Of a stretch of 64,000 nt of DNA, positions 1-64,000 are shown one piece after another (the first letter of the stretch is position 1; every line of letters starts with the position of its first letter). The stretch covers positions 1,674,001 through 1,738,000 of the forward strand of contig NZ_JAVDYG010000001.1 in assembly GCF_031458325.1 (NCBI RefSeq). Direction: 5' to 3'. A program made the translations under genes and the position numbers. This DNA is from Nocardioides marmoribigeumensis (GTDB lineage: Bacteria > Actinomycetota > Actinomycetes > Propionibacteriales > Nocardioidaceae). The notes under the pieces are model-generated. The model worked only from the letters and a program-made list of their open reading frames with translations, ran no database searches and was not told the origin of the DNA.

Positions 1-31
1 CCCGCCGCCGCAAGGCCTGAGGTCTCGACAG

Positions 32-136
32 GCTCGACCACCGATCGACGCTCGACCACCGATCGACGCTCGACCACCGATCGACGCTCGACCACCGATC
101 GACGCTCGACCACCGATCGACGCTCGACCACCGGTC
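32..136. repeat. 18-bp tandem repeat array
   Basis: Five exact copies of gctcgaccaccgatcgac run head to tail (32-49, 50-67, 68-85, 86-103, 104-121), followed by a partial sixth ending in ccggtc at 136. The array begins directly after ggtctcgacag at 21-31, which has the look of a dispersed extragenic element known from actinobacterial genomes (tggtcgagcctgtcgagacc type). It lies just past the 3' end of the minus-strand gene at 147. There are no unique spacers, so it is not a CRISPR. Confidence 0.9.
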
Positions 137-146
137 CCGCCCAGGG

Positions 147-1214
147 TCAGCAGGTCGCGAAGAGCACCGCGCCCTGGCCGAGGTCGGACATCAGGGTGTC
201 GCGCGCCTTCACGTCGAGCCGCACGAGCCGGCCGTCCTGCACCGCGCGGGTCACCGAGAACCGGTCGCCGAAGGTGCCGCCCTGCCCGGGCGCGGCCCCC
301 CGCGCCAGGTCGGTGCGCGGCTGGAGGTCGTCCTCGGCCTGCGCGTCGGTGGCGAACCACATCCCGATCGTCGCGGCACGCCCGGTCCGCCGCGCCAGGA
401 CCAGCCCGTCGAGCGGGTGGACGCCCCCGACCTTGTCGGTGAGGCGGTCCCCCTCCTGCCGGTCGACCGGGTCGGCCTTGGACATCGCGAGGTCCTCGCA
501 GGCGAAGTCGCCGACCCACAGCTGGGCCGAGCGGACGTCGTCGCCGGCGGCCGCGACCAGCTGGGAGACCCCGTCCTCCGCCATCACCGAGTCCTCGTCG
601 CCGGTCCCGACCGGGATCGACTGCTCGAGGAAGGTCGGGTCGTCGGCCATCAGCAGCAGCCGCTGGTCGTGCAGCACCGCGACGTTCTTCTGGGTGGTGG
701 TGAGCGGCTCGTCGAGCGTCGCGACCAGGTCGCCGCTGCCGACCCACACCCCGTCGGGGTCCTTCGGCTCGGCGTACCCGGTCTCGCGCAGGTGGTCGAC
801 CAGCGCGTCCAGGTCGACCTCGTCGCGCAGCTTGAGCACGTCGACCGCGCCCTGGCGACCCTGGCCGTAGGCCTCCCACTCGGCGTCGGCCGGCGTGAGG
901 CCGTAGTTGGCCGACATCCCGGCGAACGAGTCCACCAGCGCGGAGGTCGTCGTGACGTCGGCGTCATAGCTGCGGCCGAGGAACGCGGTCAGCCGGTCCT
1001 CGTCGAGCGCGGCCTTGCCCCGGGGCGCGTCGAGCGAGGCCGACACGTCGCCCCAGTCGGTGAACCCCAGCCGCAGGCTGTCCTCGGGCAGGGTGCGCAT
1101 CGCGTCGGCGAACGCCGAGGTCGGTCCGCGCTCCTCGACCCACCACAGGACGCCCCCGGTGGCGACCCCCAGGACGAGGAGCGCGACGAGCCCGACGAGC
1201 AGTCGCTGGCGCAC
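147..1214 (-). CDS. membrane-anchored extracytoplasmic protein, unknown function
   Basis: 355-residue protein that I do not recognise. The N-terminus has one hydrophobic segment (about residues 4-24, LLVGLVALLVLG then GGVLWW) followed by a hydrophilic, acidic body, so it is probably tethered to the membrane with the bulk outside. The GTG start at 1214 is chosen because aagggaga lies 6 nt upstream and the membrane segment follows at once; an ATG further out at 1265 would overlap the divergent mutT1 start and add a non-hydrophobic leader. One Cys sits at the extreme C-terminus and one mid-protein. It is divergent from mutT1. Confidence 0.7.
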   Translation of the reverse strand: MRQRLLVGLVALLVLGVATGGVLWWVEERGPTSAFADAMRTLPEDSLRLGFTDWGDVSASLDAPRGKAALDEDRLTAFLGRSYDADVTTTSALVDSFAGMSANYGLTPADAEWEAYGQGRQGAVDVLKLRDEVDLDALVDHLRETGYAEPKDPDGVWVGSGDLVATLDEPLTTTQKNVAVLHDQRLLLMADDPTFLEQSIPVGTGDEDSVMAEDGVSQLVAAAGDDVRSAQLWVGDFACEDLAMSKADPVDRQEGDRLTDKVGGVHPLDGLVLARRTGRAATIGMWFATDAQAEDDLQPRTDLARGAAPGQGGTFGDRFSVTRAVQDGRLVRLDVKARDTLMSDLGQGAVLFATC

Positions 1215-1263
1215 CCGGGGTCTCCCTTCACCTCGTCCCGTTGGGTGATGTGACACTAGCCGC

Positions 1264-2151
1264 ATGGCACCACGTGGTCCGGTCCTCGCGGCCGGCGCGG
1301 TCACCCTCCGACGACGTCGCGGCACCAGCGAGGTGCTCCTGGTGCACCGCCCGAAGTACGACGACTGGTCGTTCCCCAAGGGCAAGCTCGAGCTGCACGA
1401 GTCCCCCCGCACGGCCGCGGTGCGCGAGGTGCTCGAGGAGACCGGCGTCCGCGTCCGGCTCGGTCCGCCGCTGGGCTCCCAGGCCTACCTGGTCGAGAAC
1501 GGCACGGGCCGGCTCAAGCACGTGCACTACTGGGTCGGCCGCGCGCTGGGCGACCACGACGTGTCGTCGTACACCCCCAACGAGGAGGTCGACGAGGTCC
1601 GGTGGGTCACGGTCGAGGACGCCCCCGGGCTGCTCACCTACGACTACGACCGCCAGACGCTGGCCGAGGCCGCGCCGTACGCCAAGCGCAGCGTGCCCCT
1701 CGTCGTCCTGCGCCACGCCCAGGCCGCGGCGCGCAGCCGCCACAAGGGGGACGACCGGCGGCGCGGGCTCACCGTCGCCGGCGGGCGCCAGGCCGAGCGG
1801 CTCGTCCCGATGCTGCAGGCCTACGGCGTCACGATGGTCGTCTCCTCCAGCAGCGACCGCTGCTGGCGCACCGTCGCGCCGTACGCCGCCGCGCGCGACC
1901 TCGGCATCGAGGTCACCCACGGGCTGTGCGAGGAGGACGCCTCCGCCGCCACCGTGGTGCACGAGGTCGCCCGGCTGCTGGAGGAGCGGGTCCCCGCGGT
2001 CCTGTGCACCCACCGGCCGGTGCTGCCGATGGTGCTGGAGACCCTCGGGCTCGAGCCGACGCCGGTCGACCCGGGGGCGGCGATCGTGGTGCACCACCGC
2101 CACGGCCGGATCGTCGCGATCGAGCGCATCGAGGCCCCGAGCGGGCGCTGA
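1264..2151 (+). CDS. mutT1: MutT1-type Nudix hydrolase fused to histidine phosphatase domain
   Basis: 295 residues with the two-domain layout of mycobacterial MutT1, an enzyme that cleans the nucleotide pool of 8-oxo-GTP species and hydrolyses diadenosine polyphosphates. Residues 40-62 give a complete Nudix box (G..., then REVLEETGV), and the C-terminal half is a phosphoglycerate-mutase-like domain with the R150-H151 pair in VVLRHAQA, where the usual RHG reads RHA. No clear ribosome binding site precedes the ATG; gacact at 1252-1257 ends 6 nt before it, so the mRNA may be leaderless. The family assignment is firm; the substrate is inferred. Confidence 0.9.
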   Translation: MAPRGPVLAAGAVTLRRRRGTSEVLLVHRPKYDDWSFPKGKLELHESPRTAAVREVLEETGVRVRLGPPLGSQAYLVENGTGRLKHVHYWVGRALGDHDVSSYTPNEEVDEVRWVTVEDAPGLLTYDYDRQTLAEAAPYAKRSVPLVVLRHAQAAARSRHKGDDRRRGLTVAGGRQAERLVPMLQAYGVTMVVSSSSDRCWRTVAPYAAARDLGIEVTHGLCEEDASAATVVHEVARLLEERVPAVLCTHRPVLPMVLETLGLEPTPVDPGAAIVVHHRHGRIVAIERIEAPSGR

Positions 2152-2180
2152 ACGGCCCGCGGAGACCACTGACAGCGTTC

Positions 2181-2220
2181 GTTCACCCGGCGTTCACCTC
2201 AAGCGGGGCACCGGTTCACA
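2181..2220 (+). promoter_or_regulatory. candidate PHO box upstream of pstB
   Basis: GTTCACC occurs at 2181-2187 and again at 2192-2198, exactly 11 bp apart, and GTTCACA follows at 2214-2220, two further 11-bp steps away (the middle unit is not conserved). Direct GTTCACC-like repeats with 11-bp period are the known operator of PhoP in Streptomyces. A possible -10, tacggt, lies at 2230-2235. This suggests phosphate-starvation control of pstB. Confidence 0.7.
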
Positions 2221-2285
2221 CGGGCTCCCTACGGTCATCGGTGTTGTCCCGACCTGTCGGCCGATCGAGAGCGTGGTGACCCACC

Positions 2286-3293
2286 GTGGCGACGTACACG
2301 ACCGCAACCCGCACCTCCCCCAGCACCCACCGCAGCGTGCCGTCCTTCGGCACCTTCCGCCGCGGCGGCGCGGGGGCGACGGCCACCGCGGGCACTGCGG
2401 GCGCTGCGGGCGCTGCGGGCACTGCGGGCACCGCGACCCTCGACGCCTCGGTGCTCGCCCAGGGCCGCCGCGACCAGCTGCGCGAGCTGCCCAGCAAGCC
2501 CGACCCGGTGATGTCGGCCCAGGAGGTCGACGTCTACTACGGCGACTTCCGCGCCCTGACCAAGGTCAGCCTGGACTTCGGCAAGAACGAGATCACCGCG
2601 CTCATCGGCCCCTCCGGCTGCGGCAAGTCGACGCTGCTGCGCTCCCTCAACCGGATGAACGACACCGTGCCCGGCGCGCGGGTCGAGGGGCTCATCACCT
2701 ACCACGGCCAGGACGTCTACGGCGCCGACGTCGACCCGATCGACGTACGCCGCCGCGTCGGCATGGTCTTCCAGCGGCCCAACCCGTTCCCCAAGTCGAT
2801 CTACGACAACATCGCCTTCGGCCCCACGTCGATCGGTACGAAGGTCCCCGGCGGCAAGTCCGGCATGGACGACCTGGTCGAGGAGTGCCTGACCAAGGCC
2901 GCGCTCTGGGACGAGGTCAAGGGCAAGCTCAAGCAGTCGGCGTACGGCCTCTCCGGCGGCCAGCAGCAGCGCCTGTGCATCGCGCGCACGCTGGCGGTCA
3001 AGCCCGACGTGATCCTGATGGACGAGCCCTGCTCGGCGCTCGACCCGATCGCCACCTCCCGCATCGAGGACTGCATGCTCGCGCTGCGGGAGGACTACAC
3101 GATCATCATCGTCACCCACAACATGCAGCAGGCCGCCCGCGTGGCCGACCGCACCGCGTTCTTCACCGCGCTCGCCGAGGAGGGCTCGGGCGACCGCACC
3201 GGCCTGCTCGTGGAGCACGACCTGACCACCAACATCTTCCGCTCGCCCCGCGACAAGCGCACCGAGGACTACATCTCGGGTCGCTTCGGCTGA
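2286..3293 (+). CDS. pstB: phosphate ABC transporter ATP-binding protein PstB
   Basis: ATPase of the high-affinity PstSCAB phosphate importer. Walker [10 protein letters not shown] is at residues 108-116, the LSGGQ signature begins at 222, and Walker B ends in D246-E247. The 335 residues exceed the usual 250-280 because of a 72-residue N-terminal extension that includes an Ala/Gly/Thr repeat coded by tandem 9-mers; the conserved core starts near residue 73. The GTG at 2286 lacks a strong ribosome binding site, so a start inside the extension (for example the ATG coding [10 protein letters not shown] near 2511) is possible. No pstS, pstC or pstA is next to it, which is unusual. Confidence 0.93.
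2390..2434 (+). repeat. 9-bp tandem repeats inside pstB
   Basis: Five consecutive units of the form gggc(a/g)c(t/c)gc at 2390, 2399, 2408, 2417 and 2426 encode the Ala-Gly-Thr rich stretch in the N-terminal extension of PstB. The period is a multiple of three, so copy-number change would keep the frame. Confidence 0.85.
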
Positions 3294-3323
3294 GCACCCT
3301 CCGGTGATCGAGGGCCCACCCCG

Positions 3324-3866
3324 ATGATCACCGGACTGCGCCTGCTCCTCGTCGACCCCCACGTCGAGCCGGGCACCGTGGAGGCGTTCGGTGCCGAGGG
3401 CTTCGTGCACCAGGCCGGTCGCGGCACCGACGCGCTGGTCGAGTACGGCTGCTTCTCCCCCGACGCCCTGCTCGTCGCCCCCCGCCTGCCGGACCTCGGG
3501 CTGGGGGACTTCGTGGCCGCCGTACGCCGGCGAGGGGACGAGCCGATCGTCCTCGGCGTCGGCGGCGAGCCCGACCTCGGACCCGTCGGCGCCGCGCTGC
3601 TGCAGGGCGCCACCGGCACGGTCGACCGGCCGTACGCCGCCAGCGACGTCGCGCTCAAGGTCTCCGCGTCGCTGCCGCGCACCACCGTCCGGCTCCCGCT
3701 CCTGCTCGGGCCCCTGCGGCTCGACCCGCTGGCCCACACCGTCCACCTCGACGGCGCCGAGGTCGCGGGGCTGGGGCTCAAGGAGTTCCGGCTGCTCGAG
3801 CTGCTCCTCCTCCGCTCCGACCGGGTCGTCTCCCACGTGGAGCTGCGCGACACCCTCGACGGCTGA
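3324..3866 (+). CDS. degenerate OmpR/PhoB-like regulator, pseudo-receiver plus truncated winged helix
   Basis: 180 residues. The N-terminal part has receiver-like spacing but the acidic pocket is lost (VDPHVEP at the start) and the phosphoacceptor position reads VAPRLPD instead of LLDxxLP. Residues from about 130 match the start of an OmpR-type winged helix (LKEFRLLELLL, then VVSHVELRDTL), but the protein stops before the DNA recognition helix and wing. It follows pstB by 30 nt and is probably co-transcribed. Either a truncated, possibly non-functional gene or a regulator that works by protein contact. An inverted-repeat element begins 64 nt after the stop. Confidence 0.7.
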   Translation: MITGLRLLLVDPHVEPGTVEAFGAEGFVHQAGRGTDALVEYGCFSPDALLVAPRLPDLGLGDFVAAVRRRGDEPIVLGVGGEPDLGPVGAALLQGATGTVDRPYAASDVALKVSASLPRTTVRLPLLLGPLRLDPLAHTVHLDGAEVAGLGLKEFRLLELLLLRSDRVVSHVELRDTLDG

Positions 3867-3930
3867 CCGCGCCGGCGCCGCCCGCCCCCCGCCGCGCGCC
3901 CGCCGCCGCCGGCGCCGCCCGCCCCCGCCG

Positions 3931-3993
3931 CGCGTACTCCGACGTACGCGCTGGACAAATCGGACATCGGCAGCTCGTACGTCGGAGTACGCG
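3931..3993. repeat. inverted-repeat element, copy 1
   Basis: Perfect 18-bp arms, cgcgtactccgacgtacg at 3931-3948 and its exact reverse complement at 3976-3993, enclose a 27-nt centre. The same element recurs in opposite orientation at 5060-5120, with arms identical over 17 bp and a centre that matches at 24 of 27 positions when reverse complemented. The two copies bracket the gene at 4058-5041. Could be a terminator-like hairpin, a dispersed REP-type element, or the ends of a mobilised unit. Confidence 0.9.
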
Positions 3994-4057
3994 GGGCCGG
4001 GCGGGGCGGCTGTGGAGAGCGCCAGCGCCGATCGAGCCGGCCGCGGCACCCTGCCGC

Positions 4058-5041
4058 ATGCCCTTCACCCCCCGCCTCGCGCTGCCGCCCGGCCTCGTCG
4101 TGCCGCGGCGCATCGACCCCGGCGGCGCGACCGGGCCGACCGCCGCCCAGGCACGGGGCCCGCACTGGCACCGGGTCGGCAAGAACTCCTACCGCCCGAC
4201 CCTCGCCGCGCAGCCCCCGGAGCAGCGCATCTTCGACGCGGTGGGCCAGCTCCCCTCGGGCGGCGCGGTCACGGGGTGGGCCGCGCTCCGCGTCCACGGG
4301 GCGGCGTACTTCGACGGCCGTCTCGCCACGGCCGCCGGGTGGGTCGACCGGCCCGTCCTCCTGGCGGCCGGCCGCAGCGAGGGTCGGCGCGCGGCGGCCG
4401 GGGTGCTGTTCAGCTACGAGCCGCTGCCTCCCGAGGAGGTCCAGGTCGTGCACGGCCTGCGCGTCACGACGCCGTCGCGGGCGCTGTTCGACGAGCTGCG
4501 GACGCTCAAGGTCCCGCGACGTGCGCTGGTCGCGACGGAGATGGCGGTGGCGGCCCGGGTGGTGACGCTCGACGAGATGCGGGTCTACGCACAGCTCCAC
4601 CGTCGCCGGCGGCGCAGCCTCGCCGCGATCGCCGTCCTCGACCGCGCTCGCCCGGGCGCCCGCTCACCCAAGGAGGTCGAGCTGCGCGACCTCCTCGAGC
4701 TCGGGACCGACCTGCCCCTGCTCGGCATCAACGTGCCGGTCTTCGACCTGCACGAGAACTTCCTGCTCGAGGCGGACCTGCTCGGCGTGGAGCGGGGGAT
4801 GGTCGTGGAGTACGACGGCGAGGACCACGGGTCGAGCGCCAGGCGGGCCCGCGACGCGGAGCGGGCCGACCTGTGCAGGCGCCACGGTCTCGAGCACGTG
4901 ACGATCGTCGGACCCGACCTGGCCCGTCCGGCGAGGATCGTCGACCGCGTCCAGCAGGCCTGGGAACGAGCCCGCCCCGTCACCGACCAGGTGCGCACGT
5001 GGACCACCGAGTGGCCGCCCGGCTGGGCGCCGTGGTGGTGA
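4058..5041 (+). CDS. AbiEi-like wHTH protein with putative VSR/DUF559-type nuclease fold domain
   Basis: 327 residues of a type common in Actinobacteria and often labelled as type IV toxin-antitoxin AbiEi family. The N-terminal half suits a winged-helix plus AbiEi-like domain (VTGWAALRVHGAAYF; LRVTTPSRALFDELR). The C-terminal region reads KEVE, then LLEADLLG, then VVEYDGEDH, followed by an R..D..R..L..HGLEHVTIVG stretch: the spacing of E, D and E-x-D residues of VSR/DUF559-like PD-(D/E)XK proteins. No cognate AbiEii nucleotidyltransferase toxin lies beside it. Nuclease activity is inference only. Confidence 0.65.
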   Translation: MPFTPRLALPPGLVVPRRIDPGGATGPTAAQARGPHWHRVGKNSYRPTLAAQPPEQRIFDAVGQLPSGGAVTGWAALRVHGAAYFDGRLATAAGWVDRPVLLAAGRSEGRRAAAGVLFSYEPLPPEEVQVVHGLRVTTPSRALFDELRTLKVPRRALVATEMAVAARVVTLDEMRVYAQLHRRRRRSLAAIAVLDRARPGARSPKEVELRDLLELGTDLPLLGINVPVFDLHENFLLEADLLGVERGMVVEYDGEDHGSSARRARDAERADLCRRHGLEHVTIVGPDLARPARIVDRVQQAWERARPVTDQVRTWTTEWPPGWAPWW

Positions 5042-5059
5042 GGCCCGCCTGCCGGGCCG

Positions 5060-5120
5060 GCGTACTCCGACGTACGTGCTGCCAATGTCCAATTTGTCCA
5101 GCGCGTACGTCGGAGTACGC
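5060..5120. repeat. inverted-repeat element, copy 2 (opposite orientation)
   Basis: Arms gcgtactccgacgtacg at 5060-5076 and the exact reverse complement at 5104-5120, with a 27-nt centre. Compared with copy 1 at 3931-3993 the element is inverted: reverse complementing this centre gives cgctggacaaat, then tggacattggcag, against cgctggacaaat, then cggacatcggcag. It lies between the convergent ends of the AbiEi-like gene and pit, where it could also act as a two-way terminator. Confidence 0.9.
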
Positions 5121-5122
5121 GG

Positions 5123-5158
5123 CGGCCGGGCGCGGCGCGGCGGCCGGGCGCGGCGCGG
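5123..5158. repeat. 18-bp GC tandem repeat
   Basis: Two exact copies of cggccgggcgcggcgcgg (5123-5140, 5141-5158) followed by a degenerate third. It lies between the inverted-repeat element and the 3' end of pit; no coding role is apparent. Confidence 0.8.
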
Positions 5159-5183
5159 CGGCCGGGCGGGGCGGGCGGCCGGG

Positions 5184-6281
5184 CTACGGGAGCTGGAGGA
5201 GGCGGAGGAGGAAGTAGCAGATCGCGGCCATGAGGCCCGCGGCCGGGAAGGTGAAGATCCAGGCGCCGACGATGTTCTTGGCCACGCCCCAGCGGACGGC
5301 GGAGACCCGCTTGGTCGCGCCGACACCCATCACCGCGGAGGTGATGATGTGGGTGGTCGAGATGGGCGCCTCGAACACGAACGCGGTCGTGTAGAGCACG
5401 CCCGCGGAGACCGACTCGGCGGCGAAGCCACGGGGCGGGTCGAGGTGGATGATGCGCCGGCCGAGGGTGCGCATGATGCGCCAGCCACCGGAGTAGGTGC
5501 CGAGCGAGATCGCGCTCGCCGCGGCGATGATCACCCAGACCGGGAGGCTGTCGTCGGCGGAGACGTGGCCGCCGGTGAGCAGCGCCAGGAAGATGACGCC
5601 CATCGTCTTCTGGGCGTCCTGGAGGCCGTGGCCCAGCGCCATCGCGGCGGCGGAGACGGTCTGGGCCAGGCGGAAGCCGCGGTTGGTGCGCGAGGGGTTG
5701 GCCTTGCGCCAGATCCACATGATCGCGATCATCACCAGCGCCGCGGCGAGGAAGCCGACGATCGGCGAGGCGATCATCGGGATGACGATCTTGTCGAGGA
5801 TGACCTGCCAGCGGACCACGCCGCACTGGGCGCCGTCGACGAGCTTGCCCCCGACGGTGCAGCCGGCGTCAGTCATCTCCGAGCCCGCCACCCCGGTGAA
5901 GAACTCGCCCGGGGTGGCCAGCGCGAAGGCCATGCCCGCGCCCATGAGCCCGCCGATGAGGGCGTGGGAGGAGGAGGAGGGGAGGCCGAAGTACCAGGTC
6001 AGCAGGTTCCACGCGATGGCGCCCAGCAGGCCGGCCATCACGACGGTCAGGCCGTGGGTGTTCTGCGGCAGGGTGATCACCTTGCCGACGGTGTTGGCGA
6101 CCTCCTGGCCGAGGAAGGCGCCGATGAAGTTCATCACCGCTGCCATCGCCAGGGCCGCCCGCGGGGTGAGCGCACGGGTCGAGACCGAGGTGGCGATCGC
6201 GTTGGCGGCGTCGTGGAAGCCGTTGGTGTAGTCGAACGCCAGCGCTACTGCGACGACCGCGATGATGATCGCGAGGTCCAC
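5184..6281 (-). CDS. pit: PiT-family inorganic phosphate transporter
   Basis: 365-residue integral membrane phosphate:cation symporter. The two halves each carry a PiT signature: DYTNGFHDAANAIATS near the N-terminus and GHGLQDAQKTMGVI in the second half. About ten hydrophobic helices alternate with short loops. The GTG start at 6281 is chosen because the first membrane helix (LAIIIAVVAVALAF) follows at once, and it leaves only 2 nt after the DUF47 gene stop. The pair is a known low-affinity phosphate uptake unit. Confidence 0.92.
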   Translation of the reverse strand: MDLAIIIAVVAVALAFDYTNGFHDAANAIATSVSTRALTPRAALAMAAVMNFIGAFLGQEVANTVGKVITLPQNTHGLTVVMAGLLGAIAWNLLTWYFGLPSSSSHALIGGLMGAGMAFALATPGEFFTGVAGSEMTDAGCTVGGKLVDGAQCGVVRWQVILDKIVIPMIASPIVGFLAAALVMIAIMWIWRKANPSRTNRGFRLAQTVSAAAMALGHGLQDAQKTMGVIFLALLTGGHVSADDSLPVWVIIAAASAISLGTYSGGWRIMRTLGRRIIHLDPPRGFAAESVSAGVLYTTAFVFEAPISTTHIITSAVMGVGATKRVSAVRWGVAKNIVGAWIFTFPAAGLMAAICYFLLRLLQLP

Positions 6282-6283
6282 GC

Positions 6284-6901
6284 TCAGGACTCCTTGACGG
6301 CGATCTGCTCGACCACGTTGGCCACCGACTCGAAGGCGTCGATGGCGGCCTCGAGGGAGTCGACGACGTCCTTGAGCTTCATCACCTCGAGCGCCTCGAG
6401 CTCGCCGTTGAACAACTTGGCGAGGATGCGGCGGTAGTGCTTGTCGCCGGCGTTCTCGAGCCGGTTGATCTCGATCCAGAACTCGTCGAGGTTCTTCATG
6501 CTCTGCAGCCGCGGCATCGAGTCGGCGGTGACCTCGGCGCAGCGCTGGATCACGCTCACCTGCTCGGCGAGCTCGGGCGGCAGGTCGTCGATCTCGTAGA
6601 GAAGGACCATGTCGACGGCCTCCTCCATGAAGTCCATGACGTCGTCGAGAGCCGAGGCGAGGGCGTAGATGTCCTCGCGGTCGAACGGCGTCACGAACGT
6701 CGTGTTGACCCGCCGGATGATCTCGTGGGTCGCCTCGTCGGCGGAGTGCTCGGCCTCGCGCATGCGGTCGGCGAGCGCGGCGCGGTCGGTGCCCTCGGTG
6801 AAGACCTCGTTGAGCAGCCCGGCGCCGTTGACCAGCTGGGCCGCCAGGGTGCTGAACATGTCGTAGAACGAGGCGTCGGCCGGACGGAACCGCAGTGCCA
6901 C
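6284..6901 (-). CDS. DUF47 (PhoU-like) Pit accessory protein
   Basis: 205-residue, largely helical, acidic protein of the DUF47/Pit accessory family, related to PhoU, which regulates or assists PiT transporters at the membrane face. Conserved-looking helical motifs include EHSADEATHEII, TPFDREDIYALASALDDVMDFMEEA and IEINRLENAGDKHYRRIL. Starts with GTG at 6901 behind aggagct. First gene of a two-gene unit with pit. A tagcat -10-like hexamer lies a few tens of bases upstream, without an obvious PHO box. Confidence 0.9.
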   Translation of the reverse strand: MALRFRPADASFYDMFSTLAAQLVNGAGLLNEVFTEGTDRAALADRMREAEHSADEATHEIIRRVNTTFVTPFDREDIYALASALDDVMDFMEEAVDMVLLYEIDDLPPELAEQVSVIQRCAEVTADSMPRLQSMKNLDEFWIEINRLENAGDKHYRRILAKLFNGELEALEVMKLKDVVDSLEAAIDAFESVANVVEQIAVKES

Positions 6902-7009
6902 GGGGAGCTCCTGACATCGAGGGATGAACCGCGGAACATGCTAGGGGCACGCGGGCTCCGGGACGCAATCCCCGCCGAAAGGGGCGCAGGCAGTCCCGAG
7001 CGCGGGCGA

Positions 7010-7183
7010 TCAGGCGGTGGCCGAGGGCCCGGGGTCGCCCCGGAGCCCCAGGAGATCGTCGATGAGCTGCTGGTCGAGGGGGCCGTCGGCCCGCCCGGCG
7101 ACGATCATCAGCGACGAGAGCAGCTCGACCTCCTCGCGCTGGACCGGGTCCTCGAGGGGGACGTCGAGTCCGTCGCCCATCAT
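7010..7183 (-). CDS. small hypothetical protein, 57 aa
   Basis: Small acidic protein (MMGDGLDVPLEDP, then QREEVELLSSLMIV, ending DLLGLRGDPGPSATA). I do not recognise a family. The start is placed at the ATG after aggaagga; a GTG one codon upstream is equally placed. It lies alone between DUF47 and cspA. It could be a short regulatory or adaptor protein, but only codon usage and the ribosome binding site support it. Confidence 0.5.
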   Translation of the reverse strand: MMGDGLDVPLEDPVQREEVELLSSLMIVAGRADGPLDQQLIDDLLGLRGDPGPSATA

Positions 7184-7320
7184 CACTGCATTCCTTCCTC
7201 GTCCCACACCGCTCTGACTCGGATTCCTACCCGAAAGGCAGGGGGACACACCACCGCAGGCTCCTGCACATCACGGCAACGCGACAGCGCGCGAAAGGTG
7301 ACGCGCCGAGAACGGGACGA

Positions 7321-7344
7321 CCCCGGTGCCGCGTGGCACCGGGG
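7321..7344 (-). terminator. GC-rich hairpin downstream of cspA
   Basis: Perfect 10-bp stem ccccggtgcc / ggcaccgggg with a gcgt loop, 32 nt past the cspA stop. There is no U-tract, as is common for terminators in high-GC actinobacteria. A second smaller hairpin (gccggcgcagccggc) lies just before it. Confidence 0.7.
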
Positions 7345-7375
7345 TCCAGACGGCCGGCGCAGCCGGCGTCGTACG

Positions 7376-7579
7376 TCAGAGGGGGCGGACGTTCTCCGCC
7401 TGCGGGCCCTTGGGGCCCTGGGTCACCTCGAACTCCACGCGCTGGTCCTCCTCGAGGGACTTGTAGCCCTGCGACTGGATCGCCGAGAAGTGGACGAAGA
7501 CGTCGTCGCCGCCACCCTCCTGGGCGATGAAGCCGAATCCCTTCTCGGCGCTGAACCACTTGACCGTGCCCTGAGCCAT
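7376..7579 (-). CDS. cspA: cold shock protein
   Basis: 67-residue single-domain OB-fold RNA/DNA chaperone. RNP1 is KGFGFI at residues 13-18 and RNP2 is VFVHF at 27-31, both complete, as is the start TVKWF. The 5' leader before the ATG may be about 90-100 nt: a tagct-like hexamer is present near 7671-7676 on this strand. Such leaders in csp genes often carry regulatory structure, but none is proven here. Confidence 0.97.
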
Positions 7580-7761
7580 GCTTCTGCCACTCCATCTGAA
7601 TCGACAATTCCCGGGTGAGCGACCGCTCCGACGAGGTCGTCACGGAGCCGCTCCTCCACGCGATCGCGAGCCTAGCAACCAGACCCAGGCGCACCACCAG
7701 CCCCACGGGGCGGGTCTCGTGGCTGCGCGGGACACGCCGCGGGCCAGGGTAGGTTGGGCCC

Positions 7762-8007
7762 ATGCTCGTGCTCAGTCGTCGCGTCGGGGAGAGCATCGTG
7801 ATCGGCGAGGACGTGACCATCACGGTGCTCGAGGTCCGCGGCGACGTCGCGCGGATCGGGATCCGCGCCCCCCGCAGCGTCGCGGTCCACCGGGCCGAAC
7901 TCCTGGCCGAGGTCGAGGAGACCAACAAGGCCGCCGCCTCCCCCAGCGCGGACGCGATCGCCGCGCTCACCCGCCGGCTGGGGACCAAGCCGCCCGGCCC
8001 GGCCTGA
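7762..8007 (+). CDS. csrA: carbon storage regulator, translational regulator of flagellar genes
   Basis: 81-residue CsrA/RsmA RNA-binding dimer. It begins MLVLSRRVGESIVIG and keeps L4 and R44, the residues that contact GGA motifs in target loops. Its C-terminal extension beyond the enterobacterial length matches the type bound by FliW in Bacillus, where FliW relieves CsrA repression of flagellin translation. The ATG has no Shine-Dalgarno; taggtt at 7750-7755 ends 6 nt upstream, so a leaderless mRNA is plausible. fliW lies 4.2 kb away and candidate target hairpins lie in several flagellar leaders. Confidence 0.95.
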   Translation: MLVLSRRVGESIVIGEDVTITVLEVRGDVARIGIRAPRSVAVHRAELLAEVEETNKAAASPSADAIAALTRRLGTKPPGPA

Positions 8008-8056
8008 GCCAGGCCGCCCGAGCCGGCCGCCCGAGCCCCCCAGGCTGCGAGAGCGC

Positions 8057-8854
8057 TCAGCCCTCCCGCAGCAGGACCAGCCGCCAGGCCTCGGGCCCGC
8101 GCTCGCGGTAGGTGACGGAGAAGACGCCCGGCCAGCGCTGCTCGACCTGCGCCAGCAGCGGCAGCGGGTCGTGGGGCGCGACCAGCTCGAGCCCGCGGCC
8201 CGGGCGCACGGACTCCAGCGCCCCGAAGATCGTGGCGTGCCGGATGGCATGCGGGATCGTGCGCGCGTCGAGCTCGGGGTGCCCCGGGCCGTCCTGCTCG
8301 CCGCAGGTGCAGGTGTGCCCGCCGCAGCCGGCCTCCGCCGAGGCGCCCGCCGAGACAGCCGAGGCGCCCTCCCCGAGCAGCTCGTGCATCCCCTCGAGCA
8401 TGGTGGCCACCGACACGCCGGGGGTCGCGGCGAGCAGCGGCAGCACCAGGTCGTTCTCCTTGCCCAGGTGGGAGTCGAAGACGACCCGGAGCGCCGTCGC
8501 GGCAGCGGCCGCGCGCGTGAGGTCGGGGGCGTCGGCGAGCTCCTGCACCAGCTCGCGGACCACGTCGTGCTCGCCCAGCATCGACTGCACCAGGAGCCGA
8601 CCCTCGAGGGTGGCCTGGGCGGCGGGGTACATCTCCTTCTCCTCGGCGAGCGCGTGCGGGACGAGCTCCGCCTCGCACCACGCGCGCAGGTCGGTGCGCG
8701 CCTCCTCCCCCGCGGCGGCCTCGCCCCGGGCGGCGGCGTCGACGAGGGTCTCGACGCGCAGCCGGAGGGCGCCGGCCATCGAGGCGTGGTGGTCCCGGAC
8801 CGCCTCCGCGGCGCGGGCGTCGGCCTCGTTCGAGGCGATGACGAGCTGTGACAT
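8057..8854 (-). CDS. hemerythrin-like HHE protein with C-terminal DUF2249 domain
   Basis: 265 residues. The N-terminal 160 residues are a four-helix HHE-type domain with repeated His/Glu positions (VRDHHASM, VPHALAEEKEMYP, LGEHDVV, FDSHLGKENDLVLPLL), fit to bind a di-iron centre. A Cys/His linker (CGGHTCTCG) follows, then a DUF2249 domain from about 193 (ELDARTIPHAIRHATIF to the end). This pairing is found near nitrogen-oxide metabolism genes. It is divergent from the SufR-like regulator and NirK, so a role in nitric oxide or nitrosative stress is likely, by inference. Confidence 0.8.
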   Translation of the reverse strand: MSQLVIASNEADARAAEAVRDHHASMAGALRLRVETLVDAAARGEAAAGEEARTDLRAWCEAELVPHALAEEKEMYPAAQATLEGRLLVQSMLGEHDVVRELVQELADAPDLTRAAAAATALRVVFDSHLGKENDLVLPLLAATPGVSVATMLEGMHELLGEGASAVSAGASAEAGCGGHTCTCGEQDGPGHPELDARTIPHAIRHATIFGALESVRPGRGLELVAPHDPLPLLAQVEQRWPGVFSVTYRERGPEAWRLVLLREG

Positions 8855-8873
8855 GTCCTGGTCTCCTTCGCGG

Positions 8874-8903
8874 TGGACGGGTGTCGTCGGAATTAATTAC
8901 ACT
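8874..8903 (+). promoter_or_regulatory. candidate promoter giving a leaderless regulator mRNA
   Basis: tggacg at 8874-8879 and tacact at 8898-8903 are spaced 18 bp, and the -10 ends 7 nt before the GTG at 8911, so the start codon would be the transcription start. The spacer includes the palindrome aattaatt at 8891-8898, an AT island that could be an operator in this divergent region. Confidence 0.5.
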
Positions 8904-8910
8904 CTACTCC

Positions 8911-9633
8911 GTGGAAACTCCTGCTGCTGACGGCCGACCCCGCGACGGCTACGGCCCGCGCCCCGGGGTCGGCCGCTCGTCCCGGCGGCTCTCGCCCTCC
9001 CGCAGCGCGCTGCTGGACCTGCTGCGCTCGCAGGACGAGCCGGTGACCCTGGCCGCCCTCGTGAGCGCCTCGGGGCTGCACCCCAACACCGTCCGGGAGC
9101 ACGTCGAGGCCCTCGTGCGCGCCGGGCTCGCCCGCCGGCGTACGAGCACGCCGTCGGGACCGGGCCGGCCTGCCCGGCTCTACGAGGCGACCGGCGTGGA
9201 CGTCGCGCGGACACCGGAGTACGCCGGGCTGGCGGCCACGCTGGCCGCCTCGCTGCACCGCACCAGCCCCTCGCCCACCGAGGACGCCGTCGACGCGGGC
9301 CGCGAGTGGGGCCACCGGCTCGCGGAGGAGCGGGGCGCGACCGTGGCGGCGGGCCAGGCCCCCGACCCGGCCGCCGCCCGTCGCGAGGTGGTCGCGCTGC
9401 TCGACGACCTCGGCTTCGACCCCGAGCCCGACGCCGAGCACGTCGCCGTCCGGCTGACCTGCTGCCCCCTGCTCGACGCCGCGCAGCAGTGGCCCGACGT
9501 GGTGTGCGGGGTGCACCTCGGCCTCACCCGCGGGGCGCTCGAGGCCCAGGGCGCCGACCCCGAGGGCACCGAGCTCCTGCCGTTCTCCGAGCCCGGCGCG
9601 TGCCGCCTCCAGCTGGCACACCGTGCCCGGTGA
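8911..9633 (+). CDS. SufR/ArsR-like winged-helix regulator with C-terminal cysteines
   Basis: 240 residues. A winged-helix domain occupies about residues 25-85 (SRSALLDLLRSQ, VSASGLHPNTVREHVEAL, GPGRPARLYEAT). The C-terminal half has cysteines spaced as in Fe-S sensing SufR-like regulators: LTCCPLLD, VVCGVHLG and a last Cys in PGACRLQ. The GTG at 8911 is preferred over an ATG at 8848, which would read into the divergent gene. It overlaps the nirK start by 11 nt, so it is the first gene of the nirK operon and probably its redox or NO-responsive controller. Cofactor and ligand are inferred. Confidence 0.72.
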   Translation: METPAADGRPRDGYGPRPGVGRSSRRLSPSRSALLDLLRSQDEPVTLAALVSASGLHPNTVREHVEALVRAGLARRRTSTPSGPGRPARLYEATGVDVARTPEYAGLAATLAASLHRTSPSPTEDAVDAGREWGHRLAEERGATVAAGQAPDPAAARREVVALLDDLGFDPEPDAEHVAVRLTCCPLLDAAQQWPDVVCGVHLGLTRGALEAQGADPEGTELLPFSEPGACRLQLAHRAR

Positions 9634-12238
9634 GCGCGTGACCGGTCCCCGCCGCGGCCGCGGGTTCCGGCCGATGCGCGACCTGCCGGTCATCGTGTGG
9701 CTGCTGGCCGCGGTGGTCGTGGCGCTGGTCCACCCGTTCGTCCCCGCGCCGCGGTGGCTGATGATCCACCTGCTGATGCTCGGTGCGGTCAGCCATGCCG
9801 TCCTGGTGTGGAGCCGCTACTTCACCGACGCCCTGCTGCACTCGCCCGACGACGACCAGACGGCGCAGGACCGGCGGCTGGTGCTGCTCGACGTCGGTGC
9901 GCTCGCCGTCGTGGTCGGGGTGCCCTCCGACCTGTGGCTGCTCGTCTGCGCCGGGGCGACCGCGGTCGCGGTTGCGGTGCTGTGGCACGGGTGGAGCATC
10001 CTGCGACGGCTGCGGGCGGCGCTGCCCAGCCGCTTCGGCCCCTCGGTCCGCTACTACGTCGCCGCGGCGGGCTTCCTCCCGGTCGGCGCCGCCCTGGGCG
10101 TGGTGCTCGCCCGTGGGCTCGGGGAGCGCCGGCACGAACGGCTGATGGTGGCTCACGAGGCGGTCAACCTGCTCGGCTGGGTCGGGCTCACCGTGGTCGG
10201 CACCCTGGTCACGCTCTGGCCGACCATGCTGCGCACGCGCATCGCCGAGGGTGCCGAGCGCGCTGCCGCCCGCGCCCTGCCCGTCCTCGTCGGCTCGGTC
10301 GCCCTCCTGGCCGCAGGGGCCGCCGCCGGGCTCCGTGTGGTCGCGGTCGCCGGCCTCGCCGGCTACGTCGTGGGGCTGCTGCTGCACGCCCCGACGTTCG
10401 TGGACGCCGTACGCCGCAAGCCGCCGGCCGAGCTGCCCGCCTGGTCGGTGCTGGCCGGGGTGACGTGGCTGCTGGGGACGCTGGTGGCGCTCGGCGTCGG
10501 CATGGCCGTCGCCCCGACCTGGCAGGACGTCCACGCCGTGGTGGATCGGCTCACCCCGTTCCTCGTGGCGGGCTTCGCCGCCCAGGTGCTGCTCGGTGCC
10601 CTGTCCTACCTCGTGCCGGTGGCGCTGGGCGGGGGCCCGCGGGCGGTGCGCGCCGCCAACCGCGTGCTCGACCGGGCCGCGCCGCTGCGGCTGGTCGTGG
10701 CCAACCTCGGCCTCGTGCTGTGCCTGCTCCCCGCCCCGGGCGCCGTGCGGGTCGCCGCGTCGTCCCTCACCCTGGTCGCCCTCGCCGTCACGATCCCCCT
10801 GCTGCTGGTGGCCGTCCGGGCCTCTCGCCGGGCACGGGAGGCGCCGCTCGAGGAGCGCCCCGCGCGGACCCCGGGCCAGGCCACCGGCCTCGCCGCCACG
10901 GGCGTCGCGGTGGTGGCCCTCGCGGTCGCGGTGGGCCTGGCGCTCGACCCGGCCGCGGTCGGCGCGAACGACGTGACCTCCGCCGCCGCCGGGGTCACCC
11001 CCACCGGGCGTACGACGACCGTGACGGTGCGGGCCCACGACATGCGCTTCACCCCGGACCGGGTCACCGTGCCCGCCGGCGACCGCCTCGTCCTGGTGGT
11101 GACCAACACCGACCACGAGACCGTGCACGACCTGGTGCTCGAGACCGGCGCGGACAGCGGGCGCCTGGCGCCGGGGCGGACCGCCCGGGTCGACGTCGGC
11201 GTCGTCGGCCGTGACCTCGACGGCTGGTGCTCCGTGCTCGGTCACCGGCAGCGGGGCATGGTCCTCACCGTCGACGCGGTCGGCGGGCGGGCCCGGCACG
11301 ACGCTCCCGCAGAGGGGCACCACACGGGCTCGGCCACGAGCAGGCTCGACCTGGCCGCGCGTCCCTCGCCGGGCTGGTCACCTCGTGACGCGGCGCTGCC
11401 GCCGGTCCCGCCCGGCCGCGTGCACCGGCGTACGTTCGTGGTGCGGGACGTGGTGCGCGAGGTCGCGCCCGGGGTCACCCAACGGCTGTGGACCTACGAC
11501 GGCACCGCGCCGGGGCCGGTCCTCCACGGCCGGATCGGCGACCGCTTCGTCATCCGGCTGGTCAACCGCGGCACCGTGGGTCACTCGATCGACTTCCACG
11601 CCGGCGAGCTCGCCCCGCAGCGCCCCATGCGCACGATCGCGCCCGGGCACGCGCTGACCTACCGGTTCCGCGCCACGCGCGCCGGGATCTGGATGTACCA
11701 CTGCTCCTCGATGCCGATGTCGGCCCACATCGCCAACGGCCTGTTCGGCGCGGTCGTCATCGAGCCGCCCGGCCTGCCGGCGGTCGCGCGCAGCTACGTC
11801 CTCGTCCAGTCCGAGCTCTACCTCGGGCCCGACGGGGCCGAGGCCGACGCGGACAAGGTGGCCGCGGAGGCCCCCGACCTGGTCGCGTTCAACGGGTACG
11901 CCGACCAGTACGACCACGCGCCGCTGCGGGCCCGCGTCGGGGAGCGGGTGCGGGTGTGGGTGCTCGACGCCGGACCGAGCCGGCCGACGTCCTTCCACGT
12001 GGTCGGCGCGCAATTCGACACGACGTACGCCGAAGGGGCCTACCTCCTGCGCGGCGGGCCCGGCGGGGCGCAGAGCATCGGGCTGCTGCCGGCGCAGGGC
12101 GGCTTCGTCGAGCTGAGCTTCCCGGAGCCGGGCGACTACCCCTTCGTCTCGCACCTGCTGGTCGACGCCGAGCGGGGCGCCCACGGGCTCTTCCGGGTCA
12201 GGCCAGCAGCGGCGCGCGGATCGGCAGGTCGTCGTTGA
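9623..12238 (+). CDS. nirK: copper nitrite reductase fused to membrane domain and cupredoxin
   Basis: 871 residues in three parts. Residues about 24-440 form a polytopic membrane domain with His in helices (MIHLLMLGAVSHAV; AHEAVNLLGW). Residues about 465-550 are a cupredoxin with H502, C536, H541 and M546 as a type 1 copper set. Residues about 590-868 are NirK-like: H654, D657, H659, the H693-C694 pair, the H in MSAHIANG, H792 and H844 fit type 1/type 2 ligands and the catalytic Asp/His. The position usually held by the axial Met after that His is Leu. Reduces nitrite to NO at the outer face. The 3' end overlaps fliW by 41 nt, convergent. Confidence 0.85.
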   Translation: MPGERVTGPRRGRGFRPMRDLPVIVWLLAAVVVALVHPFVPAPRWLMIHLLMLGAVSHAVLVWSRYFTDALLHSPDDDQTAQDRRLVLLDVGALAVVVGVPSDLWLLVCAGATAVAVAVLWHGWSILRRLRAALPSRFGPSVRYYVAAAGFLPVGAALGVVLARGLGERRHERLMVAHEAVNLLGWVGLTVVGTLVTLWPTMLRTRIAEGAERAAARALPVLVGSVALLAAGAAAGLRVVAVAGLAGYVVGLLLHAPTFVDAVRRKPPAELPAWSVLAGVTWLLGTLVALGVGMAVAPTWQDVHAVVDRLTPFLVAGFAAQVLLGALSYLVPVALGGGPRAVRAANRVLDRAAPLRLVVANLGLVLCLLPAPGAVRVAASSLTLVALAVTIPLLLVAVRASRRAREAPLEERPARTPGQATGLAATGVAVVALAVAVGLALDPAAVGANDVTSAAAGVTPTGRTTTVTVRAHDMRFTPDRVTVPAGDRLVLVVTNTDHETVHDLVLETGADSGRLAPGRTARVDVGVVGRDLDGWCSVLGHRQRGMVLTVDAVGGRARHDAPAEGHHTGSATSRLDLAARPSPGWSPRDAALPPVPPGRVHRRTFVVRDVVREVAPGVTQRLWTYDGTAPGPVLHGRIGDRFVIRLVNRGTVGHSIDFHAGELAPQRPMRTIAPGHALTYRFRATRAGIWMYHCSSMPMSAHIANGLFGAVVIEPPGLPAVARSYVLVQSELYLGPDGAEADADKVAAEAPDLVAFNGYADQYDHAPLRARVGERVRVWVLDAGPSRPTSFHVVGAQFDTTYAEGAYLLRGGPGGAQSIGLLPAQGGFVELSFPEPGDYPFVSHLLVDAERGAHGLFRVRPAAARGSAGRR

Positions 12239-12590
12239 GGACCACCTGACCGCCCTGGTGCGTGCGGGTGTTGACCAGCACCGGCGCCAGCAGGTTGGCG
12301 GTCGCCTCGCCCGCCGCGTCGCCGGGGTTGACCACGACGAGGACGAGGACCTCCTCGGCGCGGGCGACGCCCAGCGCGGCGACCGTGGCGTCGTCGATCT
12401 CGGGGGCGTAGTCGGGGAAGAACGGCGCCGGGGGCACCACCAGGAACCGCAGCTCGGGGTCGTCGACCGACCGGAGCGCGCACAGCACGCCGTCGTCGTC
12501 GAGCCGCACCAGCGCGAAGTGGGTCATGCCGGGGAACCCGGGCATCGGCTCGACGAGCTCGATGACAGGGATGTCCGCGACGACGCTCAC
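12198..12590 (-). CDS. fliW: flagellar assembly factor FliW
   Basis: 130 residues of the FliW family: starts with an IPVIELVEPMPGFPG-type motif, then FALVRLDDDG, LRFLVVPP and NLLAPVLVNTRTHQGGQVVL, all typical. FliW binds flagellin and, when flagellin is exported, binds CsrA instead and frees flagellin mRNA translation. Last gene of the flgN-flgK-flgL-fliW unit, 45 nt after flgL. Its 3' end lies inside the end of the convergent nirK coding region. Confidence 0.93.
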   Translation of the reverse strand: MSVVADIPVIELVEPMPGFPGMTHFALVRLDDDGVLCALRSVDDPELRFLVVPPAPFFPDYAPEIDDATVAALGVARAEEVLVLVVVNPGDAAGEATANLLAPVLVNTRTHQGGQVVLNDDLPIRAPLLA

Positions 12591-12635
12591 GTCACTGCTC
12601 CTTCGGGACTTCGGGGGGTCGGCTCGACCGGCGGA

Positions 12636-13526
12636 CTAGCGCAGGAAGTCCGACAGCGAGGGCTGGACCAGCCTAGCCGTGGAGGACAGCGCGGTCTGGT
12701 AGGCCAGCTCCTGCATCTTGAGGTCCATCGTGGCCTGCGCGATGTCGACGTTCTCCAGCTCCGACAGCGACGTGCTCATCTGCAGCTTGCTGTCGAGCAG
12801 CGTCTGGTCGGCCTTGTCCAGCCGGCTCGCGCGCACGCCCACGTCGGAGAGGGTGGTGGTCAGCCGGCCGTGGGCGGCCTGGAGGCTGCCCATCTTGGCC
12901 TGCACCGTGGCCATGTCCCCCAGCCGCAGCGCGTTGGACAGGTCGGTGAGGTCCTGGAACACGTCGGAGCCGGGGGTGCCGAACGCGGTGGGGCCGTCGA
13001 CGTTGACCGGCACCTTGACCCCCGGCGCGATCGTGCGCTCGACGGTGCCGGGCGTGCCGACGTACGTCCCCGACGCGTCGTAGGCGACGTCGCCGGCGGT
13101 GATGCCCCCGAAGACCGGGCGGCCGAGGTAGGTCGTGTTGGCCGTGGAGACCAGGCTGTCGCGCAGCTGGTCGATCTCGATCGCGATCGCGTTGCGGCCC
13201 TGCGCGCCCTGGTTGGTGCCGTTGATCGCCTGGATGGACAGGTCGGTGGCGCGGCTGACGGTGTGGAGCGCGGTCTGCAGCGCCGTGTCGAGGCTGCTCA
13301 GCCAGCCCTGGCCGTTGGTGATGTTGCGGGCGTACTGCTCGTGGTCGGCCAGCTTGGCGCGCAGACGCATCGCGGAGGTGGTGTCGGCCGGCGAGTCCGA
13401 GGGCCGGTTGAGCACGCGACCCGTGGTGAGCTGCTCCTGGGTCTTCGCGAGCCGGGACAGCGCCGTCTGCAGCGACAGGTTCGACCGCGCCGACATCATG
13501 TTCTGGGTGATCCGCGTGATGGCCAT
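12636..13526 (-). CDS. flgL: flagellar hook-associated protein 3 (hook-filament junction)
   Basis: 296 residues. The N-terminal flagellin-like helix (ITRITQNMMSARSNLSLQ, TTGRVLNRPSDSPADTTSAMRL) and the C-terminal helix (ELENVDIAQATMDLKMQELAYQTALS) are the paired D0/D1 segments of FlgL. It forms the junction ring above FlgK. The ATG overlaps the flgK stop as TGATG, so translation is coupled. Confidence 0.93.
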   Translation of the reverse strand: MAITRITQNMMSARSNLSLQTALSRLAKTQEQLTTGRVLNRPSDSPADTTSAMRLRAKLADHEQYARNITNGQGWLSSLDTALQTALHTVSRATDLSIQAINGTNQGAQGRNAIAIEIDQLRDSLVSTANTTYLGRPVFGGITAGDVAYDASGTYVGTPGTVERTIAPGVKVPVNVDGPTAFGTPGSDVFQDLTDLSNALRLGDMATVQAKMGSLQAAHGRLTTTLSDVGVRASRLDKADQTLLDSKLQMSTSLSELENVDIAQATMDLKMQELAYQTALSSTARLVQPSLSDFLR

Positions 13527-14911
13527 CAGACCGCCGTCCTGTTGATCAGGGTGTCGAGCATCGAGTCGACCACCGTCATCACCCGCGCCGCCGCCTCGTA
13601 GGCGCGCTGGTACTGCACCATCGAGAGCATCTCCTCGTCGAGGTTGACCCCGGCCAGCTGGTCGCGGGCGCCGTCGACCTGCTCGGTCAGCATCTGCTGG
13701 CTCGTGGCGAGCCTCCGGCTCGAGGAGACCGAGGTGCCGAAGCCGTTGACCAGCTGCTGGTAGGCCGGGTCGGCGGAGAAGTCCGCCAGGGCAGCGGCGT
13801 TGCCGCCCTGGACCACGCCGCCCGCGAGGCTGGACGCGGCCACCTGGGCGGTGCCGGTCAGGGTGACGTCCAGCGAGCCCGCCGGGTCGGCCGGGTCGTA
13901 GGTGAAGAACGCCAGCCCGGCGGCGCCGGTGGCGTCGTACCCCGCCTGGTGCAGGGCGTTGACGCCGTCGGCGAGGGTCTGCGCGACGCTGCCGAGGCCC
14001 GCGAGGTACGCCGGGATGGTCGTGTTGAGCAGGTCCGTCACGGCCCCGAGCTCGCCGGTCAGCCCGGCCACCGCCGTGGTGCCGTTGAGCGGGTGGGTGA
14101 GCTCGAAGCTGACCGGGTTGCCGTCGGCGTCCCCGGTCGGCGTGATGCCCCCGGCGACCTGGAGCGACCCGGCGATGGCGCCGGTCACCAGGGCGACGCC
14201 GCCGACGGTCACGTCGAGGCCGCCGGTGCCGTTGGCCACGGCCTTGCCGCCGGTGAGCTGGGTCAGGCGAAGGGCGAGCTGGTCGCGCTGGTCGAGCAGG
14301 TTGCCGGCGTCGTCGTTGGTCAGGTTGGCGACCTGGACCGCCTTGTTGGTCGCGGCCAGGTCGGCGGCGACCGTGTTGATCTCGGCGACCAGGCCGTTGG
14401 CGCGGACCCGCTGGTCGCCGGCCTCGGACTGGAAGCTGCTGGCCTGGAGGTGCAGCGCGTCGGCGACCTCGCGGCCGCGCGAGATCACCTGCGCCCGGGC
14501 GGCGTCGCTGTCCGGGGTGTTGGCCAGGTCGGACCACGCGCCGCGGAACTGCGCCAGGACGGAGGCCAGGCCGGTGTCACCGGGCTCCCCGATGCCGGAC
14601 TCGAGCCGGTCGAGCACCGCCTGGCGCGTGTCGAGGTAGGACTGCTTGCCGTGCTCGGTGCGCCGGCGCAGGTCGAGGAGGTAGTCCGACATCCGGTCCA
14701 CGCCGGTGATCCGCACGCCGCCGCCGGTGCCCTGGTCGCGCGACCACATCGCAGGCTGGGTGGGCGTGCCCGCGGTGACCGCGTCGACGCGGCGGCGGGT
14801 GTAGCCGTCGACGCCGACGTTGGCGATGTTCTGGCTCGCCGTGTCCATCGCGACACGGTTGTAGCGCAGCGCGCTGAGCGCGGTGTTGAACGAGGCGAAC
14901 GTGCCGGACAT
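13526..14911 (-). CDS. flgK: flagellar hook-associated protein 1
   Basis: 461 residues. The N-terminus (FASFNTALSALRYNR, TASQNIANVGVDGYTRRR) is the rod/hook-type helix with the ANxxTPGYxRR-like motif, and the C-terminus (VNLDEEMLSMVQYQRAYEAAARVMTVVDSMLDTLIN) is the FlgK signature. Joins the hook to FlgL and the filament. Starts at ATG 14911, 10 nt after flgN. Confidence 0.94.
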   Translation of the reverse strand: MSGTFASFNTALSALRYNRVAMDTASQNIANVGVDGYTRRRVDAVTAGTPTQPAMWSRDQGTGGGVRITGVDRMSDYLLDLRRRTEHGKQSYLDTRQAVLDRLESGIGEPGDTGLASVLAQFRGAWSDLANTPDSDAARAQVISRGREVADALHLQASSFQSEAGDQRVRANGLVAEINTVAADLAATNKAVQVANLTNDDAGNLLDQRDQLALRLTQLTGGKAVANGTGGLDVTVGGVALVTGAIAGSLQVAGGITPTGDADGNPVSFELTHPLNGTTAVAGLTGELGAVTDLLNTTIPAYLAGLGSVAQTLADGVNALHQAGYDATGAAGLAFFTYDPADPAGSLDVTLTGTAQVAASSLAGGVVQGGNAAALADFSADPAYQQLVNGFGTSVSSSRRLATSQQMLTEQVDGARDQLAGVNLDEEMLSMVQYQRAYEAAARVMTVVDSMLDTLINRTAV

Positions 14912-14921
14912 CGGGCCCCGC

Positions 14922-15398
14922 TCAGATGCTCTGGTCCAGCAGGCGCGGACGCCCGGCGTCGACGACCGCGCGGCCGTCCTCGGCGTAGCTGCCGTCGGAC
15001 TCGGCCAGGCCCAGGAACGTCTCCCGCGCCGACTGCTGGCCGGCCGAGAGCAGCTCGCGGTTGGCCGAGGCGATCTCGAGGATCTCCTGGGTGTAGGTGA
15101 CGAACGCCTGGCGGTGGTCCATGAGGATCGAGTGCCACGGCTCCTCGACGGCCTCGGCCAGCGCCCGCAGGCTCGGGCTCGCGGGGAGCCCGACCGCGGC
15201 GGCGGCCTCGTCGGCGGCGACCGCGCGCAGCAGCTCGGTCTCGCGCAGCGACTCGACCACGGACTCCACCTCGCGCGCAGCGGTCGCCAGCCAGCGGGTG
15301 CGGCCGCTGGAGAGCACGAGCTGCTCGATCTCGAGCTTGTAGAGCATGGTCTCCAGGAGCTCGCGCTCGCGCCACAGGATGAGCGAGAGGTCCTCCAT
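14922..15398 (-). CDS. flgN: FlgN-type export chaperone
   Basis: 158-residue helical protein (MEDLSLILWRERELLETMLYKLE, then LLRAVAADEAAAAVG, ILMDHRQAFVTYTQEILEIA). FlgN chaperones FlgK and FlgL to the export gate. The ATG at 15398 is chosen for aaggaagga 6-13 nt upstream; the reading frame is open further out but without conserved sequence. First gene of the minus-strand hook-associated operon, with a FliA-type promoter at 15489-15515. Confidence 0.85.
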   Translation of the reverse strand: MEDLSLILWRERELLETMLYKLEIEQLVLSSGRTRWLATAAREVESVVESLRETELLRAVAADEAAAAVGLPASPSLRALAEAVEEPWHSILMDHRQAFVTYTQEILEIASANRELLSAGQQSARETFLGLAESDGSYAEDGRAVVDAGRPRLLDQSI

Positions 15399-15488
15399 CG
15401 ACGTCGTCCTTCCTTGACGCTGGTGGTCGGGCCGCGTCCCGACCCCCGTCGGTGGCGCGGCCGGCACATGGGTGCGGTCGATAGGCAT

Positions 15489-15515
15489 CCATCGGCGCCC
15501 GGCGCCCCCACCTGA
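15489..15515 (-). promoter_or_regulatory. FliA (sigma-28) type promoter for flgN-flgK-flgL-fliW
   Basis: Reading the minus strand, TCAG (15515-15512, within cctcagg), a 15-nt spacer, then GCCGATGG (15496-15489). The same motif and spacing precede fliC, flgB, flbD, fliM and flhA. Its leader has a ggtcggg/cccgacc stem but no GGA-loop hairpin at the 5' end. Confidence 0.75.
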
Positions 15516-15679
15516 GGAGTTCCGGGGCGCCGGTCCGGACCGGTCTGCCCTAGCAGGGCCCCGCAGCGGACGAAGCAGGACTTCGCTAGTCATTTCGGGT
15601 CATCGAGGGCTCCCACTCGCGCCATTTCGACGCCGGGTTGGTCAAATGACCCGCAAACAAGTCACGGGTCCCAGGACCA

Positions 15680-16558
15680 ATGGCCACCCTCATCCGGGTG
15701 AGGATCAGCGACGCAGCCCCCGATGCGCCGGACACCGACCAGCTGGTCACCGCCAACATCGCGTTGGTCGGCCACCTGGTGCGGGAGTCCTTGAGCCGCC
15801 TGCCCGGTCACGTGCACCGGGACGACCTGACCTCGGCCGGCATGACCGCCCTGGTGCAGGCGGCCCGCAGCTTCGACGCCGCTCGCGGCGTCCCCTTCGT
15901 GCGCTACGCCTCCACCCGCATCCGCGGCGCCATCGTCGACGAGCTGCGCGGCATCGACTGGGCCAGCCGCAGCGTCCGCCGCCGTGCGCGCGACCTCGAC
16001 AACGTGCGCAGCCAGCTCGCCACCCGGCTCGGCCGCATCCCGACCGACGCCGAGGTGGCCACCGCCTCCGGCCTCTCGGTCGAGGAGGTCACCGCCAACG
16101 CCGAGGACGTCGCCCGCGCCAGCGTGATGAGCCTGCAGGGCTTCGGCGAGGCCTCGGTCGACGACGTCGTGCCCCACCGTGTCCCCAGCCCGGAGGAGCG
16201 GATCGAGCAGCAGGAGAGGATCGGCTACCTCGTCGACGCCGTCGCCCTGCTGCCCGACCGGCTGCGCACCGTGGTGGAGGGCTACTTCTTCGGCGAGCGG
16301 CCGATGGCCGAGATCGCCGCGGAGCTCGGGGTCTCCGAGTCGCGCGTGTCCCAGATGCGCGCGGAGGCGCTCGTCCTGCTCAAGGACGCCCTCAACAGCG
16401 CCCTGTCGCCCGAGCTCGTCACGCCGCACACCAAGCCCGACGGCTGCGCGGCCCGCCGGCGCGAGGCCTACTTCGCGGCCGTCGCGTCCCGTCGTACCGC
16501 CACTGCGCGGCTGGGTGCGACGACGAGCTCGTTGTCCGGTTTCGACCGAAGCGCCTGA
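15680..16558 (+). CDS. fliA: flagellar sigma factor FliA/WhiG family
   Basis: 292 residues. Region 2 (LVGHLVRESLSRLPGHVHRDD, GMTALVQAARSFD, FVRYASTRIRGAIVDELR), region 3 (LATRLGRIPTDAEVATASGLS) and region 4 (LPDRLRTVVEGYFFGERPMAEIAAELGVSESRVSQM) are intact. A tail of about 50 residues beyond region 4 is extra. No anti-sigma FlgM gene is seen nearby. It is divergent from flgN; the upstream region lacks the TCAG-N15-GCCGAT motif but holds gggtca and tgaccc half-sites near 15598 and 15646. Confidence 0.92.
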   Translation: MATLIRVRISDAAPDAPDTDQLVTANIALVGHLVRESLSRLPGHVHRDDLTSAGMTALVQAARSFDAARGVPFVRYASTRIRGAIVDELRGIDWASRSVRRRARDLDNVRSQLATRLGRIPTDAEVATASGLSVEEVTANAEDVARASVMSLQGFGEASVDDVVPHRVPSPEERIEQQERIGYLVDAVALLPDRLRTVVEGYFFGERPMAEIAAELGVSESRVSQMRAEALVLLKDALNSALSPELVTPHTKPDGCAARRREAYFAAVASRRTATARLGATTSSLSGFDRSA

Positions 16559-16577
16559 AAAAACCTGACGAAAGTCC

Positions 16578-16604
16578 TCAACCCCTGACCCCAGGGGCCG
16601 ATGA
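16578..16604 (+). promoter_or_regulatory. FliA-type promoter of fliC
   Basis: TCAA at 16578-16581, 15-nt spacer, GCCGATGA at 16597-16604. Very close to the sigma-28/sigma-D consensus; the predicted start is near 16611, directly at the leader hairpin. Just downstream of fliA. Confidence 0.85.
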
Positions 16605-16610
16605 GATCCC

Positions 16611-16630
16611 CGAGTCCAGGGAGGGACTCG
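16611..16630 (+). promoter_or_regulatory. fliC leader hairpin with AGGGAG loop (candidate CsrA site)
   Basis: cgagtcc (16611-16617), loop agggag (16618-16623), ggactcg (16624-16630): perfect 7-bp stem at the predicted 5' end of the fliC mRNA. CsrA is known to bind GGA in hairpin loops, and flagellin mRNA is its classic target in Bacillus. The strong ribosome binding site aggaggg holds a second GGA. Confidence 0.6.
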
Positions 16631-16663
16631 CTCATCAGATCCACATTCCAGGAGGGAACCACC

Positions 16664-17464
16664 ATGGGTCTTCGCATCAACCAGAACACCGAGGCCTTCA
16701 ACGCCTACCGCAACCTGTCGGTCACGCAGGGGCAGATGTCCAAGTCCCTGGAGAAGCTCTCCAGCGGCTTCCGCATCAACCGCGCTGCCGACGACGCGGC
16801 CGGCCTGGCCATCTCCGAGGGCCTGCGCTCGCAGATCGGCGGCCTGAAGGTCGGCGTCCGCAACGCCCAGGACGGCGTCAGCCTCGCGCAGACCGCTGAG
16901 GGTGCGCTCACCGAGGTCCACTCCATGCTGCAGCGCATGAACGACCTCGCCGTGCAGTACAACAACGGCACCCAGAGCACCGAGTCGAAGGCCGCCCTCC
17001 AGTCGGAGTTCGACGCGCTCAACACCGAGATCGGCCGGATCAAGGACAACACCAAGTTCAACGGCGTGGACCTCTTCGACGGCACGGCGAAGACGTTCCA
17101 GGTGGGCTACGACAACGGCGACACGATCGACGTCGACGCAGCTGCGCTCGCGGACTTCACCGCAGGCGCCGCGATGGCCGCGGTCGACATCGCCGACAGC
17201 AACACGCTGCAGGCGGCGATCACCGAGGTCTCCACCCAGCGTGCGTCGCTCGGTGCGATCCAGAACCGGTTCGAGCACACCATCAACAACGTCAACGTCG
17301 CGGTGGAGAACCTCTCGGCCTCCGAGAGCCGGATCCGCGACACCGACATGGCCCAGGAGATGATGGCGTTCACCCGCTCGCAGATCCTCTCGCAGGCCGG
17401 CACCGCGATGCTCGCGCAGGCCAACCAGGCCTCGCAGGGCGTCCTGCAGCTGCTGCGTGGCTGA
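16664..17464 (+). CDS. fliC: flagellin, short form
   Basis: 266 residues, just the conserved D0/D1 core: N-terminal LRINQNTEAFNAYRNLSV, LEKLSSGFRINRAADDAAGLAISEGLRSQI and C-terminal SASESRIRDTDMAQEMM, ILSQAGTAMLAQANQASQGVLQLL. The variable surface domain is nearly absent. ATG at 16664 follows aggaggg; an upstream in-frame ATG at 16601 lies inside the promoter. Filament subunit, exported through the flagellar type III system and bound by FliW and FliS. Only flagellin gene in the window. Confidence 0.96.
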   Translation: MGLRINQNTEAFNAYRNLSVTQGQMSKSLEKLSSGFRINRAADDAAGLAISEGLRSQIGGLKVGVRNAQDGVSLAQTAEGALTEVHSMLQRMNDLAVQYNNGTQSTESKAALQSEFDALNTEIGRIKDNTKFNGVDLFDGTAKTFQVGYDNGDTIDVDAAALADFTAGAAMAAVDIADSNTLQAAITEVSTQRASLGAIQNRFEHTINNVNVAVENLSASESRIRDTDMAQEMMAFTRSQILSQAGTAMLAQANQASQGVLQLLRG

Positions 17465-17495
17465 TCCAGCACCAGCTGAGAAGTGACATGAGCAC

Positions 17496-17528
17496 CGGGC
17501 GAGGGTCGAGGATCTCGGCCCTCGCCCG
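17496..17528 (+). terminator. hairpin between fliC and fliD
   Basis: cgggcgaggg (17496-17505) pairs with ccctcgcccg (17519-17528), and the inner bases extend the stem to about 15 bp around a gat loop. It lacks a T-run. It may make fliC the most abundant message, with partial read-through to fliD. Confidence 0.75.
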
Positions 17529-17564
17529 ACTGCTCCTCCGACCGGTCCGCGAGGGAGGCAGGCG

Positions 17565-18896
17565 ATGACGGCGAGCATCGGCGGTCTGGCCAGTGGCCTC
17601 GACACCGCCTCGATCATCAGCCAGCTCATCCAGCTGGAGGCCACCCAGCAGACCCAGCTCAAGGCTCGCGTCGCGGCGCGCACCACCGCCAAGACCGCGA
17701 TGCAGGGCATCAACGCCAAGCTCGCCGCGCTCACGACCGCCGCGCAGGACCTGGCCAAGACCACGAGCTGGTCGCCCCTGGCGACGTCGAGCTCCTACGA
17801 CAAGGTCACCGTCACCGCGGGGACCGGCGGCGTGCCCGCCCAGCTCGACCTGACGGTGGGCACCCTCGCGCAGAGCCACCGGCTCACCTTCACCTCGACC
17901 GCCGCCCTGACCGACGTGGTCGTGTCCGGGGGCACCTCGGTCACCCTCGACAAGCTCGACGGCACCGCGCCGCTCACGATCACCACCAGCGACGGCACCC
18001 TCGGCAGCCTGGTCAACGCGATCAACACCGCCGGCGCAGGCGTGCGCGCCAGCACCCTGCGGCTGGACGACGGCACCTACCGCCTGACGGTCGAGTCGAC
18101 CACCACCGGGGCGGCCGGGGACTTCACGCTCACCAACGCCGACGGCAGCGCCCTGCTCGGCGGTGCCACGGTCCGCGCGGGCCAGGACGCCTCGATCACC
18201 GTCGGCGCCGACACCATCCACTCCTCCACCAACACCTTCACCGACCTGCTGCCGGGCCTCTCGGTCACCCTCGGCGTGGGCGCGGTCGCGGGCACCGTGG
18301 TGACGATCGGCGCCACCAGCGACGCGGCCGCGATGTCGGCCAAGGTCAAGGGCTTCGTCGACCAGCTCAACGCCGTGCTGAGCGACATCGACACCGCCAC
18401 CAAGAGCGCCTCGGGTGACGCCAAGGGCGGTCCGCTCGCGGGCGACGCCACCCTGCGCCGCGTGCGCGACGCGCTGCTCTCCACGGCGTACTCCGTGGCC
18501 GGCGGCACCCTCGCCGACGCCGGCGTGCAGCTGGACCGCTACGGCAAGGTCACCTTCGACGAGGACACCTTCAAGGCGGCGTACGTCGCGGACCCGGCCG
18601 CGGTGACTGCCAAGTTCGTATCCGGCACGAGCCCCGGGTGGATGGCGCAGCTCGCCACGGTGGGCGACCAGGCGAGCAGCTCCTACACCGGCTCGGTGAC
18701 GCAGGCCCTGCAGGGCATGGACAGCGTCATCCGGGACCTCAACGACCGCATCGACGCGTGGGACGACCGGCTCGCGCTGCGCAAGGCGACGCTCACCCGG
18801 CAGTTCACCGCGCTGGAGACCGCGCTCAGCCAGATGCAGAGCCAGTCCAGCTGGCTCTCCGGCCAGCTCGCCAGCCTGCCGACGAGCAGCGGCTGA
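17565..18896 (+). CDS. fliD: flagellar filament cap protein
   Basis: 443 residues. Starts MTASIGGLASGLDTASIISQ, the FliD N-terminal motif, and ends with helices (ALQGMDSVIRDLNDRIDAW, LTRQFTALETALSQMQSQSSWL) typical of the FliD C-terminus. Caps the growing filament and guides flagellin folding. gggagg lies 6 nt upstream of the ATG. Followed by fliS. Confidence 0.94.
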   Translation: MTASIGGLASGLDTASIISQLIQLEATQQTQLKARVAARTTAKTAMQGINAKLAALTTAAQDLAKTTSWSPLATSSSYDKVTVTAGTGGVPAQLDLTVGTLAQSHRLTFTSTAALTDVVVSGGTSVTLDKLDGTAPLTITTSDGTLGSLVNAINTAGAGVRASTLRLDDGTYRLTVESTTTGAAGDFTLTNADGSALLGGATVRAGQDASITVGADTIHSSTNTFTDLLPGLSVTLGVGAVAGTVVTIGATSDAAAMSAKVKGFVDQLNAVLSDIDTATKSASGDAKGGPLAGDATLRRVRDALLSTAYSVAGGTLADAGVQLDRYGKVTFDEDTFKAAYVADPAAVTAKFVSGTSPGWMAQLATVGDQASSSYTGSVTQALQGMDSVIRDLNDRIDAWDDRLALRKATLTRQFTALETALSQMQSQSSWLSGQLASLPTSSG

Positions 18897-18941
18897 CCCA
18901 CCCCCTGACCACACCACCCGACCCGACGACCCGAGGACGCC

Positions 18942-19328
18942 ATGTACCAGGCCCAGAACGCGCGCAACGCCTACGTCGAGAACGCCGTGGCCACCGCCAG
19001 CCCGGCGCGCCTGCTCGTGATGCTCTGCGACCGGCTGGTCCTCGACGTGCAGCGCGGCCTCGACGCCCAGCGCGCCGGCCAGGTGCAGGAGTCGCACAAC
19101 CAGCTCATCCACGCCCAGGAGATCCTGGTCCACCTGCGCGGCACCCTCGACGTCGAGGCGTGGGACGGCGGCCCCGGGCTCGCCTCGCTCTACGACTGGC
19201 TGCACGCCCAGCTCGTGCAGGCCAACCTCAAGAAGGACCCCGCGATCACCGAGGGCTGCCTCTCGCTGGTCACCGACCTCGCCGACACCTGGCGCGCCGC
19301 CGCGCTGCAGGCCGCCGCGACCTCCTGA
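18942..19328 (+). CDS. fliS: flagellin chaperone FliS
   Basis: 128 residues, helical. Begins with NARNAYVENAVATASPARLLVMLCDRLVLDV, the FliS signature; ends in Ala-rich helix. Binds flagellin C-terminus before export. gagga precedes the ATG by 4 nt. Confidence 0.93.
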   Translation: MYQAQNARNAYVENAVATASPARLLVMLCDRLVLDVQRGLDAQRAGQVQESHNQLIHAQEILVHLRGTLDVEAWDGGPGLASLYDWLHAQLVQANLKKDPAITEGCLSLVTDLADTWRAAALQAAATS

Positions 19329-19338
19329 GGACCAGCTC

Positions 19339-19692
19339 GTGACCTCGTCCTCCACGCCGCCCGCTCCCCCGGACTTCCGGGCGGAGTGGGTCGCCGCGCT
19401 CGAGCGGCTCGAGTGCGACGTGGAGACCGCCGAGGCCCTGCTGGCCGTCGAGACGTTCACCGAGGAGTCGGCCGCGTCGCTCGCGCTGCCGTCGTGGGAG
19501 CCGCCGGCGCTGCGGGCCCCGCTCCCCTCCGACCTCGAGCCGCGAGCGCGGCTGGTCCTCGAGCGCCAGCTCGCCGTCGCCTACCTGCTCGCGGAGCGGC
19601 TCACCCGCACCGGCAAGCACCGCGAGCTGACCGACCGCCTGCGCAACGACGCGCACCCCGACGTGCCGGTGTACGTCGACCTGCGCGCCTAG
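19339..19692 (+). CDS. hypothetical protein in FliT position
   Basis: 117 residues, GTG start with gagga 7 nt upstream, 10 nt after fliS. The N-terminal half is a helical stretch (FRAEWVAALERLECDVETAEALLA) and the C-terminal half another helix (RARLVLERQLAVAYLLAERLTRTGKHREL) separated by a Pro-rich linker. No family recognised; size, helical make-up and place suit a FliT-like export chaperone, which is inference. Its stop overlaps the stop of the convergent response regulator by 3 nt. Confidence 0.6.
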   Translation: MTSSSTPPAPPDFRAEWVAALERLECDVETAEALLAVETFTEESAASLALPSWEPPALRAPLPSDLEPRARLVLERQLAVAYLLAERLTRTGKHRELTDRLRNDAHPDVPVYVDLRA

Positions 19693-20348
19693 GCCTCGTC
19701 CGCCGGACCGCCCAGACCCGCGTCCCGTGCGCGCGCCACCGCCTCGGCACGCCCGGCCACCTGCAGCTTGGTGAACACGTTGGACACGTGGTTGCGCACG
19801 GTCTTGTCGCTCAGCACGAACTTGCGCGCGATCGCGGCGTTGGTCAGCCCGCGCGCGACGAGGTCGAGGATCTCGCGCTCCCGCTCGGTGAGCTGGGGGA
19901 AGGGGACCGCCTCCCGGCGTGCCGGGCCGCCGGCGAAGAACGCCAGGACCCGTTCGGCGATGCCCGCGGAGAAGACGACCTCCCCGTTGGCGACGCCGTC
20001 GAGCGCACGTCCGATCTCCGCCCCCGTCGACCCCTTGAGCAGGTAGCCCCGGGCGCCGGCGCGCATCGCCGCGAACACCGAGTCGTCGTTCTCCAGCATC
20101 GTGAGCACGAGCACGGCAGGAGCCGGGTCGAGCGCGGTGACGGCCCGCGTCGCCTCGACCCCGTTGGTGCCCGGCATGTGCAGGTCCATCACGACCACGT
20201 CCGGCGACAGCTCCTCCACGCGGCGGATCGCCTCGTCACCGTCACCGGCCTCGCCGACCACGGTCTTGCCCGGCATCGCGGAGATCGCGGTCGCGAGACC
20301 CTCGCGGTAGAGCGGGTGGTCGTCGACGACGAGGACGCGGACGGTCAT
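19689..20348 (-). CDS. NarL/FixJ-family response regulator
   Basis: 219 residues. Receiver with D9-D10 acidic pair, phosphoacceptor D55 in VVMDLHMPG, and the later K in YLLKGSTGAE; then a LuxR-type helix-turn-helix (LTEREREILDLVARGLTNAAIARKF, SDKTVRNHVSNVFTKL). The start overlaps the kinase stop as ATGA, so the two form one unit. Targets unknown. Confidence 0.93.
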   Translation of the reverse strand: MTVRVLVVDDHPLYREGLATAISAMPGKTVVGEAGDGDEAIRRVEELSPDVVVMDLHMPGTNGVEATRAVTALDPAPAVLVLTMLENDDSVFAAMRAGARGYLLKGSTGAEIGRALDGVANGEVVFSAGIAERVLAFFAGGPARREAVPFPQLTEREREILDLVARGLTNAAIARKFVLSDKTVRNHVSNVFTKLQVAGRAEAVARARDAGLGGPADEA

Positions 20349-22348
20349 GAGGAGACTCCCGGGAGGAAGGCGGTCACCGTGGTGCCGCGGCTGCTGCTGT
20401 CGACGAGGAGCTCGCCGCCGAGCTCGCGCGCCCTGGTCCGCATCGACCCCAGGCCGACCCCCGACCGTCTGTCGGGCGACAGGCCCGAGCCGTCGTCGCG
20501 GACCTCGACCTGCACCATGCCGTCCGCGACGCCCAGCCGCAGCTCGACCCGCGAGGCGCGGGCGTGGCGTACGGCGTTCGCGGTCGCCTCCCGCGCGATG
20601 TGGTAGGCCGCGACCTCGACCGCGGCCGGCAGCTCGGGCAGGGACTGCACCACGAGGTCCGCACGGGTGGTGGCCGTGGTGACACGGTCGACCAGCTCGC
20701 GCAGGGCCGCCTCGAGGCCCAGCTCGTCGAGCAGCGGCGGACGCAGCTCGTTGACCATCGCCCGCACCTCCCCCACCACGCCGTTGAGGCGTGGGCCGAG
20801 GGTGTCGAGGATCCGGCCGGCGGCCTCGGGGTCGTGACCGGTCAACGACCGTGCCGTCTCGACCTGCAGTGCCAGCGCGGCGAGGGACGGCCCGACCCCG
20901 TCGTGCAGGTCGCGGCGCAGCCGCCGTCGCTCCTCCTCCCGGGCCAGGACCGCCAGCTCCCGGGACCGCTGCGACTCGCGCGCGAGCTGCACGGTGCGGG
21001 CGGCGACCGCGACCTGCGAGGCGAGGTGGTCGAGCACCCGCACCGCGCGCGCGTCGAACCCGCCGACCCGGTGGACGGCCAGGGACCCGAGGTCCTCGCC
21101 GGCGTGGACCAGGGGCACCGTGAGCGTGGGCGTCCGGTTGTCCACCTCGAAGCCGTGCGACGCGACGAGGCCCTCGCTCAGCCGCAGCACGACCGACTGC
21201 GCGCGCAGGGAGCGGGCCACCTGCTCGGTCACCACGGGGAGGACCTCCTGCTCGATCGACTCCGGGGTCGAGGCCGCGGCCAGGCGGTCGCCGAGCCGCC
21301 CGAGGACGGCGTACGGCTCCTCCTCCTCCCCGTGCACGAGGCGGTTGACCCCGCGCTGCAGCCGGTCGCGCAGGGGGAGCACACCGAGCGCCACGGCCGC
21401 CGTCGAGAGGAGGGGGACGACCGTGCTCTCCGAGGACAGGCCGCCGAGCGCGGTGCCGAGCAGGGAGACCAGGGCGAGGTAGAGGACGAGCACGAGCCCC
21501 GACAGGGTGACGTAGACCAACGAGCGGCTGATCACCACGTCGACGTCGCCGAGACCGTGGCGCAACGCTGCCACCACGACGGCCAGCGGGAGCGGCGCCA
21601 TGGCCAACGCCGAGACGACCGGTCCGAGCGCGAAGCCGAGCGCGAACAGGATGACGGCGGCCCCGACCCCGACCAGCACCCACTTGAGCTGCTGGCGCTC
21701 GGTCCCGCTCGAGCCACGCCACCGCAAGACGAGACCGGCCACGGCCAGGACCACCCCGACCAGCGTGACCGTGGTGAGGAGCGCGCCCACGACCGGGCCG
21801 GCCAGCCAGGCGACGTGGGCCGGGTTGGTCAGGCCCGCGTCGGTCAGGCCCGGCGTCGTGGCGTCGTACGGCTGGACGGCGAAGCCGAGCGCCGCGGCCA
21901 CCGCCGCCGCGCAGCCCAGGACGAACGCCGGTCGCCACCGTCGCGACGGCAGGTGGCCGTCCGGGACGAGCAGCGGCACGACGGAGGCGATCGGGACCAG
22001 CCCCAGCACCCAGATCCAGTTGCCCACCCAGAGCGCGGCCTCCGCGAGGGCCCAGCGGTGCTCGAGCGCGCGCAGGCCGTAGTCCGTGGCGACCAGCGAG
22101 ACCCCCTCGAGCAGCCCCAGCAGCAGGAAGAGCCACCCCAGCGGGTGCTCGGGACGTCGGCTCGCCAACCAGCCACCGGTGGGTCCGAACGCCAGGCACG
22201 CCACCACGCCCATCGGCCACCAGTCGGTCACCCCCGCCGCGTGGGGCGGGTCGGCGAACCCGAGGTGCAGCACGAGTCCCAGCACCCCAGCAGCGACACC
22301 GGCAGCAGCACCCGCGGCGGGCAGCAACCGGGTCGGCAGGGGAGGCAT
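20345..22348 (-). CDS. membrane sensor histidine kinase, HisKA_3 type
   Basis: 667 residues from the ATG at 22348 (an in-frame start at 22405 would add a polar leader). About ten hydrophobic helices in the first 340 residues, then a GAF-like region, a HisKA_3 dimerisation domain with H482 in RRDLHDGVGPSLA, and an HATPase_c domain (HIAREATANAVRHA, DDGSGL, GVGLGSMRTRA, GTTVTAFLP). Partner of the overlapping response regulator. The pair interrupts the flagellar cluster; a link to motility is not shown. The signal is unknown. Confidence 0.9.
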   Translation of the reverse strand: MPPLPTRLLPAAGAAAGVAAGVLGLVLHLGFADPPHAAGVTDWWPMGVVACLAFGPTGGWLASRRPEHPLGWLFLLLGLLEGVSLVATDYGLRALEHRWALAEAALWVGNWIWVLGLVPIASVVPLLVPDGHLPSRRWRPAFVLGCAAAVAAALGFAVQPYDATTPGLTDAGLTNPAHVAWLAGPVVGALLTTVTLVGVVLAVAGLVLRWRGSSGTERQQLKWVLVGVGAAVILFALGFALGPVVSALAMAPLPLAVVVAALRHGLGDVDVVISRSLVYVTLSGLVLVLYLALVSLLGTALGGLSSESTVVPLLSTAAVALGVLPLRDRLQRGVNRLVHGEEEEPYAVLGRLGDRLAAASTPESIEQEVLPVVTEQVARSLRAQSVVLRLSEGLVASHGFEVDNRTPTLTVPLVHAGEDLGSLAVHRVGGFDARAVRVLDHLASQVAVAARTVQLARESQRSRELAVLAREEERRRLRRDLHDGVGPSLAALALQVETARSLTGHDPEAAGRILDTLGPRLNGVVGEVRAMVNELRPPLLDELGLEAALRELVDRVTTATTRADLVVQSLPELPAAVEVAAYHIAREATANAVRHARASRVELRLGVADGMVQVEVRDDGSGLSPDRRSGVGLGSMRTRARELGGELLVDSSSRGTTVTAFLPGVSS

Positions 22349-22383
22349 GGCTCGATCGTGGCCCACCTCGGCCCGCTTGTCAT

Positions 22384-22398
22384 GGGACACCATGTCCC
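22384..22398. promoter_or_regulatory. palindrome upstream of the sensor kinase
   Basis: gggaca-cca-tgtccc, a perfect 6-bp inverted repeat with 3-nt centre in the region between the kinase and the divergent membrane gene at 22513. Could be an operator for the two-component system; not proven. Confidence 0.4.
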
Positions 22399-22512
22399 GA
22401 CCCAACGGGTCGCCGTGACCGTCACGAGGTCGGGATCCCGCCCTCAGGTCCCTGGGACGCCGGGCAGCCGAGTGTTGTCACCTCGACAACCACTCGAAGC
22501 AGGAGAACCACC

Positions 22513-22929
22513 ATGAACGACACCCTCGTCGGCCGTCGCTCGGCCGGCTCGGACACCGAGACCCACCGCTCCCCCTGGCAGGTCCGCACCCTCGCCGCGA
22601 TCGTCACGCTGCTGACGCTCGTCACGTCCTACGGCGCGATCTACTTCAGCTACTTCTTCGAGGACCCCGAGCCCGGCCTCGGCACCTGGGTCTTCGTGAC
22701 GGTCTTCCTCGGCATCAACGTGACGGCTGCGGCGGCCGTCCGGGGGCTGGTCCACGGACGCCTCGTCGCGCGGCAGGTCCTCGTCGGCTACACCGTGCTG
22801 GGGATGCTCTGGTGCGTGGCCAAGCTGGTGTTCTGGCAGGAGACCGAGTCACTGGTGTTCGGCGTGCTCGACCTCGTGTGCCTCGCGCTGCTGCTGGCAC
22901 CACGGACGCGCCGCCACACCGGCCGTTGA
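22513..22929 (+). CDS. small four-helix membrane protein, unknown
   Basis: 138 residues with four hydrophobic segments (about 27-48, 60-78, 87-107, 112-130), short loops and a basic C-terminus. aggagaacc precedes the ATG. Family not recognised. Divergent from the sensor kinase, so it may be a target or accessory of that system. Followed by a strong terminator hairpin. Confidence 0.75.
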   Translation: MNDTLVGRRSAGSDTETHRSPWQVRTLAAIVTLLTLVTSYGAIYFSYFFEDPEPGLGTWVFVTVFLGINVTAAAAVRGLVHGRLVARQVLVGYTVLGMLWCVAKLVFWQETESLVFGVLDLVCLALLLAPRTRRHTGR

Positions 22930-22942
22930 GGACGACGCCTGC

Positions 22943-22978
22943 ACGCCCCTCGACCGCGACCGTCCGGTCGAGGGGCGT
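22943..22978 (+). terminator. 13-bp stem hairpin after the small membrane gene
   Basis: acgcccctcgacc (22943-22955) pairs perfectly with ggtcgaggggcgt (22966-22978) around a 10-nt loop. Shields the following flgB promoter from read-through. Confidence 0.8.
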
Positions 22979-23063
22979 GACCCGGTCGGACTACGCCGGG
23001 CCCCCAGGCCGGAGGGTCCTGGGACCCGGACGGTAAAAGCCCGGAGATTCCTCCCCGGAAACC

Positions 23064-23090
23064 TCAGGCCGTCCCTACGTTTGCCGAAGT
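23064..23090 (+). promoter_or_regulatory. FliA-type promoter of the flgB operon
   Basis: TCAG at 23064-23067 (in cctcagg), 15-nt spacer, GCCGAAGT at 23083-23090. Predicted start near 23097, at the leader hairpin. It would drive the long rod, ring, export-ATPase and hook operon. Confidence 0.7.
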
Positions 23091-23095
23091 GGAGG

Positions 23096-23114
23096 GTGAG
23101 CAGGGAGAGCTCAC
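23096..23114 (+). promoter_or_regulatory. flgB leader hairpin with AGGGAGA loop (candidate CsrA site)
   Basis: gtgagc (23096-23101), loop agggaga (23102-23108), gctcac (23109-23114), placed at the predicted 5' end of the transcript, with the same loop as the fliC and flbD leaders. Confidence 0.55.
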
Positions 23115-23180
23115 GACGCCGATGGACCGGCACCCCCCGTGGTTCGCAATGGGAGACGAACCCGTGCCTGGGAGGCCCAG

Positions 23181-23537
23181 TTGTCCATCTTCTCTGCCGA
23201 CGGCGTCGGTGGTGTGCTCGCGAGTGCCCTCGACGGCATCTCGGCGAGGCAGAACGTCATCGCCGACAACATCGCCAACGTCGACACCCCCAACTTCCGC
23301 GCCTCGAGCATCGACTTCGAGACCTCGCTGCGCGAGGCCGTCGCGCGCGGTGACGGCAACGCCTCGCTGAGGATCGAGACCCTGCCGACCGCCACCCCGG
23401 TCGGCCTCAACGGCAACAACGTGGACCTCCGCAAGGAGACCATGGCCGCGATGCAGTCGACGTTCCAGTACCAGCTGGTCACGCGCTCGGTCACCGACCG
23501 TCTCGCCGACCTGCGCGTCGCGGCGGAGCCCTTCTGA
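23181..23537 (+). CDS. flgB: flagellar basal-body rod protein FlgB
   Basis: 118 residues from a TTG start at 23181, chosen because ggagg lies 5 nt upstream; a GTG at 23139 in frame has no conserved N-terminus. The motif ASALDGISARQNVIADNIANVDTPNFRA is the rod-protein signature, and the end (MQSTFQYQLVTRSVTDRLADLRVA) matches FlgB. Proximal rod. Stop overlaps the flgC ATG as TGATG. Confidence 0.9.
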   Translation: MSIFSADGVGGVLASALDGISARQNVIADNIANVDTPNFRASSIDFETSLREAVARGDGNASLRIETLPTATPVGLNGNNVDLRKETMAAMQSTFQYQLVTRSVTDRLADLRVAAEPF

Positions 23538-23932
23538 TGGGCGCCTTCGAGATGCTCCGCATCGCCAACACCTCGCTGGGCATGCACCAGACCTGGCTGG
23601 ACGCGCTGGCCCACAACATCGCCAACGTCAACACCGCGACGCCCACCAGCGGCAACGCCTTCCAGGAGCAGCTGGTCGTGGCCCAGGCCCGCACCGACGG
23701 GGGCGTCGACGTCGCCACCATCGCGCAGGGGGGCGACCCGCAGGGCCGCCTGGTCAGCGACCCGGACAACCCGCTCGCGGACGCCAACGGCATGGTGCGC
23801 ATGCCCGACATGGACATGGGTGAGCAGATGAGCAGCCTGGTCATGGCCCAGCGCGGCTTCCAGGCCAGCGTGCAGGTCACCAAGACCGCCCAGGACACCT
23901 ACGCCAGCGCGCTGCAGATCGGGCGTGCCTGA
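23537..23932 (+). CDS. flgC: flagellar basal-body rod protein FlgC
   Basis: 131 residues. N-terminal [28 protein letters not shown] and C-terminal [33 protein letters not shown] are the paired rod motifs of FlgC. Coupled by overlap to flgB and fliE. Confidence 0.92.
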
Positions 23933-24282
23933 TGACGGTCGGAGGGATCGAGGCCGCGACGGGGGCCGGGTTCACCTCGCTGGTCGGCAGCCTGCCGACC
24001 GTCGAGGCCCCCACCGCCCCGACCGGTCCCCAGGGTCTCGAGGGGACGCAGGGCGCCCAGGGCGTCGACTTCAAGTCCGCGCTCACCAGGAGCATCGACG
24101 GCCTCGAGGGGCTGCACGACACCACGGACAAGCTCGCCGTCCAGGCGGCCACCGGTGACCTCGGCGCGATCCACCAGTACACCCTCGCGGCCACGGAGAT
24201 GAGCGTCGCCACCCAGCTGACGGTCGCCGTCCGCAACAAGGCCGTCGAGGCGTTCAACGAGATCATGCGGATGCAGGTGTGA
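23932..24282 (+). CDS. fliE: flagellar hook-basal body protein FliE
   Basis: 116 residues. The C-terminal half ([50 protein letters not shown], then [16 protein letters not shown] in sequence) is the conserved FliE domain that links the MS ring to the rod; the N-terminus is a variable Gly/Pro/Thr stretch. ATG overlaps the flgC stop. Confidence 0.9.
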
Positions 24283-25889
24283 TGAGAGACAACCTCACGC
24301 GGAGCCTCAAGGGCTTCCAGTCGACGTTCGGCGGCTTCACCACCGGCCAGAAGGTGGTGGCGATCGTCGGGACCGGCGCGCTGCTGCTCGCCGGCTTCAT
24401 GGTGTTCCGCTGGGCCTCCACGCCGGCGTACGCCCCGCTCTACAGCAACCTGGCCGCCAGCGACGCCTCCGCGGTCATCCAGGAGCTGGACAGCCAGGGC
24501 ATCGGCTACAAGCTGAGCAACGGCGGCAACACGATCATGGTGCCGGCCGACCAGGTGTACTCGACCCGCATCAGCATGAGCGGCCAGGGCCTGCCGACCT
24601 CCAGCGAGGGCGGCTACTCGATCCTCGACAAGCAGGGCCTGTCGACCTCGCAGTTCCAGGAGCGCACCGACTTCAAGCGCGCGATGGAGGGCGAGCTGTC
24701 CAAGACCATCGAGGCGATCGACGGCGTGGACGCCGCGGTCGTGCACCTGGCGATGCCGGAGAAGAACGTCTTCACCGAGAACCAGGACCCGACCACCGCC
24801 TCCGTGCTGGTCAAGACCCGCGCCGGCCTGACCCTCTCCCCCGAGCAGGTGCAGGCGATCGTCAACCTGGTCTCCTCCAGCGTCGACGGCCTCGACACCG
24901 ACAAGGTCACCGTCGCCGACGCCACGGGCAAGGTGCTCAGCGCGCCGGGCGCCGTGGGCACCGGCGGCTACACCCAGAACCAGAACCAGATGGTCGTCGA
25001 CTACCAGAACCGGCTCAGCTCGCAGCTGCAGGGCGTGCTCGACAAGGTGCTCGGCCCGGGCAACTCGGCCAACCAGATCACCGCCCAGCTGTCGTTCGAC
25101 AAGACCGTCACCGAGACCACCGACTACGCCGACAACAAGGGCCTGGCCCTCTCGGAGTCCGAGGACGTCCAGAAGCTGCGCAACGGCGCGGTGGGCGCGA
25201 CCGCCGGCGCCAACGGCGTCGTCGGCCCGACCAGCCAGACCGAGACCGGCTCGGGCAACGGGGGCTCGAAGTTCGACGAGACCAACCGCACCACCGACTT
25301 CGCGCTCGACAAGTCCGTCGAGACCCGCGAGGCCGCCCCGGGCAAGCTCGAGAAGCTCGGCGTCGGCGTCGTCCTCGACACCCGCGCCCTCGCCGGTCGC
25401 GACCCCGCCGAGATCGAGGCGCTGGTCACCTCGGCCCTCGGCCTGGACACCAAGCGCGGCGACACGATCACCGTCTCGAGCCTGCCGTTCGACCGCACCG
25501 CGACCGACGCGGCGGCCAAGGAGCTGGCCGACAGCCAGAAGGCCGAGGCCAAGGCGCAGCGCATGGACCTGATCCGCAACGGCGGCCTCATCGGGCTCGT
25601 CGCCCTCATGGTCCTGGCCGGCTGGGTCCAGTCCCGCAAGCGGGCCAAGGCCCGGGCCCAGGCCACGGAGTACGTCGTCGAGCAGCTGCGGCGTGACGCG
25701 CAGGACCGCCAGGCGCTGGCCGGTGCCGCCGCCGCGGTCGAGGCGCCCAACCCCGCCATGCTGGCGCTGGAGTCCGCGCAGGCCGACGAGACCGCGTCGA
25801 TGCGCGACGAGATCGCGCTCCTGGTCGAGCGGCAGCCCGAGGACGTCGCGCAGCTGCTGCGCGGCTGGCTCGTGGAGCGGGGCGTCTGA
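24282..25889 (+). CDS. fliF: flagellar MS-ring protein FliF
   Basis: 535 residues. First membrane helix about residues 25-45 (VVAIVGTGALLLAGFMVF), ring-building domains with YSNLAASDASAVIQELDSQGI and VHLAMPEKNVFTENQDPTTASVLV, a variable middle, and a second membrane helix near 437-455 (GGLIGLVALMVLAGWV) before a cytoplasmic tail (DEIALLVERQPEDVAQLLRGWL) that binds FliG. ATG at 24282; a GTG directly before it is an alternative. Confidence 0.95.
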   Translation: MRDNLTRSLKGFQSTFGGFTTGQKVVAIVGTGALLLAGFMVFRWASTPAYAPLYSNLAASDASAVIQELDSQGIGYKLSNGGNTIMVPADQVYSTRISMSGQGLPTSSEGGYSILDKQGLSTSQFQERTDFKRAMEGELSKTIEAIDGVDAAVVHLAMPEKNVFTENQDPTTASVLVKTRAGLTLSPEQVQAIVNLVSSSVDGLDTDKVTVADATGKVLSAPGAVGTGGYTQNQNQMVVDYQNRLSSQLQGVLDKVLGPGNSANQITAQLSFDKTVTETTDYADNKGLALSESEDVQKLRNGAVGATAGANGVVGPTSQTETGSGNGGSKFDETNRTTDFALDKSVETREAAPGKLEKLGVGVVLDTRALAGRDPAEIEALVTSALGLDTKRGDTITVSSLPFDRTATDAAAKELADSQKAEAKAQRMDLIRNGGLIGLVALMVLAGWVQSRKRAKARAQATEYVVEQLRRDAQDRQALAGAAAAVEAPNPAMLALESAQADETASMRDEIALLVERQPEDVAQLLRGWLVERGV

Positions 25890-26902
25890 TGGCCCTCACC
25901 ATGTCGAAGGGCGGCGTCCGCAAGGCCGCCATCCTGCTCATCCAGATGGGCCGCGAGCGCGCGGCGTCGGTGCTCGCGCACCTCAGCGACACCGAGGTCG
26001 AGCAGATCTCGGCCGAGATCGCGCGCCTGGACTCGATCAACAGCGCGGAGACCGAGGGCGTCCTGACCGAGTTCCGCGACCTGATGGTCGCCCGGGCCCA
26101 CATCAACCAGGGCGGCCTGAGCTTCGCCCAGCAGCTGCTCGAGCAGAGCCTCGGCCCCGAGCGGGCGGCGGAGGTGATCGCGCGCCTCAACGCGGCGGCG
26201 ATCCAGATGCCGTTCCAGTTCCTGCACCGCGCCGACCCCGCCCAGCTGCGCTCGTTCATCATCGACGAGCACCCTCAGGTGATCGCGCTGGTGCTGGCGC
26301 ACATGACGCCGGACAAGGCCTCGCTGCTCCTCTCCGGCCTCTCGCCCGACATGCAGGCCGAGGTCGCGCACCGCATCGCGGTCATGGACCGCACCTCCCC
26401 GCAGATCATCAAGGCGGTGGAGGCCACGCTCGAGCGCCGGCTCTCCTCGATGCTGCAGCCCTCGGAGAGCTCGCGCGTCGGCGGGCTCGAGCCGCTCGTC
26501 GACATCATCAACCGGTCGGACCGCTCCACCGAGCGGCAGATCGTCGAGGGCCTCGAGGCGCTCGACCCGGTCCTGGCCGACGAGATCAAGTCCAAGATGT
26601 TCATGTTCGAGGACGTGACCACCCTCGAGGACCGGTCCATCCAGCTGGTCCTGCGCGAGGTCGACTCCGCCGAGCTGGCGCTCGCGCTCAAGGGCGTGCC
26701 CGACGCCGTGCGCGACAAGATCACCAAGAACCTGTCCGAGCGTGCGGCCACCAACCTCATCGAGGAGGTCGAGCTGCTCGGCACGGTCCGCCTGCGCCAG
26801 GTCGAGGAGGCCCAGCAGAACATCATCCGGATCATCCGCCGGCTCGAGGAGCAGGGCCAGATCATGGTGAGACGAGGCAACGATGACGAGTTCGTCGCCT
26901 GA
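25889..26902 (+). CDS. fliG: flagellar motor switch protein FliG
   Basis: 337 residues. N-terminal FliF-binding domain (GVRKAAILLIQMGRERAASVLAHLS), middle domain with ADPAQLRSFIIDEHPQVIALVLAHM (an EHPQ motif is standard) and C-terminal torque domain (LVDIINRSDRSTERQIVEGLE, FMFEDVTTLEDRSIQLVLREVD) with alternating charged residues that meet MotA. Starts as TGATGG overlap with fliF. Confidence 0.96.
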   Translation: MALTMSKGGVRKAAILLIQMGRERAASVLAHLSDTEVEQISAEIARLDSINSAETEGVLTEFRDLMVARAHINQGGLSFAQQLLEQSLGPERAAEVIARLNAAAIQMPFQFLHRADPAQLRSFIIDEHPQVIALVLAHMTPDKASLLLSGLSPDMQAEVAHRIAVMDRTSPQIIKAVEATLERRLSSMLQPSESSRVGGLEPLVDIINRSDRSTERQIVEGLEALDPVLADEIKSKMFMFEDVTTLEDRSIQLVLREVDSAELALALKGVPDAVRDKITKNLSERAATNLIEEVELLGTVRLRQVEEAQQNIIRIIRRLEEQGQIMVRRGNDDEFVA

Positions 26903-27590
26903 GCTCGCGCGGGTCGTCCCGCAGGGCACCGAGGGCGTGACCGTCCGCGACGGCGGCATCGCCCGGCACGAGCTGCGTGGCGGCGAGTGGACCCGGTTCG
27001 GCGGGGACGCCGTCCGCGGCGACGCAGTCACCGAGGGCACGCTCGCCGGGCTCGTCGACCAGGCCCGCACCGCGGCCCAGGCCCAGGGGTTCAGCACCGG
27101 CTGGGCCGAGGGACGCCGGGCCGCACAGCTCGAGGCCGTCGAGACCGCCCGTCGTACCGCCTCCGCGCACGCGGAGGCCGAGGCCCGGCGCGAGGCCGAG
27201 CACCAGGCCGCGGTCGCGGCCGTCCAGTCGTTGGCCGAGCAGCTGGCCGCTCAGCTGAGCGCCGTGTGCGCCCACGTCGAGGCGCGCGCTCTCGACGTCG
27301 CGCTCACCCTCACCGAGGAGCTGCTCGGCCACGAGCTCACCGTCGCCGAGGACCCCGCCCGCGACGCCGTACGACGGGCGCTCGCGCTCCTGCCCGACGA
27401 GCCGGTCACGCGCGTGCGCGTCAGCCCGCTGGACGGGATCAGCGACGAGCTGCGCGACCTGGCCGGCACCGCCTCGGTCGTCGCCGACCCGTCGCTGGGT
27501 CGCGGCGAGGTCATGGTCCACGCGGCCGACGTCGTCGTCGACGGCCGGGTCTCAGGCGCGATGGCGCGGGTGCGGGAGGTGCTGTCGTGA
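26883..27590 (+). CDS. fliH: flagellar export stator FliH
   Basis: 235 residues. An Ala/Glu/Arg rich middle helix (GFSTGWAEGRRAAQLEAVETARR and on to about 120) with Gly-spaced turns, then the V-type ATPase E-subunit-like C-terminal domain. Binds and regulates FliI. Overlaps the end of fliG by 20 nt with gagg upstream of ATG. Confidence 0.85.
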   Translation: MTSSSPELARVVPQGTEGVTVRDGGIARHELRGGEWTRFGGDAVRGDAVTEGTLAGLVDQARTAAQAQGFSTGWAEGRRAAQLEAVETARRTASAHAEAEARREAEHQAAVAAVQSLAEQLAAQLSAVCAHVEARALDVALTLTEELLGHELTVAEDPARDAVRRALALLPDEPVTRVRVSPLDGISDELRDLAGTASVVADPSLGRGEVMVHAADVVVDGRVSGAMARVREVLS

Positions 27591-27660
27591 GCGAGCGCAG
27601 CGAGCGAACCGACACGTCACGCGTGGCTCCGCCGCCGAGCGCAGCGAAGGAGGTGGACGC
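27587..27660 (+). repeat. 74-nt insert with gagcgcagcga repeats between fliH and fliI
   Basis: gagcgcagcga occurs at 27593-27603 and 27637-27647 inside a segment flanked by cgtgag at both ends. The leading part gcgagcgcagcgagcgaac resembles a dispersed actinobacterial extragenic repeat. Its end supplies aaggagg (27647-27653), the ribosome binding site of fliI. All other neighbours in this operon overlap, so this gap is exceptional. Confidence 0.7.
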
Positions 27661-28974
27661 GTGAGTGTCGTGCTCGACCAGCGCCTCGACGCCGCCCGTG
27701 AGGCCGCCCGGCCCCGACGCCTCGGCACGGTCGCCCAGCTGCTCGGGCTGCACCTGGTCGTCCGTGGTCTCGACGCCGCGGTCGGTGACGTGGTCGAGGT
27801 CCTCGGCCCTCGTCCGACCGACCCGGTCGTGCCCGCCGAGGTGGCCGCGAGCGGACCGGAAGGCCTTGTCTGCCTGCCGATGGCCGACACCAAGGGCCTC
27901 CGCGTGGGCGCGCTCGTCCGCTCGACCGGCGGGCCGCTGACCGTCCCCGTCGGGCCGTCCCTCCTGGGCCGCGTCATCGACGGCCTCGGCCGTCCGCTCG
28001 ACGGCGGCCCGTCGCTCGCCGACCTGCCGCGCGTCTCGATCGACAACGCGGTGCCGCCCGCGCTGAGCCGCGCCCGCATCACCCAGCAGGTCGGGCTCGG
28101 CGTGCGCGCGCTCGACACCCTCGTCCCCTGCGGCCGCGGCCAGCGCGTCGCGATCATGGCCGGCTCCGGCGTCGGCAAGTCCTCGCTGCTCTCGATGATC
28201 GCCCGCGGCACCGACGCCTCGATGTCGGTGATCGCGCTGGTCGGCGAGCGTGGCCGCGAGGTCCGCGAGTTCATCGAGAACGACCTCGGCCCCGAGGGCC
28301 TGGCCCGCTCGGTCGTGGTCGTCTCCACCTCCGACGCACCCCCGGTCGAGCGCCTGCGCGCGGCGTTCGTCGCCACCCGCATCGCCGAGCACTTCCGCGA
28401 CCAGGGCGAGGACGTCGTGCTGATGATGGACAGCCTCACCCGCGTCGCGATGGCGCAGCGCGAGGTCGGCCTGTCCGCGGGCGAGCCGCCGGCGACGCGG
28501 GGCTACCCGCCGTCGGTGTTCGCGCTGCTGCCGCGGCTGCTCGAGCGCGCCGGCAACTCCGACGTCGGCTCGATCACCGGCATCTACACCGTGCTCGTCG
28601 AGGGCGACGACCTGCAGGACCCGGTCGGCGACACCGTGCGGTCGATCCTCGACGGCCACGTCGTGCTCACCCGCCGGCTGGCGACGGCCGGCCACTTCCC
28701 GAGCATCGACGTGCTCGAGTCGATCTCGCGGGTCACCGGCGCGGTCACCACTCCTGAGCAGCGGGCCGCCGCCACGCGCCTGCGGCGACTGCTGGCGTCG
28801 TACCGCAACGTGCGCGAGCTGGTCGAGATCGGCGCCTACGCCCCCGGCAGCGACCCCGACGCGGACGCCGCGCTCGCGCTGATGCCGCGGATCAACGACT
28901 TCCTCCGGCAGGACCTGGAGGCCACCTCACCCCTCGCCCCGACGTGGGCCGCCCTGCAGGAGCTCGTCGCATGA
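27661..28974 (+). CDS. fliI: flagellum-specific ATPase FliI
   Basis: 437 residues. P-loop GSGVGKS at 168-174, then ALVGERGREVREFIE, MMDSLTRVAMAQREVGLSAGEPPATRGYPPSVF and LLASYRNVRELVEIGAY, all standard for FliI. Hexameric ATPase that unloads substrates to the export gate. GTG start at 27661 with aaggagg 7 nt upstream. Confidence 0.96.
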   Translation: MSVVLDQRLDAAREAARPRRLGTVAQLLGLHLVVRGLDAAVGDVVEVLGPRPTDPVVPAEVAASGPEGLVCLPMADTKGLRVGALVRSTGGPLTVPVGPSLLGRVIDGLGRPLDGGPSLADLPRVSIDNAVPPALSRARITQQVGLGVRALDTLVPCGRGQRVAIMAGSGVGKSSLLSMIARGTDASMSVIALVGERGREVREFIENDLGPEGLARSVVVVSTSDAPPVERLRAAFVATRIAEHFRDQGEDVVLMMDSLTRVAMAQREVGLSAGEPPATRGYPPSVFALLPRLLERAGNSDVGSITGIYTVLVEGDDLQDPVGDTVRSILDGHVVLTRRLATAGHFPSIDVLESISRVTGAVTTPEQRAAATRLRRLLASYRNVRELVEIGAYAPGSDPDADAALALMPRINDFLRQDLEATSPLAPTWAALQELVA

Positions 28975-29441
28975 CGACCCACCACGACCGGGGGCTCCGC
29001 GCGGTGGCGCGCGTCCGTGAGGTGCGCGAGCGCGACAGCCGCCTCGGACTGCTGCACGCCCTCGGCCGTGTGCGCGACCAGGAGGCGCACGTCGAGTCCC
29101 TCGGGCGCGCGCTCGACGAGGCCGCCTCGCGGTCCTTCGCCACGCTCGACGAGTTCAGCACCGCGCGCGGCATGCTCAAGGCGATGGCCCAGGCGCTGAC
29201 GACCGCCGAGCACGACCTCGAGTCGCGGCGCGTCGTCGCCCTGCAGGCCCACACCCGCTGGCAGGCCGACAAGGCCGCGGTCAAGGCGATCGAGCACCTG
29301 CTGGACGAGCGTGCCCGCCTGCGTGCCGAGGAGGCCGCCCGCGTCGAGAACCGCGAGATCGACGACATCGTCAGCCGCCTGCACCTGCGGCAGAGCATCC
29401 GCCGTCGCGCCGACCGCACCCACCAGCGGGGGGTGGCGTGA
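28971..29441 (+). CDS. fliJ: flagellar export protein FliJ
   Basis: 156 residues of nearly continuous charged coiled coil (LRAVARVREVRERDSRLGLL, then DEAASRSFATLDEFSTARGML). The central stalk of the FliI ring by analogy with F1 gamma. Weakly conserved in sequence but correct in place, size and helical nature. The ATG overlaps the fliI stop as ATGA. Confidence 0.82.
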   Translation: MTTHHDRGLRAVARVREVRERDSRLGLLHALGRVRDQEAHVESLGRALDEAASRSFATLDEFSTARGMLKAMAQALTTAEHDLESRRVVALQAHTRWQADKAAVKAIEHLLDERARLRAEEAARVENREIDDIVSRLHLRQSIRRRADRTHQRGVA

Positions 29442-30406
29442 GCGTCACCGAGGTCACCGCCAAGGTCGCCCAGATCCAGGCGCAGCTGGCCTCGCTCTCC
29501 ACGAGCGTGGTCGCGGATCCCCTTGCTGCCCAGGCGTTCGCCAGCCGGCTCACCGCCGCGGGCGCCACCACCGGCACGACCACCGCCGCCCCCGCCGCCG
29601 CCTCCACGGGCGGCGTCACCGGCGACGCGGTGGTCGCGGACGCCAGGAAGTACCTCGGCGTGCCCTACGTCTGGGGCGGCACCGACCCCGCCAAGGGCCT
29701 CGACTGCTCAGGCCTGGTGCAGCGCGTCTACCAGGACCTCGGGATCGAGCTCCCCCGCGTGTCCTACGAGCAGGCCAAGGCCGGCACGGCGGTCACCGGC
29801 GGCCTGGCCAACGCCGAGCCCGGTGACCTGCTGGCGTTCCACTCGCCGGTGAGCCACATCGCGATCTACATCGGCGACGGCAAGATGATCGAGGCGCCGC
29901 GCCCCGGCCTCGACGTGCGCGTCACCGACGTCTACGACACCCCGGTGGCGATCCGCCGGATCATCCCGGACGGCGGGATCGCTGCCGCCGGCGCGGACGG
30001 CGTCAGTGCGCGCATGAGCCCCACCACGCCGTACGCCGACCTGTTCCGCGCCGCGGGTGCGCGCACCGGCGTCGACCCGGCGCTGCTGGCCGCCGTCGCC
30101 AAGCAGGAGTCGGCCTTCAACCCCGACGCGGTCAGCCCCGCAGGCGCGCAGGGCCTCATGCAGCTGATGCCCGGCACCGCGAGGGGCCTCGGCGTCTCCA
30201 ACCCGCTCGACCCGGCCCAGGCGGTCGACGGGGCGGCCCGCCTGCTCAAGGGCCTCCTGGCCGAGTTCGGCCGCACCGACCTCGCGCTCGCGGCGTACAA
30301 CGCCGGCCCCGGCGCCGTCCACCGCTACCACGGGATCCCGCCGTACGCCGAGACCCGCACCTACGTGAGCCGCATCATGGCCGACCTGAACGGAGGCACC
30401 GTCTGA
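29438..30406 (+). CDS. bifunctional NlpC/P60 peptidase - lytic transglycosylase
   Basis: 322 residues. After a 60-residue Ala/Thr leader comes an NlpC/P60 domain (DARKYLGVPYVWGGTDP, catalytic C90 in DCSG, H140 in SHIAIYIG), then an SLT goose-lysozyme-like domain with catalytic E224 in AKQESAFNP, GAQGLMQLMP and LALAAYNAGPGAV. No signal peptide is seen. Overlaps fliJ (GTGA) and fliK (TGATG). Its place suggests a functional stand-in for FlgJ that opens peptidoglycan for the rod, perhaps exported by the flagellar system; that is inference. Confidence 0.88.
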   Translation: MSVTEVTAKVAQIQAQLASLSTSVVADPLAAQAFASRLTAAGATTGTTTAAPAAASTGGVTGDAVVADARKYLGVPYVWGGTDPAKGLDCSGLVQRVYQDLGIELPRVSYEQAKAGTAVTGGLANAEPGDLLAFHSPVSHIAIYIGDGKMIEAPRPGLDVRVTDVYDTPVAIRRIIPDGGIAAAGADGVSARMSPTTPYADLFRAAGARTGVDPALLAAVAKQESAFNPDAVSPAGAQGLMQLMPGTARGLGVSNPLDPAQAVDGAARLLKGLLAEFGRTDLALAAYNAGPGAVHRYHGIPPYAETRTYVSRIMADLNGGTV

Positions 30407-31803
30407 TGCCCCTGCCGCTGCTGCCCCAGGCCGCCGCTCCCCGCGCCGCCGCGCTCGCCGCGCGCGACCTGCTGCGCACCACGCCGTCCGACCCCGACCG
30501 GGGCGACCGGGCCGACGACTTCGCCGCCGCGCTGGACAGGGCGACCGGCCGTCCCGACAAGCCGGTCGACCGGCCCGACGACCCCGCTGCCGACCGCGCT
30601 GCCGACCGCGCTGACAAGGCCTCGGACGCCGCAGGCCCGTCGCAGGCCCCCGGTCCGTCGGAGGCCGCGGAGAAGAAGGCCGACGCGCGCGAGGACGACG
30701 CGACGACCGCCGACGACGCCCCTGCCGCCGCAGCGGTCCCCGTGCCCGTCGCCGTTGCCGCGGCCGGCAGCCCGGTCCCGGCGACCCAGCAGGCGCCCGC
30801 GACGACCACGACGACCGCGACGACCCCGCCGGCGACCGACGACGTCGCCACCCCCGTGGCGACCGCGACCGGGCCGGTCACGGCACAGGCTCCGGCGGCG
30901 GACGGCGAGACCCCGCAGGCGACAGCGCCCACCGGCGCGCAGGCCACCCCCGTCACCGACACCCCGGTGGACCCCGAAGCCGTCACGGCGACCGTGCCCT
31001 CGGAGGCGGGGGCCGAGGCGCAGGCGACGGGCGACGGCGAGCAGAGCGCCGCCCCGGCCGCCGACACCCCGGCCACGACCCGCCACGGGGCCTCGCCGCA
31101 CGCCGACCACGGGCGTCACCTCGGGCAGGAGACGCGCCCGGACGCCGGCCAGCCGCTCGTCGTCGGCCGCGAGCTCGGCGCCGCCGACGGACGTCACCTC
31201 GGCCGGGAGGCCGGGCCGCGGACCGCGTCCCCCGAGGCGCCGGCGCCAGCCGCGCCGGCGGTCACGGGGCTCGCGGCGACCCCGTCGACGCAGGCCACCC
31301 AGCCGACCTCCCCGACCGGCACGGCGACCACCGCGGCCACCACGCCGGTCGACGTGCCCGACCAGCTCTTCGCCTCCCTCGGCCGGCTCGTCCGGCGAGG
31401 CGACGGGATGCACCGCCTGACCATCAAGCTGCAGCCCGAGGCCCTCGGCGAGGTCCGGGTCGTCCTCACCGTCCGCGACGGGGACGTCTCGGTGCGCCTG
31501 TCGGGCAGCGACGCCGCGCAGCGCGCGCTGCTCCAGGGCGCGAGCGACCTGCAGCGGCTGCTCGAGACCGTCGGCGCACGCAACGCCCAGGTGGTCGTCG
31601 GCGACCCGACCGCCGGCCAGGGCGGCCAGCCGGGCCTCTTCGGCCAGTCGGGCCAGGCCGGCCAGCCCGGCACCGGATGGGCGCAGCAGGGCGGCCGCGG
31701 GACGCAGGTGCCGTCGTACGCCCGTCCCGAGCACGCCGCACCCGACCCGACCCCGACGGCCCCCGCGAGGACCGGCCGGTCCGTCCTCGACGTCACCGTC
31801 TGA
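30406..31803 (+). CDS. fliK: flagellar hook-length control protein FliK
   Basis: 465 residues. A long low-complexity Ala/Pro/Thr/Asp N-terminal ruler, with a small internal repeat (DHGRHLGQETRPD and DGRHLGREAGP near residues 236-270), followed by the conserved C-terminal substrate-switch domain (MHRLTIKLQPEALGEVRVVL, VRLSGSDAAQRALLQGASDLQRLL). Sets hook length and flips FlhB specificity. Confidence 0.88.
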   Translation: MPLPLLPQAAAPRAAALAARDLLRTTPSDPDRGDRADDFAAALDRATGRPDKPVDRPDDPAADRAADRADKASDAAGPSQAPGPSEAAEKKADAREDDATTADDAPAAAAVPVPVAVAAAGSPVPATQQAPATTTTTATTPPATDDVATPVATATGPVTAQAPAADGETPQATAPTGAQATPVTDTPVDPEAVTATVPSEAGAEAQATGDGEQSAAPAADTPATTRHGASPHADHGRHLGQETRPDAGQPLVVGRELGAADGRHLGREAGPRTASPEAPAPAAPAVTGLAATPSTQATQPTSPTGTATTAATTPVDVPDQLFASLGRLVRRGDGMHRLTIKLQPEALGEVRVVLTVRDGDVSVRLSGSDAAQRALLQGASDLQRLLETVGARNAQVVVGDPTAGQGGQPGLFGQSGQAGQPGTGWAQQGGRGTQVPSYARPEHAAPDPTPTAPARTGRSVLDVTV

Positions 31804-31819
31804 GAGCAGGAGGAACCCG

Positions 31820-32311
31820 ATGAGCGTCACCCCCGTGGAGGGCACCGTCCCCACCACCGCGCCGACCCTCGGCCTGCTCACCCAGACCGCGGCCGGGTCG
31901 GACGACAAGGAGATGTTCCTGCAGCTGCTGGTCGCCCAGATGCGCTACCAGGACCCGATGAACCCGACCGACTCCAGCGAGTTCCTCTCGCAGTCCGCGC
32001 AGTTCAACGCGCTGGAGAAGATGTCGCAGGTCGCCGAGCAGACCCAGCAGATGGTCAACCTCCAGGTCGCCTTCGGGGCGAGCTCGATGGTCGGCCGCAC
32101 CGTGACCTTCGGTCGCGAGGACGGGACGGTCGGCACCGGCTCCGTCAGCTCAGTCCGCTTCGAGAGCACCGGCCCGGTGCTGCTCGTCGCCGGCGAGGAC
32201 GTGTCCCTCGCCTCAGTCCAGACCGTTGCGCAGGGAAGCGCTGACACGGTGACGCCCCCGGCCTCGGAACCGGCCACGAACGGACAAGGCCCCGAGACCA
32301 CCGCGCTGTAG
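31820..32311 (+). CDS. flgD: flagellar hook assembly scaffold FlgD
   Basis: 163 residues. The conserved FlgD N-terminal block DKEMFLQLLVAQMRYQDPMNPTDSSEF is followed by LSQSAQFNALEKMSQVAEQ and MVGRTVTFG. Short: little of the C-terminal tudor/FnIII part remains. aggagg precedes the ATG. Confidence 0.93.
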   Translation: MSVTPVEGTVPTTAPTLGLLTQTAAGSDDKEMFLQLLVAQMRYQDPMNPTDSSEFLSQSAQFNALEKMSQVAEQTQQMVNLQVAFGASSMVGRTVTFGREDGTVGTGSVSSVRFESTGPVLLVAGEDVSLASVQTVAQGSADTVTPPASEPATNGQGPETTAL

Positions 32312-32341
32312 ACCAGCCGACCAGGCACCACGTCAGTCCTC

Positions 32342-32362
32342 GCGCCGGGCCCCACCCGGCGC
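32342..32362 (+). terminator. hairpin between flgD and flgE
   Basis: gcgccggg (32342-32349) pairs with cccggcgc (32355-32362) around a cccca loop. In the only sizeable gap within the hook operon; may attenuate or process the transcript rather than end it. Confidence 0.5.
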
Positions 32363-32390
32363 ACCACTCGAGTTCCTTGGGAGGGAACCC

Positions 32391-33245
32391 ATGCTTCGCT
32401 CGCTCTTCTCCGGCATCAGCGGCCTGCGCGTCAACCAGACGATGCTCGACGTCACCGGCAACAACATCGCCAACGCCAACACCATCGGCTTCAAGTCCAG
32501 CAGCACCGTCTTCCAGGACACCCTGAGCCAGATGCTCACCGGCGCCTCCGGCGCCAACGCCGCGCGGGGTGGCACCAACCCGACCCAGGTCGGCCTCGGC
32601 GTGCAGCTCGCCGCGACCCAGACCAACTTCACCCAGGGCTCGACGCAGACCACCGGCCGCGCGACCGACCTGATGATCCAGGGCGACGGGTTCTTCGTGA
32701 CCCGCAAGGGCAACGAGAACCTCTACACCCGCGCGGGCTCCTTCACCTTCGACGAGACCGGCGGTCTCGTGACCCCGACCGGCAACCGGGTCCAGGGCTA
32801 TCTCTTGGACGGCTCCGGTCTCCCGACCGGCGGCCTGGTCGACATCACCCTCGACACCGCCAACGCCCAGCCGCCCGTGCCCGGCGGCGTCGAGCTGGTG
32901 TCCTACAACATCGGCTCGGACGGCAAGCTCCGCGGCGTCTTCGACGACGGCGTGCAGCGCGAGATGGCGCAGATCGCGGTCGCGGACTTCAACAACCCGA
33001 TGGGCCTGGAGAAGGTCGGCGAGACCTCGTTCCGCGAGTCGGCCAACTCCGGTCTCCCCCAGGTCGGCGTGGCCGGCGAGGGTCGCCGCGGCACGCTCGT
33101 CGGCGGCGCGGTCGAGATGTCCAACGTGGACCTCGCGGCCGAGTTCACCAACCTGATCCTGGCCCAGCGCGGGTTCCAGGCGAGCTCGCGGGTGATCACC
33201 ACCTCCGACGAGGTGCTCCAGGAGCTCGTCAACATCAAGCGCTGA
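32391..33245 (+). CDS. flgE: flagellar hook protein (FlgE/FlgG-type)
   Basis: 284 residues. N-terminal MLRSLFSGISGLRVNQTMLDVTGNNIANANTIGFKSS in two motifs, a central LMIQGDGFFVTRKGNENLYTRAGSF, and C-terminal [37 protein letters not shown] are shared by FlgE and FlgG. Its position after flgD indicates hook. It is the only long axial rod/hook paralogue in the window, so distal rod genes must lie elsewhere or be replaced. gggaggg precedes the ATG. Confidence 0.88.
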   Translation: MLRSLFSGISGLRVNQTMLDVTGNNIANANTIGFKSSSTVFQDTLSQMLTGASGANAARGGTNPTQVGLGVQLAATQTNFTQGSTQTTGRATDLMIQGDGFFVTRKGNENLYTRAGSFTFDETGGLVTPTGNRVQGYLLDGSGLPTGGLVDITLDTANAQPPVPGGVELVSYNIGSDGKLRGVFDDGVQREMAQIAVADFNNPMGLEKVGETSFRESANSGLPQVGVAGEGRRGTLVGGAVEMSNVDLAAEFTNLILAQRGFQASSRVITTSDEVLQELVNIKR

Positions 33246-33349
33246 CCCGGTTCGGCCCGTCGTACGGCGGCGAGGCCGATCCGGCGCGCTGCTCGGCACC
33301 GCCGCGGGGCGACCCGGGCCCTTGGTCCCGGACCGGACGACCTTTTGCC

Positions 33350-33376
33350 TCAGGTCGGCTCGCGGGGTGCCGATGG
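33350..33376 (+). promoter_or_regulatory. FliA-type promoter of flbD-motA-motB-fliL
   Basis: TCAG at 33350-33353 (in gcctcagg), 15-nt spacer, GCCGATGG at 33369-33376. Predicted start near 33383, at the leader hairpin. Confidence 0.75.
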
Positions 33377-33381
33377 GGACA

Positions 33382-33407
33382 TCGAAGCGCCAGGGAGGGC
33401 GCTTCGA
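33382..33407 (+). promoter_or_regulatory. flbD leader hairpin with AGGGAG loop (candidate CsrA site)
   Basis: tcgaagcgcc (33382-33391), loop agggag (33392-33397), ggcgcttcga (33398-33407): perfect 10-bp stem at the predicted 5' end, with the same six-base loop as in the fliC leader. Confidence 0.6.
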
Positions 33408-33433
33408 CACACCGACCAAGGATGGTGCCTCCG

Positions 33434-33727
33434 GTGATCACCCTCACGCGGCTCAGCGGGACCCCGTTCGCGCTGAACTCCGACCTGATCGAGCGCATCG
33501 ACTCGACGCCGGACACCGTGATCACGCTGGTGGACGGCACCAAGTACGTCGTGCTCGAGGACCTGCAGTCCGTCGTGGCCGAGATCCGCGCCTACCGCGG
33601 GGCGGTCATCGCCGAGAGCGCCCGGCTCGCCGACGTCGACCTGCACGCCCCCGCCGCGCCCCAGAGCGCCGGACGCACCCGCCGGCTCCAGGCCGTGACC
33701 GAGCGTTCGCGGACGGAGGAGCGCTGA
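33434..33727 (+). CDS. flbD: FlbD/SwrD family flagellar protein
   Basis: 97 residues. VITLTRLSGTPFALNSDLIERIDSTPDTVITLVDG matches the FlbD family start (MI.LTRLNG...LN.DLIE). The GTG at 33434 is chosen for that match and for aaggatgg 8 nt upstream; an in-frame ATG at 33422 overlaps the ribosome binding site. In Bacillus SwrD raises motor torque via the stators; here it directly precedes motA, in line with that. Confidence 0.88.
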   Translation: MITLTRLSGTPFALNSDLIERIDSTPDTVITLVDGTKYVVLEDLQSVVAEIRAYRGAVIAESARLADVDLHAPAAPQSAGRTRRLQAVTERSRTEER

Positions 33728-33728
33728 G

Positions 33729-34502
33729 ATGAAGGACGTCACCACGCTCGTCGGCGTCGGCGGCGCCATGGGCGTCATCGTCGTGGCCAACGTGATGGAG
33801 GGCGGCAACCCCGCCAGCCTCATGCAGGTCCCGGCGATGCTGCTGGTCTGGGGCGCGACGATCCTGGTCAGCGCCGCCGGCGGCACGATGAGCGACGCCA
33901 AGGGCGTGGTCGGCTCGCTCAAGAAGGCCTTCCTCGGGGAGGCGCACACCTCGGCCGACGTCGTCCCGGTCGTCGTCTCCCTCGCCGACAAGGCCCGCAA
34001 GGAGGGCCTGCTCGCGCTCGAGGACTCGCTCAAGGACATCGACGACCCGTTCCTGGTCAAGGGCGTCACCATGGCCGTCGACGGCACCGACCCCGAGGAG
34101 ATGCGCGACATCCTCGAGGGCGAGGTCGCGGCCAAGCGGGCCGAGGTCAAGCACAGCGCCAAGTTCTTCAGCGACGCCGGCGCCTACGCCCCGACGATCG
34201 GCATCATCGGCACGGTCATGGGCCTGGTGCACGTGCTGGAGAACCTCGCCGAGCCCGACAAGCTGGGCCACCTCATCGCCGCGGCGTTCATCGCGACCCT
34301 GTGGGGCGTCCTCAGCGCCAACGTCGTGTGGCTGCCGATCGGCAACCGGCTCAAGCGGCTCGGGGAGCTCGAGGCGACGCGCATGGAGGTCACGATCGAG
34401 GGCGTCCTCGCCATCCAGGCCGGCGCCAACCCGCGGATCATCGCGCAGAAGCTGACCTCCCTGCTGCCCGCCCACGAGCAGGAGCACGCGGAGGCAGCCT
34501 GA
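33729..34502 (+). CDS. motA: flagellar motor stator MotA
   Basis: 257 residues, four membrane helices (VGGAMGVIVVANVM; PAMLLVWGATILVSAAGG; TIGIIGTVMGLVHVLENL; HLIAAAFIATLWGVLSANVVWLPI) and a charged cytoplasmic loop that meets FliG. MotA/TolQ/ExbB family. Overlaps motB as TGATG. Confidence 0.95.
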   Translation: MKDVTTLVGVGGAMGVIVVANVMEGGNPASLMQVPAMLLVWGATILVSAAGGTMSDAKGVVGSLKKAFLGEAHTSADVVPVVVSLADKARKEGLLALEDSLKDIDDPFLVKGVTMAVDGTDPEEMRDILEGEVAAKRAEVKHSAKFFSDAGAYAPTIGIIGTVMGLVHVLENLAEPDKLGHLIAAAFIATLWGVLSANVVWLPIGNRLKRLGELEATRMEVTIEGVLAIQAGANPRIIAQKLTSLLPAHEQEHAEAA

Positions 34503-35503
34503 TGTCGTCCCGACGCAAGCACGCCGCGCACGAGGAGGAGCACGAGAACCACGAGCGCTGGCTGGTCACCTACGCCGACATGATCACGCTGCTCATGGTG
34601 CTGTTCATCGTGCTGTTCGCCATGAGCACGGTGGACCAGAAGAAGTTCAACGCGCTCAAGGAGGGCCTGGCCGCCGGGTTCGGCCAGTCCACCTCGGTGC
34701 TCGACGGGTCGTCCTCGATCCTCGAGGAGCCCGGCATGTCCGTGGCCGAGCCGATCAACCCCCACGCGGTCGCCGAGGCCCCCGAGATCGAGCAGATCGC
34801 GGCCCAGGCCGCGACCACGGCGCTGGCCAAGCAGCAGCAGGCGAAGTACGACGAGGCGTCGATCGAGGCGGACCGGCTGCGGGCCGTCGAGGCGCGTCTC
34901 CTGGCCGCGCTGCGCCGGCGGCACCTCGAGAGCGACGTGCAGACCAAGCTCGACGGGCGCGGCCTCACGGTCAGCCTGGTCTCGCGCCACGTGGTGTTCG
35001 CCAACAACCTGGCGACCTTCACCGACCGCGGCCGGCTCATCGTCCGCACGATCGCCCCCGTGCTGCGCGACGTGCCCGACAAGCTGGCCATCGAGGGACA
35101 CACCAACCAGGTGAAGGTGAAGCCGAAGTACTTCGCCAGCGACTGGGACCTCTCGGCCGCACGCGCGATCACCGTCCTGCGCTACCTCAACGAGCACGGG
35201 CACGTGCCGGCCAAGCGGCTCTCGGCCGTCGGCTTCGGTCACGTCAAGCCGCTGGTCGACCCGTCGAGACCGAGCTCGCAGGAGCTCAACAAGCGGGTCG
35301 ACATCGTCGTGCTCTCCGCGCTCAACGAGGAGAGCAAGGAGCTGCTCAGCCGCGTCGTCTACGACCGCGAGCACGGCGTGGCCCCGAAGGACACCGTCCG
35401 GGCGGGCGCCGACCAGCGCCCCGCCCGCAGACCCGGCCGCAGCGAGCAGGCGAGCGCCGACCACACGACCACCCGCACCACCCCGACCGAGGAGACCCAC
35501 TGA
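34502..35503 (+). CDS. motB: flagellar motor stator MotB
   Basis: 333 residues. One N-terminal helix with the ion-carrying D26 in WLVTYADMITLLMVLFIVLF; a periplasm-side linker; an OmpA-like peptidoglycan-binding domain (LAIEGHTNQ, SDWDLSAARAITVLRYL, GFGHVKPLVD, NKRVDIVVLS). A His/Thr/Arg-rich tail of about 50 residues is extra. Absence of markers for Na+ use; the coupling ion is not assigned. Confidence 0.95.
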   Translation: MSSRRKHAAHEEEHENHERWLVTYADMITLLMVLFIVLFAMSTVDQKKFNALKEGLAAGFGQSTSVLDGSSSILEEPGMSVAEPINPHAVAEAPEIEQIAAQAATTALAKQQQAKYDEASIEADRLRAVEARLLAALRRRHLESDVQTKLDGRGLTVSLVSRHVVFANNLATFTDRGRLIVRTIAPVLRDVPDKLAIEGHTNQVKVKPKYFASDWDLSAARAITVLRYLNEHGHVPAKRLSAVGFGHVKPLVDPSRPSSQELNKRVDIVVLSALNEESKELLSRVVYDREHGVAPKDTVRAGADQRPARRPGRSEQASADHTTTRTTPTEETH

Positions 35504-35952
35504 TGAGCGCCACGACAGTCGCGCCCGCCGGGCAGGCGGCGCCCCCCGCCGAGGAGACCACGGGCGGCGGCAAGAAGAAGCTGGTGATGATCGTCGTCCT
35601 CCTGCTCCTGGTGGGCGGAGCGGCGTACTGGTTCGTCCTCAAGCCCAAGCCCGCCGGCGCCGACGAGCCGAAGCCCGGCGAGGTGGTCCGCCTCGACCCG
35701 ATCCAGGTCAACCTGTCCGGCGGCCACTACCTCAAGATCGGCATCGCACTGCAGCTGACCGCGACGGCGCACGAGGCCGACGGGTCGATGGCGCTGGACG
35801 CCACGATCGACACGTTCAGCGGCCGGAGCATGGACGCCCTGACCCGCCCGGACAACCGGGAGAAGCTCAAGGCGCACCTGGAGAAGGAGCTCGAGCACCG
35901 CTACCACGGAGATGTGATGGGGGTGTACTTCACCGACTTCGTCACCCAGTAG
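35503..35952 (+). CDS. fliL: flagellar basal body-associated protein FliL
   Basis: 149 residues: a short Gly/Lys-rich cytoplasmic start, one membrane helix (about 28-46, LVMIVVLLLLVGGAAYWFVL) and an external domain (VVRLDPIQVNLSGGHYLKIGIALQL, YFTDFVTQ at the end). FliL rings surround and support stators. The palindrome ccccgtcgacgggg at 35964-35977 follows. Confidence 0.9.
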   Translation: MSATTVAPAGQAAPPAEETTGGGKKKLVMIVVLLLLVGGAAYWFVLKPKPAGADEPKPGEVVRLDPIQVNLSGGHYLKIGIALQLTATAHEADGSMALDATIDTFSGRSMDALTRPDNREKLKAHLEKELEHRYHGDVMGVYFTDFVTQ

Positions 35953-36083
35953 GCCCCGCGCGACCCCGTCGACGGGGGCCAGGCCAGGAAGGCCGCACCG
36001 GTACCGGCGCACCAGCAGGACGCGAGCGCCGCCGTCCGGACCACTCGGAGTGGTCCATCAGGACGAAAGCAAAGGGTTTTCCC

Positions 36084-36110
36084 TCAGGCGGGGTCCGCCC
36101 CTGCCGATAC
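36084..36110 (+). promoter_or_regulatory. FliA-type promoter giving leaderless fliM
   Basis: TCAG at 36084-36087 (in ccctcagg), 15-nt spacer, GCCGATAC at 36103-36110, 7 nt before the fliM GTG at 36118. The start codon is then at or next to the transcription start, so there is no room for a leader hairpin. Confidence 0.75.
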
Positions 36111-36117
36111 TCCGACT

Positions 36118-37074
36118 GTGACGGATGTGGTGCGCCCGGGGACGGGCACAGGCGCGGCTGCGGCCCGCGCGCGCAGGAGGTCCGGCGGTGAGCCGATCCC
36201 CTACGACTTCCGCCGACCCATCCAGCTGTCCCGCGAGCACGCCCGGATCCTCCAGCTGGGGCTCGACGGCTTCGCCAAGCAGGCGACGACCGTGTTCACC
36301 TCGACCCTGCGCACGGTGTGCTCGGTGAGCCTGTCCTCGATCGAGCAGCAGACCTACAGCGACTACGTGCAGTCGCTCGGCCCGTCGACGTACATGACGA
36401 TCTTCAAGCCGGAGCCGATCAACGGCGCCGGCATCCTCGAGATGCCCGTGCAGGCCACGATGGTCTGCGTCGACCACCTCCTCGGTGGTCCCGGCTCGGC
36501 CCACCAGCCCGACCGCCCGCTCAGCGAGATCGAGGGCGCCGTCGTCGGCGGCTTCGTCCAGCGCCTGCTCGGCGAGCTGCGCTACTCGCTCGAGGGCATC
36601 GTCGCGATGGAGCCCCAGGTCACGGGCGTGGAGTACTCCCCGCAGTTCGCCCAGGCCGCCGCGGCCGGCGACATCATGGTCGTGGCGAGCTTCGACCTCC
36701 GCATCGGTGACCGCGACTTCCGCATGACCTTCACGCTGCCCTTCTCGGGGCTGCACCCGCACCTGCTGCACGCCAGCGCGCCGATCACCACCACCGAGCG
36801 CGAGCGCGCCCAGCAGGCCGTCGTCGCCGCCCTGCTGCAGGAGCAGTTCCAGGACGTGCCGCTCGACGTCCGCGTGCGCCTGCGCCACACCTCCGTCGCA
36901 CCGGAGGAGGTCGGCACCCTCGCGGTGGGCGACGTGATCCGGCTCGCCCACCCCGCCGCGGCACCGCTCGACGTCACCGTCGACGAGGTCGTCTTCGCCC
37001 ACGCCACCCCGGGCACGCACGGCCGCCGCCTCGCGGCGCAGATCGTCGCCGTCCCGCAGCACCGAGCCACCTGA
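36118..37074 (+). CDS. fliM: flagellar motor switch protein FliM
   Basis: 318 residues. CheC-like middle domain (PYDFRRPIQLSREHARILQLG, YMTIFKPEPINGAGILEMPVQAT, VDHLLGG, PLSEIEGAVVGGFVQRLL) and C-terminal SpoA domain. The first 28 residues are Gly/Ala/Arg rich and contain no LSQ-EIDALL-type CheY-binding peptide. GTG start, probably leaderless. Heads the fliM-fliN-fliO-fliP-fliQ-fliR-flhB run. Confidence 0.93.
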   Translation: MTDVVRPGTGTGAAAARARRRSGGEPIPYDFRRPIQLSREHARILQLGLDGFAKQATTVFTSTLRTVCSVSLSSIEQQTYSDYVQSLGPSTYMTIFKPEPINGAGILEMPVQATMVCVDHLLGGPGSAHQPDRPLSEIEGAVVGGFVQRLLGELRYSLEGIVAMEPQVTGVEYSPQFAQAAAAGDIMVVASFDLRIGDRDFRMTFTLPFSGLHPHLLHASAPITTTERERAQQAVVAALLQEQFQDVPLDVRVRLRHTSVAPEEVGTLAVGDVIRLAHPAAAPLDVTVDEVVFAHATPGTHGRRLAAQIVAVPQHRAT

Positions 37075-37122
37075 CCTGCCGCCTCACCCCCCGCACCTCA
37101 GCCCTGAACCGATGGAGATCCG

Positions 37123-37923
37123 ATGACGATCACGCCCGGCGCCCTCCCCGCCTCCGAGGCGGCGCAGCACAACGGCGCCGCGCTCGCCGCGGCCGCCTCC
37201 GCGGTCGCGTCCGTGCTGCCGTCCACCTCGCCGCTGCAGGTCGGCGCGCCGTCCCCCGGCACGCTCGGCTCCGCGATGGCGTACGCCGGGGCGGCGCTCG
37301 CCTCGTTCGAGGGCGCGGTCTCGGGCAACGTGGCCGTGGTGGTCGGCCAGGAGCTGGTGGACGCGCTGGCCAACAGCCCCCTGGGCTCGCTGGACCTCGC
37401 CGCCGCGGTCCAGCCGGCCCTCGACGCGGCCGCGCAGGCCCTCGGCGCCCGGGTCGGTGCGGCCCGCACGGTGCCGCTCGACCTGGTCGTCAACGACCTG
37501 GGCCACCCGTTCACCGTCGTCCCGCTGCAGGCGCCGGGCACCTCGGCCGCCCTGTTCCTCCAGGACGAGGCGCTGGTCAGCGCGGCCCAGGCCGCGCAGG
37601 TCGCCGCCGAGGCTGCCGCCACGGCAGCACCCGCCGCGACCGCCCCGGCCCAGGTCGGGGGGACGACGCCGGCGCCCCGGGGCCTGGAGCTGCTGCACGG
37701 CGTGATCATGGACGTCACCGTCGAGCTCGGCCGCACGCGGATGAGCGTGCGCGACCTGCTCGCCCTGACCCCGGGCACCGTGCTCGAGCTCGACCGCGCC
37801 GCCGGCAGCCCGGCCGACCTGCTGGTCAACGGCCGGCTGATCGCGCGGGGCGAGGTCGTCGTGGTCGACGAGGACTTCGGGCTGCGCGTCACCGAGATCG
37901 TCGACGAGTCAGCCGCAGGCTGA
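37123..37923 (+). CDS. fliN: flagellar motor switch protein FliN with long N-terminal domain
   Basis: 266 residues. The SpoA/FliN domain is at the C-terminus, from about 187 ([62 protein letters not shown]). The N-terminal 185 residues, Ala-rich with some FliY/CheC-like pattern ([20 protein letters not shown]), are extra relative to enteric FliN, closer to FliY. No CheC phosphatase motif is evident. Confidence 0.88.
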
Positions 37924-37934
37924 GCGAGGACCCC

Positions 37935-38405
37935 GTGGTCGAGCTCGTCGTCCGGCTGGTCGTCAGCCTCACCGTCGTGGTGGGGCTGATGCTGCTGCTC
38001 GCCCGCCTGTCGATGCGTCGCTTCCAGGGTCGCGGCGACGCCCTGGTGCGGGTGGTCCACCGGCAGGCCCTGTCACGGTCCTCGTCGATCTCCGTGGTCA
38101 GCGTCGGGTCCCGCGTGCTGGTCATCGGCACCACCGAGCAGCAGGTCAACCTGTTGACCGAGCTCGACCCCGAGGAGATCGAGGAGGCCGACGTGACCGT
38201 CCTCCCGACCGCCACACCGGCCGAGCAGCAGGCCCTCACCGGCGGCGCGCACGCGACCGCCGCCCGCTCGTCGTACGCCGCCCAGGGCGCGCTGGCCGGC
38301 TCCCTGCTGTCCGCGCAGACCTGGAAGCAGGCCTTCGCCGCCGCGACCCGTCGCCAGGTGGCCACCGACCACGGCTCGGGGACGGGAGACCGCGAGGCCT
38401 CGTGA
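37935..38405 (+). CDS. fliO: flagellar biosynthesis protein FliO
   Basis: 156 residues. One N-terminal membrane helix (VELVVRLVVSLTVVVGLMLLLARL) then a compact cytoplasmic domain (VRVVHRQALSRSSSISVVSVGSRVLVIGTTEQQVNLLTEL) typical of FliO, then a variable tail. Chaperones FliP assembly. GTG start; overlaps fliP as GTGA. Confidence 0.87.
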   Translation: MVELVVRLVVSLTVVVGLMLLLARLSMRRFQGRGDALVRVVHRQALSRSSSISVVSVGSRVLVIGTTEQQVNLLTELDPEEIEEADVTVLPTATPAEQQALTGGAHATAARSSYAAQGALAGSLLSAQTWKQAFAAATRRQVATDHGSGTGDREAS

Positions 38406-39286
38406 AGCCCACCCTGACCCGCCTCCTCGCGGGGGCGCTCCTCGCGATCGTCGCGGGGCTCCTTCTCGCGGCCGGCCCGGCGTCGGCCGACGTGGTCCCG
38501 ACGCGCTCGACCACCGTCGTGCGCTCGACCACCGTGGCCCCCGTGTCGATGCCGGTGGCGGCGCCGACCCCCTCGCCGTCCGACCCCGCCGGCCCGCAAG
38601 GGCCGGGTGGTCCGCAGGGCGACACGACGGTCAACATCCGGCTCAAGGGCCTCACCGACAAGCCGAGCACCCCGGTCGTCACGATCCTCGCGCTCACCCT
38701 GCTGTCGGTCGCGCCCGCCGTCCTCCTCGCGACGACGAGCTTCACCAAGATCCTCGTCGTCCTCGGCCTCACCCGGAACGCCCTCGGGCTCAACCAGACG
38801 CCGCCCAACCAGGTGCTCGCGGGGCTGGCGCTGTTCCTCTCGCTGTTCGTGATGTCGCCGGTGCTGTCGCAGATCAACGACGAGGGCGTGCAGCCTTATC
38901 TCAACGGTGACAAGAATGCGGCGGTCGCCTACGACGACGGTGTGCAGCCGCTCAAGTCCTTCATGCTCGACAACACCGACGACGACGAGCTCAAGCTGCT
39001 CACCTCGGTCGCCAAGCGGGACCTGCCGAAGAACCGCGAGGAGGTCGGCCTCGCCACGCTCGTGCCGGCGTTCATCCTCACCGAGCTCAAGCAGGCCTTC
39101 ATCATCGGCTTCATCATCTTCATCCCGTTCCTCGTCATCGACATGGTCGTGAGCGGGGCGCTGATGGCGCTCGGCATGATGATGATGCCGCCGGTGATGG
39201 TGTCGTTGCCGTTCAAGCTGCTGCTGTTCGTGATGGTCGACGGCTGGGCGCTGGTGATCAAGTCGCTGATCTCGAGCTACGGGTAG
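38402..39286 (+). CDS. fliP: flagellar export gate protein FliP
   Basis: 294 residues. Cleavable signal peptide (residues 1-29, ending AGPASA), an unusual Pro/Thr/Ser/Gly linker of about 45 residues, then the conserved core: VVTILALTLLSVAPAVLL, SFTKILVVLGLTRNALGLNQTPPNQVL, LVPAFILTELKQAFIIGFIIFIPFLVIDMVV and MMMMPPVMVSLPFKLLLFVMVDGW. Confidence 0.95.
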   Translation: MKPTLTRLLAGALLAIVAGLLLAAGPASADVVPTRSTTVVRSTTVAPVSMPVAAPTPSPSDPAGPQGPGGPQGDTTVNIRLKGLTDKPSTPVVTILALTLLSVAPAVLLATTSFTKILVVLGLTRNALGLNQTPPNQVLAGLALFLSLFVMSPVLSQINDEGVQPYLNGDKNAAVAYDDGVQPLKSFMLDNTDDDELKLLTSVAKRDLPKNREEVGLATLVPAFILTELKQAFIIGFIIFIPFLVIDMVVSGALMALGMMMMPPVMVSLPFKLLLFVMVDGWALVIKSLISSYG

Positions 39287-39294
39287 GCCGGCCG

Positions 39295-39564
39295 ATGACC
39301 GACAGCAGCATCATCGACATCGCCTTCTCGACCATGATGGTGGCGTTCAAGCTCTCCGCGCCGATCCTGGTGACCTCGCTCGTGGTCGGCTTCGCGATCT
39401 CGCTCTTCCAGGCGATGACCCAGATCCAGGAGTTCACGCTCGCGTTCGTGCCGAAGGTCATCGCGGTCGGCGTGGCGTTGATCATCAGCGGCAACTGGAT
39501 GCTCCACACCCTGATGGACTTCACCGTCGACCTGTTCGACCGGATCCCGTCGCTGCTCTCCTAG
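39295..39564 (+). CDS. fliQ: flagellar export gate protein FliQ
   Basis: 89 residues, two membrane helices, FliQ signature (SAPILVTSLVVGFAISLFQAMTQIQEFTLAFVPK in two parts). Eight nt after fliP. Confidence 0.95.
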   Translation: MTDSSIIDIAFSTMMVAFKLSAPILVTSLVVGFAISLFQAMTQIQEFTLAFVPKVIAVGVALIISGNWMLHTLMDFTVDLFDRIPSLLS

Positions 39565-39574
39565 GGGCCGCGCC

Positions 39575-40342
39575 GTGGAGATCTCCGTCGCCGCCGAGCC
39601 GGCCCTCACCTACCTCCTCGCCTCGCTGCGCATCGTGGCGTGGCTCTTCCTGGTCCCGCCGTTCTCGACCAAGGGCATCCCCAACACCGCGCGGGTGGTT
39701 CTCGCGGTCGGCCTGTCCTTCGGCCTCGCCCCTGCGGTCGTCGCCCAGGGCCTGCCCACCGGGGGCGTCTCGCTGGTCGTCATCGCCGTCACGCAGGTCG
39801 CGATCGGCCTCGCGCTCGGCTTCGTCACGCAGCTGATCCTCGGCACGATCGCGGCCGCCGGGTCCCTGATCGACGTCTTCGGCGGCTTCGCCCTCGCGCA
39901 GGGCTTCGACCCGCTGTCGATGAACATGAACACCGTCTTCGGCAAGTTCCACCAGATGCTCGCGATCATGCTGCTGTTCGCGACCGGCGGGCACCTGCTG
40001 GTGATCGGCGGCATGCTCCGGACGTTCGACCTGCTGCCGCTCGGCGAGGCCCCGGACCTGTCCGGTGGCCCCTACGTGCTGGTCAAGGCGTTCTCGATGT
40101 TCTTCCTCACCGCGGTCCAGATCGCGCTGCCGATGATCGTCGTGCTCTTCATCGCCGACCTGGGTCTCGCGCTGCTGACCAAGGCCGCACCGCAGATGAA
40201 CGCCCTCAACGTCATGTTCCCGGCCAAGATCGGCCTGGTCCTCCTCCTGCTCGGGATGTCGTTCCCGGCCCTGCCCGAGGCGACCAACCGCCTGGTCGAG
40301 CTGGTCAACGACGCCGCGGCCCAGATCGCGGGTGGGTCGTGA
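39575..40342 (+). CDS. fliR: flagellar export gate protein FliR
   Basis: 255 residues, about six membrane helices, with RIVAWLFLVPPFSTKGIPNTARVVLAVG and GFALAQGFDPLSMNMNTVFGKFHQML, both FliR-typical. GTG start; stop overlaps flhB GTG as GTGA. Confidence 0.94.
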   Translation: MEISVAAEPALTYLLASLRIVAWLFLVPPFSTKGIPNTARVVLAVGLSFGLAPAVVAQGLPTGGVSLVVIAVTQVAIGLALGFVTQLILGTIAAAGSLIDVFGGFALAQGFDPLSMNMNTVFGKFHQMLAIMLLFATGGHLLVIGGMLRTFDLLPLGEAPDLSGGPYVLVKAFSMFFLTAVQIALPMIVVLFIADLGLALLTKAAPQMNALNVMFPAKIGLVLLLLGMSFPALPEATNRLVELVNDAAAQIAGGS

Positions 40343-41466
40343 GCGGCGGGGGTGGCGAGAAGACCGAGAAGCCCACCGCCAAGCGCCGCAAGGAGGCGCG
40401 CAAGGAGGGCCAGGTCGCGCGGACGCCCGACCTCGGCGGCTACGCCACCCTGCTGGTGTTCAGCATGGTCGCGGGCCTGGCGGCCAAGCACGAGGGCGTC
40501 GCGATCATGGAGCTGATGCAACGCGCGCTGCGGCTCGTCGCCGAGCCCGACGAGGGCAAGGCGGTGGCGCTGCTCGGGGACAGCCTGCGCCACACCATGA
40601 CCGTGATCTGCGTCCTCGGAGGCGTGGTGATGGTCATCGGCGTCGCCAGTGCGCTCGCCCAGGGCGGCTTCTTCGTCGCCACCAAGCTGGTCACCCCCAA
40701 GTGGTCCAAGCTCGACCCGATCAAGGGCGCCAAGAAGGTCTTCGGCCCGCACTCGGTGTGGGAGCTGGCCAAGGTGCTGCTCAAGAGCACGGTGATCGCG
40801 CTCATCTGCTGGAGCGCGATCAAGGCGGTCATGCCGCTGCTCGGTGGCCTCGTGCCCATGAGCGCCTCGCTCACGCTGGTGTCGGACCGGGCGATCGGGC
40901 TGCTGCGCACCGTCGCGTTCGCCGGTCTCCTCATGGCCGCCGCCGACTACGCCTTCCAGCGTCGCCGGGTCGGCAAGCAGACCCGGATGAGCAAGGAGGA
41001 GCTCAAGCAGGAGGCCAAGCAGACCGAGGGCGACCCCCTGGTCAAGAGCGCCATCCGGTCCCGCCAGCTCGCCGCCGCCCGCAGCCGCATGATGAAGGAC
41101 GTCGCCACCGCCGACGTCGTCCTGGTCAACCCGACCCACGTCGCCGTCGCCCTGCGCTACGACCCCGACCGCGGCGCACCGCTGGTGGTCGCGCGGGGCG
41201 CGGGGGCCATCGCGGCCAAGATCCGCGAGCGGGCCCAGGAGTCCGACGTGCCGCTCGTGCACGACGTCCCCCTCGCCCGCGCGCTGTACGGCGGCTGCCA
41301 GGTCGGCCAGCAGATCCCCGCCGAGCTCTTCGCCGCCGTGGCCCAGGTGCTCGCGTTCGTGATCAGCCGCCGCGCCACCGGGACCCGAGGCGGCACCTAC
41401 GAGTCCCCCCGACCCGACCCCGAGGTGCCCGACGTGAAACGGGTCCGCCGGCGCCGTCGCCGCTGA
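40339..41466 (+). CDS. flhB: flagellar export switch protein FlhB
   Basis: 375 residues from the GTG at 40339, chosen by the classic N-terminus GEKTEKPTAKRRKEARKEGQV. Four membrane helices, then the cytoplasmic autocleavage site N264-P265-T266-H267 in VLVNPTHVAVALRYD. Responds to FliK to switch export from hook to filament subunits. Ends in a basic tail. A 17-bp tandem repeat (gagccgccgccgccacc, 41465-41481 and 41482-41498) overlaps its stop. Confidence 0.96.
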   Translation: MSGGGGEKTEKPTAKRRKEARKEGQVARTPDLGGYATLLVFSMVAGLAAKHEGVAIMELMQRALRLVAEPDEGKAVALLGDSLRHTMTVICVLGGVVMVIGVASALAQGGFFVATKLVTPKWSKLDPIKGAKKVFGPHSVWELAKVLLKSTVIALICWSAIKAVMPLLGGLVPMSASLTLVSDRAIGLLRTVAFAGLLMAAADYAFQRRRVGKQTRMSKEELKQEAKQTEGDPLVKSAIRSRQLAAARSRMMKDVATADVVLVNPTHVAVALRYDPDRGAPLVVARGAGAIAAKIRERAQESDVPLVHDVPLARALYGGCQVGQQIPAELFAAVAQVLAFVISRRATGTRGGTYESPRPDPEVPDVKRVRRRRRR

Positions 41467-41500
41467 GCCGCCGCCGCCACCGAGCCGCCGCCGCCACCGA

Positions 41501-41549
41501 GCACTGAGCACTTCGGTGTCACCTCTCACGACATCGATCTGCTCAGTGC
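41501..41549. terminator. inverted repeat between convergent flhB and AbiEi-like gene
   Basis: gcactgagca (41501-41510) is the exact reverse complement of tgctcagtgc (41540-41549), 29 nt apart. It lies across the end of the minus-strand gene and just past flhB, so may terminate from either side. Confidence 0.5.
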
Positions 41550-42482
41550 CTCGACGCTCATCCGGCAGCTCACCCCGCACCGCCGGGGGCGGCCGGTCCA
41601 TCCACGTCGGCGGAACACGGCACCGAGTGCCTCCGCGGTGGCGCACGGGTCCACCTCGCTCTGGTGCCACCCCACTCGCAGGGTGACGTGGTCACCGGTC
41701 GCGGCGGCCAGGAGGTCCCGCGTCAGGTCTGCGGCTCGATCAAGGAACGCCTCGTGCCCGAGCCGCCCGTCGAGCTCCACCAGCACGCGGAAGGCGCGGT
41801 AGCGCACGTCGCGGTAGACCCCGCCCTGCTTGGTCACCTCGGCCGCCTGGCGCTCTCCCTGCGGCAGCCCGTGGGCCCGCTCCACGCGTCTGAGGTAGAC
41901 GCTCTCCAGGACCGACTGGACCCCGTCAGCCGCGTCGTCGAGCACCCCCTTGACCCAGGCTCGATCCCGCAGGTTCGGGTGGCCTGCCAGCTCGTTGCGC
42001 AGCCGCTCCGGGGTGGTGCGCCGGCTGCGGCACGCCTCGCTGACCAGCTCGAGCGCGGCTGGACGGCTCAGGGCCGAGCACGCGCCGAGCACCGCATCCT
42101 CGTATCGCTGGCAGGGTGGGCTGCGATCGAGTCGCACCCGTTCGTCGAAGTCCTGGAGCCGGTGCACCTCGACCCTGCGCTCCGCGATCGGCACTCGACG
42201 GGCATCCGAGATCACGACGTGGATGACGTCGCCGGCGAGCCGCACTGCCGAGTCGTGCCCCAGAGCCGCCGGCCAGTAGCGCTGGACCGCGGCCCACGCC
42301 CTCGACGACCAGGTCAGCGGCCCGGTGTGGTTCACGTAGACGCCCTTGTGGACCTCGACCAGCCGGTCAGCGCGCAGCCAGCGTCGGAGGTCGAGCGGGG
42401 TGCCGCCGTGCTCGATCACCTGACGTCTCGCCACGATGCCGGACTGGGCATCGAGCAGGTGTCTGAGGTCGAGGAGGTCCAC
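41526..42482 (-). CDS. AbiEi-like protein with putative VSR/DUF559-type domain, antisense inside the flagellar cluster
   Basis: 318 residues from a GTG at 42482 (other GTGs at 42488 and 42518 are possible; none has a good ribosome binding site). The N-terminus is an AbiEi-type winged helix (LLDLRHLLDAQSGIVARRQVIEHGG, then VYVNHTGPL). The C-terminal part gives QSVLESVYLRR, then YRDVRYRAFRVLVELDGRLGHE, then R..D..RD and VTLRVGWHQ, the D and E-x-D spacing of VSR/DUF559-like folds. No paired toxin gene. Breaks the flhB-flhA continuity on the opposite strand. Confidence 0.7.
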   Translation of the reverse strand: MDLLDLRHLLDAQSGIVARRQVIEHGGTPLDLRRWLRADRLVEVHKGVYVNHTGPLTWSSRAWAAVQRYWPAALGHDSAVRLAGDVIHVVISDARRVPIAERRVEVHRLQDFDERVRLDRSPPCQRYEDAVLGACSALSRPAALELVSEACRSRRTTPERLRNELAGHPNLRDRAWVKGVLDDAADGVQSVLESVYLRRVERAHGLPQGERQAAEVTKQGGVYRDVRYRAFRVLVELDGRLGHEAFLDRAADLTRDLLAAATGDHVTLRVGWHQSEVDPCATAEALGAVFRRRGWTGRPRRCGVSCRMSVEALSRSMS

Positions 42483-42571
42483 GCGCACAGGGTGGGTCGG
42501 ACGTCCTGACAGCGCCACCCGGCGTACCCCCGGCTGTGGAGAACCGGGGACGGCAAAGAAAGGCCGAAAGC

Positions 42572-42598
42572 TCAGGTCCGGGCCGGGTGGGCCGATCA
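42572..42598 (+). promoter_or_regulatory. FliA-type promoter of flhA
   Basis: TCAG at 42572-42575 (in gctcagg), 15-nt spacer, GCCGATCA at 42591-42598. Lies upstream of the antisense gene start and gives flhA its own promoter. Predicted start near 42605. Confidence 0.75.
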
Positions 42599-42606
42599 GA
42601 CTGGCA

Positions 42607-42627
42607 ACGGCTCCAGGACGGGGCCGT
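42607..42627 (+). promoter_or_regulatory. flhA leader hairpin with AGGAC loop (candidate CsrA site)
   Basis: acggctcc (42607-42614), loop aggac (42615-42619), ggggccgt (42620-42627); 8-bp stem with one T-G wobble, at the predicted 5' end. The loop differs from AGGGAG but presents GGA. Confidence 0.5.
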
Positions 42628-42680
42628 CGCCGCAGCAACCAGGGATGGTGCGCACGTCAGGTCCGACGAGGACCCGAGCA

Positions 42681-44747
42681 GTGAAGGACCGTCCCGTGGT
42701 GAAGAGGCTGACCCAGCTGGGTGTGCCGGTCGGCATCGTGCTGATCATCGTCATGCTCGTGGTGCCCCTCCCCGCGATGGTCCTCGACCTCCTCATCGCG
42801 GCCAACATCAGCGGCGCCCTCGTGGTCCTCCTCACCGGCATGTTCGTGCGCCGCCCCCTCGACTTCGCGTCGTTCCCCTCGATCCTGCTGGTGATGACGC
42901 TGTTCCGCCTGGCGCTCAACGTCAGCGCGACCCGGCTCGTGCTCGCCGACGGGTACGCCGGCAAGGTGATCGACACCTTCGGCCACTTCGTGGTCAGCGG
43001 CTCGCTGGTCATCGGGCTGATCGTCTTCGCGATCCTCGTGATCATCCAGTTCGTCGTCATCACCAACGGCGCCGGTCGGGTCGCCGAGGTCGGGGCGCGC
43101 TTCACCCTCGACGCGATGCCCGGCAAGCAGATGGCGATCGACGCCGACCTCAACGCGGGCCTGATCGACGACGACGAGGCACGGCGCCGTCGCCAGGAGG
43201 TGGCCGCCGAGGCCGACTTCTACGGCGCGATGGACGGCGGCTCGAAGTTCGTCAAGGGCGACGCGATCGCGGCCATCGTGATCACGCTGGTCAACCTCAT
43301 CGGTGGCTTCGCGATCGGTGTCGGCTCCAAGGGCATGGACCTCGGCGAGGCGATCCACACCTACTCGCTGCTGAGCATCGGCGACGGCCTGGTCTCGCAG
43401 ATCCCGGCGCTGCTGCTCTCGGTCGCCACCGGCCTGGTCGTCACCCGCTCGACGGCCGACGAGGACATGGGCACCGACATCGTCCGCCAGCTCACGCGCC
43501 ACAAGATGCCGCTGCGGGTGGCCGGCAGCGGCGCGATCGCGCTGTGCCTCATCCCCGGCCTGCCCAAGCTCCCGTTCCTCGTGATCGGCGGCGCCCTGCT
43601 GCTCGCCGGCTCCCGCGTCGACGAGTCGGAGCCGTCCGCCGCCGCGGACGCGGAGTCCGCGCCCGCCGTACCCCAGGACACGCCGGAGCAGCTGGTCGCC
43701 GACATCCAGGTCGACCCGATCGGCCTCGAGCTCTCGGCCGACCTGATCGACCTCGTCGACCCCTCGGCCGGTGGCGACCTGCTCGACCGGGTCAAGGCGC
43801 TGCGCAAGAAGGTCGCCTCCGACATCGGCGTGGTCATGCCGCCGGTGCGCACGCGCGACAACCTCGAGCTGCCGATGAAGACCTACGTGATCAAGCTGTT
43901 CGGGGTCGAGGTCGCCCGCGGCGAGGCGCCCCCGGGGACGGTCCTCGCGATCGGGGAGTACCTCTCCGTCCTCCCCGGCACGCCGGTCAAGGAGCCGGTC
44001 TTCGGGCTCGATGCCAAGTGGATCCCCGCCGAGCTGCGCGCGCAGGCCGAGATCCAGGGCATCACGGTCGTCGACCGCGCCTCGGTGGTCACCACCCACA
44101 TGGCCGACGTCGTCCGCACGCACGCGGGCCGGCTGCTGGGGCGCGAGGACGTCAAGCTCCTCAGCGACGTGGTGAAGCAGACGCACCCGGTCGTGGTCGA
44201 GGAGCTCCTGGCCCAGCTCTCGCTCGGGGAGATCCAGCGCGTGCTGCAGAACCTCCTCGACGAGCAGGTGCCGATCCGCGACCTCGTCCGCATCTTCGAG
44301 GCGCTGTCCCTCCGCGCCCGCGAGACCAAGGACGCCGAGGCGCTGACCGAGTCCGCCCGTGGCGCATTGGGTGCCGCGATCGTGCAGCCCTACGTCAGCG
44401 ACGGAGCCGTCCACGTCATCTCCTTCGAGCCCCAGCTGGAGCAGCGGATGCTCGAGGCGCTCCGGCCGACCGAGGAGGGCACGGTCGTCGCGTTCGACAT
44501 GGAGACCGGTCAGGTCGTCCTCACCGAGCTCGCCCGGCTCATGGTCGAGGCCGAGAACCAGTCGGTGCACCCGGTCGTGGCCTGCGCGCCCCAGCTGCGC
44601 GGCGCCGTACGCCGGATGGTGCAGCCGTCGCTCGGCCGCATGCCGGTCCTCTCCTACCGTGAGCTGACCGGGTCCGCACAGGTCCGCTCGGTCGGCGTCG
44701 TCACCGGGCGCCTCTCGTCGGTCGGCGCGGCAGGGCTGCTCGCATGA
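42681..44747 (+). CDS. flhA: flagellar export gate protein FlhA
   Basis: 688 residues from the GTG at 42681 (gagga 8 nt upstream); GTG at 42696 (aagga 7 nt upstream) and ATG at 42645 are alternatives. Eight membrane helices, the FHIPEP-type loop (DFASFPSILLVMTLFRLALNVSATRLVL, DAMPGKQMAIDADLNAGLIDDDEARRRR in parts) and a large cytoplasmic domain that docks chaperones. The largest export gate subunit. Separated from flhB by the antisense gene. Confidence 0.95.
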   Translation: MKDRPVVKRLTQLGVPVGIVLIIVMLVVPLPAMVLDLLIAANISGALVVLLTGMFVRRPLDFASFPSILLVMTLFRLALNVSATRLVLADGYAGKVIDTFGHFVVSGSLVIGLIVFAILVIIQFVVITNGAGRVAEVGARFTLDAMPGKQMAIDADLNAGLIDDDEARRRRQEVAAEADFYGAMDGGSKFVKGDAIAAIVITLVNLIGGFAIGVGSKGMDLGEAIHTYSLLSIGDGLVSQIPALLLSVATGLVVTRSTADEDMGTDIVRQLTRHKMPLRVAGSGAIALCLIPGLPKLPFLVIGGALLLAGSRVDESEPSAAADAESAPAVPQDTPEQLVADIQVDPIGLELSADLIDLVDPSAGGDLLDRVKALRKKVASDIGVVMPPVRTRDNLELPMKTYVIKLFGVEVARGEAPPGTVLAIGEYLSVLPGTPVKEPVFGLDAKWIPAELRAQAEIQGITVVDRASVVTTHMADVVRTHAGRLLGREDVKLLSDVVKQTHPVVVEELLAQLSLGEIQRVLQNLLDEQVPIRDLVRIFEALSLRARETKDAEALTESARGALGAAIVQPYVSDGAVHVISFEPQLEQRMLEALRPTEEGTVVAFDMETGQVVLTELARLMVEAENQSVHPVVACAPQLRGAVRRMVQPSLGRMPVLSYRELTGSAQVRSVGVVTGRLSSVGAAGLLA

Positions 44748-44995
44748 CCTCGCCCCTGTCCCCCACGGTCCTCGGGCTCGGCGCCCTGCTGTCGTCGCCC
44801 GCGCTCCTCGCGTCCTTCTGGGACGGGACGCTGCCGATCGAGACCGGGCTGATCCGCTTCGGGGTGGCCGTGCTCGTGTGCTGGGTCGGCCTGTCCCTGC
44901 TCGACGGGCTGCTGCACTCGACCTCGGCGCCACCCCCGCCGGAGGCGGCCTCGCCGCTCGAGGCCACGCAGGTCCTCCCCCCGGTCGAGAAGTAG
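44744..44995 (+). CDS. small membrane protein after flhA, unknown
   Basis: 83 residues; the ATG overlaps the flhA stop as ATGA. Two hydrophobic stretches (PTVLGLGALLSSPALLASF; IRFGVAVLVCWVGLSLLDGLL) and a Pro-rich acidic tail. Not recognised. Translational coupling to flhA suggests a motility or export role; it occupies the place where flhF is often found. Confidence 0.6.
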   Translation: MTSPLSPTVLGLGALLSSPALLASFWDGTLPIETGLIRFGVAVLVCWVGLSLLDGLLHSTSAPPPPEAASPLEATQVLPPVEK

Positions 44996-45087
44996 CGCCG
45001 AGCGGTCGACGACGCAGGTCCACGTATGGCGGGCCAGCGCCCGTGGCGATGTGCTGGTGGACACACCGTCCCAGGGAGCTGGTCACC

Positions 45088-45711
45088 ATGCACCGTCACC
45101 CGGCCTCGACCGCCCTCGCCGCCGTGGCGCTCGTCCTCGCCGCCGCCACGTCGACCGTCCCCCACGCGACCGCAGCGCGCACGACGAGCGTCCCCGTGCT
45201 CGTCATCGGCGACTCGATCACCTACTACGCCGCGCCTGCCCTGCACGAGCGGCGACCCCGGTGGATCGTCGACGCCGACCGTGCCCGCGAGGTGGGCACC
45301 CTGCCCTGGCGGATCAGTGTGGACCTGGTGAGGTACGGCGTCCCCCGTCACGTGGTGATCGCCCTGGGCACCAACGAGAGCGCCGGCTGGAGGCGCGCGG
45401 ACTACAGCGCCGCGCTCAGCATGCTCCCGAGGAGCAGCGAAGTCTTCTTCGTCACGACCTACCGCGACCCCGCGGTGTTCGGCCAGTGGCGGGCCGACAT
45501 CCAGGAGAGGTACTCCTCCTGGATGCGCGCGATCGCGAGGGACCGTGCCGACGTCCGGCTCATCAACTGGCGTCGTGACGTCCTCGCCGACCCGAGCCTG
45601 CTCGTCGACGGCGTGCACGCCTCCCACCCGGCGGGGATCCAGCGGTGGGTCGACCTGGTGGAGGCCACGGTGGCGCACGACTGCCCCTGCAAGGGGACTC
45701 CGTTGCTCTAG
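45088..45711 (+). CDS. secreted SGNH/GDSL-type hydrolase
   Basis: 207 residues. Signal peptide (MHRHPASTALAAVALVLAAATS). Block I GDS at 41-43 (VLVIGDSITYY), block III-like ALGTNESAGW, and the C-terminal D174-G-V-H177 catalytic pair. An esterase or acyl hydrolase acting outside the cell on an unknown substrate; ends with a CPC motif. agggag lies 9 nt upstream of the ATG. Confidence 0.8.
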   Translation: MHRHPASTALAAVALVLAAATSTVPHATAARTTSVPVLVIGDSITYYAAPALHERRPRWIVDADRAREVGTLPWRISVDLVRYGVPRHVVIALGTNESAGWRRADYSAALSMLPRSSEVFFVTTYRDPAVFGQWRADIQERYSSWMRAIARDRADVRLINWRRDVLADPSLLVDGVHASHPAGIQRWVDLVEATVAHDCPCKGTPLL

Positions 45712-45794
45712 GTCCTCTGGGTCGTTCGCCCCTTGCCGCCGGCCCGCGCGAGGGCCACGGTGGAGGAAGACCCTCCGCTCGGCAGGAGCCCCCG

Positions 45795-47000
45795 ATGCCC
45801 GAGACAGACCACCCCCAGCAGATCGCGTCGCAGACGCGTGGACTCGAGTCGATCTCGACGCGGGCCCCCACCGGGCAGGCTCCGGAAGCGCCCGACGCCG
45901 GACCCGCGGAGCTCCTGCCGGAGCTCGAGTACGCCTGCCAGGTCGGCCGGGTCGACTTCAACCAGCTCGTGACCGCCGCCTTCCTGCGTCAGCCGACCTT
46001 CAACCAGGACAGGACGCAGCGGCAGGCCTACGAGTACTACTTCCCGCGACTGTCCGCGTCCTTCGAGACCGAGCACGACGGGATCGCCCGCACCTACTAC
46101 GCGACCAACGTGGTCGCGGCCGCCGTGCTCACCAACGACAAGGACCTGTTCCTCAAGCTCCCCGACTCCCTGGTGCAGGACGTCGACGCCGTCGGACTCC
46201 TCTCCCGGCTCACCCTGCTGCACATCCGGGCACGGCAGTACCTCGACCGCGAGGACTACCGCGCGTGCCTGGACCCGGTGTTCCAGGTCATCGTCTACTG
46301 CCTGTCGGTCTTCGACTCCCACGCCAACGCCCTCATCACCACCGACGAGGAGCAGGAGGAGGCCGCGAGGCGGAGCGCCCTGATGTCGTTGCTGGCCAGC
46401 GAGTCGGGCCGCGCGGAGAAGTACCTCTGGGACCTGGTGTCGCGGAAGGCGCTGCTGCAGTACTTCTACGGGATGCTCACCGGCCTGCTGCTCATCCTCG
46501 TGGCCACGCCGCTGCTGCACGCGGCCCCCGAGCTGTTCAAGAGCGGCAGCACCACGGGCAACCGCAACGACGTCCTCCAGTGGGCGCTCGCCGGTGGCGC
46601 GGTCGGGGCGTTCATCAGCGTCCTGCAGCGGATCACCAACGGGCGCTTCAACCTGAGCCGCAGCACGATCACGCTGCAGAAGCGCAAGCACGTCTCGGTC
46701 CTGATGGTCCTCGGCGCCCTTCGCCCCGTCGTCGGAGCGGTGTTCGGAGTCGTGCTCTTCACGTTCCAGAACGCCGGGCTGGTGCCCTTCCGCCCCGCCG
46801 ACGGCGTCGACCAGAGCGTGTACTTCGCCGCGCTCGGCTTCCTGGTCGGCTTCAGCGAGCGCTTCGCCCGCGACATGGTGCTCGCGGCCGAGCCCGGGAC
46901 GGTCGGCGACTCGCGCGTCGTGCAGGAGCAGCAGGTCTACCCCACCCCGGGGGCCGAGATCCACGTCGACCGGACGAGCTCCGGCGCGGCCCCGCGATGA
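45795..47000 (+). CDS. membrane protein of unknown function
   Basis: 401 residues; ggcaggag precedes the ATG. N-terminal 220 residues are soluble, helical and charged (AYEYYFPRLSASFETEHDGIARTYY). Hydrophobic helices follow at about 227-248 (FYGMLTGLLLILVATPLL), 263-280 (WALAGGAVGAFISVL), 306-325 (RPVVGAVFGVVLFTFQ) and 340-358 (YFAALGFLVGFSERFA). No known family recognised. Faces the DUF1501 gene tail to tail, 13 nt apart. Confidence 0.7.
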   Translation: MPETDHPQQIASQTRGLESISTRAPTGQAPEAPDAGPAELLPELEYACQVGRVDFNQLVTAAFLRQPTFNQDRTQRQAYEYYFPRLSASFETEHDGIARTYYATNVVAAAVLTNDKDLFLKLPDSLVQDVDAVGLLSRLTLLHIRARQYLDREDYRACLDPVFQVIVYCLSVFDSHANALITTDEEQEEAARRSALMSLLASESGRAEKYLWDLVSRKALLQYFYGMLTGLLLILVATPLLHAAPELFKSGSTTGNRNDVLQWALAGGAVGAFISVLQRITNGRFNLSRSTITLQKRKHVSVLMVLGALRPVVGAVFGVVLFTFQNAGLVPFRPADGVDQSVYFAALGFLVGFSERFARDMVLAAEPGTVGDSRVVQEQQVYPTPGAEIHVDRTSSGAAPR

Positions 47001-47013
47001 GTGCGACGACCGG

Positions 47014-48270
47014 TCAGACCAGCACGCCCAACGGCTTCTGGACGAGCCCCGGGAACACCTGGGAGACCGACTTGCCGGGGAATCGCTTGGCGACGACCTC
47101 GCCCAGCACCTGCCGGTAGTCGGTGGTGACGGACAGGTCGCCGTCGGTGAGCTGGTCGAGGCCCGGCCAACGGCCGTGGTAGCCGCCGCGGACGCCACCG
47201 CCCATGAGCAGCATCATGTTGCCCCAGCCGTGGTCGAGGCCCCCGTTGCCGTTGGGGGCCACCCGCCGGCCGAACTCGCTGATCGTCACGACGGTGACCT
47301 TGGAGCGCAGCGGGCCGAGGTCCCGCATGAACGCGCTGACCGAGGCGGCGAACGCGCCGAGCATCTCCTGCATGCGGCCCCAGCCGAGCGTGCCGTAGCC
47401 GTCGTGCATGTCCCACGACCCGAAGTCGATCGAGACCACCTCGGTGCCGACGTCGGCCTTGATCAGGGCGGCGGTGTCCTTGAGCGCCTTGGACAGGTCG
47501 GTGCCCGGCCAGCCCGTCGGGTAGGCGACCGACGGGGTGTACTTCCCGACGCCGGACAAGGTGCTCACCGCCTCCAGCGCCGACCGCGTGGCGTTGCCGA
47601 GTGGTCCGGTGTTGCCGCCCCACATCGTGTTCAGCTGGGTACGACGGCGCGCGGCATAGCCGTCGTCCGCACCGATCAGCCCGATGTCCGAGAGGCCGTT
47701 GGTGGCCAGGGTCGGAGCAGGTCCCTCGATCATCGTCGGCGGCATGGTGTCGCCCATGTGGACCGCCTCCACGGCGGAGACGTCGGTGTCCAGGCCGATC
47801 ATCCGGTTGACCCAGCCGCGTCGCACCGACGAGGTCGGGTCGGCGTCCTCGACGAGCTCCATCGCGGCGAAGTGCGAGCGGTTGGGCACCTTCAGGCCGA
47901 CGGCCTGCACGGCGGCCATCTGGCCCGCGTCCCACAGCCACTGCAGCGGGGCGAGCTCGGGGTGCAGCCCGAACGTGGAGTCCTTGGCGAGCAGCGGCGC
48001 GGTGGGCAGCGCCAGCGTGCCGCGCGCGTCGACGTACGCCGGGTCCCCGTGGGGGACGACGACGCCCAGCCCGTCGACACCGCCGCGCAGGCTGAGGACG
48101 ACGAGCACGTTGCCCCCCGTCGTCGCGGCGTACGACGCCTGGCGGACCGCGTCGCCGAAGACCGAGGTGACCACGCCGGTGGCCCCGGCCGCGGCCATGC
48201 CGCCAAGGAAACGACGGCGCGAGACCGAGGCGGCGCGGAGGTAGTCGGTGCAGCAGTCAGGTGTGGTCAC
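47014..48270 (-). CDS. DUF1501 Tat-exported protein
   Basis: 418 residues. A Tat signal (SRRRFLGGMAAAGATG) at about 17-33, then a sulfatase-like DUF1501 body (VLSLRGGVDGLGVVVPHGDP, SHFAAMELVEDA, DFGSWDMHDGYG, ISEFGRRVAPNGNGGLDHGWG). Almost always paired with DUF1800; the two are thought to act together at the envelope but the reaction is not established. Second gene of the pair, 4 nt after it. Confidence 0.88.
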   Translation of the reverse strand: MTTPDCCTDYLRAASVSRRRFLGGMAAAGATGVVTSVFGDAVRQASYAATTGGNVLVVLSLRGGVDGLGVVVPHGDPAYVDARGTLALPTAPLLAKDSTFGLHPELAPLQWLWDAGQMAAVQAVGLKVPNRSHFAAMELVEDADPTSSVRRGWVNRMIGLDTDVSAVEAVHMGDTMPPTMIEGPAPTLATNGLSDIGLIGADDGYAARRRTQLNTMWGGNTGPLGNATRSALEAVSTLSGVGKYTPSVAYPTGWPGTDLSKALKDTAALIKADVGTEVVSIDFGSWDMHDGYGTLGWGRMQEMLGAFAASVSAFMRDLGPLRSKVTVVTISEFGRRVAPNGNGGLDHGWGNMMLLMGGGVRGGYHGRWPGLDQLTDGDLSVTTDYRQVLGEVVAKRFPGKSVSQVFPGLVQKPLGVLV

Positions 48271-48274
48271 GAGA

Positions 48275-49783
48275 TCACCGGGTCATGTGGGCGGGCGAGT
48301 CGAGCAGGACGCCGAGCAGGCGGTACATCCCCCACCGGACCAGGCCGTGGTCCTTGGTGATGACCTGGCTCGGGGAGATGCCGGTGGCCTCGACGCAGGC
48401 CTGCAGCAACCGGTTGGTCGACCTGCGGCCGAGGACCACGCGGCTGAGGTGGTCGACGAGCTGGTCGAAGCGGATCGAGCTCTTCGGCAGCCACGACGCG
48501 GCGGTGCGGTGGGTGACCTGGTTGCGGGGCCACCAGCCGGCGGCGACCGACCAGTGCATGTCGAAGGAGTTGAGCATCCGGCTCGGGGAGGCCCAGTCCT
48601 GCGCGCGCTCGGGCGGCCCGGCCGGGGTCGGCCACTGCGCGACGAGGGTGCTGTTGAGCTGCCAGGACAGGGTGTGCGCGCACGACTCGAGGTCGACCGG
48701 CTTCTCCACGCGGGCGCCGAGGACGCGGTAGGTGTGCACCAGGTCGTCGACCGGCGTCCGGACCTTCTTGCCCGCGCTCGCCCAGAACTCGTCGCTGCGC
48801 ACGAGCTTGCGGAGCACGGCGGAGATGTCCGTGCCACTGCTGCGGTACGTCGCGGCGAGGCTGTCGACGAGCGCTTGCGAGGGGTGGTCGCTGACGAAGC
48901 GGGTGGCCAGCTTGCGGCAGATCCGCTGTGCGGTGGCGGGGTGCCGTGCGAGGTGGCGGAGGTAGTCGCGGGTCAGCTGCCGGCCGTCGTCGGAGGCGTT
49001 GGAGCGCGAGAACCCCAGCACCGACACGGGTCCGGTGGTGTGACGCCCGGTGGAGTAGTAGCCGACGAAGGTGTCCCACTCGACGGTCCACCCGGACAGG
49101 ATCGTCGCCGAGTCCTTGACCATCTGCTCGGTGTAGCCGGCCTCGCGGCCGACGGTGTGCAGCTCGAGGAGCTCGCGTCCCTGGTTCTCGTTGGGCGCGT
49201 TCCTCACCGACTTGAAGTTGTCGAGGTAGAGCAGCATCGCCGGGTGCAGCGCGCACGCCACGAGCAGGTCCTCGAACCTCCCGAGGGCGTGCGTGCGGAT
49301 CGTCGCGTCGTACGCCGCCCGCTGGGTGAACGCCGGGAAGTGCTCGCCGTGCACGTGGAAGTGGTCGGTCCAGAACAGCGTCATGGACTCGAGGACCGTG
49401 CGGCGCGAGTAGATCCGCTTGAGCAGCGAGTAGTTGGACAGGTCGCGGGCGTACTCCCAGCCCTGCCGTCCGCCGGTGCGGTTGCTGGTCCACTTCTGCG
49501 CCGGCGTGCGGTTCACCAGCTCGGGGAACCAGGTGCGCACGGCGTTCGCGCGGGTGGTGTCGGTGATGCTCGCCGGCGCGAGCTGGCGCTCGAACCACGC
49601 GGCGGGCGACCCGGCGGCGCGCAGCTCGCGGAGACCGGCGGGGGTGAAGCCGCACCCCATGCGGTTGAGCACGTGGAGCTCGCGAGCGGTGGGGACGGGC
49701 GTCGCGGCGTACGTCGCAGCGGCGTACGACGCGCGCGCGGTCGTGCCCGTGAGCACGCGCGCGGCAAGGCTGGGGGACGCCAC
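48275..49783 (-). CDS. DUF1800 family protein
   Basis: 502 residues from the GTG at 49783, picked for gggaggg 5 nt upstream. Conserved DUF1800 features: HVLNRMGCGFTPAGLRELRAAG, SMTLFWTDHFHVH, NENQGRELLELHTVG, FSRSNASDDGRQL and HPATAQRICRKLATRFVSD. An Ala-rich hydrophobic start may be an export signal. Operon with DUF1501. Confidence 0.88.
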   Translation of the reverse strand: MASPSLAARVLTGTTARASYAAATYAATPVPTARELHVLNRMGCGFTPAGLRELRAAGSPAAWFERQLAPASITDTTRANAVRTWFPELVNRTPAQKWTSNRTGGRQGWEYARDLSNYSLLKRIYSRRTVLESMTLFWTDHFHVHGEHFPAFTQRAAYDATIRTHALGRFEDLLVACALHPAMLLYLDNFKSVRNAPNENQGRELLELHTVGREAGYTEQMVKDSATILSGWTVEWDTFVGYYSTGRHTTGPVSVLGFSRSNASDDGRQLTRDYLRHLARHPATAQRICRKLATRFVSDHPSQALVDSLAATYRSSGTDISAVLRKLVRSDEFWASAGKKVRTPVDDLVHTYRVLGARVEKPVDLESCAHTLSWQLNSTLVAQWPTPAGPPERAQDWASPSRMLNSFDMHWSVAAGWWPRNQVTHRTAASWLPKSSIRFDQLVDHLSRVVLGRRSTNRLLQACVEATGISPSQVITKDHGLVRWGMYRLLGVLLDSPAHMTR

Positions 49784-50014
49784 GAGAACCCTCCCACGTT
49801 CGACGAGGCCGGGCCCGACCCCTCCCAAGGCGGACCAACGTCCCTAGTGTGCGGGACCCAGGTGCCGAGATTCTGCTGAATGTCCGGATTCGTCCCGAAG
49901 GGGTCGAGGCCCGGGTCGGCCCTCACTACGTTGGAGTGGTCCGAACGGGGCAGTGGTGGCGGGGAGAGCCACCCGGTCGCACCACCACCTGGGGAAGCAC
50001 AAGGGGAGAGCACG

Positions 50015-50734
50015 ATGGGTCGCACCGTCATCACCGAGATCCGCCGGATCGCGGCCCGCGCCGTCGTGGGCGCCGTCGCCGCCGCTGCGGTCACGGCCGG
50101 GGTGGCCGCCCCGAGCCTCACCGGCGCGGCCCCCGTCGCGGCCCCCACCGTCGCCGACGTCTCGCTGGACGTCGCCACCCTCGGCAAGTTCGCGGCGCTG
50201 AAGTACTGCGCGACCAAGAGCTTCGCCTCCGACCCCGACAGCGTCCGCGTGCTCTACGGCGTCCGTCAGCGCAGGAGCCTGAGCACCTCCTCGCGCACCT
50301 TCGTGCTGCGCAACGGTGCCGGCAAGGTCATGCTCTGCGACCTGTTCGGCAACGACCGCCCGGCGATCCTCCCGCTGCCCACCTCGACCGCCTCCCGGCC
50401 GGCGGTGTTCTTCACCAACGGCCAGCGCCGCTGGTCGTGCGACGGCACGACCCTCAGGTCGTTCCGGATGACCACCTGGCTCAAGGTGCAGGACCCGGTG
50501 CGCTCGGCTCGCGTGCGCTACACCAAGAACGGCGTGCCCGGTCCGTGGTTCACCTCGGCCCGCCACGGCCGCTTCATCCACCTGCAGAGCTGGATGGGCC
50601 CGGCCCTGGCCAACGACGTGCTCAAGGTCGAGCTCCAGCTGCGCGACAAGGCCGGCGCACCGGTCACGGTCAAGGGCATCCCGTCCGGTCCGCGCAGGCT
50701 CGACGGGTGCGGCAGCAGCGTCGTCATCGGCTGA
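50015..50734 (+). CDS. secreted protein of unknown function
   Basis: 239 residues; aaggggagag lies upstream of ATG 50015. N-terminal export signal (RRIAARAVVGAVAAAAVTAGVAAPSL). The mature part has five or so cysteines (KYCATKS, VMLCDLFG, WSCDG, DGCGS) that could pair as disulfides, and no enzyme motif. Followed by a small membrane gene. Confidence 0.7.
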   Translation: MGRTVITEIRRIAARAVVGAVAAAAVTAGVAAPSLTGAAPVAAPTVADVSLDVATLGKFAALKYCATKSFASDPDSVRVLYGVRQRRSLSTSSRTFVLRNGAGKVMLCDLFGNDRPAILPLPTSTASRPAVFFTNGQRRWSCDGTTLRSFRMTTWLKVQDPVRSARVRYTKNGVPGPWFTSARHGRFIHLQSWMGPALANDVLKVELQLRDKAGAPVTVKGIPSGPRRLDGCGSSVVIG

Positions 50735-50859
50735 CCGGAGGCGTCGCGACCGACGTCACACGTTTTCTGTGGAGAGTGCACGGGTATCTGTCCTGTGCCA
50801 CCACACGACGGTGGCCGTCCCTTCCACGGAGGGGACGCCCCTAAGAATGGAGACCCCCC

Positions 50860-51060
50860 ATGGGTATCGGAGTAGGCATCTTCCTCGCTGTGGTCGGCCT
50901 CGTCCTCATGTTCGCCGTCGACGTCAACATCCCCGGGATCGAGGACAACACCCTCGGTCTGATCCTGCTCCTCGCAGGCATCGCCGGCATCGTCCTCGGC
51001 ATGATCGCCACCCGCAACGCCAACCGCACCAGGACCGTCGAGGAGCGTCACATCTCCTGA
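50860..51060 (+). CDS. small DUF6458-like membrane protein
   Basis: 66 residues: two membrane helices (GVGIFLAVVGLVLMFAV; LGLILLLAGIAGIVLGMIA) around a short IPGIEDNT turn and a charged tail. Resembles a widespread actinobacterial small membrane family (DUF6458 by memory). ggaga precedes the ATG. Confidence 0.72.
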   Translation: MGIGVGIFLAVVGLVLMFAVDVNIPGIEDNTLGLILLLAGIAGIVLGMIATRNANRTRTVEERHIS

Positions 51061-51078
51061 CGTCCCGCACACCTCGCA

Positions 51079-51109
51079 CGACGCCGGCTCCCGCAGGGGG
51101 CCGGCGTCG
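51079..51109 (+). terminator. hairpin after the small membrane gene
   Basis: cgacgccggc (51079-51088) pairs perfectly with gccggcgtcg (51100-51109) with an 11-nt loop, 18 nt after the stop. Confidence 0.75.
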
Positions 51110-51229
51110 TCGTACGTCCGGAGTCTTTGCCTTCCGAGGCGTACCCCTGCGCCGACTCGGTGCGATGGACACCCCGACGGGTTGGGAGACCCGTCGATCC
51201 GTCGATCGCACCACCACCGGGAGGACCGC

Positions 51230-51904
51230 ATGACCCCGAAGACCCCGAGGCACACGCCCCGTCGCCGCCTCGCCGCCCTGGCCACCACCCCCGTCCTGTT
51301 CGTCGCGTACGCCGCCCTGGCGGCCCCGGCGTCAGCCTCGCTGTCCGACCGGGACGGCGACGGGATGCCCAACCGCTGGGAGGTGGCCCACCACCTCAAC
51401 CCCGACGTCGCCAACGCGCGCGGCGACAAGGACCACGACGGCGTGCGCAACCTCGGTGAGTACCGCCGTCACCTCAACCCGTCCGACGAGGACACCGACA
51501 ACGACGGCATGGACGACGGCGACGAGGTCCACGACGGCCGGGCCTCGACCGCCCCGCGCGACGCCGACACCGACGACGACGGGGTGAAGGACGGCGACGA
51601 GGACGCCGACCACGACGGCCTCGACAACGAGGACGAGGACGACGCGACCGAGTCGTGCCTCGCCGACGACGACGACCGCGACCGCGACGGCGTGGACGAC
51701 GAGGACGAGAACGACCAGGGCACTCGGGTCCTGGTGGCCGACACCGACGGCGACGGCGTGCTCGACGGCAACGAGGACGGCGACCACGACGGCGTCGACA
51801 ACGAGGACGAGGACGACAGCTCGCACGACAGCTGTGGCTCGACCCACGAGGACCGGGACGACGACGACCAGGGCGACACCTCCGGCGACACCCAGGACGA
51901 CTGA
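51230..51904 (+). CDS. secreted Asp-rich protein with thrombospondin type 3-like calcium repeats
   Basis: 224 residues; gggagga precedes ATG 51230. Export signal (RRRLAALATTPVLFVAYAALAAPASA), then repeated D-x-D-x-D-G-x-x-D units (DRDGDGMPNRWEV, DKDHDGVRN, DTDNDGMDDGDE, DTDDDGVKDGDE, DTDGDGVLDGNE), the calcium-loading pattern of TT3 repeats. Highly acidic throughout. Probably a calcium-binding surface or extracellular protein. Confidence 0.82.
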   Translation: MTPKTPRHTPRRRLAALATTPVLFVAYAALAAPASASLSDRDGDGMPNRWEVAHHLNPDVANARGDKDHDGVRNLGEYRRHLNPSDEDTDNDGMDDGDEVHDGRASTAPRDADTDDDGVKDGDEDADHDGLDNEDEDDATESCLADDDDRDRDGVDDEDENDQGTRVLVADTDGDGVLDGNEDGDHDGVDNEDEDDSSHDSCGSTHEDRDDDDQGDTSGDTQDD

Positions 51905-51905
51905 C

Positions 51906-51939
51906 CCCCTGCGCCGCTCCCGGCCCCCCGGCGCAGGGG
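51906..51939 (+). terminator. hairpin after the TT3-repeat gene
   Basis: cccctgcgcc (51906-51915) and ggcgcagggg (51930-51939) form a perfect 10-bp stem directly after the stop codon. Confidence 0.75.
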
Positions 51940-51963
51940 CCGGGAGTGGCACCCCTCCTTCCA

Positions 51964-51988
51964 GGAACCTGTCCGAAATGTCCCCGTC
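51964..51988 (+). promoter_or_regulatory. ECF-type promoter of the sigma factor gene
   Basis: ggaac at 51964-51968 and cgtc at 51985-51988, 16 bp apart: the standard ECF sigma -35/-10 pair. It precedes the ECF sigma gene by 19 nt, so the gene probably activates itself. Confidence 0.65.
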
Positions 51989-52007
51989 CCCCACCCCCGG
52001 TGCGACC

Positions 52008-52583
52008 ATGACTGTCATGGACCACGGCCTCGACGCCGCGCTCCGCGAGGCGCGCACGGGCAGCCAGGCCGCCTTCGGCGAGCTCTGGCGGGCCTGGTCG
52101 CCGGCGGTGTGCGGCTTCCTGCGCGCCAAGGGCGCCCACGACCCCGAGTCGACGACCAGCGAGGTGTTCCTCGGGGGCTTCGAGGCGCTCGACGACTTCG
52201 TGGGCGACGCGGGCCAGTTCCGCGCCCTGCTGTTCACGATCGCCCAGCGCCGTGTGGTCGACGAGCTGCGCCGCCGCTCCCGTCGCCCGGTCGAGGTCGA
52301 GTGGACCGCCGAGCTCGACGACCGCTGCGACGACAGTGCCGAGCAGCGGGCCCTCGCGTGGCAGGGCGAGTCGGACGCGCGCACCCTGCTCGACGGGCTC
52401 CCGCCGGACCAGAAGGACGTGCTGGTGCTCCGCATCTTCGGCGACCTCACGGTGGACCAGATCGCGGCCGCGCTGGGCAAGACCCCGGGCGCGGTCAAGC
52501 AGCTCCAGCGTCGTGGGCTCGACAACCTGCGACGACGGGTGGGCGCCGCCCGCCCGGTCGACCTCGCCGCGGAGAGGAGCTGA
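52008..52583 (+). CDS. ECF-type RNA polymerase sigma factor
   Basis: 191 residues from ATG 52008 (ATG 52017 is also possible). Region 2 (GSQAAFGELWRAWSPAVCGFLRAKGA, FRALLFTIAQRRVVDELRRRSRRP) and region 4 (LDGLPPDQKDVLVLRIFGDLTVDQIAAALGKTPGAVKQLQRRGLDNLRRRV) are clear. Group IV sigma. The next gene, 1 nt on, is a membrane-anchored partner. Confidence 0.9.
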   Translation: MTVMDHGLDAALREARTGSQAAFGELWRAWSPAVCGFLRAKGAHDPESTTSEVFLGGFEALDDFVGDAGQFRALLFTIAQRRVVDELRRRSRRPVEVEWTAELDDRCDDSAEQRALAWQGESDARTLLDGLPPDQKDVLVLRIFGDLTVDQIAAALGKTPGAVKQLQRRGLDNLRRRVGAARPVDLAAERS

Positions 52584-52584
52584 G

Positions 52585-53427
52585 ATGAGCGACACCGACC
52601 TCCTCGACGGACCGTTGGGCGACGCGGTCGCGGCCTACCGCGACGCCCACGTCATCGGTGTCCCCGCCCCGTCCCCCGAGCTCGCCGCGTTCCTCGGGCT
52701 CGAGGCACCCCTCCCGGCGCAGGCCACGGCCCCGGGTCCACGCCTGCGGCTCGTGGCCGGCACGACCGCGGTGCTCCTGGCCGTCGGCGGGCTCGGCCTG
52801 GCCGAGGTGCTCCCGGCCGCGGCCCAGGAGCTGTTCGACAGGGTCGTCACGGTGCTGACGCCGCTGGACCGTGCGCCCGACCCGCGCCCGGACGACGTAC
52901 CCCCTGCCGCGGAGCGGCCGTCCACCACGACCCCCGACGAGCCCCCGGCCGAGGCGGCCCCGGCCGCGCCCGCGCAGGTCGGCGCCAGGCACGGCCGGCC
53001 CGCGGTCCGGCACGACCGGCCGCACAGCCAGCCGCGGCACGACGACCGGCCTGCCATGGCCGACGACCAGGCGTCCAGCGGACCGGCCCCCGTCCCTCAC
53101 CCCGCCGCCCCGACCAGCACGCCGGCCACGACCCGCCCGTCCGGTGCGCACGGCTCTGCAGCCGGGTCCGGCAAGGGTCCCGCGACGTCGACGGACGAGA
53201 CCGACGACCCGACCGAGGGCACCGACGGCGACGGCACCGACGGCAGCACGGACGACGGCACCGCCGGCGCCACCGACGGGAGCCAGGAGGACACCGGCGA
53301 CGGCTCCGACCCGGCCGGCGACCAGTCGGAGGACGCGACCGAGGAGGGCGCCAGGACCCCGGAGGACACCGGGACCGACGACGCGACGCCCGAGGCGTCC
53401 GACGTGGAGTCCCCTGACCAGGAGTGA
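52585..53427 (+). CDS. membrane-anchored, Pro/Asp/Thr-rich partner of the ECF sigma factor
   Basis: 280 residues. A short cytoplasmic start (MSDTDLLDGPLGDAVAAYRDA), one membrane helix (about 53-72, LVAGTTAVLLAVGGLGLAEV) and a long disordered tail rich in Pro, Asp, Thr, Gly (DETDDPTEGTDGDGTDG). Position and topology suit an anti-sigma factor, but no zinc anti-sigma HxxxCxxC motif is present. aggagctgag precedes the ATG. Confidence 0.65.
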   Translation: MSDTDLLDGPLGDAVAAYRDAHVIGVPAPSPELAAFLGLEAPLPAQATAPGPRLRLVAGTTAVLLAVGGLGLAEVLPAAAQELFDRVVTVLTPLDRAPDPRPDDVPPAAERPSTTTPDEPPAEAAPAAPAQVGARHGRPAVRHDRPHSQPRHDDRPAMADDQASSGPAPVPHPAAPTSTPATTRPSGAHGSAAGSGKGPATSTDETDDPTEGTDGDGTDGSTDDGTAGATDGSQEDTGDGSDPAGDQSEDATEEGARTPEDTGTDDATPEASDVESPDQE

Positions 53428-53435
53428 GCCCCGGC

Positions 53436-55046
53436 TCAGCGCAGCGTGCGCGCCCGGTAGGAGAACGGGCGCCAGTCGTCGAGCGGCATCCCGCTGCACG
53501 CCAGCGTGGTCGAGCGGTGGCAGTCCATCCGCGTGCTCGCGTTGACCAGCGTGAGCACGACGCGGTCCACCTGGCCGCGGGCGAAGGGCACGGTGACGAC
53601 GCCGTCACCGTCGGCGTCGAGGCGGACCGTGCGCCACCCGAGGGTGCCGTCGCGCTTGTGCAGCGTGACCTCGGCCGCCGCGCCGGTGCGCCGGAGCGGT
53701 GCGTCGACCCAGAGGCGCAGCAGCCGGCCCGGCAACGTCGAGGAACGGTGCAGCGCGATGTTGGCGCTGGTCAGGTGGTTGAGGCGGACCGTGCGCATCG
53801 AGCCGGTGCCCGGGTGGCGGCGCGACAGGTCGAGCCGGCGAGCCATCGGCGCCTGGGGGTAGGGCGCGTCGTCGCCCTCGAAGTACCACCGCCGCGAGAC
53901 GTGGCTCAGGGCGGAGTAGTCGGCGAACGTCCGCTGCAAGGTGGTCCCCAGCGTCGCGATGACCGAGCGGGTGGCGCTCAGCGAGTCGCGGCTGACGGCG
54001 GCGTCCCAGATGCGGTGGATGACCTGCGGAGCAGATTTCTTGTCAGAGCCAAAATATTCGGAGAGGAACCGCCACCAGGTCCACGCGCCGTAGGGGTAGT
54101 AGTCGTCACCGAAGTCGACCGGCACCCCGGGGTGGGCGAGCGTCGAGGTGGACAGGTAGTTCCAGTTGTCGTTGGCCGCGTCGAAGACCTCGTCCTCCAT
54201 CCACGTGGCCGTGCCCTCCATGAACCACGGGTCCTCGCGGGCGTCGTAGGCGAACTGCACGAGGTGGAACAGCTCGTGGGCCGCGGTGGCGCGCAGGGCC
54301 ACGATCGGCTCGGTGCTCACCTCGTCGTAGGAGTAGTCGTTGTCGAACACGCAGTAGCCGACGGCCTTGCGTGCGCCGTCGGCCAGGGAGTCGGTCGGGC
54401 AGTAGCCGTAGAAGCCCAGGGACGCCACGTCGGCGAGGTAGACGTCGACCTTGTCGTCGGGGCCGTGGGAGGGCAGCGACCCGTCGCCCAGCGGCGCCTC
54501 GTAGCCGGCCGCCGCGAAGGAGCGCCACGCCTTCTCCAGCGTCTGCTGGGTGGTCTCGACCCAGTCGGGCACGTGGTCGCCGTCGGCGTCGGTCGACGGC
54601 ACGGCGTCCTGGCCACGGTCGACCCAGTGCACGCAGAGGTGGGCCGAGCAGCTCGACCGGGACGGCCCGGCGTAGTGGAAGCCCTCGGTGCCGGCAGCCC
54701 CCGCGTCGGTGGGTCGGGCCAGGAGGCGCTCGGCCTCGCGCGTGTCGTCCCCGCGCAGCCCGGGCAGGGCCACGCGCAGGTCGCGCAGGGCGAGCGTCGC
54801 CTCCCGGGCGCCGGCCGAGGGCACGGCCCGGGCCCGATAGGTCGTCGGCCCGGGACGCGCGAACAGCCTCCGGGCGGCGACCAGGGCCGCCCGCGCGGCA
54901 GGCCGGCTCGCCGCAGCAGCCGGGCTCGCGTCGGTGGTCGGGGTGGGCTCGGCGGTCGTGACGACGTACGCCGGCACGGCCGACCCCACGGCGGAGGCGA
55001 CGAGCGTGGCGAGGCCCAGCGCGACCCGATGACGGAACGCAGACAT
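53436..55046 (-). CDS. secreted zinc metalloprotease, MXAN_6640-like
   Basis: 536 residues from ATG 55046 (gggaggagcc upstream). Signal peptide (VALGLATLVASAVGSAVPA). Zinc motif H257-E258-L-F-H261 in TAAHELFHLVQFAY, with a downstream Glu in WFMEGTATWMEDEV as third ligand. Cys residues outside (SSCSAHLCVHW, GYCPTD, GYCVFD) suit an exported enzyme, and a beta-rich C-terminal domain follows. A short calcium-like DADGDHVPDW loop is present. Converges with the sigma-partner gene, 8 nt apart. Confidence 0.82.
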   Translation of the reverse strand: MSAFRHRVALGLATLVASAVGSAVPAYVVTTAEPTPTTDASPAAAASRPAARAALVAARRLFARPGPTTYRARAVPSAGAREATLALRDLRVALPGLRGDDTREAERLLARPTDAGAAGTEGFHYAGPSRSSCSAHLCVHWVDRGQDAVPSTDADGDHVPDWVETTQQTLEKAWRSFAAAGYEAPLGDGSLPSHGPDDKVDVYLADVASLGFYGYCPTDSLADGARKAVGYCVFDNDYSYDEVSTEPIVALRATAAHELFHLVQFAYDAREDPWFMEGTATWMEDEVFDAANDNWNYLSTSTLAHPGVPVDFGDDYYPYGAWTWWRFLSEYFGSDKKSAPQVIHRIWDAAVSRDSLSATRSVIATLGTTLQRTFADYSALSHVSRRWYFEGDDAPYPQAPMARRLDLSRRHPGTGSMRTVRLNHLTSANIALHRSSTLPGRLLRLWVDAPLRRTGAAAEVTLHKRDGTLGWRTVRLDADGDGVVTVPFARGQVDRVVLTLVNASTRMDCHRSTTLACSGMPLDDWRPFSYRARTLR

Positions 55047-55257
55047 GGCGGGCGGCTCCTCCCGTGTGGGGACACGCGACCCGGGGCCCAGAAGGTGCGT
55101 GCGGGGCAGCGGTCGGTCGGCGACTCTCCCCCTCGGCGACCACGGCCACTGAGGAGGATACGGGGTCGGCACATCGGACACATGGGCACAACGGCCTCTC
55201 TGACACCGCTCCTGGGCCAGGCGCCGGCACCCGAACTGGGCGGGCCCTCGTGCAAGC

Positions 55258-56268
55258 ATGCGGGACGTGCCCGACTTCCCGCTCCGGACGGCCCGGCTCG
55301 ACCTGCGTCCCCACCGCCCCGAGGACCTCGACGACCTGCTCGCCTTCCACAGCGACCCCGACGTGGTGCGCTACGTGCCGTGGCCCGTGCGGGATCGCGC
55401 CGCGACCGAGGAGACGCTCAGGACCAAGCTGGGGCAGGGGTCCTGGCGTGGTCCGGGCCAGTGGATGGTGCTGGCCGTCGAGCTGCGCGAGACCGCGACG
55501 GTGATCGGCGAGGTCCTCCTCAAGCACGCCGGTGACCAGCAGGGCGAGCTCGGGTTCGCGCTGGCGCGCGAGCACCAGGGCCGGGGGTACGCCGCCGAGG
55601 CCGCGCGCGAGCTGCTCCGGGTCGGGTTCGACGAGCTGGGCCTGCACCGGGTCACCGCGGTCTGCATCGAGGAGAACCACGACTCGGCCCGCCTCCTGCA
55701 GCGGCTCGGGTTCCGGCGCGAGGCGCGGACCGTCGACAGCGCGTTCCACAAGGGCGCCTGGGTGACGCAGCTGGTCTACGGGATCACCGAGGTCGAGTGG
55801 CGGGCCGGCCCTCCTGCGACCGACGACGTCGCGGACGTGCTGGCCGTCGTACGCACCTTCTTCGCGGCCTTCACCTCCGGCGGCGACGTGGACGCCCGGA
55901 TCGACGCGCTGCGGGCGGTCCTGCTGCCGCAGGCCGTGGTGGTGCGCACGTGCGGCCTGCCGCCGGCGGTGTACGACGTCACGTCGTTCCTCGAGCCGCG
56001 GCGGGCCCTGCTCTCGGACGGCACGCTGGTCGACTTCAGCGAGCACGCCGTGCAGGGGCGGGTGGACGTCTTCGGCGACGTCGCGCACTGGTTCGGCAGC
56101 TACGAGAAGGACGGGTTCCTCCGCGGCGAGCCCGGTGCGGGGGCCGGGATGAAGTCGGTGCAGCTGGTCCGCACCCCCGACGGCTGGCGGGTCAGCGCGG
56201 CGGCCTGGGACGACGAGCGGGACGGCCTGCGGCTGGGCGACCACGTCGCCGACGAGCGCTACGTCTGA
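55258..56268 (+). CDS. GNAT acetyltransferase fused to an NTF2/SnoaL-like domain
   Basis: 336 residues. Residues 1-175 form a RimJ/RimL-like GNAT domain (LRTARLDLRPHRPEDLDDLLAF, LGFALAREHQGRGYAAEAARELL with the acetyl-CoA loop, ENHDSARLLQRLGF). Residues about 190-336 look like an NTF2/DUF4440 fold (VLAVVRTFFAAFTSGGDVDARIDALRAVL, VQLVRTPDGWRVSAAAWDDE). The fusion is uncommon. Tail overlaps the convergent GNAT gene by 10 nt. Confidence 0.8.
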   Translation: MRDVPDFPLRTARLDLRPHRPEDLDDLLAFHSDPDVVRYVPWPVRDRAATEETLRTKLGQGSWRGPGQWMVLAVELRETATVIGEVLLKHAGDQQGELGFALAREHQGRGYAAEAARELLRVGFDELGLHRVTAVCIEENHDSARLLQRLGFRREARTVDSAFHKGAWVTQLVYGITEVEWRAGPPATDDVADVLAVVRTFFAAFTSGGDVDARIDALRAVLLPQAVVVRTCGLPPAVYDVTSFLEPRRALLSDGTLVDFSEHAVQGRVDVFGDVAHWFGSYEKDGFLRGEPGAGAGMKSVQLVRTPDGWRVSAAAWDDERDGLRLGDHVADERYV

Positions 56269-56783
56269 GGGTCGAGCCCCTTCAGCTCCACCACGACGTC
56301 GAGCCGGTCGTCCCGGTCGGTGACCGTGGTGGGACCGAGCCGTCTGAGCATCGCCAGCGAGGCGTGGTTGGTCGCCACCACCGTGGTCACCAGCCGTTCG
56401 ACGCCGGCGGGCCGCTCCGCCACGAGCCGGGCGAGGAGGGCGGTGGCGACCCCGCGACCGCGGAACGCCTCGGCGACCGTGACCGCGACGTCGGCCGCGG
56501 CGGGGTCGTCGGGGTAGCGGATCAGGTGACCGACCCCGGCGGGGGTCCCCTGCCCGCCCTCGACGACGAAGATCACCAGTGCGACGTGGTGGTCGCCGTC
56601 CACCTCGTCGACCAGCCGGTGCAGCATCGCCGCGGTGAGGTGGGGGACGCCGGTCAGGAAGCGCTCGAACTTCGACTCGTCACCGAGGGCGTCGTAGCCC
56701 CGGGCGAGCTCGTCGCGGTCCTGCGGCAGCAGCGCCCAGGTAACGGCGAGGGAGCCGTCCCTCAGCCGCACCTCCGTCGCCAC
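56259..56783 (-). CDS. GNAT family N-acetyltransferase
   Basis: 174 residues. The acetyl-CoA loop is VAVTVAEAFRGRGVATALLARLV at about 102-124, followed by TTVVATNHASLAMLRRLG, typical of single-domain GNATs of the Pat-like group found in actinobacteria. Substrate unknown. GTG start at 56783. Confidence 0.85.
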   Translation of the reverse strand: MATEVRLRDGSLAVTWALLPQDRDELARGYDALGDESKFERFLTGVPHLTAAMLHRLVDEVDGDHHVALVIFVVEGGQGTPAGVGHLIRYPDDPAAADVAVTVAEAFRGRGVATALLARLVAERPAGVERLVTTVVATNHASLAMLRRLGPTTVTDRDDRLDVVVELKGLDPQT

Positions 56784-56838
56784 ACCCCAGACGCTAGCGG
56801 GCGGCGCGGCGAGGCGCGGAACCGCAGGGGCGTGGGGC

Positions 56839-57048
56839 TCAGACGCCTGGCATCCGGCCCCGCGTGCCGATGGTCCGGGTCTGCCGCGCGGTGACCGAGG
56901 GCGGGTCGACCACCGACATCGCCCACCAGTTGTGCCACGCGGCGGAGGCCCGGGCGGCGCTCCGCGGACGCAGCTTGGCGGCCGGGCGCTCGACGGTGCG
57001 CGCGTGGTGGTGGGAGAACGTGGGCGTCATGGTCGGGGCGAAGTGCAT
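56839..57048 (-). CDS. small basic protein, unknown
   Basis: 69 residues, rich in His, Arg, Thr (MHFAPTMTPTFSHHHARTVERP). aggag lies 6 nt upstream of the ATG at 57048, the main reason for accepting it. No family recognised. Between a GNAT gene and the large LuxR regulator, same strand. Confidence 0.45.
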   Translation of the reverse strand: MHFAPTMTPTFSHHHARTVERPAAKLRPRSAARASAAWHNWWAMSVVDPPSVTARQTRTIGTRGRMPGV

Positions 57049-57157
57049 GGTGTGCTCCTGGGTCCGGCCGGACCGGCGGGTCACGGCTCCTGACCAGCGT
57101 CGGCCCGCGAGGGACCGACCGGCATCGGAGGAAACCCTCGCCGGGCGGGCCGGGACC

Positions 57158-60031
57158 CTAGGGTCCGGAGGTCCCCGCCTCGGCGACCAGCCGTCGTACC
57201 AGGTCGGCGCGCGAGCGCAGCGCCAGCTTGCGGTAGATCCGCGACAGGTTGGCCTCGACGGTCTTCACCGACAGGAAGAGACGGTCCGCGACCTCGCGGT
57301 TGGTCAGCCCCTCGGCCACGAGGGCCGCCACCTGGGCCTCGGTCGCCGAGAGTCGACCACCCTGCGGGCCGACCGCCCCGAGGCCGCCGGCCGCCCCGTC
57401 GACCCGGCGCAGCTCGTCCTCGGCGCGCGCTGCCCAGGCGGTCGCGCCCAGGCGCGCGAGCTCGTCGTGGGCCTCCTGCAGGAGCCGCCGGGCCTCGGGT
57501 CGCCGCCTCGCTCGCCGCTCGACCTCGCCGGCGACGAGGAGCGTGCGCGCCCGCTCGAACGGCAGGGCCTCCAGGTGCCCCTCGGCGAGCACCCGGCCGA
57601 GGGCGTCGGCCGCGCCGGAGAGGTCGCCGCTCGCCGCGCGTACGGCGGCCACGCCCCGCACCGCCTGCGCGGCGGTCGCCGGGTGGCACGCCGACCTCCC
57701 CACCAGACGGTCGTCGGCGGCGATGGCCTCTGCCTCGTCGAGCCGCCCGACCGCGACGAGCGCCTCGAGGGCGTCGGCCACGAAGGGGACCTGGCCGGGC
57801 TCGGTGGTGCCCGAGTCCCGCAGGAAGTCGCAGACGGCCAGGAGGTGCGGGACCGCCTCCCCCGGTCTGCCGTCGGACAGCTCGGCGAACCCGAGCACGC
57901 CGTGGCACCCGGCGGCGGCGAGGTGGTCCTGGAAGCCGACGGACAGCTCGAGACCCTCCAGGGCGTCCCGGCGGGCAGCAGCCAGGTCGCCCTGCACAGC
58001 GTTGACCCAGGCGCGCGGCACGATGTTCTGGCCCCTCCCCCGCAGGTGACCCGACTCCTCCCCGATGTCGAGGCACTCCTCGACGCGCCGACGAGCGGCG
58101 TCCCACCTGCCGGTGCGGCACTCGAGGTGCGCGAGGTAGCAGAGCACCTCGTCACGGGCGACGTAGCGCCCCAGGGCCTCGAAGCGGTCGAGCTCCTCCT
58201 CGAGCCGGCTGCGGGCACCGGCCAGGTCACCGGCCCAGAGCAGCGCCAGACCACGCGTGACGCGCGCGCCGGAGTAGACCGTCGTGCTGTCGGCCGGACC
58301 GGCCGGGTCGCCGAGGTCCTCGAGCGCGACCGCCTCCTCCAGGGTGTCCAGGAAGGGCCTGCCGGACAGGAAGTCGACCAGCGCCCCGATGGTGAGCGCG
58401 TCGCTCCGGAGCCCCACGTCGTCGTCGGCCGTGACCAGGGACCGAGCCGCCGACACCTCGTCGTCGGCTCGCTGGAGGTCGCCTCGGTAGACCCAGACCC
58501 ACGCCAGCATGAGGTGCGCCGACGCTGCAGGCCCGTCCTCGACCCCGGGCTGGTCGAGCGCCTCGCACGCCAGGGCCTCGATCTCGAGCGTGTCCTGCCA
58601 GCAGATCTCGCAGAGGGTGACCATGACCTCCGCCCGCGACGGCCCCGGCGCCATCGAGTCGAGGGCCTCGCGCAGCAGCACCAGGGCCCGGTTGGCGTCC
58701 CCCGCCTCGAAGGTGAGCATCCCGGCGACCACCGAGCGGCTGCGCCGCTCCTCGACGAGGTCGGCCGGCGTGTGACGGACCGCCAGCTGGGCGAGCTCCG
58801 CCGCGGCCGCCGCCGCACCCCGGCGCCGCGCCGCCCGGTGAGCCCGGGCGAGAGCCCGGGCGGTCGTCTCGTCGGGTCGGGTCGCCGAGAGCGCGAGGTG
58901 CCGGCCCTTCTCCTCCTCGTTGTCGAGGACCGTCGCCAGCCGCAGGTGAGCCGCCCGGAGTGCCGTCGGCGTCGCCGCACCGCTCAGCGCCGAGGCGAAG
59001 ATCGCGTGGGCGAAGCGGACCCGCCCGCCCTGCACGACCACGAGCCCCTCGTCCTCGGCCCGCGACAGCGCGGCCTCCACGTCGACGTCCGGCTGCGCCG
59101 CGGCCAGCAGGTCCACGGTGACCCGCGAGCCGAGGCCGAGCACGAGCAGCACGGCTCGCACGTCGTCGGGGAGCACGGTGAACCGGTTGTGGAGGAGGGC
59201 CGAGGTGTCCGGGTCGAGGGGGAGCGGCGCGCCCGGGTCGGGCACGCCCCGGCGTACGACCTCCCGCGCGAGCTGCAGCCCGTAGAACGGGTTGCCCTCG
59301 GCGATCCGGTGCAGCCGGCTCACCACGGAGTGCGGCAGGTCGGGCCCGACCCGCTCGCGCAGGAGCCGGCCGAACGGCTCGCGGCCCATCGGCCCGAGCT
59401 CGACCCGCGAGACCCGGCGGGAGCCCATCGCGCGCTCCAGGTCGAGGGGCAGGTCGCCGGGCTCGCCCGTGCGGCGCGTGGCCAGCACGCCGACCGGCTG
59501 CTCGTCGAGTCGCTGCAGGACGAACCCGACGACGCGGGCCGACGACGCGTCGAGCCACTGGAGGTCGTCGATCGCTACCAGCACCGGGCCGGCCCGCGCC
59601 AGCCGGTGGACCACCGACAGCGCGGCGAGCGAGATCGCCCGCGGGTCCTGCATCGCCTCCCCCGCCGTACGACGGAGCAGGGCCGCGTCGAGCGCCTCGC
59701 GCTGCGGGGGTGGCAGGTGGTCGAGCTCCTCGTCGCCCACGCCTCGCAGGAGATCGTCGAGCGCGGAGTAGGACAGCGCAGTCTGCGGCTGGGCGACCCG
59801 GGTGCCCATGACCCGGAAGCCGAGGCGCCGGGCGTCCTCGACGACCTGCTCACCCAGTGTGGTCTTGCCGATCCCCGCCTGCCCCTCCACGAGCAGGGCC
59901 GCGGGGTGGCACCGCGCAGCCGCCAGGAACGCCTGGGCGCTCCTCGCGGGATCCAGGCCCCCCCTGCTCGAGGCCGCGTCCCCGGGCGGCTGCACATCTG
60001 GACCATACGAGTGAGCCACGCCGGGTGGCAC
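57158..60031 (-). CDS. large ATP-binding LuxR-family regulator (LAL type)
   Basis: 957 residues. N-terminal P-loop G50-QAGIGKTT (AAA/ATPase), Walker B-like VLVAIDDLQWLD, a long helical TPR-like middle, and a C-terminal LuxR helix-turn-helix (LSATEAQVAALVAEGLTNREVADRLFLSVKTVEANLSRIYRKLALRSR). This is the MalT/LAL layout; the ligand and target operon are unknown. The GTG at 60031 has no clear ribosome binding site, so the exact start is uncertain. Confidence 0.88.
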   Translation of the reverse strand: MPPGVAHSYGPDVQPPGDAASSRGGLDPARSAQAFLAAARCHPAALLVEGQAGIGKTTLGEQVVEDARRLGFRVMGTRVAQPQTALSYSALDDLLRGVGDEELDHLPPPQREALDAALLRRTAGEAMQDPRAISLAALSVVHRLARAGPVLVAIDDLQWLDASSARVVGFVLQRLDEQPVGVLATRRTGEPGDLPLDLERAMGSRRVSRVELGPMGREPFGRLLRERVGPDLPHSVVSRLHRIAEGNPFYGLQLAREVVRRGVPDPGAPLPLDPDTSALLHNRFTVLPDDVRAVLLVLGLGSRVTVDLLAAAQPDVDVEAALSRAEDEGLVVVQGGRVRFAHAIFASALSGAATPTALRAAHLRLATVLDNEEEKGRHLALSATRPDETTARALARAHRAARRRGAAAAAAELAQLAVRHTPADLVEERRSRSVVAGMLTFEAGDANRALVLLREALDSMAPGPSRAEVMVTLCEICWQDTLEIEALACEALDQPGVEDGPAASAHLMLAWVWVYRGDLQRADDEVSAARSLVTADDDVGLRSDALTIGALVDFLSGRPFLDTLEEAVALEDLGDPAGPADSTTVYSGARVTRGLALLWAGDLAGARSRLEEELDRFEALGRYVARDEVLCYLAHLECRTGRWDAARRRVEECLDIGEESGHLRGRGQNIVPRAWVNAVQGDLAAARRDALEGLELSVGFQDHLAAAGCHGVLGFAELSDGRPGEAVPHLLAVCDFLRDSGTTEPGQVPFVADALEALVAVGRLDEAEAIAADDRLVGRSACHPATAAQAVRGVAAVRAASGDLSGAADALGRVLAEGHLEALPFERARTLLVAGEVERRARRRPEARRLLQEAHDELARLGATAWAARAEDELRRVDGAAGGLGAVGPQGGRLSATEAQVAALVAEGLTNREVADRLFLSVKTVEANLSRIYRKLALRSRADLVRRLVAEAGTSGP

Positions 60032-60150
60032 CGGTCGGAGGTCCCGCCGGACGCGCGCAGCCGGGCCCCTTCCCGGACCAGGTCGCCCCAGGGGGATGGG
60101 ACCGCGGCCGAACGGTGTTCTCCTGGAGGGCGAGCGAGGAGGTGGCCGGC

Positions 60151-60324
60151 ATGGGGCGACCCGACCCGAGGTGCCCGCTGCGGTTCGGCGAGGCCTGCAC
60201 GCTCTGCGTCCCCGGCGCGACCGGGCCCCAGGACTGCCAGACGGTGGCCCTGGTGATGGCGGACCCCGACCTGCGCGCCGAGCTCACCCGCCTGCGCGAG
60301 GAGTGGGCCCGTGACGCGACCTAG
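60151..60324 (+). CDS. small Cys-containing DUF6767-like protein
   Basis: 57 residues: MGRPDPRCPLRFGEACTLCVPGATGPQDCQTVALVMADPDLR in parts, i.e. three Cys motifs C-x6-C-x2-C and a later DC, then a helix. Resembles a small conserved actinobacterial family (DUF6767 by memory). gaggagg lies upstream of the ATG. Divergent from the LuxR regulator. Confidence 0.7.
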   Translation: MGRPDPRCPLRFGEACTLCVPGATGPQDCQTVALVMADPDLRAELTRLREEWARDAT

Positions 60325-60337
60325 CCGCGTGCCCCTG

Positions 60338-60532
60338 TCAGGACTCCCGCGGGGCGGGGACGATGTGGGCGTCCGGGCCGGGGTAGGTCAGGCCCTCGTG
60401 ACCGTCCTCCCACCGCACGACGTACGGCGGCGCACCGTCCTCACCGCGGACCTCGATCACCTCCCCCTGCTTGCGGTGCTGGTGGTCGCTCCTGCTCTCG
60501 ACGACGACGTGGTCGCCCGCCTGTGCTCGCAT
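60338..60532 (-). CDS. DUF1918 small protein
   Basis: 64 residues from ATG 60532: MRAQAGDHVVVESRSDHQH, RQGEVIEV-like strand, PPYVVRWEDGHEGLTYPGPDA, the SH3-like DUF1918 signature, common in Actinobacteria. Function unknown. Convergent with the small Cys protein. Confidence 0.88.
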   Translation of the reverse strand: MRAQAGDHVVVESRSDHQHRKQGEVIEVRGEDGAPPYVVRWEDGHEGLTYPGPDAHIVPAPRES

Positions 60533-60972
60533 GTCTCCACGATGAACCCGCCGCCAGAGCCTGTCCACGGCCACTCGGCCCCATCGGCGGCTCGCCTGCA
60601 CGGGAGGCGGACCGGGGGCGTGGCCTAGGCTCGTCCCGCGTACGGAACGTCCCTGTGCCACTCGGCACCGCGGTGCGTTCCCTACCCGGGCCTCTGGGGG
60701 GTCAGGAGTTTAGTTCTGACCTGCGGTTTCCTTGTCGCTCTTGCGTCGAGTTCTCGTCATGTTGGGACATGTCCCGCGCTTACATGGAACGTCGATCACG
60801 TTGAGATAGATCAGGGATGCTCCCCCAGCAGTAGCCAGGAAGGGGTGCAGATGGAGGTAACGGCAGGGCCGTCAGGGCCGGCAGGGCCGACCGGCGTCTG
60901 CCGGGTCTCCGGCGGCCCTGAGTCCCAGGTGCTGGGTCTTCGGTGCCCGGGTCGTTGGGTGCGTTGTTCGCG
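60533..60972. other. 440-nt non-coding stretch, AT-richer
   Basis: I see no convincing gene. It holds ggtcag/ctgacc as an inverted repeat (60700-60705 and 60716-60721), an AT-richer run at about 60700-60830 quite unlike the rest of the window, and three tandem 9-mers at 60864-60890. It separates conserved small genes from the MFS/monooxygenase pair and could be a junction of acquired DNA. Confidence 0.6.
60864..60890. repeat. three tandem 9-mers
   Basis: cagggccgt, cagggccgg and cagggccga in a row, downstream of the MFS gene. Confidence 0.8.
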
Positions 60973-62394
60973 TCAGCGGCGCACGATGGTCGCGGCCAGG
61001 CCGGCGGTGGCGATCGAGACGACAGCGGCGGCGGTGAATGCGGCAGTGAACCCGCTTCCGGAGGTGAGCGCGATGGCGGTGAAGGCCGCGGTGCCGAGCG
61101 CCGCACCGACCTGCGTGGCGGAGCTGGCGAGCCCCGAGGCCAGCCCGGTGTGGGTCTCGGGTGCCGCAGAGGCGATCACCATGGTGGTTGGTGTGAAGGA
61201 CAGCGCGACCCCGGTAGCGACCAAGAGCAGGCCGGGCAGGACAGCCGCTGGGTAGCCGCAACCGGGGGGGCCGTAGGCGATCCACAGGTGACCGGCCGCC
61301 AGGACGGCAAGGCCGACGACCAGGCTGCGGCGCGGACCGATCGCCTTGAGGACCCGCGGCAACACGGTCAGGTTGACGACGAACCCGGCCACCGACGTGG
61401 GCACCATCGCGAGGCCAGCGTGCTCCGGCGACATCGTCAGCGCCTTCTGCAGGTACAGGGCGATGAGCACGAACGTCGAGGCACGAGCTGCGCCACCCAG
61501 GACGGCGAGCGCGACACCGGTCGAGAGAACCGGCGAGCCGAACAGCCCCAGCGGCACCAGCGGGTCGGCAGCACGACGCTCGATGGCGACAAACGCGACC
61601 AGCAGCGCCGCGGCGGCCGCGAAAGCGATGAGGACACTCCGTGCGGTCAGGCCGTGGCCGGCGGCGCCGAGGCCGCCGTGGACCAGGGCGATGACGGCGG
61701 CGGTGATGGTGACCGAGCCGGCGACGTCGAACCGGCGCCGGGCACCGCGGGGGGTGTCGTCGAGGACGCGGCGGGCCAGCGCGACGGCGGTGACGGAGGC
61801 GGGGACGGTCACGAGGAACACCGAGGACCATCCGAACGTGCCGGTGAGCAGGCCGCCAGCCAGGACGCCGGTGGCACCGCCGACGGCCGAGGCAGCACCC
61901 CATAGGCTCATCGCGCGGGCGCGCTGAGCGCCGGGGAAGTTCAGCATGAGCAGCGACATCGCCGCGGGGCTCAGCGCAGCGGCACCGGCGCCCTGGATAA
62001 CGCGTCCAGCGACGAGCATCCACTCGTTGGCCGCGGTGGCGGCCACCAAGGTCCCGATGGTGAACGCCGCGGAGCCTGCGATGAACATGCGACGTCGACC
62101 CAGGAGGTCCGCGACCCGGCCGAACAGGAGCAGCAGGCCACCGAAGGTAAGCACATAGGCGTTCACAATCCAGCTGAGACCGGTGGGGCTCAGCGCCATG
62201 TCGGCCTGGATTGAGGGCAGGGCGACGTTCACGATCGAGGTGTCGAGCATGACGACGAACTGCGCGGAGATGAGCAGCCCGAGCCCCAGGGCTCGGCGCC
62301 GGCTCCCGGTGGTCGTGATCGGCTCGGCAGTGGGCGGCGTGGCCGGCGTGGCAGCGGGGGCGGTGGTCGGGGTGATGGTGGCGGTGCGGGTCAT
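60973..62394 (-). CDS. MFS multidrug exporter, DHA2 (14-helix) type
   Basis: 473 residues from ATG 62394. Helix 1 begins LGLGLLISAQFVVMLDTSIVNVALPSI, the DHA2 motif D1; motif A GRVADLLGRRRMF and motif C-like GGATGVLAGGLLTGTFGW follow. About fourteen helices. Drug or metabolite:proton antiport; substrate unknown. An Ala/Thr/Pro-rich N-terminus precedes helix 1. 227 nt separate it from the upstream monooxygenase gene on the same strand. Confidence 0.9.
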   Translation of the reverse strand: MTRTATITPTTAPAATPATPPTAEPITTTGSRRRALGLGLLISAQFVVMLDTSIVNVALPSIQADMALSPTGLSWIVNAYVLTFGGLLLLFGRVADLLGRRRMFIAGSAAFTIGTLVAATAANEWMLVAGRVIQGAGAAALSPAAMSLLMLNFPGAQRARAMSLWGAASAVGGATGVLAGGLLTGTFGWSSVFLVTVPASVTAVALARRVLDDTPRGARRRFDVAGSVTITAAVIALVHGGLGAAGHGLTARSVLIAFAAAAALLVAFVAIERRAADPLVPLGLFGSPVLSTGVALAVLGGAARASTFVLIALYLQKALTMSPEHAGLAMVPTSVAGFVVNLTVLPRVLKAIGPRRSLVVGLAVLAAGHLWIAYGPPGCGYPAAVLPGLLLVATGVALSFTPTTMVIASAAPETHTGLASGLASSATQVGAALGTAAFTAIALTSGSGFTAAFTAAAVVSIATAGLAATIVRR

Positions 62395-62621
62395 GGATCT
62401 CACCTGGTCATGGGCGGGGTATGTGGTGCCTTCACCGTTTCGTGCAGTGGGCCTGGGTCGCACCGGCGAGATCGCCGGGATCACCGGGTGCCCGGCATCG
62501 CCGGGTCGGCCGGTGGGCAGATGAGGTTGCGCCTCGGTGTCGGATCACTCGTGCCGGGGGCCCGCGCGGCTCGCGTCCAGCGCCGGGTGCCGCACTGGGG
62601 TGGGTGGCGCCGCGGTACCGG

Positions 62622-63761
62622 TCAGAGGCGCTGCGCAGCGGCTGGGCTGTCAGCCCGCGCCGTGATCCGGTCAGCGAGCCACACGGCGTCGTCCTTGACG
62701 AAGCCGAGCAGCGCTGAGCCGCGAGTGTGCTGCCACGGCAGCCCGATGAACGACAGGCCCGGTACCGGGCTGATCCCGCGCTCGTGCCGAACGCCGCCGT
62801 CGGTGACGACGCCGTCGATGTCGATCCAGGAGTAGTCCGAGCGGAACCCGGTCGCCCAGATCACCGTCGTGGGCCGGGTCTCGGTCCGGTCAGCGAACGT
62901 CACCGTGTCACCGGCCGCGGCGAGCAGCCGGGGGCGGACGTCGACACCGGCGGCCCGCAGCTGCTGCATCGGGCTACCGATGACCAGGTCGCCACGGGCC
63001 CGCATCCGGCGCGCGAGACGCGAGTCGGCGGGCTTGGCTAGCAGCCGGGTCTTGGTCAGCCACCAGAACAGGTCGCGGCCGAGGATCCGCTGCGGAAGCT
63101 CGGGCTCCTCGGTCCCGACCGCGAGCGTCACCCCATGATCGCCGACGCGGCTGCTTGCGAGTTCGAGCGCGATCTGGCGCCCGGAATTCCCGCCGCCGAC
63201 GACCACGACCCGGCCGGGGCGGATCTGGGACGGATTGCGGTAGTCGGCGCTGTGCAGCTGCCTCACACCCGGGCCTATATCGCCTCCTACCACCGGGATC
63301 ACCGGGGTCTGAAACGGCCCGGTGGCCACCACGACCTGGCGGGCGTGCAGCCGCCCCTGGCTGGTGTGCGCCACGAACCCGCCATCACCGCCGGGGTCGC
63401 GCTCGAGCCGGGTCACGGCGGTCGAGAGCAGCACCGGGAGGTCGAACCGGGCGGCGTACGTCTTGAGGTAGTCGGCGACCTCGAGGCGGGTCGGATAGGT
63501 GTTCGCCCGCGCGGGGAACGCCATGCCAGGCAGCCCGTCGTACTGCGCGGGCGTGAACAGCCGCAGCGAGTCCCACCGGTTGCGCCAGGTGGCGCCGAGC
63601 TCGGCGGCAGCGTCGACGATGAGGAACCGGAGACCGGCGCGCTGCAGGTGGTAGCCGACGGCGAGACCGGCCTGGCCAGCGCCGATGACGAGCACGTCGA
63701 AACGGCCCCGGCGGAACGGCGCCGTGGGTGCCTCGGCGTGGTGGTTGATGTGCGTGCTCAC
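62622..63761 (-). CDS. flavin-containing monooxygenase / NAD(P)-binding oxidoreductase
   Basis: 379 residues. FAD site GAGQAG at 27-32 (VLVIGAGQAGLAVGYHL), a second Rossmann site VVVVGGGNSGRQIALEL, and ATGFRSDYSW near the C-terminus, as in YUCCA/CzcO-like flavin monooxygenases. GTG start at 63761. Substrate unknown; next to an MFS exporter, it may modify what that protein exports or act in resistance. Confidence 0.87.
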   Translation of the reverse strand: MSTHINHHAEAPTAPFRRGRFDVLVIGAGQAGLAVGYHLQRAGLRFLIVDAAAELGATWRNRWDSLRLFTPAQYDGLPGMAFPARANTYPTRLEVADYLKTYAARFDLPVLLSTAVTRLERDPGGDGGFVAHTSQGRLHARQVVVATGPFQTPVIPVVGGDIGPGVRQLHSADYRNPSQIRPGRVVVVGGGNSGRQIALELASSRVGDHGVTLAVGTEEPELPQRILGRDLFWWLTKTRLLAKPADSRLARRMRARGDLVIGSPMQQLRAAGVDVRPRLLAAAGDTVTFADRTETRPTTVIWATGFRSDYSWIDIDGVVTDGGVRHERGISPVPGLSFIGLPWQHTRGSALLGFVKDDAVWLADRITARADSPAAAQRL

Positions 63762-64000
63762 GGTGGTGTCCTCACTGTCGCCGTGCGGTCGATGGTGGCT
63801 ATCGAGGAGCCCTCACCCGGTCCGGGTGCGATCCGATGCGGACGACGCTATGGACGAGGCCGGGCGGTTCACACCGGCTGAATCGCCGGTTCGGCCGAGT
63901 CGTCCGGCCGGGCGCTCGACTCTCCCGTGCCGGCCGCGGGCCGAAGCGGCCTCCTCTGCCACGGGCTAGATCCGCGAACGCCTGGCCGATCGGCTGGTGC
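63762..64000. other. terminal stretch without a clear gene
   Basis: Upstream region of the monooxygenase. Short open frames exist but none has good codon bias, ribosome binding site or a recognisable product. A gene may start beyond the window edge. Confidence 0.5.

Follow-up and report, generated by a model that had tools for sequence, protein, structure and literature searches.

A hairpin-bounded nuclease-like gene in Nocardioides marmoribigeumensis as a candidate REPtron-like mobile element

A 1189-bp unit consisting of a hairpin, a nuclease-like gene and a second hairpin (positions 3932 to 5120, forward strand) is proposed to be a small mobile element with a REPtron-like way of life, in which a nuclease is accompanied by cognate hairpins that also spread on their own; we consider this reading somewhat better than even, with a probability of roughly 0.55. 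The ends of the element would be long palindromic hairpins, and its sole gene is predicted to join an AbiEi-like part to a C-terminal restriction-like nuclease of the DUF559/EDxHD type. The window, by which we mean the whole 64,000-nucleotide stretch that was analysed (G000:C1:1674001-1738000), belongs to a host genome of 4.44 Mb in a single contig with 73% G+C. The anatomy of the unit, the pairing of its hairpins, their fixed length, dispersal and species-specific sequence, the co-variation of arms and protein, and the presence of units at different sites were established by comparison.

The left hairpin element (3931 to 3993, forward strand) has perfect 18-bp arms around a 27-nt centre and belongs to a 19-copy family, and the right element (5060 to 5120, reverse strand) has perfect 17-bp arms around a 27-nt centre that is inverted relative to the left copy. 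Once one centre is inverted, 24 of the 27 positions are identical, which agrees with the original prediction of two such elements with perfect arms and 27-nt centres. As the arms are palindromic, the orientation of the copies was judged from the centres alone; the opposite orientation that had also been predicted holds in the window but not as a general rule, since the centres are in the same orientation in several relatives (e.g., loci L166 and L202). With up to two mismatches allowed, the arm 14-mer occurs four times in the window, every time inside the two elements, compared with a mean of 0.37 in the shuffled window, where 0 of 100 shuffles reached four. Both elements fold far more stably than their dinucleotide shuffles on either strand (z from -7.3 to -8.8). 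No T-run was found 3' of the window hairpins, the sequence after both being G+C-rich; of the features of an intrinsic terminator, the stem is present and the T-run absent, a structure with which T-less termination is compatible. An Rfam search of positions 3500 to 5500 returned five matches up to E = 10, all far under the gathering scores.

The gene between the two hairpins (4058 to 5041, forward strand) encodes an AbiEi-like protein of 327 residues whose C-terminus bears a nuclease signature of DUF559 type (E206, D240, H257 and D266). PADLOC AbiEi models cover residues 102 to 203 of this protein, with the best match at E = 8.5e-8 (residues 108 to 188), and the Pfam and NCBIfam models, DUF559 among them, gave no match above cut-off. 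Among 30 aligned members, one PADLOC AbiEi model was matched by 24; at E ≤ 0.01, DUF559 was matched by four and the restriction-endonuclease family MTES_1575 by three. N225, D240, H257 and D266 are invariant in 70 of 70 sequences, and E206 and E251 are conserved in 69. The AbiEi models and the DUF559-type residues confirm the AbiEi/DUF559-like gene that had been expected between the elements. We read E206-D240-H257-D266 as the putative active site of a restriction-like nuclease of the EDxHD type, the nuclease assignment resting on these residues and on weak profile matches; EDxHD enzymes are presumably connected with DUF559 and Vsr. A single-sequence AlphaFold model had a pLDDT of 37 and was unusable for the fold, and no relative was found in the PDB. 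The gene occurs once in the host genome, and relatives at E ≤ 1e-15 were found in 249 of the 341 genomes of the taxonomic family (host genome counted); thus, the system is common and accessible to experiment, and we regard the mobile-element group as common in this family. Searches of plasmids, phages and viral contigs found no relatives, and the window protein had no match in a genome-contig collection; these collections may omit the host genome or near kin. TGTGGA (4011 to 4016, forward strand) lies in the interval that separates the gene from its upstream hairpin; TGTGGA or TCCACA is present upstream of 63 of 70 unit genes, compared with 54 of 1047 random windows, and in this position we take it to resemble part of a DnaA box. 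In the clade with CGTCGTACCGGAC arms (L202, L206, L170 and L184), the nuclease reading frame appears to enter the downstream hairpin, with the stop codon inside it, so that the hairpin would encode the C-terminus of the protein.

The pairing of hairpins around the gene was assessed at 70 gene loci, the window included, of which 30 were the best matches of a family-wide search and 40 were chosen by hand from its lower ranks, mostly on longer contigs; all 70 are good matches and not a random draw. Under a strict test, requiring one hairpin-arm 10-mer to recur exactly on both sides of the gene and no more than 350 nt away, a pair was present at 15 of the 30 and 18 of the 40 loci, compared with 0 of 1220 and 0 of 1463 random windows. 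When the upstream flank of one locus was combined with the downstream flank of another under the same test, 20 of 870 and 21 of 1560 combinations matched, and all 20 cross-locus matches of the first set fell inside one arm-sharing clade. A tolerant test, with 12-nt arms and few mismatches, recovered a matching hairpin pair on both sides of the gene at 54 of the 70 loci and in none of 476 random windows; its cross-locus control matched in 33 of 600 sampled pairs, in many of which the two loci had the same arms or arms of the TAGTCC type. No pair was detected by this test at the remaining 16 loci (L165, L167, L168, L174, L176, L181, L182, L183, L185, L201, L208, L209, L210, L220, L221 and L235), among which L174 has just 58 nt of downstream sequence and L221 has hairpins that look degenerate by eye. 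The paired hairpins differ in sequence between genomes, and the TAGTCC-type arm is found in many relatives in the paired, not the unpaired, state. Single-linkage clustering at 22% mismatch grouped the 54 arms into 25 clusters, one of which is a chain of 28 loci, and hence the 54 paired cases are independent only in part.

In the host genome, a two-arm pattern with a permitted inner gap of 15 to 45 nt identified 18 elements, all with identical spacing, and a covariance model identified 19 full-length 61-bp elements; the model was built from 17 sequences, which match by construction. One of the elements starts at 2442925, with its matched arm from 2442927. Three others (1083806, 3107020 and 3133185) are identical over 61 bp, and their 40-nt flanks are only 28 to 62% alike, as would be expected if a discrete unit gets copied. 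According to a codon-usage gene finder built for this analysis, all 19 copies fall in intergenic space (11 convergent, 7 co-directional and 1 divergent) and at least one gene 3' end adjoins 18 of them; the setting is convergent at 11 of 19 elements, compared with 9 of the 67 neighbouring gene pairs of the window (Fisher p = 0.0002). The outcome that the original prediction had named as fatal to it, hundreds of ordinary terminators and a syntenic locus, did not appear: the copy number of 19 rules out such terminators as the whole story, and the pstB-pit junction, in which the unit lies, varies among congeners. Two pairs of elements are less than 1.3 kb apart, the window pair and 911303/912527, for which uniform placement gives a probability of 0.004. 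The second pair (G000:C1:911303-912587; L091 and L093) is 1.2 kb apart with inverted centres and encloses one gene of GDSL-lipase/SGNH type (Lipase_GDSL_2, E = 2.6e-19), so that bracketing in the host genome alone is not specific to the nuclease gene. Alongside some elements, the arm is present once or twice more (G000:C1:2683474-2683594, 3106990-3107080, 2347600-2347690 and 739336-739412), spaced by 30 bp at three places and more tightly at 739 kb, which looks like tandem duplication of an arm with its flank. The arm was not found in four congeners by either the 14-mer or the covariance model, one of the assemblies being 82% complete. Searches of the genome-contig collection with the two-arm hairpin and of viral contigs with the arm gave no match, and both may omit the host genome or near kin.

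Solo hairpins were also observed in another genome, G214, with three per 400 kb, one of them with altered yet still paired arms; the reversed arm gave none, and the G214 arm was likewise missing from 700 kb of sequence from other genomes. In 100-kb samples of seven other genomes, no solo copy of their own hairpins was found, and such samples would be little informative at a copy number of about 20. Around 36 unit loci, six extra hairpins were present outside the stretch taken as the unit and none with reversed arms, and three of these six represent a single orthologous copy shared by three genomes. Dispersal is thus seen in two genomes, the host and G214, and local extra copies are seen in a few more.

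The hairpin arms and the protein vary together. Arm type tracks clades on the protein tree, with CGTCGTACCGGAC in one clade and GTAGTCCCCATC in another, and across the 54 loci the distance between arms shows a weak but clear correlation with that between proteins (Spearman 0.24, 0 of 2000 permutations). The unit of the CGTCGTACCGGAC clade resides at two chromosomal sites with unlike flanks, namely site A (G214, G151 and G242) and site B (G319, G159, G327, G169, G191, G157 and G268). When L202 (site A) was aligned with L206, L282 and L238 (site B), the homology was bounded exactly by both outer hairpin ends; with L281 and L283, the end was exact on the right, and under very loose scoring the homology extended 718 and 159 nt leftward, respectively. 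Exact ends on both sides were therefore obtained in three of the five comparisons, L284 and L285 being outside these. At site B in G157 and G268, the arms are different and still matched within each locus, and a second unit, with arms of the G268 type, is present at this site in G214; the arm difference at this site may reflect either a concerted change of both hairpins or a swap for another unit. Between G240 (L221) and G217 (L228), the nuclease gene is inverted with the flanking gene order kept, and the hairpins at L221 are degenerate and different. No clean empty site was found among the loci compared, and no target-site duplication was evident in the flanks examined. Two candidates for a clean insertion or empty site were rejected: the solo hairpin at L228:14777 differs from L204 by about 430 bp with other sequence, and site A in G032 (L255) is free of the unit and contains another hairpin and another open frame.

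The junction occupied by the window unit has its own history. To the left lies pstB (2286 to 3293, forward strand), outside the unit, and to the right pit, encoding a PHO4-family phosphate transporter (5184 to 6281, reverse strand). Directly beside the unit, a response-regulator-like gene (3324 to 3866, forward strand) has a shortened 3' end compared with the congener G001: Pfam Trans_reg_C was matched only at profile positions 6 to 33 of 77, under the cut-off. In G001, the junction is occupied by a response-regulator gene whose open frame spans 238 residues, and it holds no unit; the window regulator aligns to residues 51 to 196 of this protein at 48% and then ends near the unit, and the G001 protein continues for 42 residues past the aligned part. 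The missing end was not matched in positions 3201 to 5400 at E ≤ 1. A truncated upstream gene had been suspected, and the partial Trans_reg_C match and the longer G001 counterpart support it; on these sequences, the simplest reading would be that the unit was gained with loss of the regulator 3' end. The convergent pstB and pit genes are separated by 70 bp in G003, 150 bp in G168, 404 bp in G354, 761 bp in G001, 1404 bp in G002 and 1890 bp in the window. In seven further genomes (G221, G283, G032, G140, G216, G290 and G163), the gap is 1312 to 2733 bp; all seven junctions contain a nuclease-type gene and six a matched hairpin pair. Since a well-supported branch of the protein tree (100/99) separates the window gene from those seven, this junction has probably received units more than once. 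Three further elements of the original prediction, namely a small hairpin-bounded unit, a dispersed element and presence or absence at the locus, were supported. At the G002 junction (L097), a gene that by eye is flavoprotein-like lies between inverted clusters of a different repeat, of the GCGAAGCGTCAGTTCT type, and is a second case at the pstB-pit junction of a gene flanked by opposed repeats.

Several other explanations were considered, and each of them accounts for a part of the observations, while none covers the locus-specific pairs, the movement and the solo copies together. It is conceivable, if unlikely, that the hairpins are bidirectional terminators or 3'-end stabilisers homogenised by gene conversion and that the nuclease-like gene is a bystander. 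The strong stems and the placement of the host copies (19 of 19 intergenic, 18 beside a gene 3' end, 11 convergent) would fit such a role; however, the window hairpins are without a T-run, matched pairs with one member 5' of the gene surround 54 of the 70 genes of nuclease type and none of the 476 random windows, and the entire unit is found at different sites in one clade. The hairpins might instead be operator-like sites at which the AbiEi-like protein controls its own expression and that of scattered genes, with no present movement. AbiEi proteins bind inverted repeats, and AbiEi and Rv2827c are reported to do so in their own promoters (PMC7319586); that the arms track protein relatedness would also be in keeping with operators. 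We nevertheless give little credence to this explanation, as it leaves aside the second copy downstream of the gene, the position of the host copies mostly at 3' ends with just 1 of 19 in a divergent setting, the identical 61-bp copies amid unrelated flanks, the units at different sites and the conserved nuclease-type residues.

Similarly improbable is that the hairpins are the ends of miniature elements moved by a different transposase and that the nuclease-like gene is cargo. A dispersed, fixed-length element with palindromic ends is what such elements would look like, but one gene type recurs within differing hairpin pairs, and PF01797 (Y1_Tnp), to which the transposase search was directed, is unmatched in the host genome (0 matches), while 5 of 14 control genomes were positive by the same search. 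Lastly, the gene could encode a homing endonuclease that stands on its own and goes back to favoured sites, the pstB-pit junction among them, with the hairpins as mere borders. In its conserved E, D, H and D residues, the protein is similar to the EDxHD homing-endonuclease family named in PMC3943268, and genes from different clades occupy one pstB-pit junction; yet solo hairpins at many non-homologous sites and units at sites A and B are left unexplained, and we consider homing very unlikely.

We therefore return to the mobile hairpin-ended unit and its relation to known systems. According to PMC2817692 and PMC3733652, a REPtron is a RAYT (TnpA-REP) gene flanked by two palindromes that are also dispersed extragenically, often at gene ends, and REP palindromes and RAYTs diversify together; the term is also used in PMC8266576. 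Likewise, the unit described here has one gene for a DNA-processing enzyme between two copies of an extragenically dispersed palindrome. In contrast to a REPtron, the enzyme is AbiEi-like and of DUF559 type, not a Y1 enzyme, and the host elements are 61 bp long, start with a paired GCGTAC and are few in number, unlike REPs of 20 to 40 bp with an unpaired GTAG head. As both a PF01797 match and a GTAG-tagged 20-40-bp REP are missing, the unit was not assigned to REP/RAYT, and a RAYT-driven REP was rejected on the unmatched PF01797. TIRtrons, which are described in PMC3733652 as having a tyrosine transposase, long partly self-complementary terminal repeats and, in some genomes, repeat families, share the long self-complementary terminal repeats and the dispersed copies and differ in the enzyme family. 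The AbiEi-type protein (PADLOC) recalls AbiE type IV toxin-antitoxin systems; however, no AbiEii toxin gene adjoins it, its neighbours being the response-regulator-like gene and the convergent pit, and unlike an AbiEi antitoxin it has an additional nuclease-type C-terminus. Vsr-like EDxHD homing endonucleases such as I-Bth0305I share the order of conserved E, D, H and D residues but not the hairpin ends and dispersed solo hairpins, and the gene here was not seen in an intron or intein. In contrast to integron attC cassettes, the host hairpin copies are dispersed and not in arrays. In the titles and abstract openings of the open-licence literature, a mobile association of DUF559/AbiEi with hairpins was not described among the matches listed.

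We infer that mobilisation is the work of the nuclease, which would recognise the hairpins and act on them as follows. The AbiEi/DUF559-type protein would bind its own cognate hairpin, the nuclease domain would nick or cut DNA there to produce an end or a copy, and this product would be joined elsewhere, placing the whole unit or a lone hairpin at a new site. Units and solo hairpins would survive where no gene is broken, mostly between gene ends because insertion there is least harmful, and the solo hairpins would persist as REP-like repeats. Movement in trans, as was originally suggested, is no longer the first guess, since the bracketed gene is itself nuclease-like and its relatives often have their own matched hairpins, and the two alternatives offered at that time, a mobile cassette or the double capture of a dispersed element, appear to be two faces of one system. 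We rate the system as new because the REPtron lifestyle is shared and the REPtron enzyme is not. A bolder proposal, which we make tentatively and regard as quite possible though short of even, is that the unit belongs to a new class of mobile DNA, in which a restriction-like DUF559/EDxHD-type nuclease with an AbiEi-like part, in place of a DDE, HUH, serine or tyrosine enzyme, moves the hairpin-ended unit that encodes it and scatters solo hairpins through the genome, and hairpins and enzyme co-diversify in each lineage. Dispersed palindromes are common in bacteria, and of the two REP super-families in a 2013 survey (PMC3733652), only the GTAG class was given a partner enzyme, CGTC REPs being said there to be without a dedicated transposase. 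If the proposal is true, the REPtron lifestyle arose more than once, with a second, unrelated type of enzyme, some orphan repeats have a candidate mover, and many AbiEi-type 'defence' genes are mobility enzymes of selfish palindromes; if the nuclease is a passenger, the unit reduces to a variant form of dispersed palindromes.

Hairpins of comparable form were also sought in other genomes. Five genomes besides the host, among the 58 searched with the covariance model, matched at E ≤ 0.01, and by eye only two of these contain similar 61-bp hairpins, G034 (two; L072 and L078) and G012 (one; L073), both in one other genus. These 61-bp hairpins have the inner CGTACG and a 27-nt centre as in the host, differ from it in outer arms and centre sequence, and directly follow stop codons; possibly, they constitute a parallel family. 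The centre motif ATGTCCGANWTGTCC was rejected as a wider signal, with 10 matches in the host genome and exactly one in each of 5 of 57 other genomes, and thus appears essentially species-specific. ACGTACG...CGTACGT pairs were likewise discarded as a family-wide form of the element: 216 of 341 genomes match this broad pattern, and most of the matches listed look like chance occurrences in coding sequence or a different 21-bp repeat. Another dispersed repeat, of the ACGTACGTCGGCCGAGACGTC type and often in tandem, was observed as 21-bp units in G143, G207, G223 and G330 (L145-L160).
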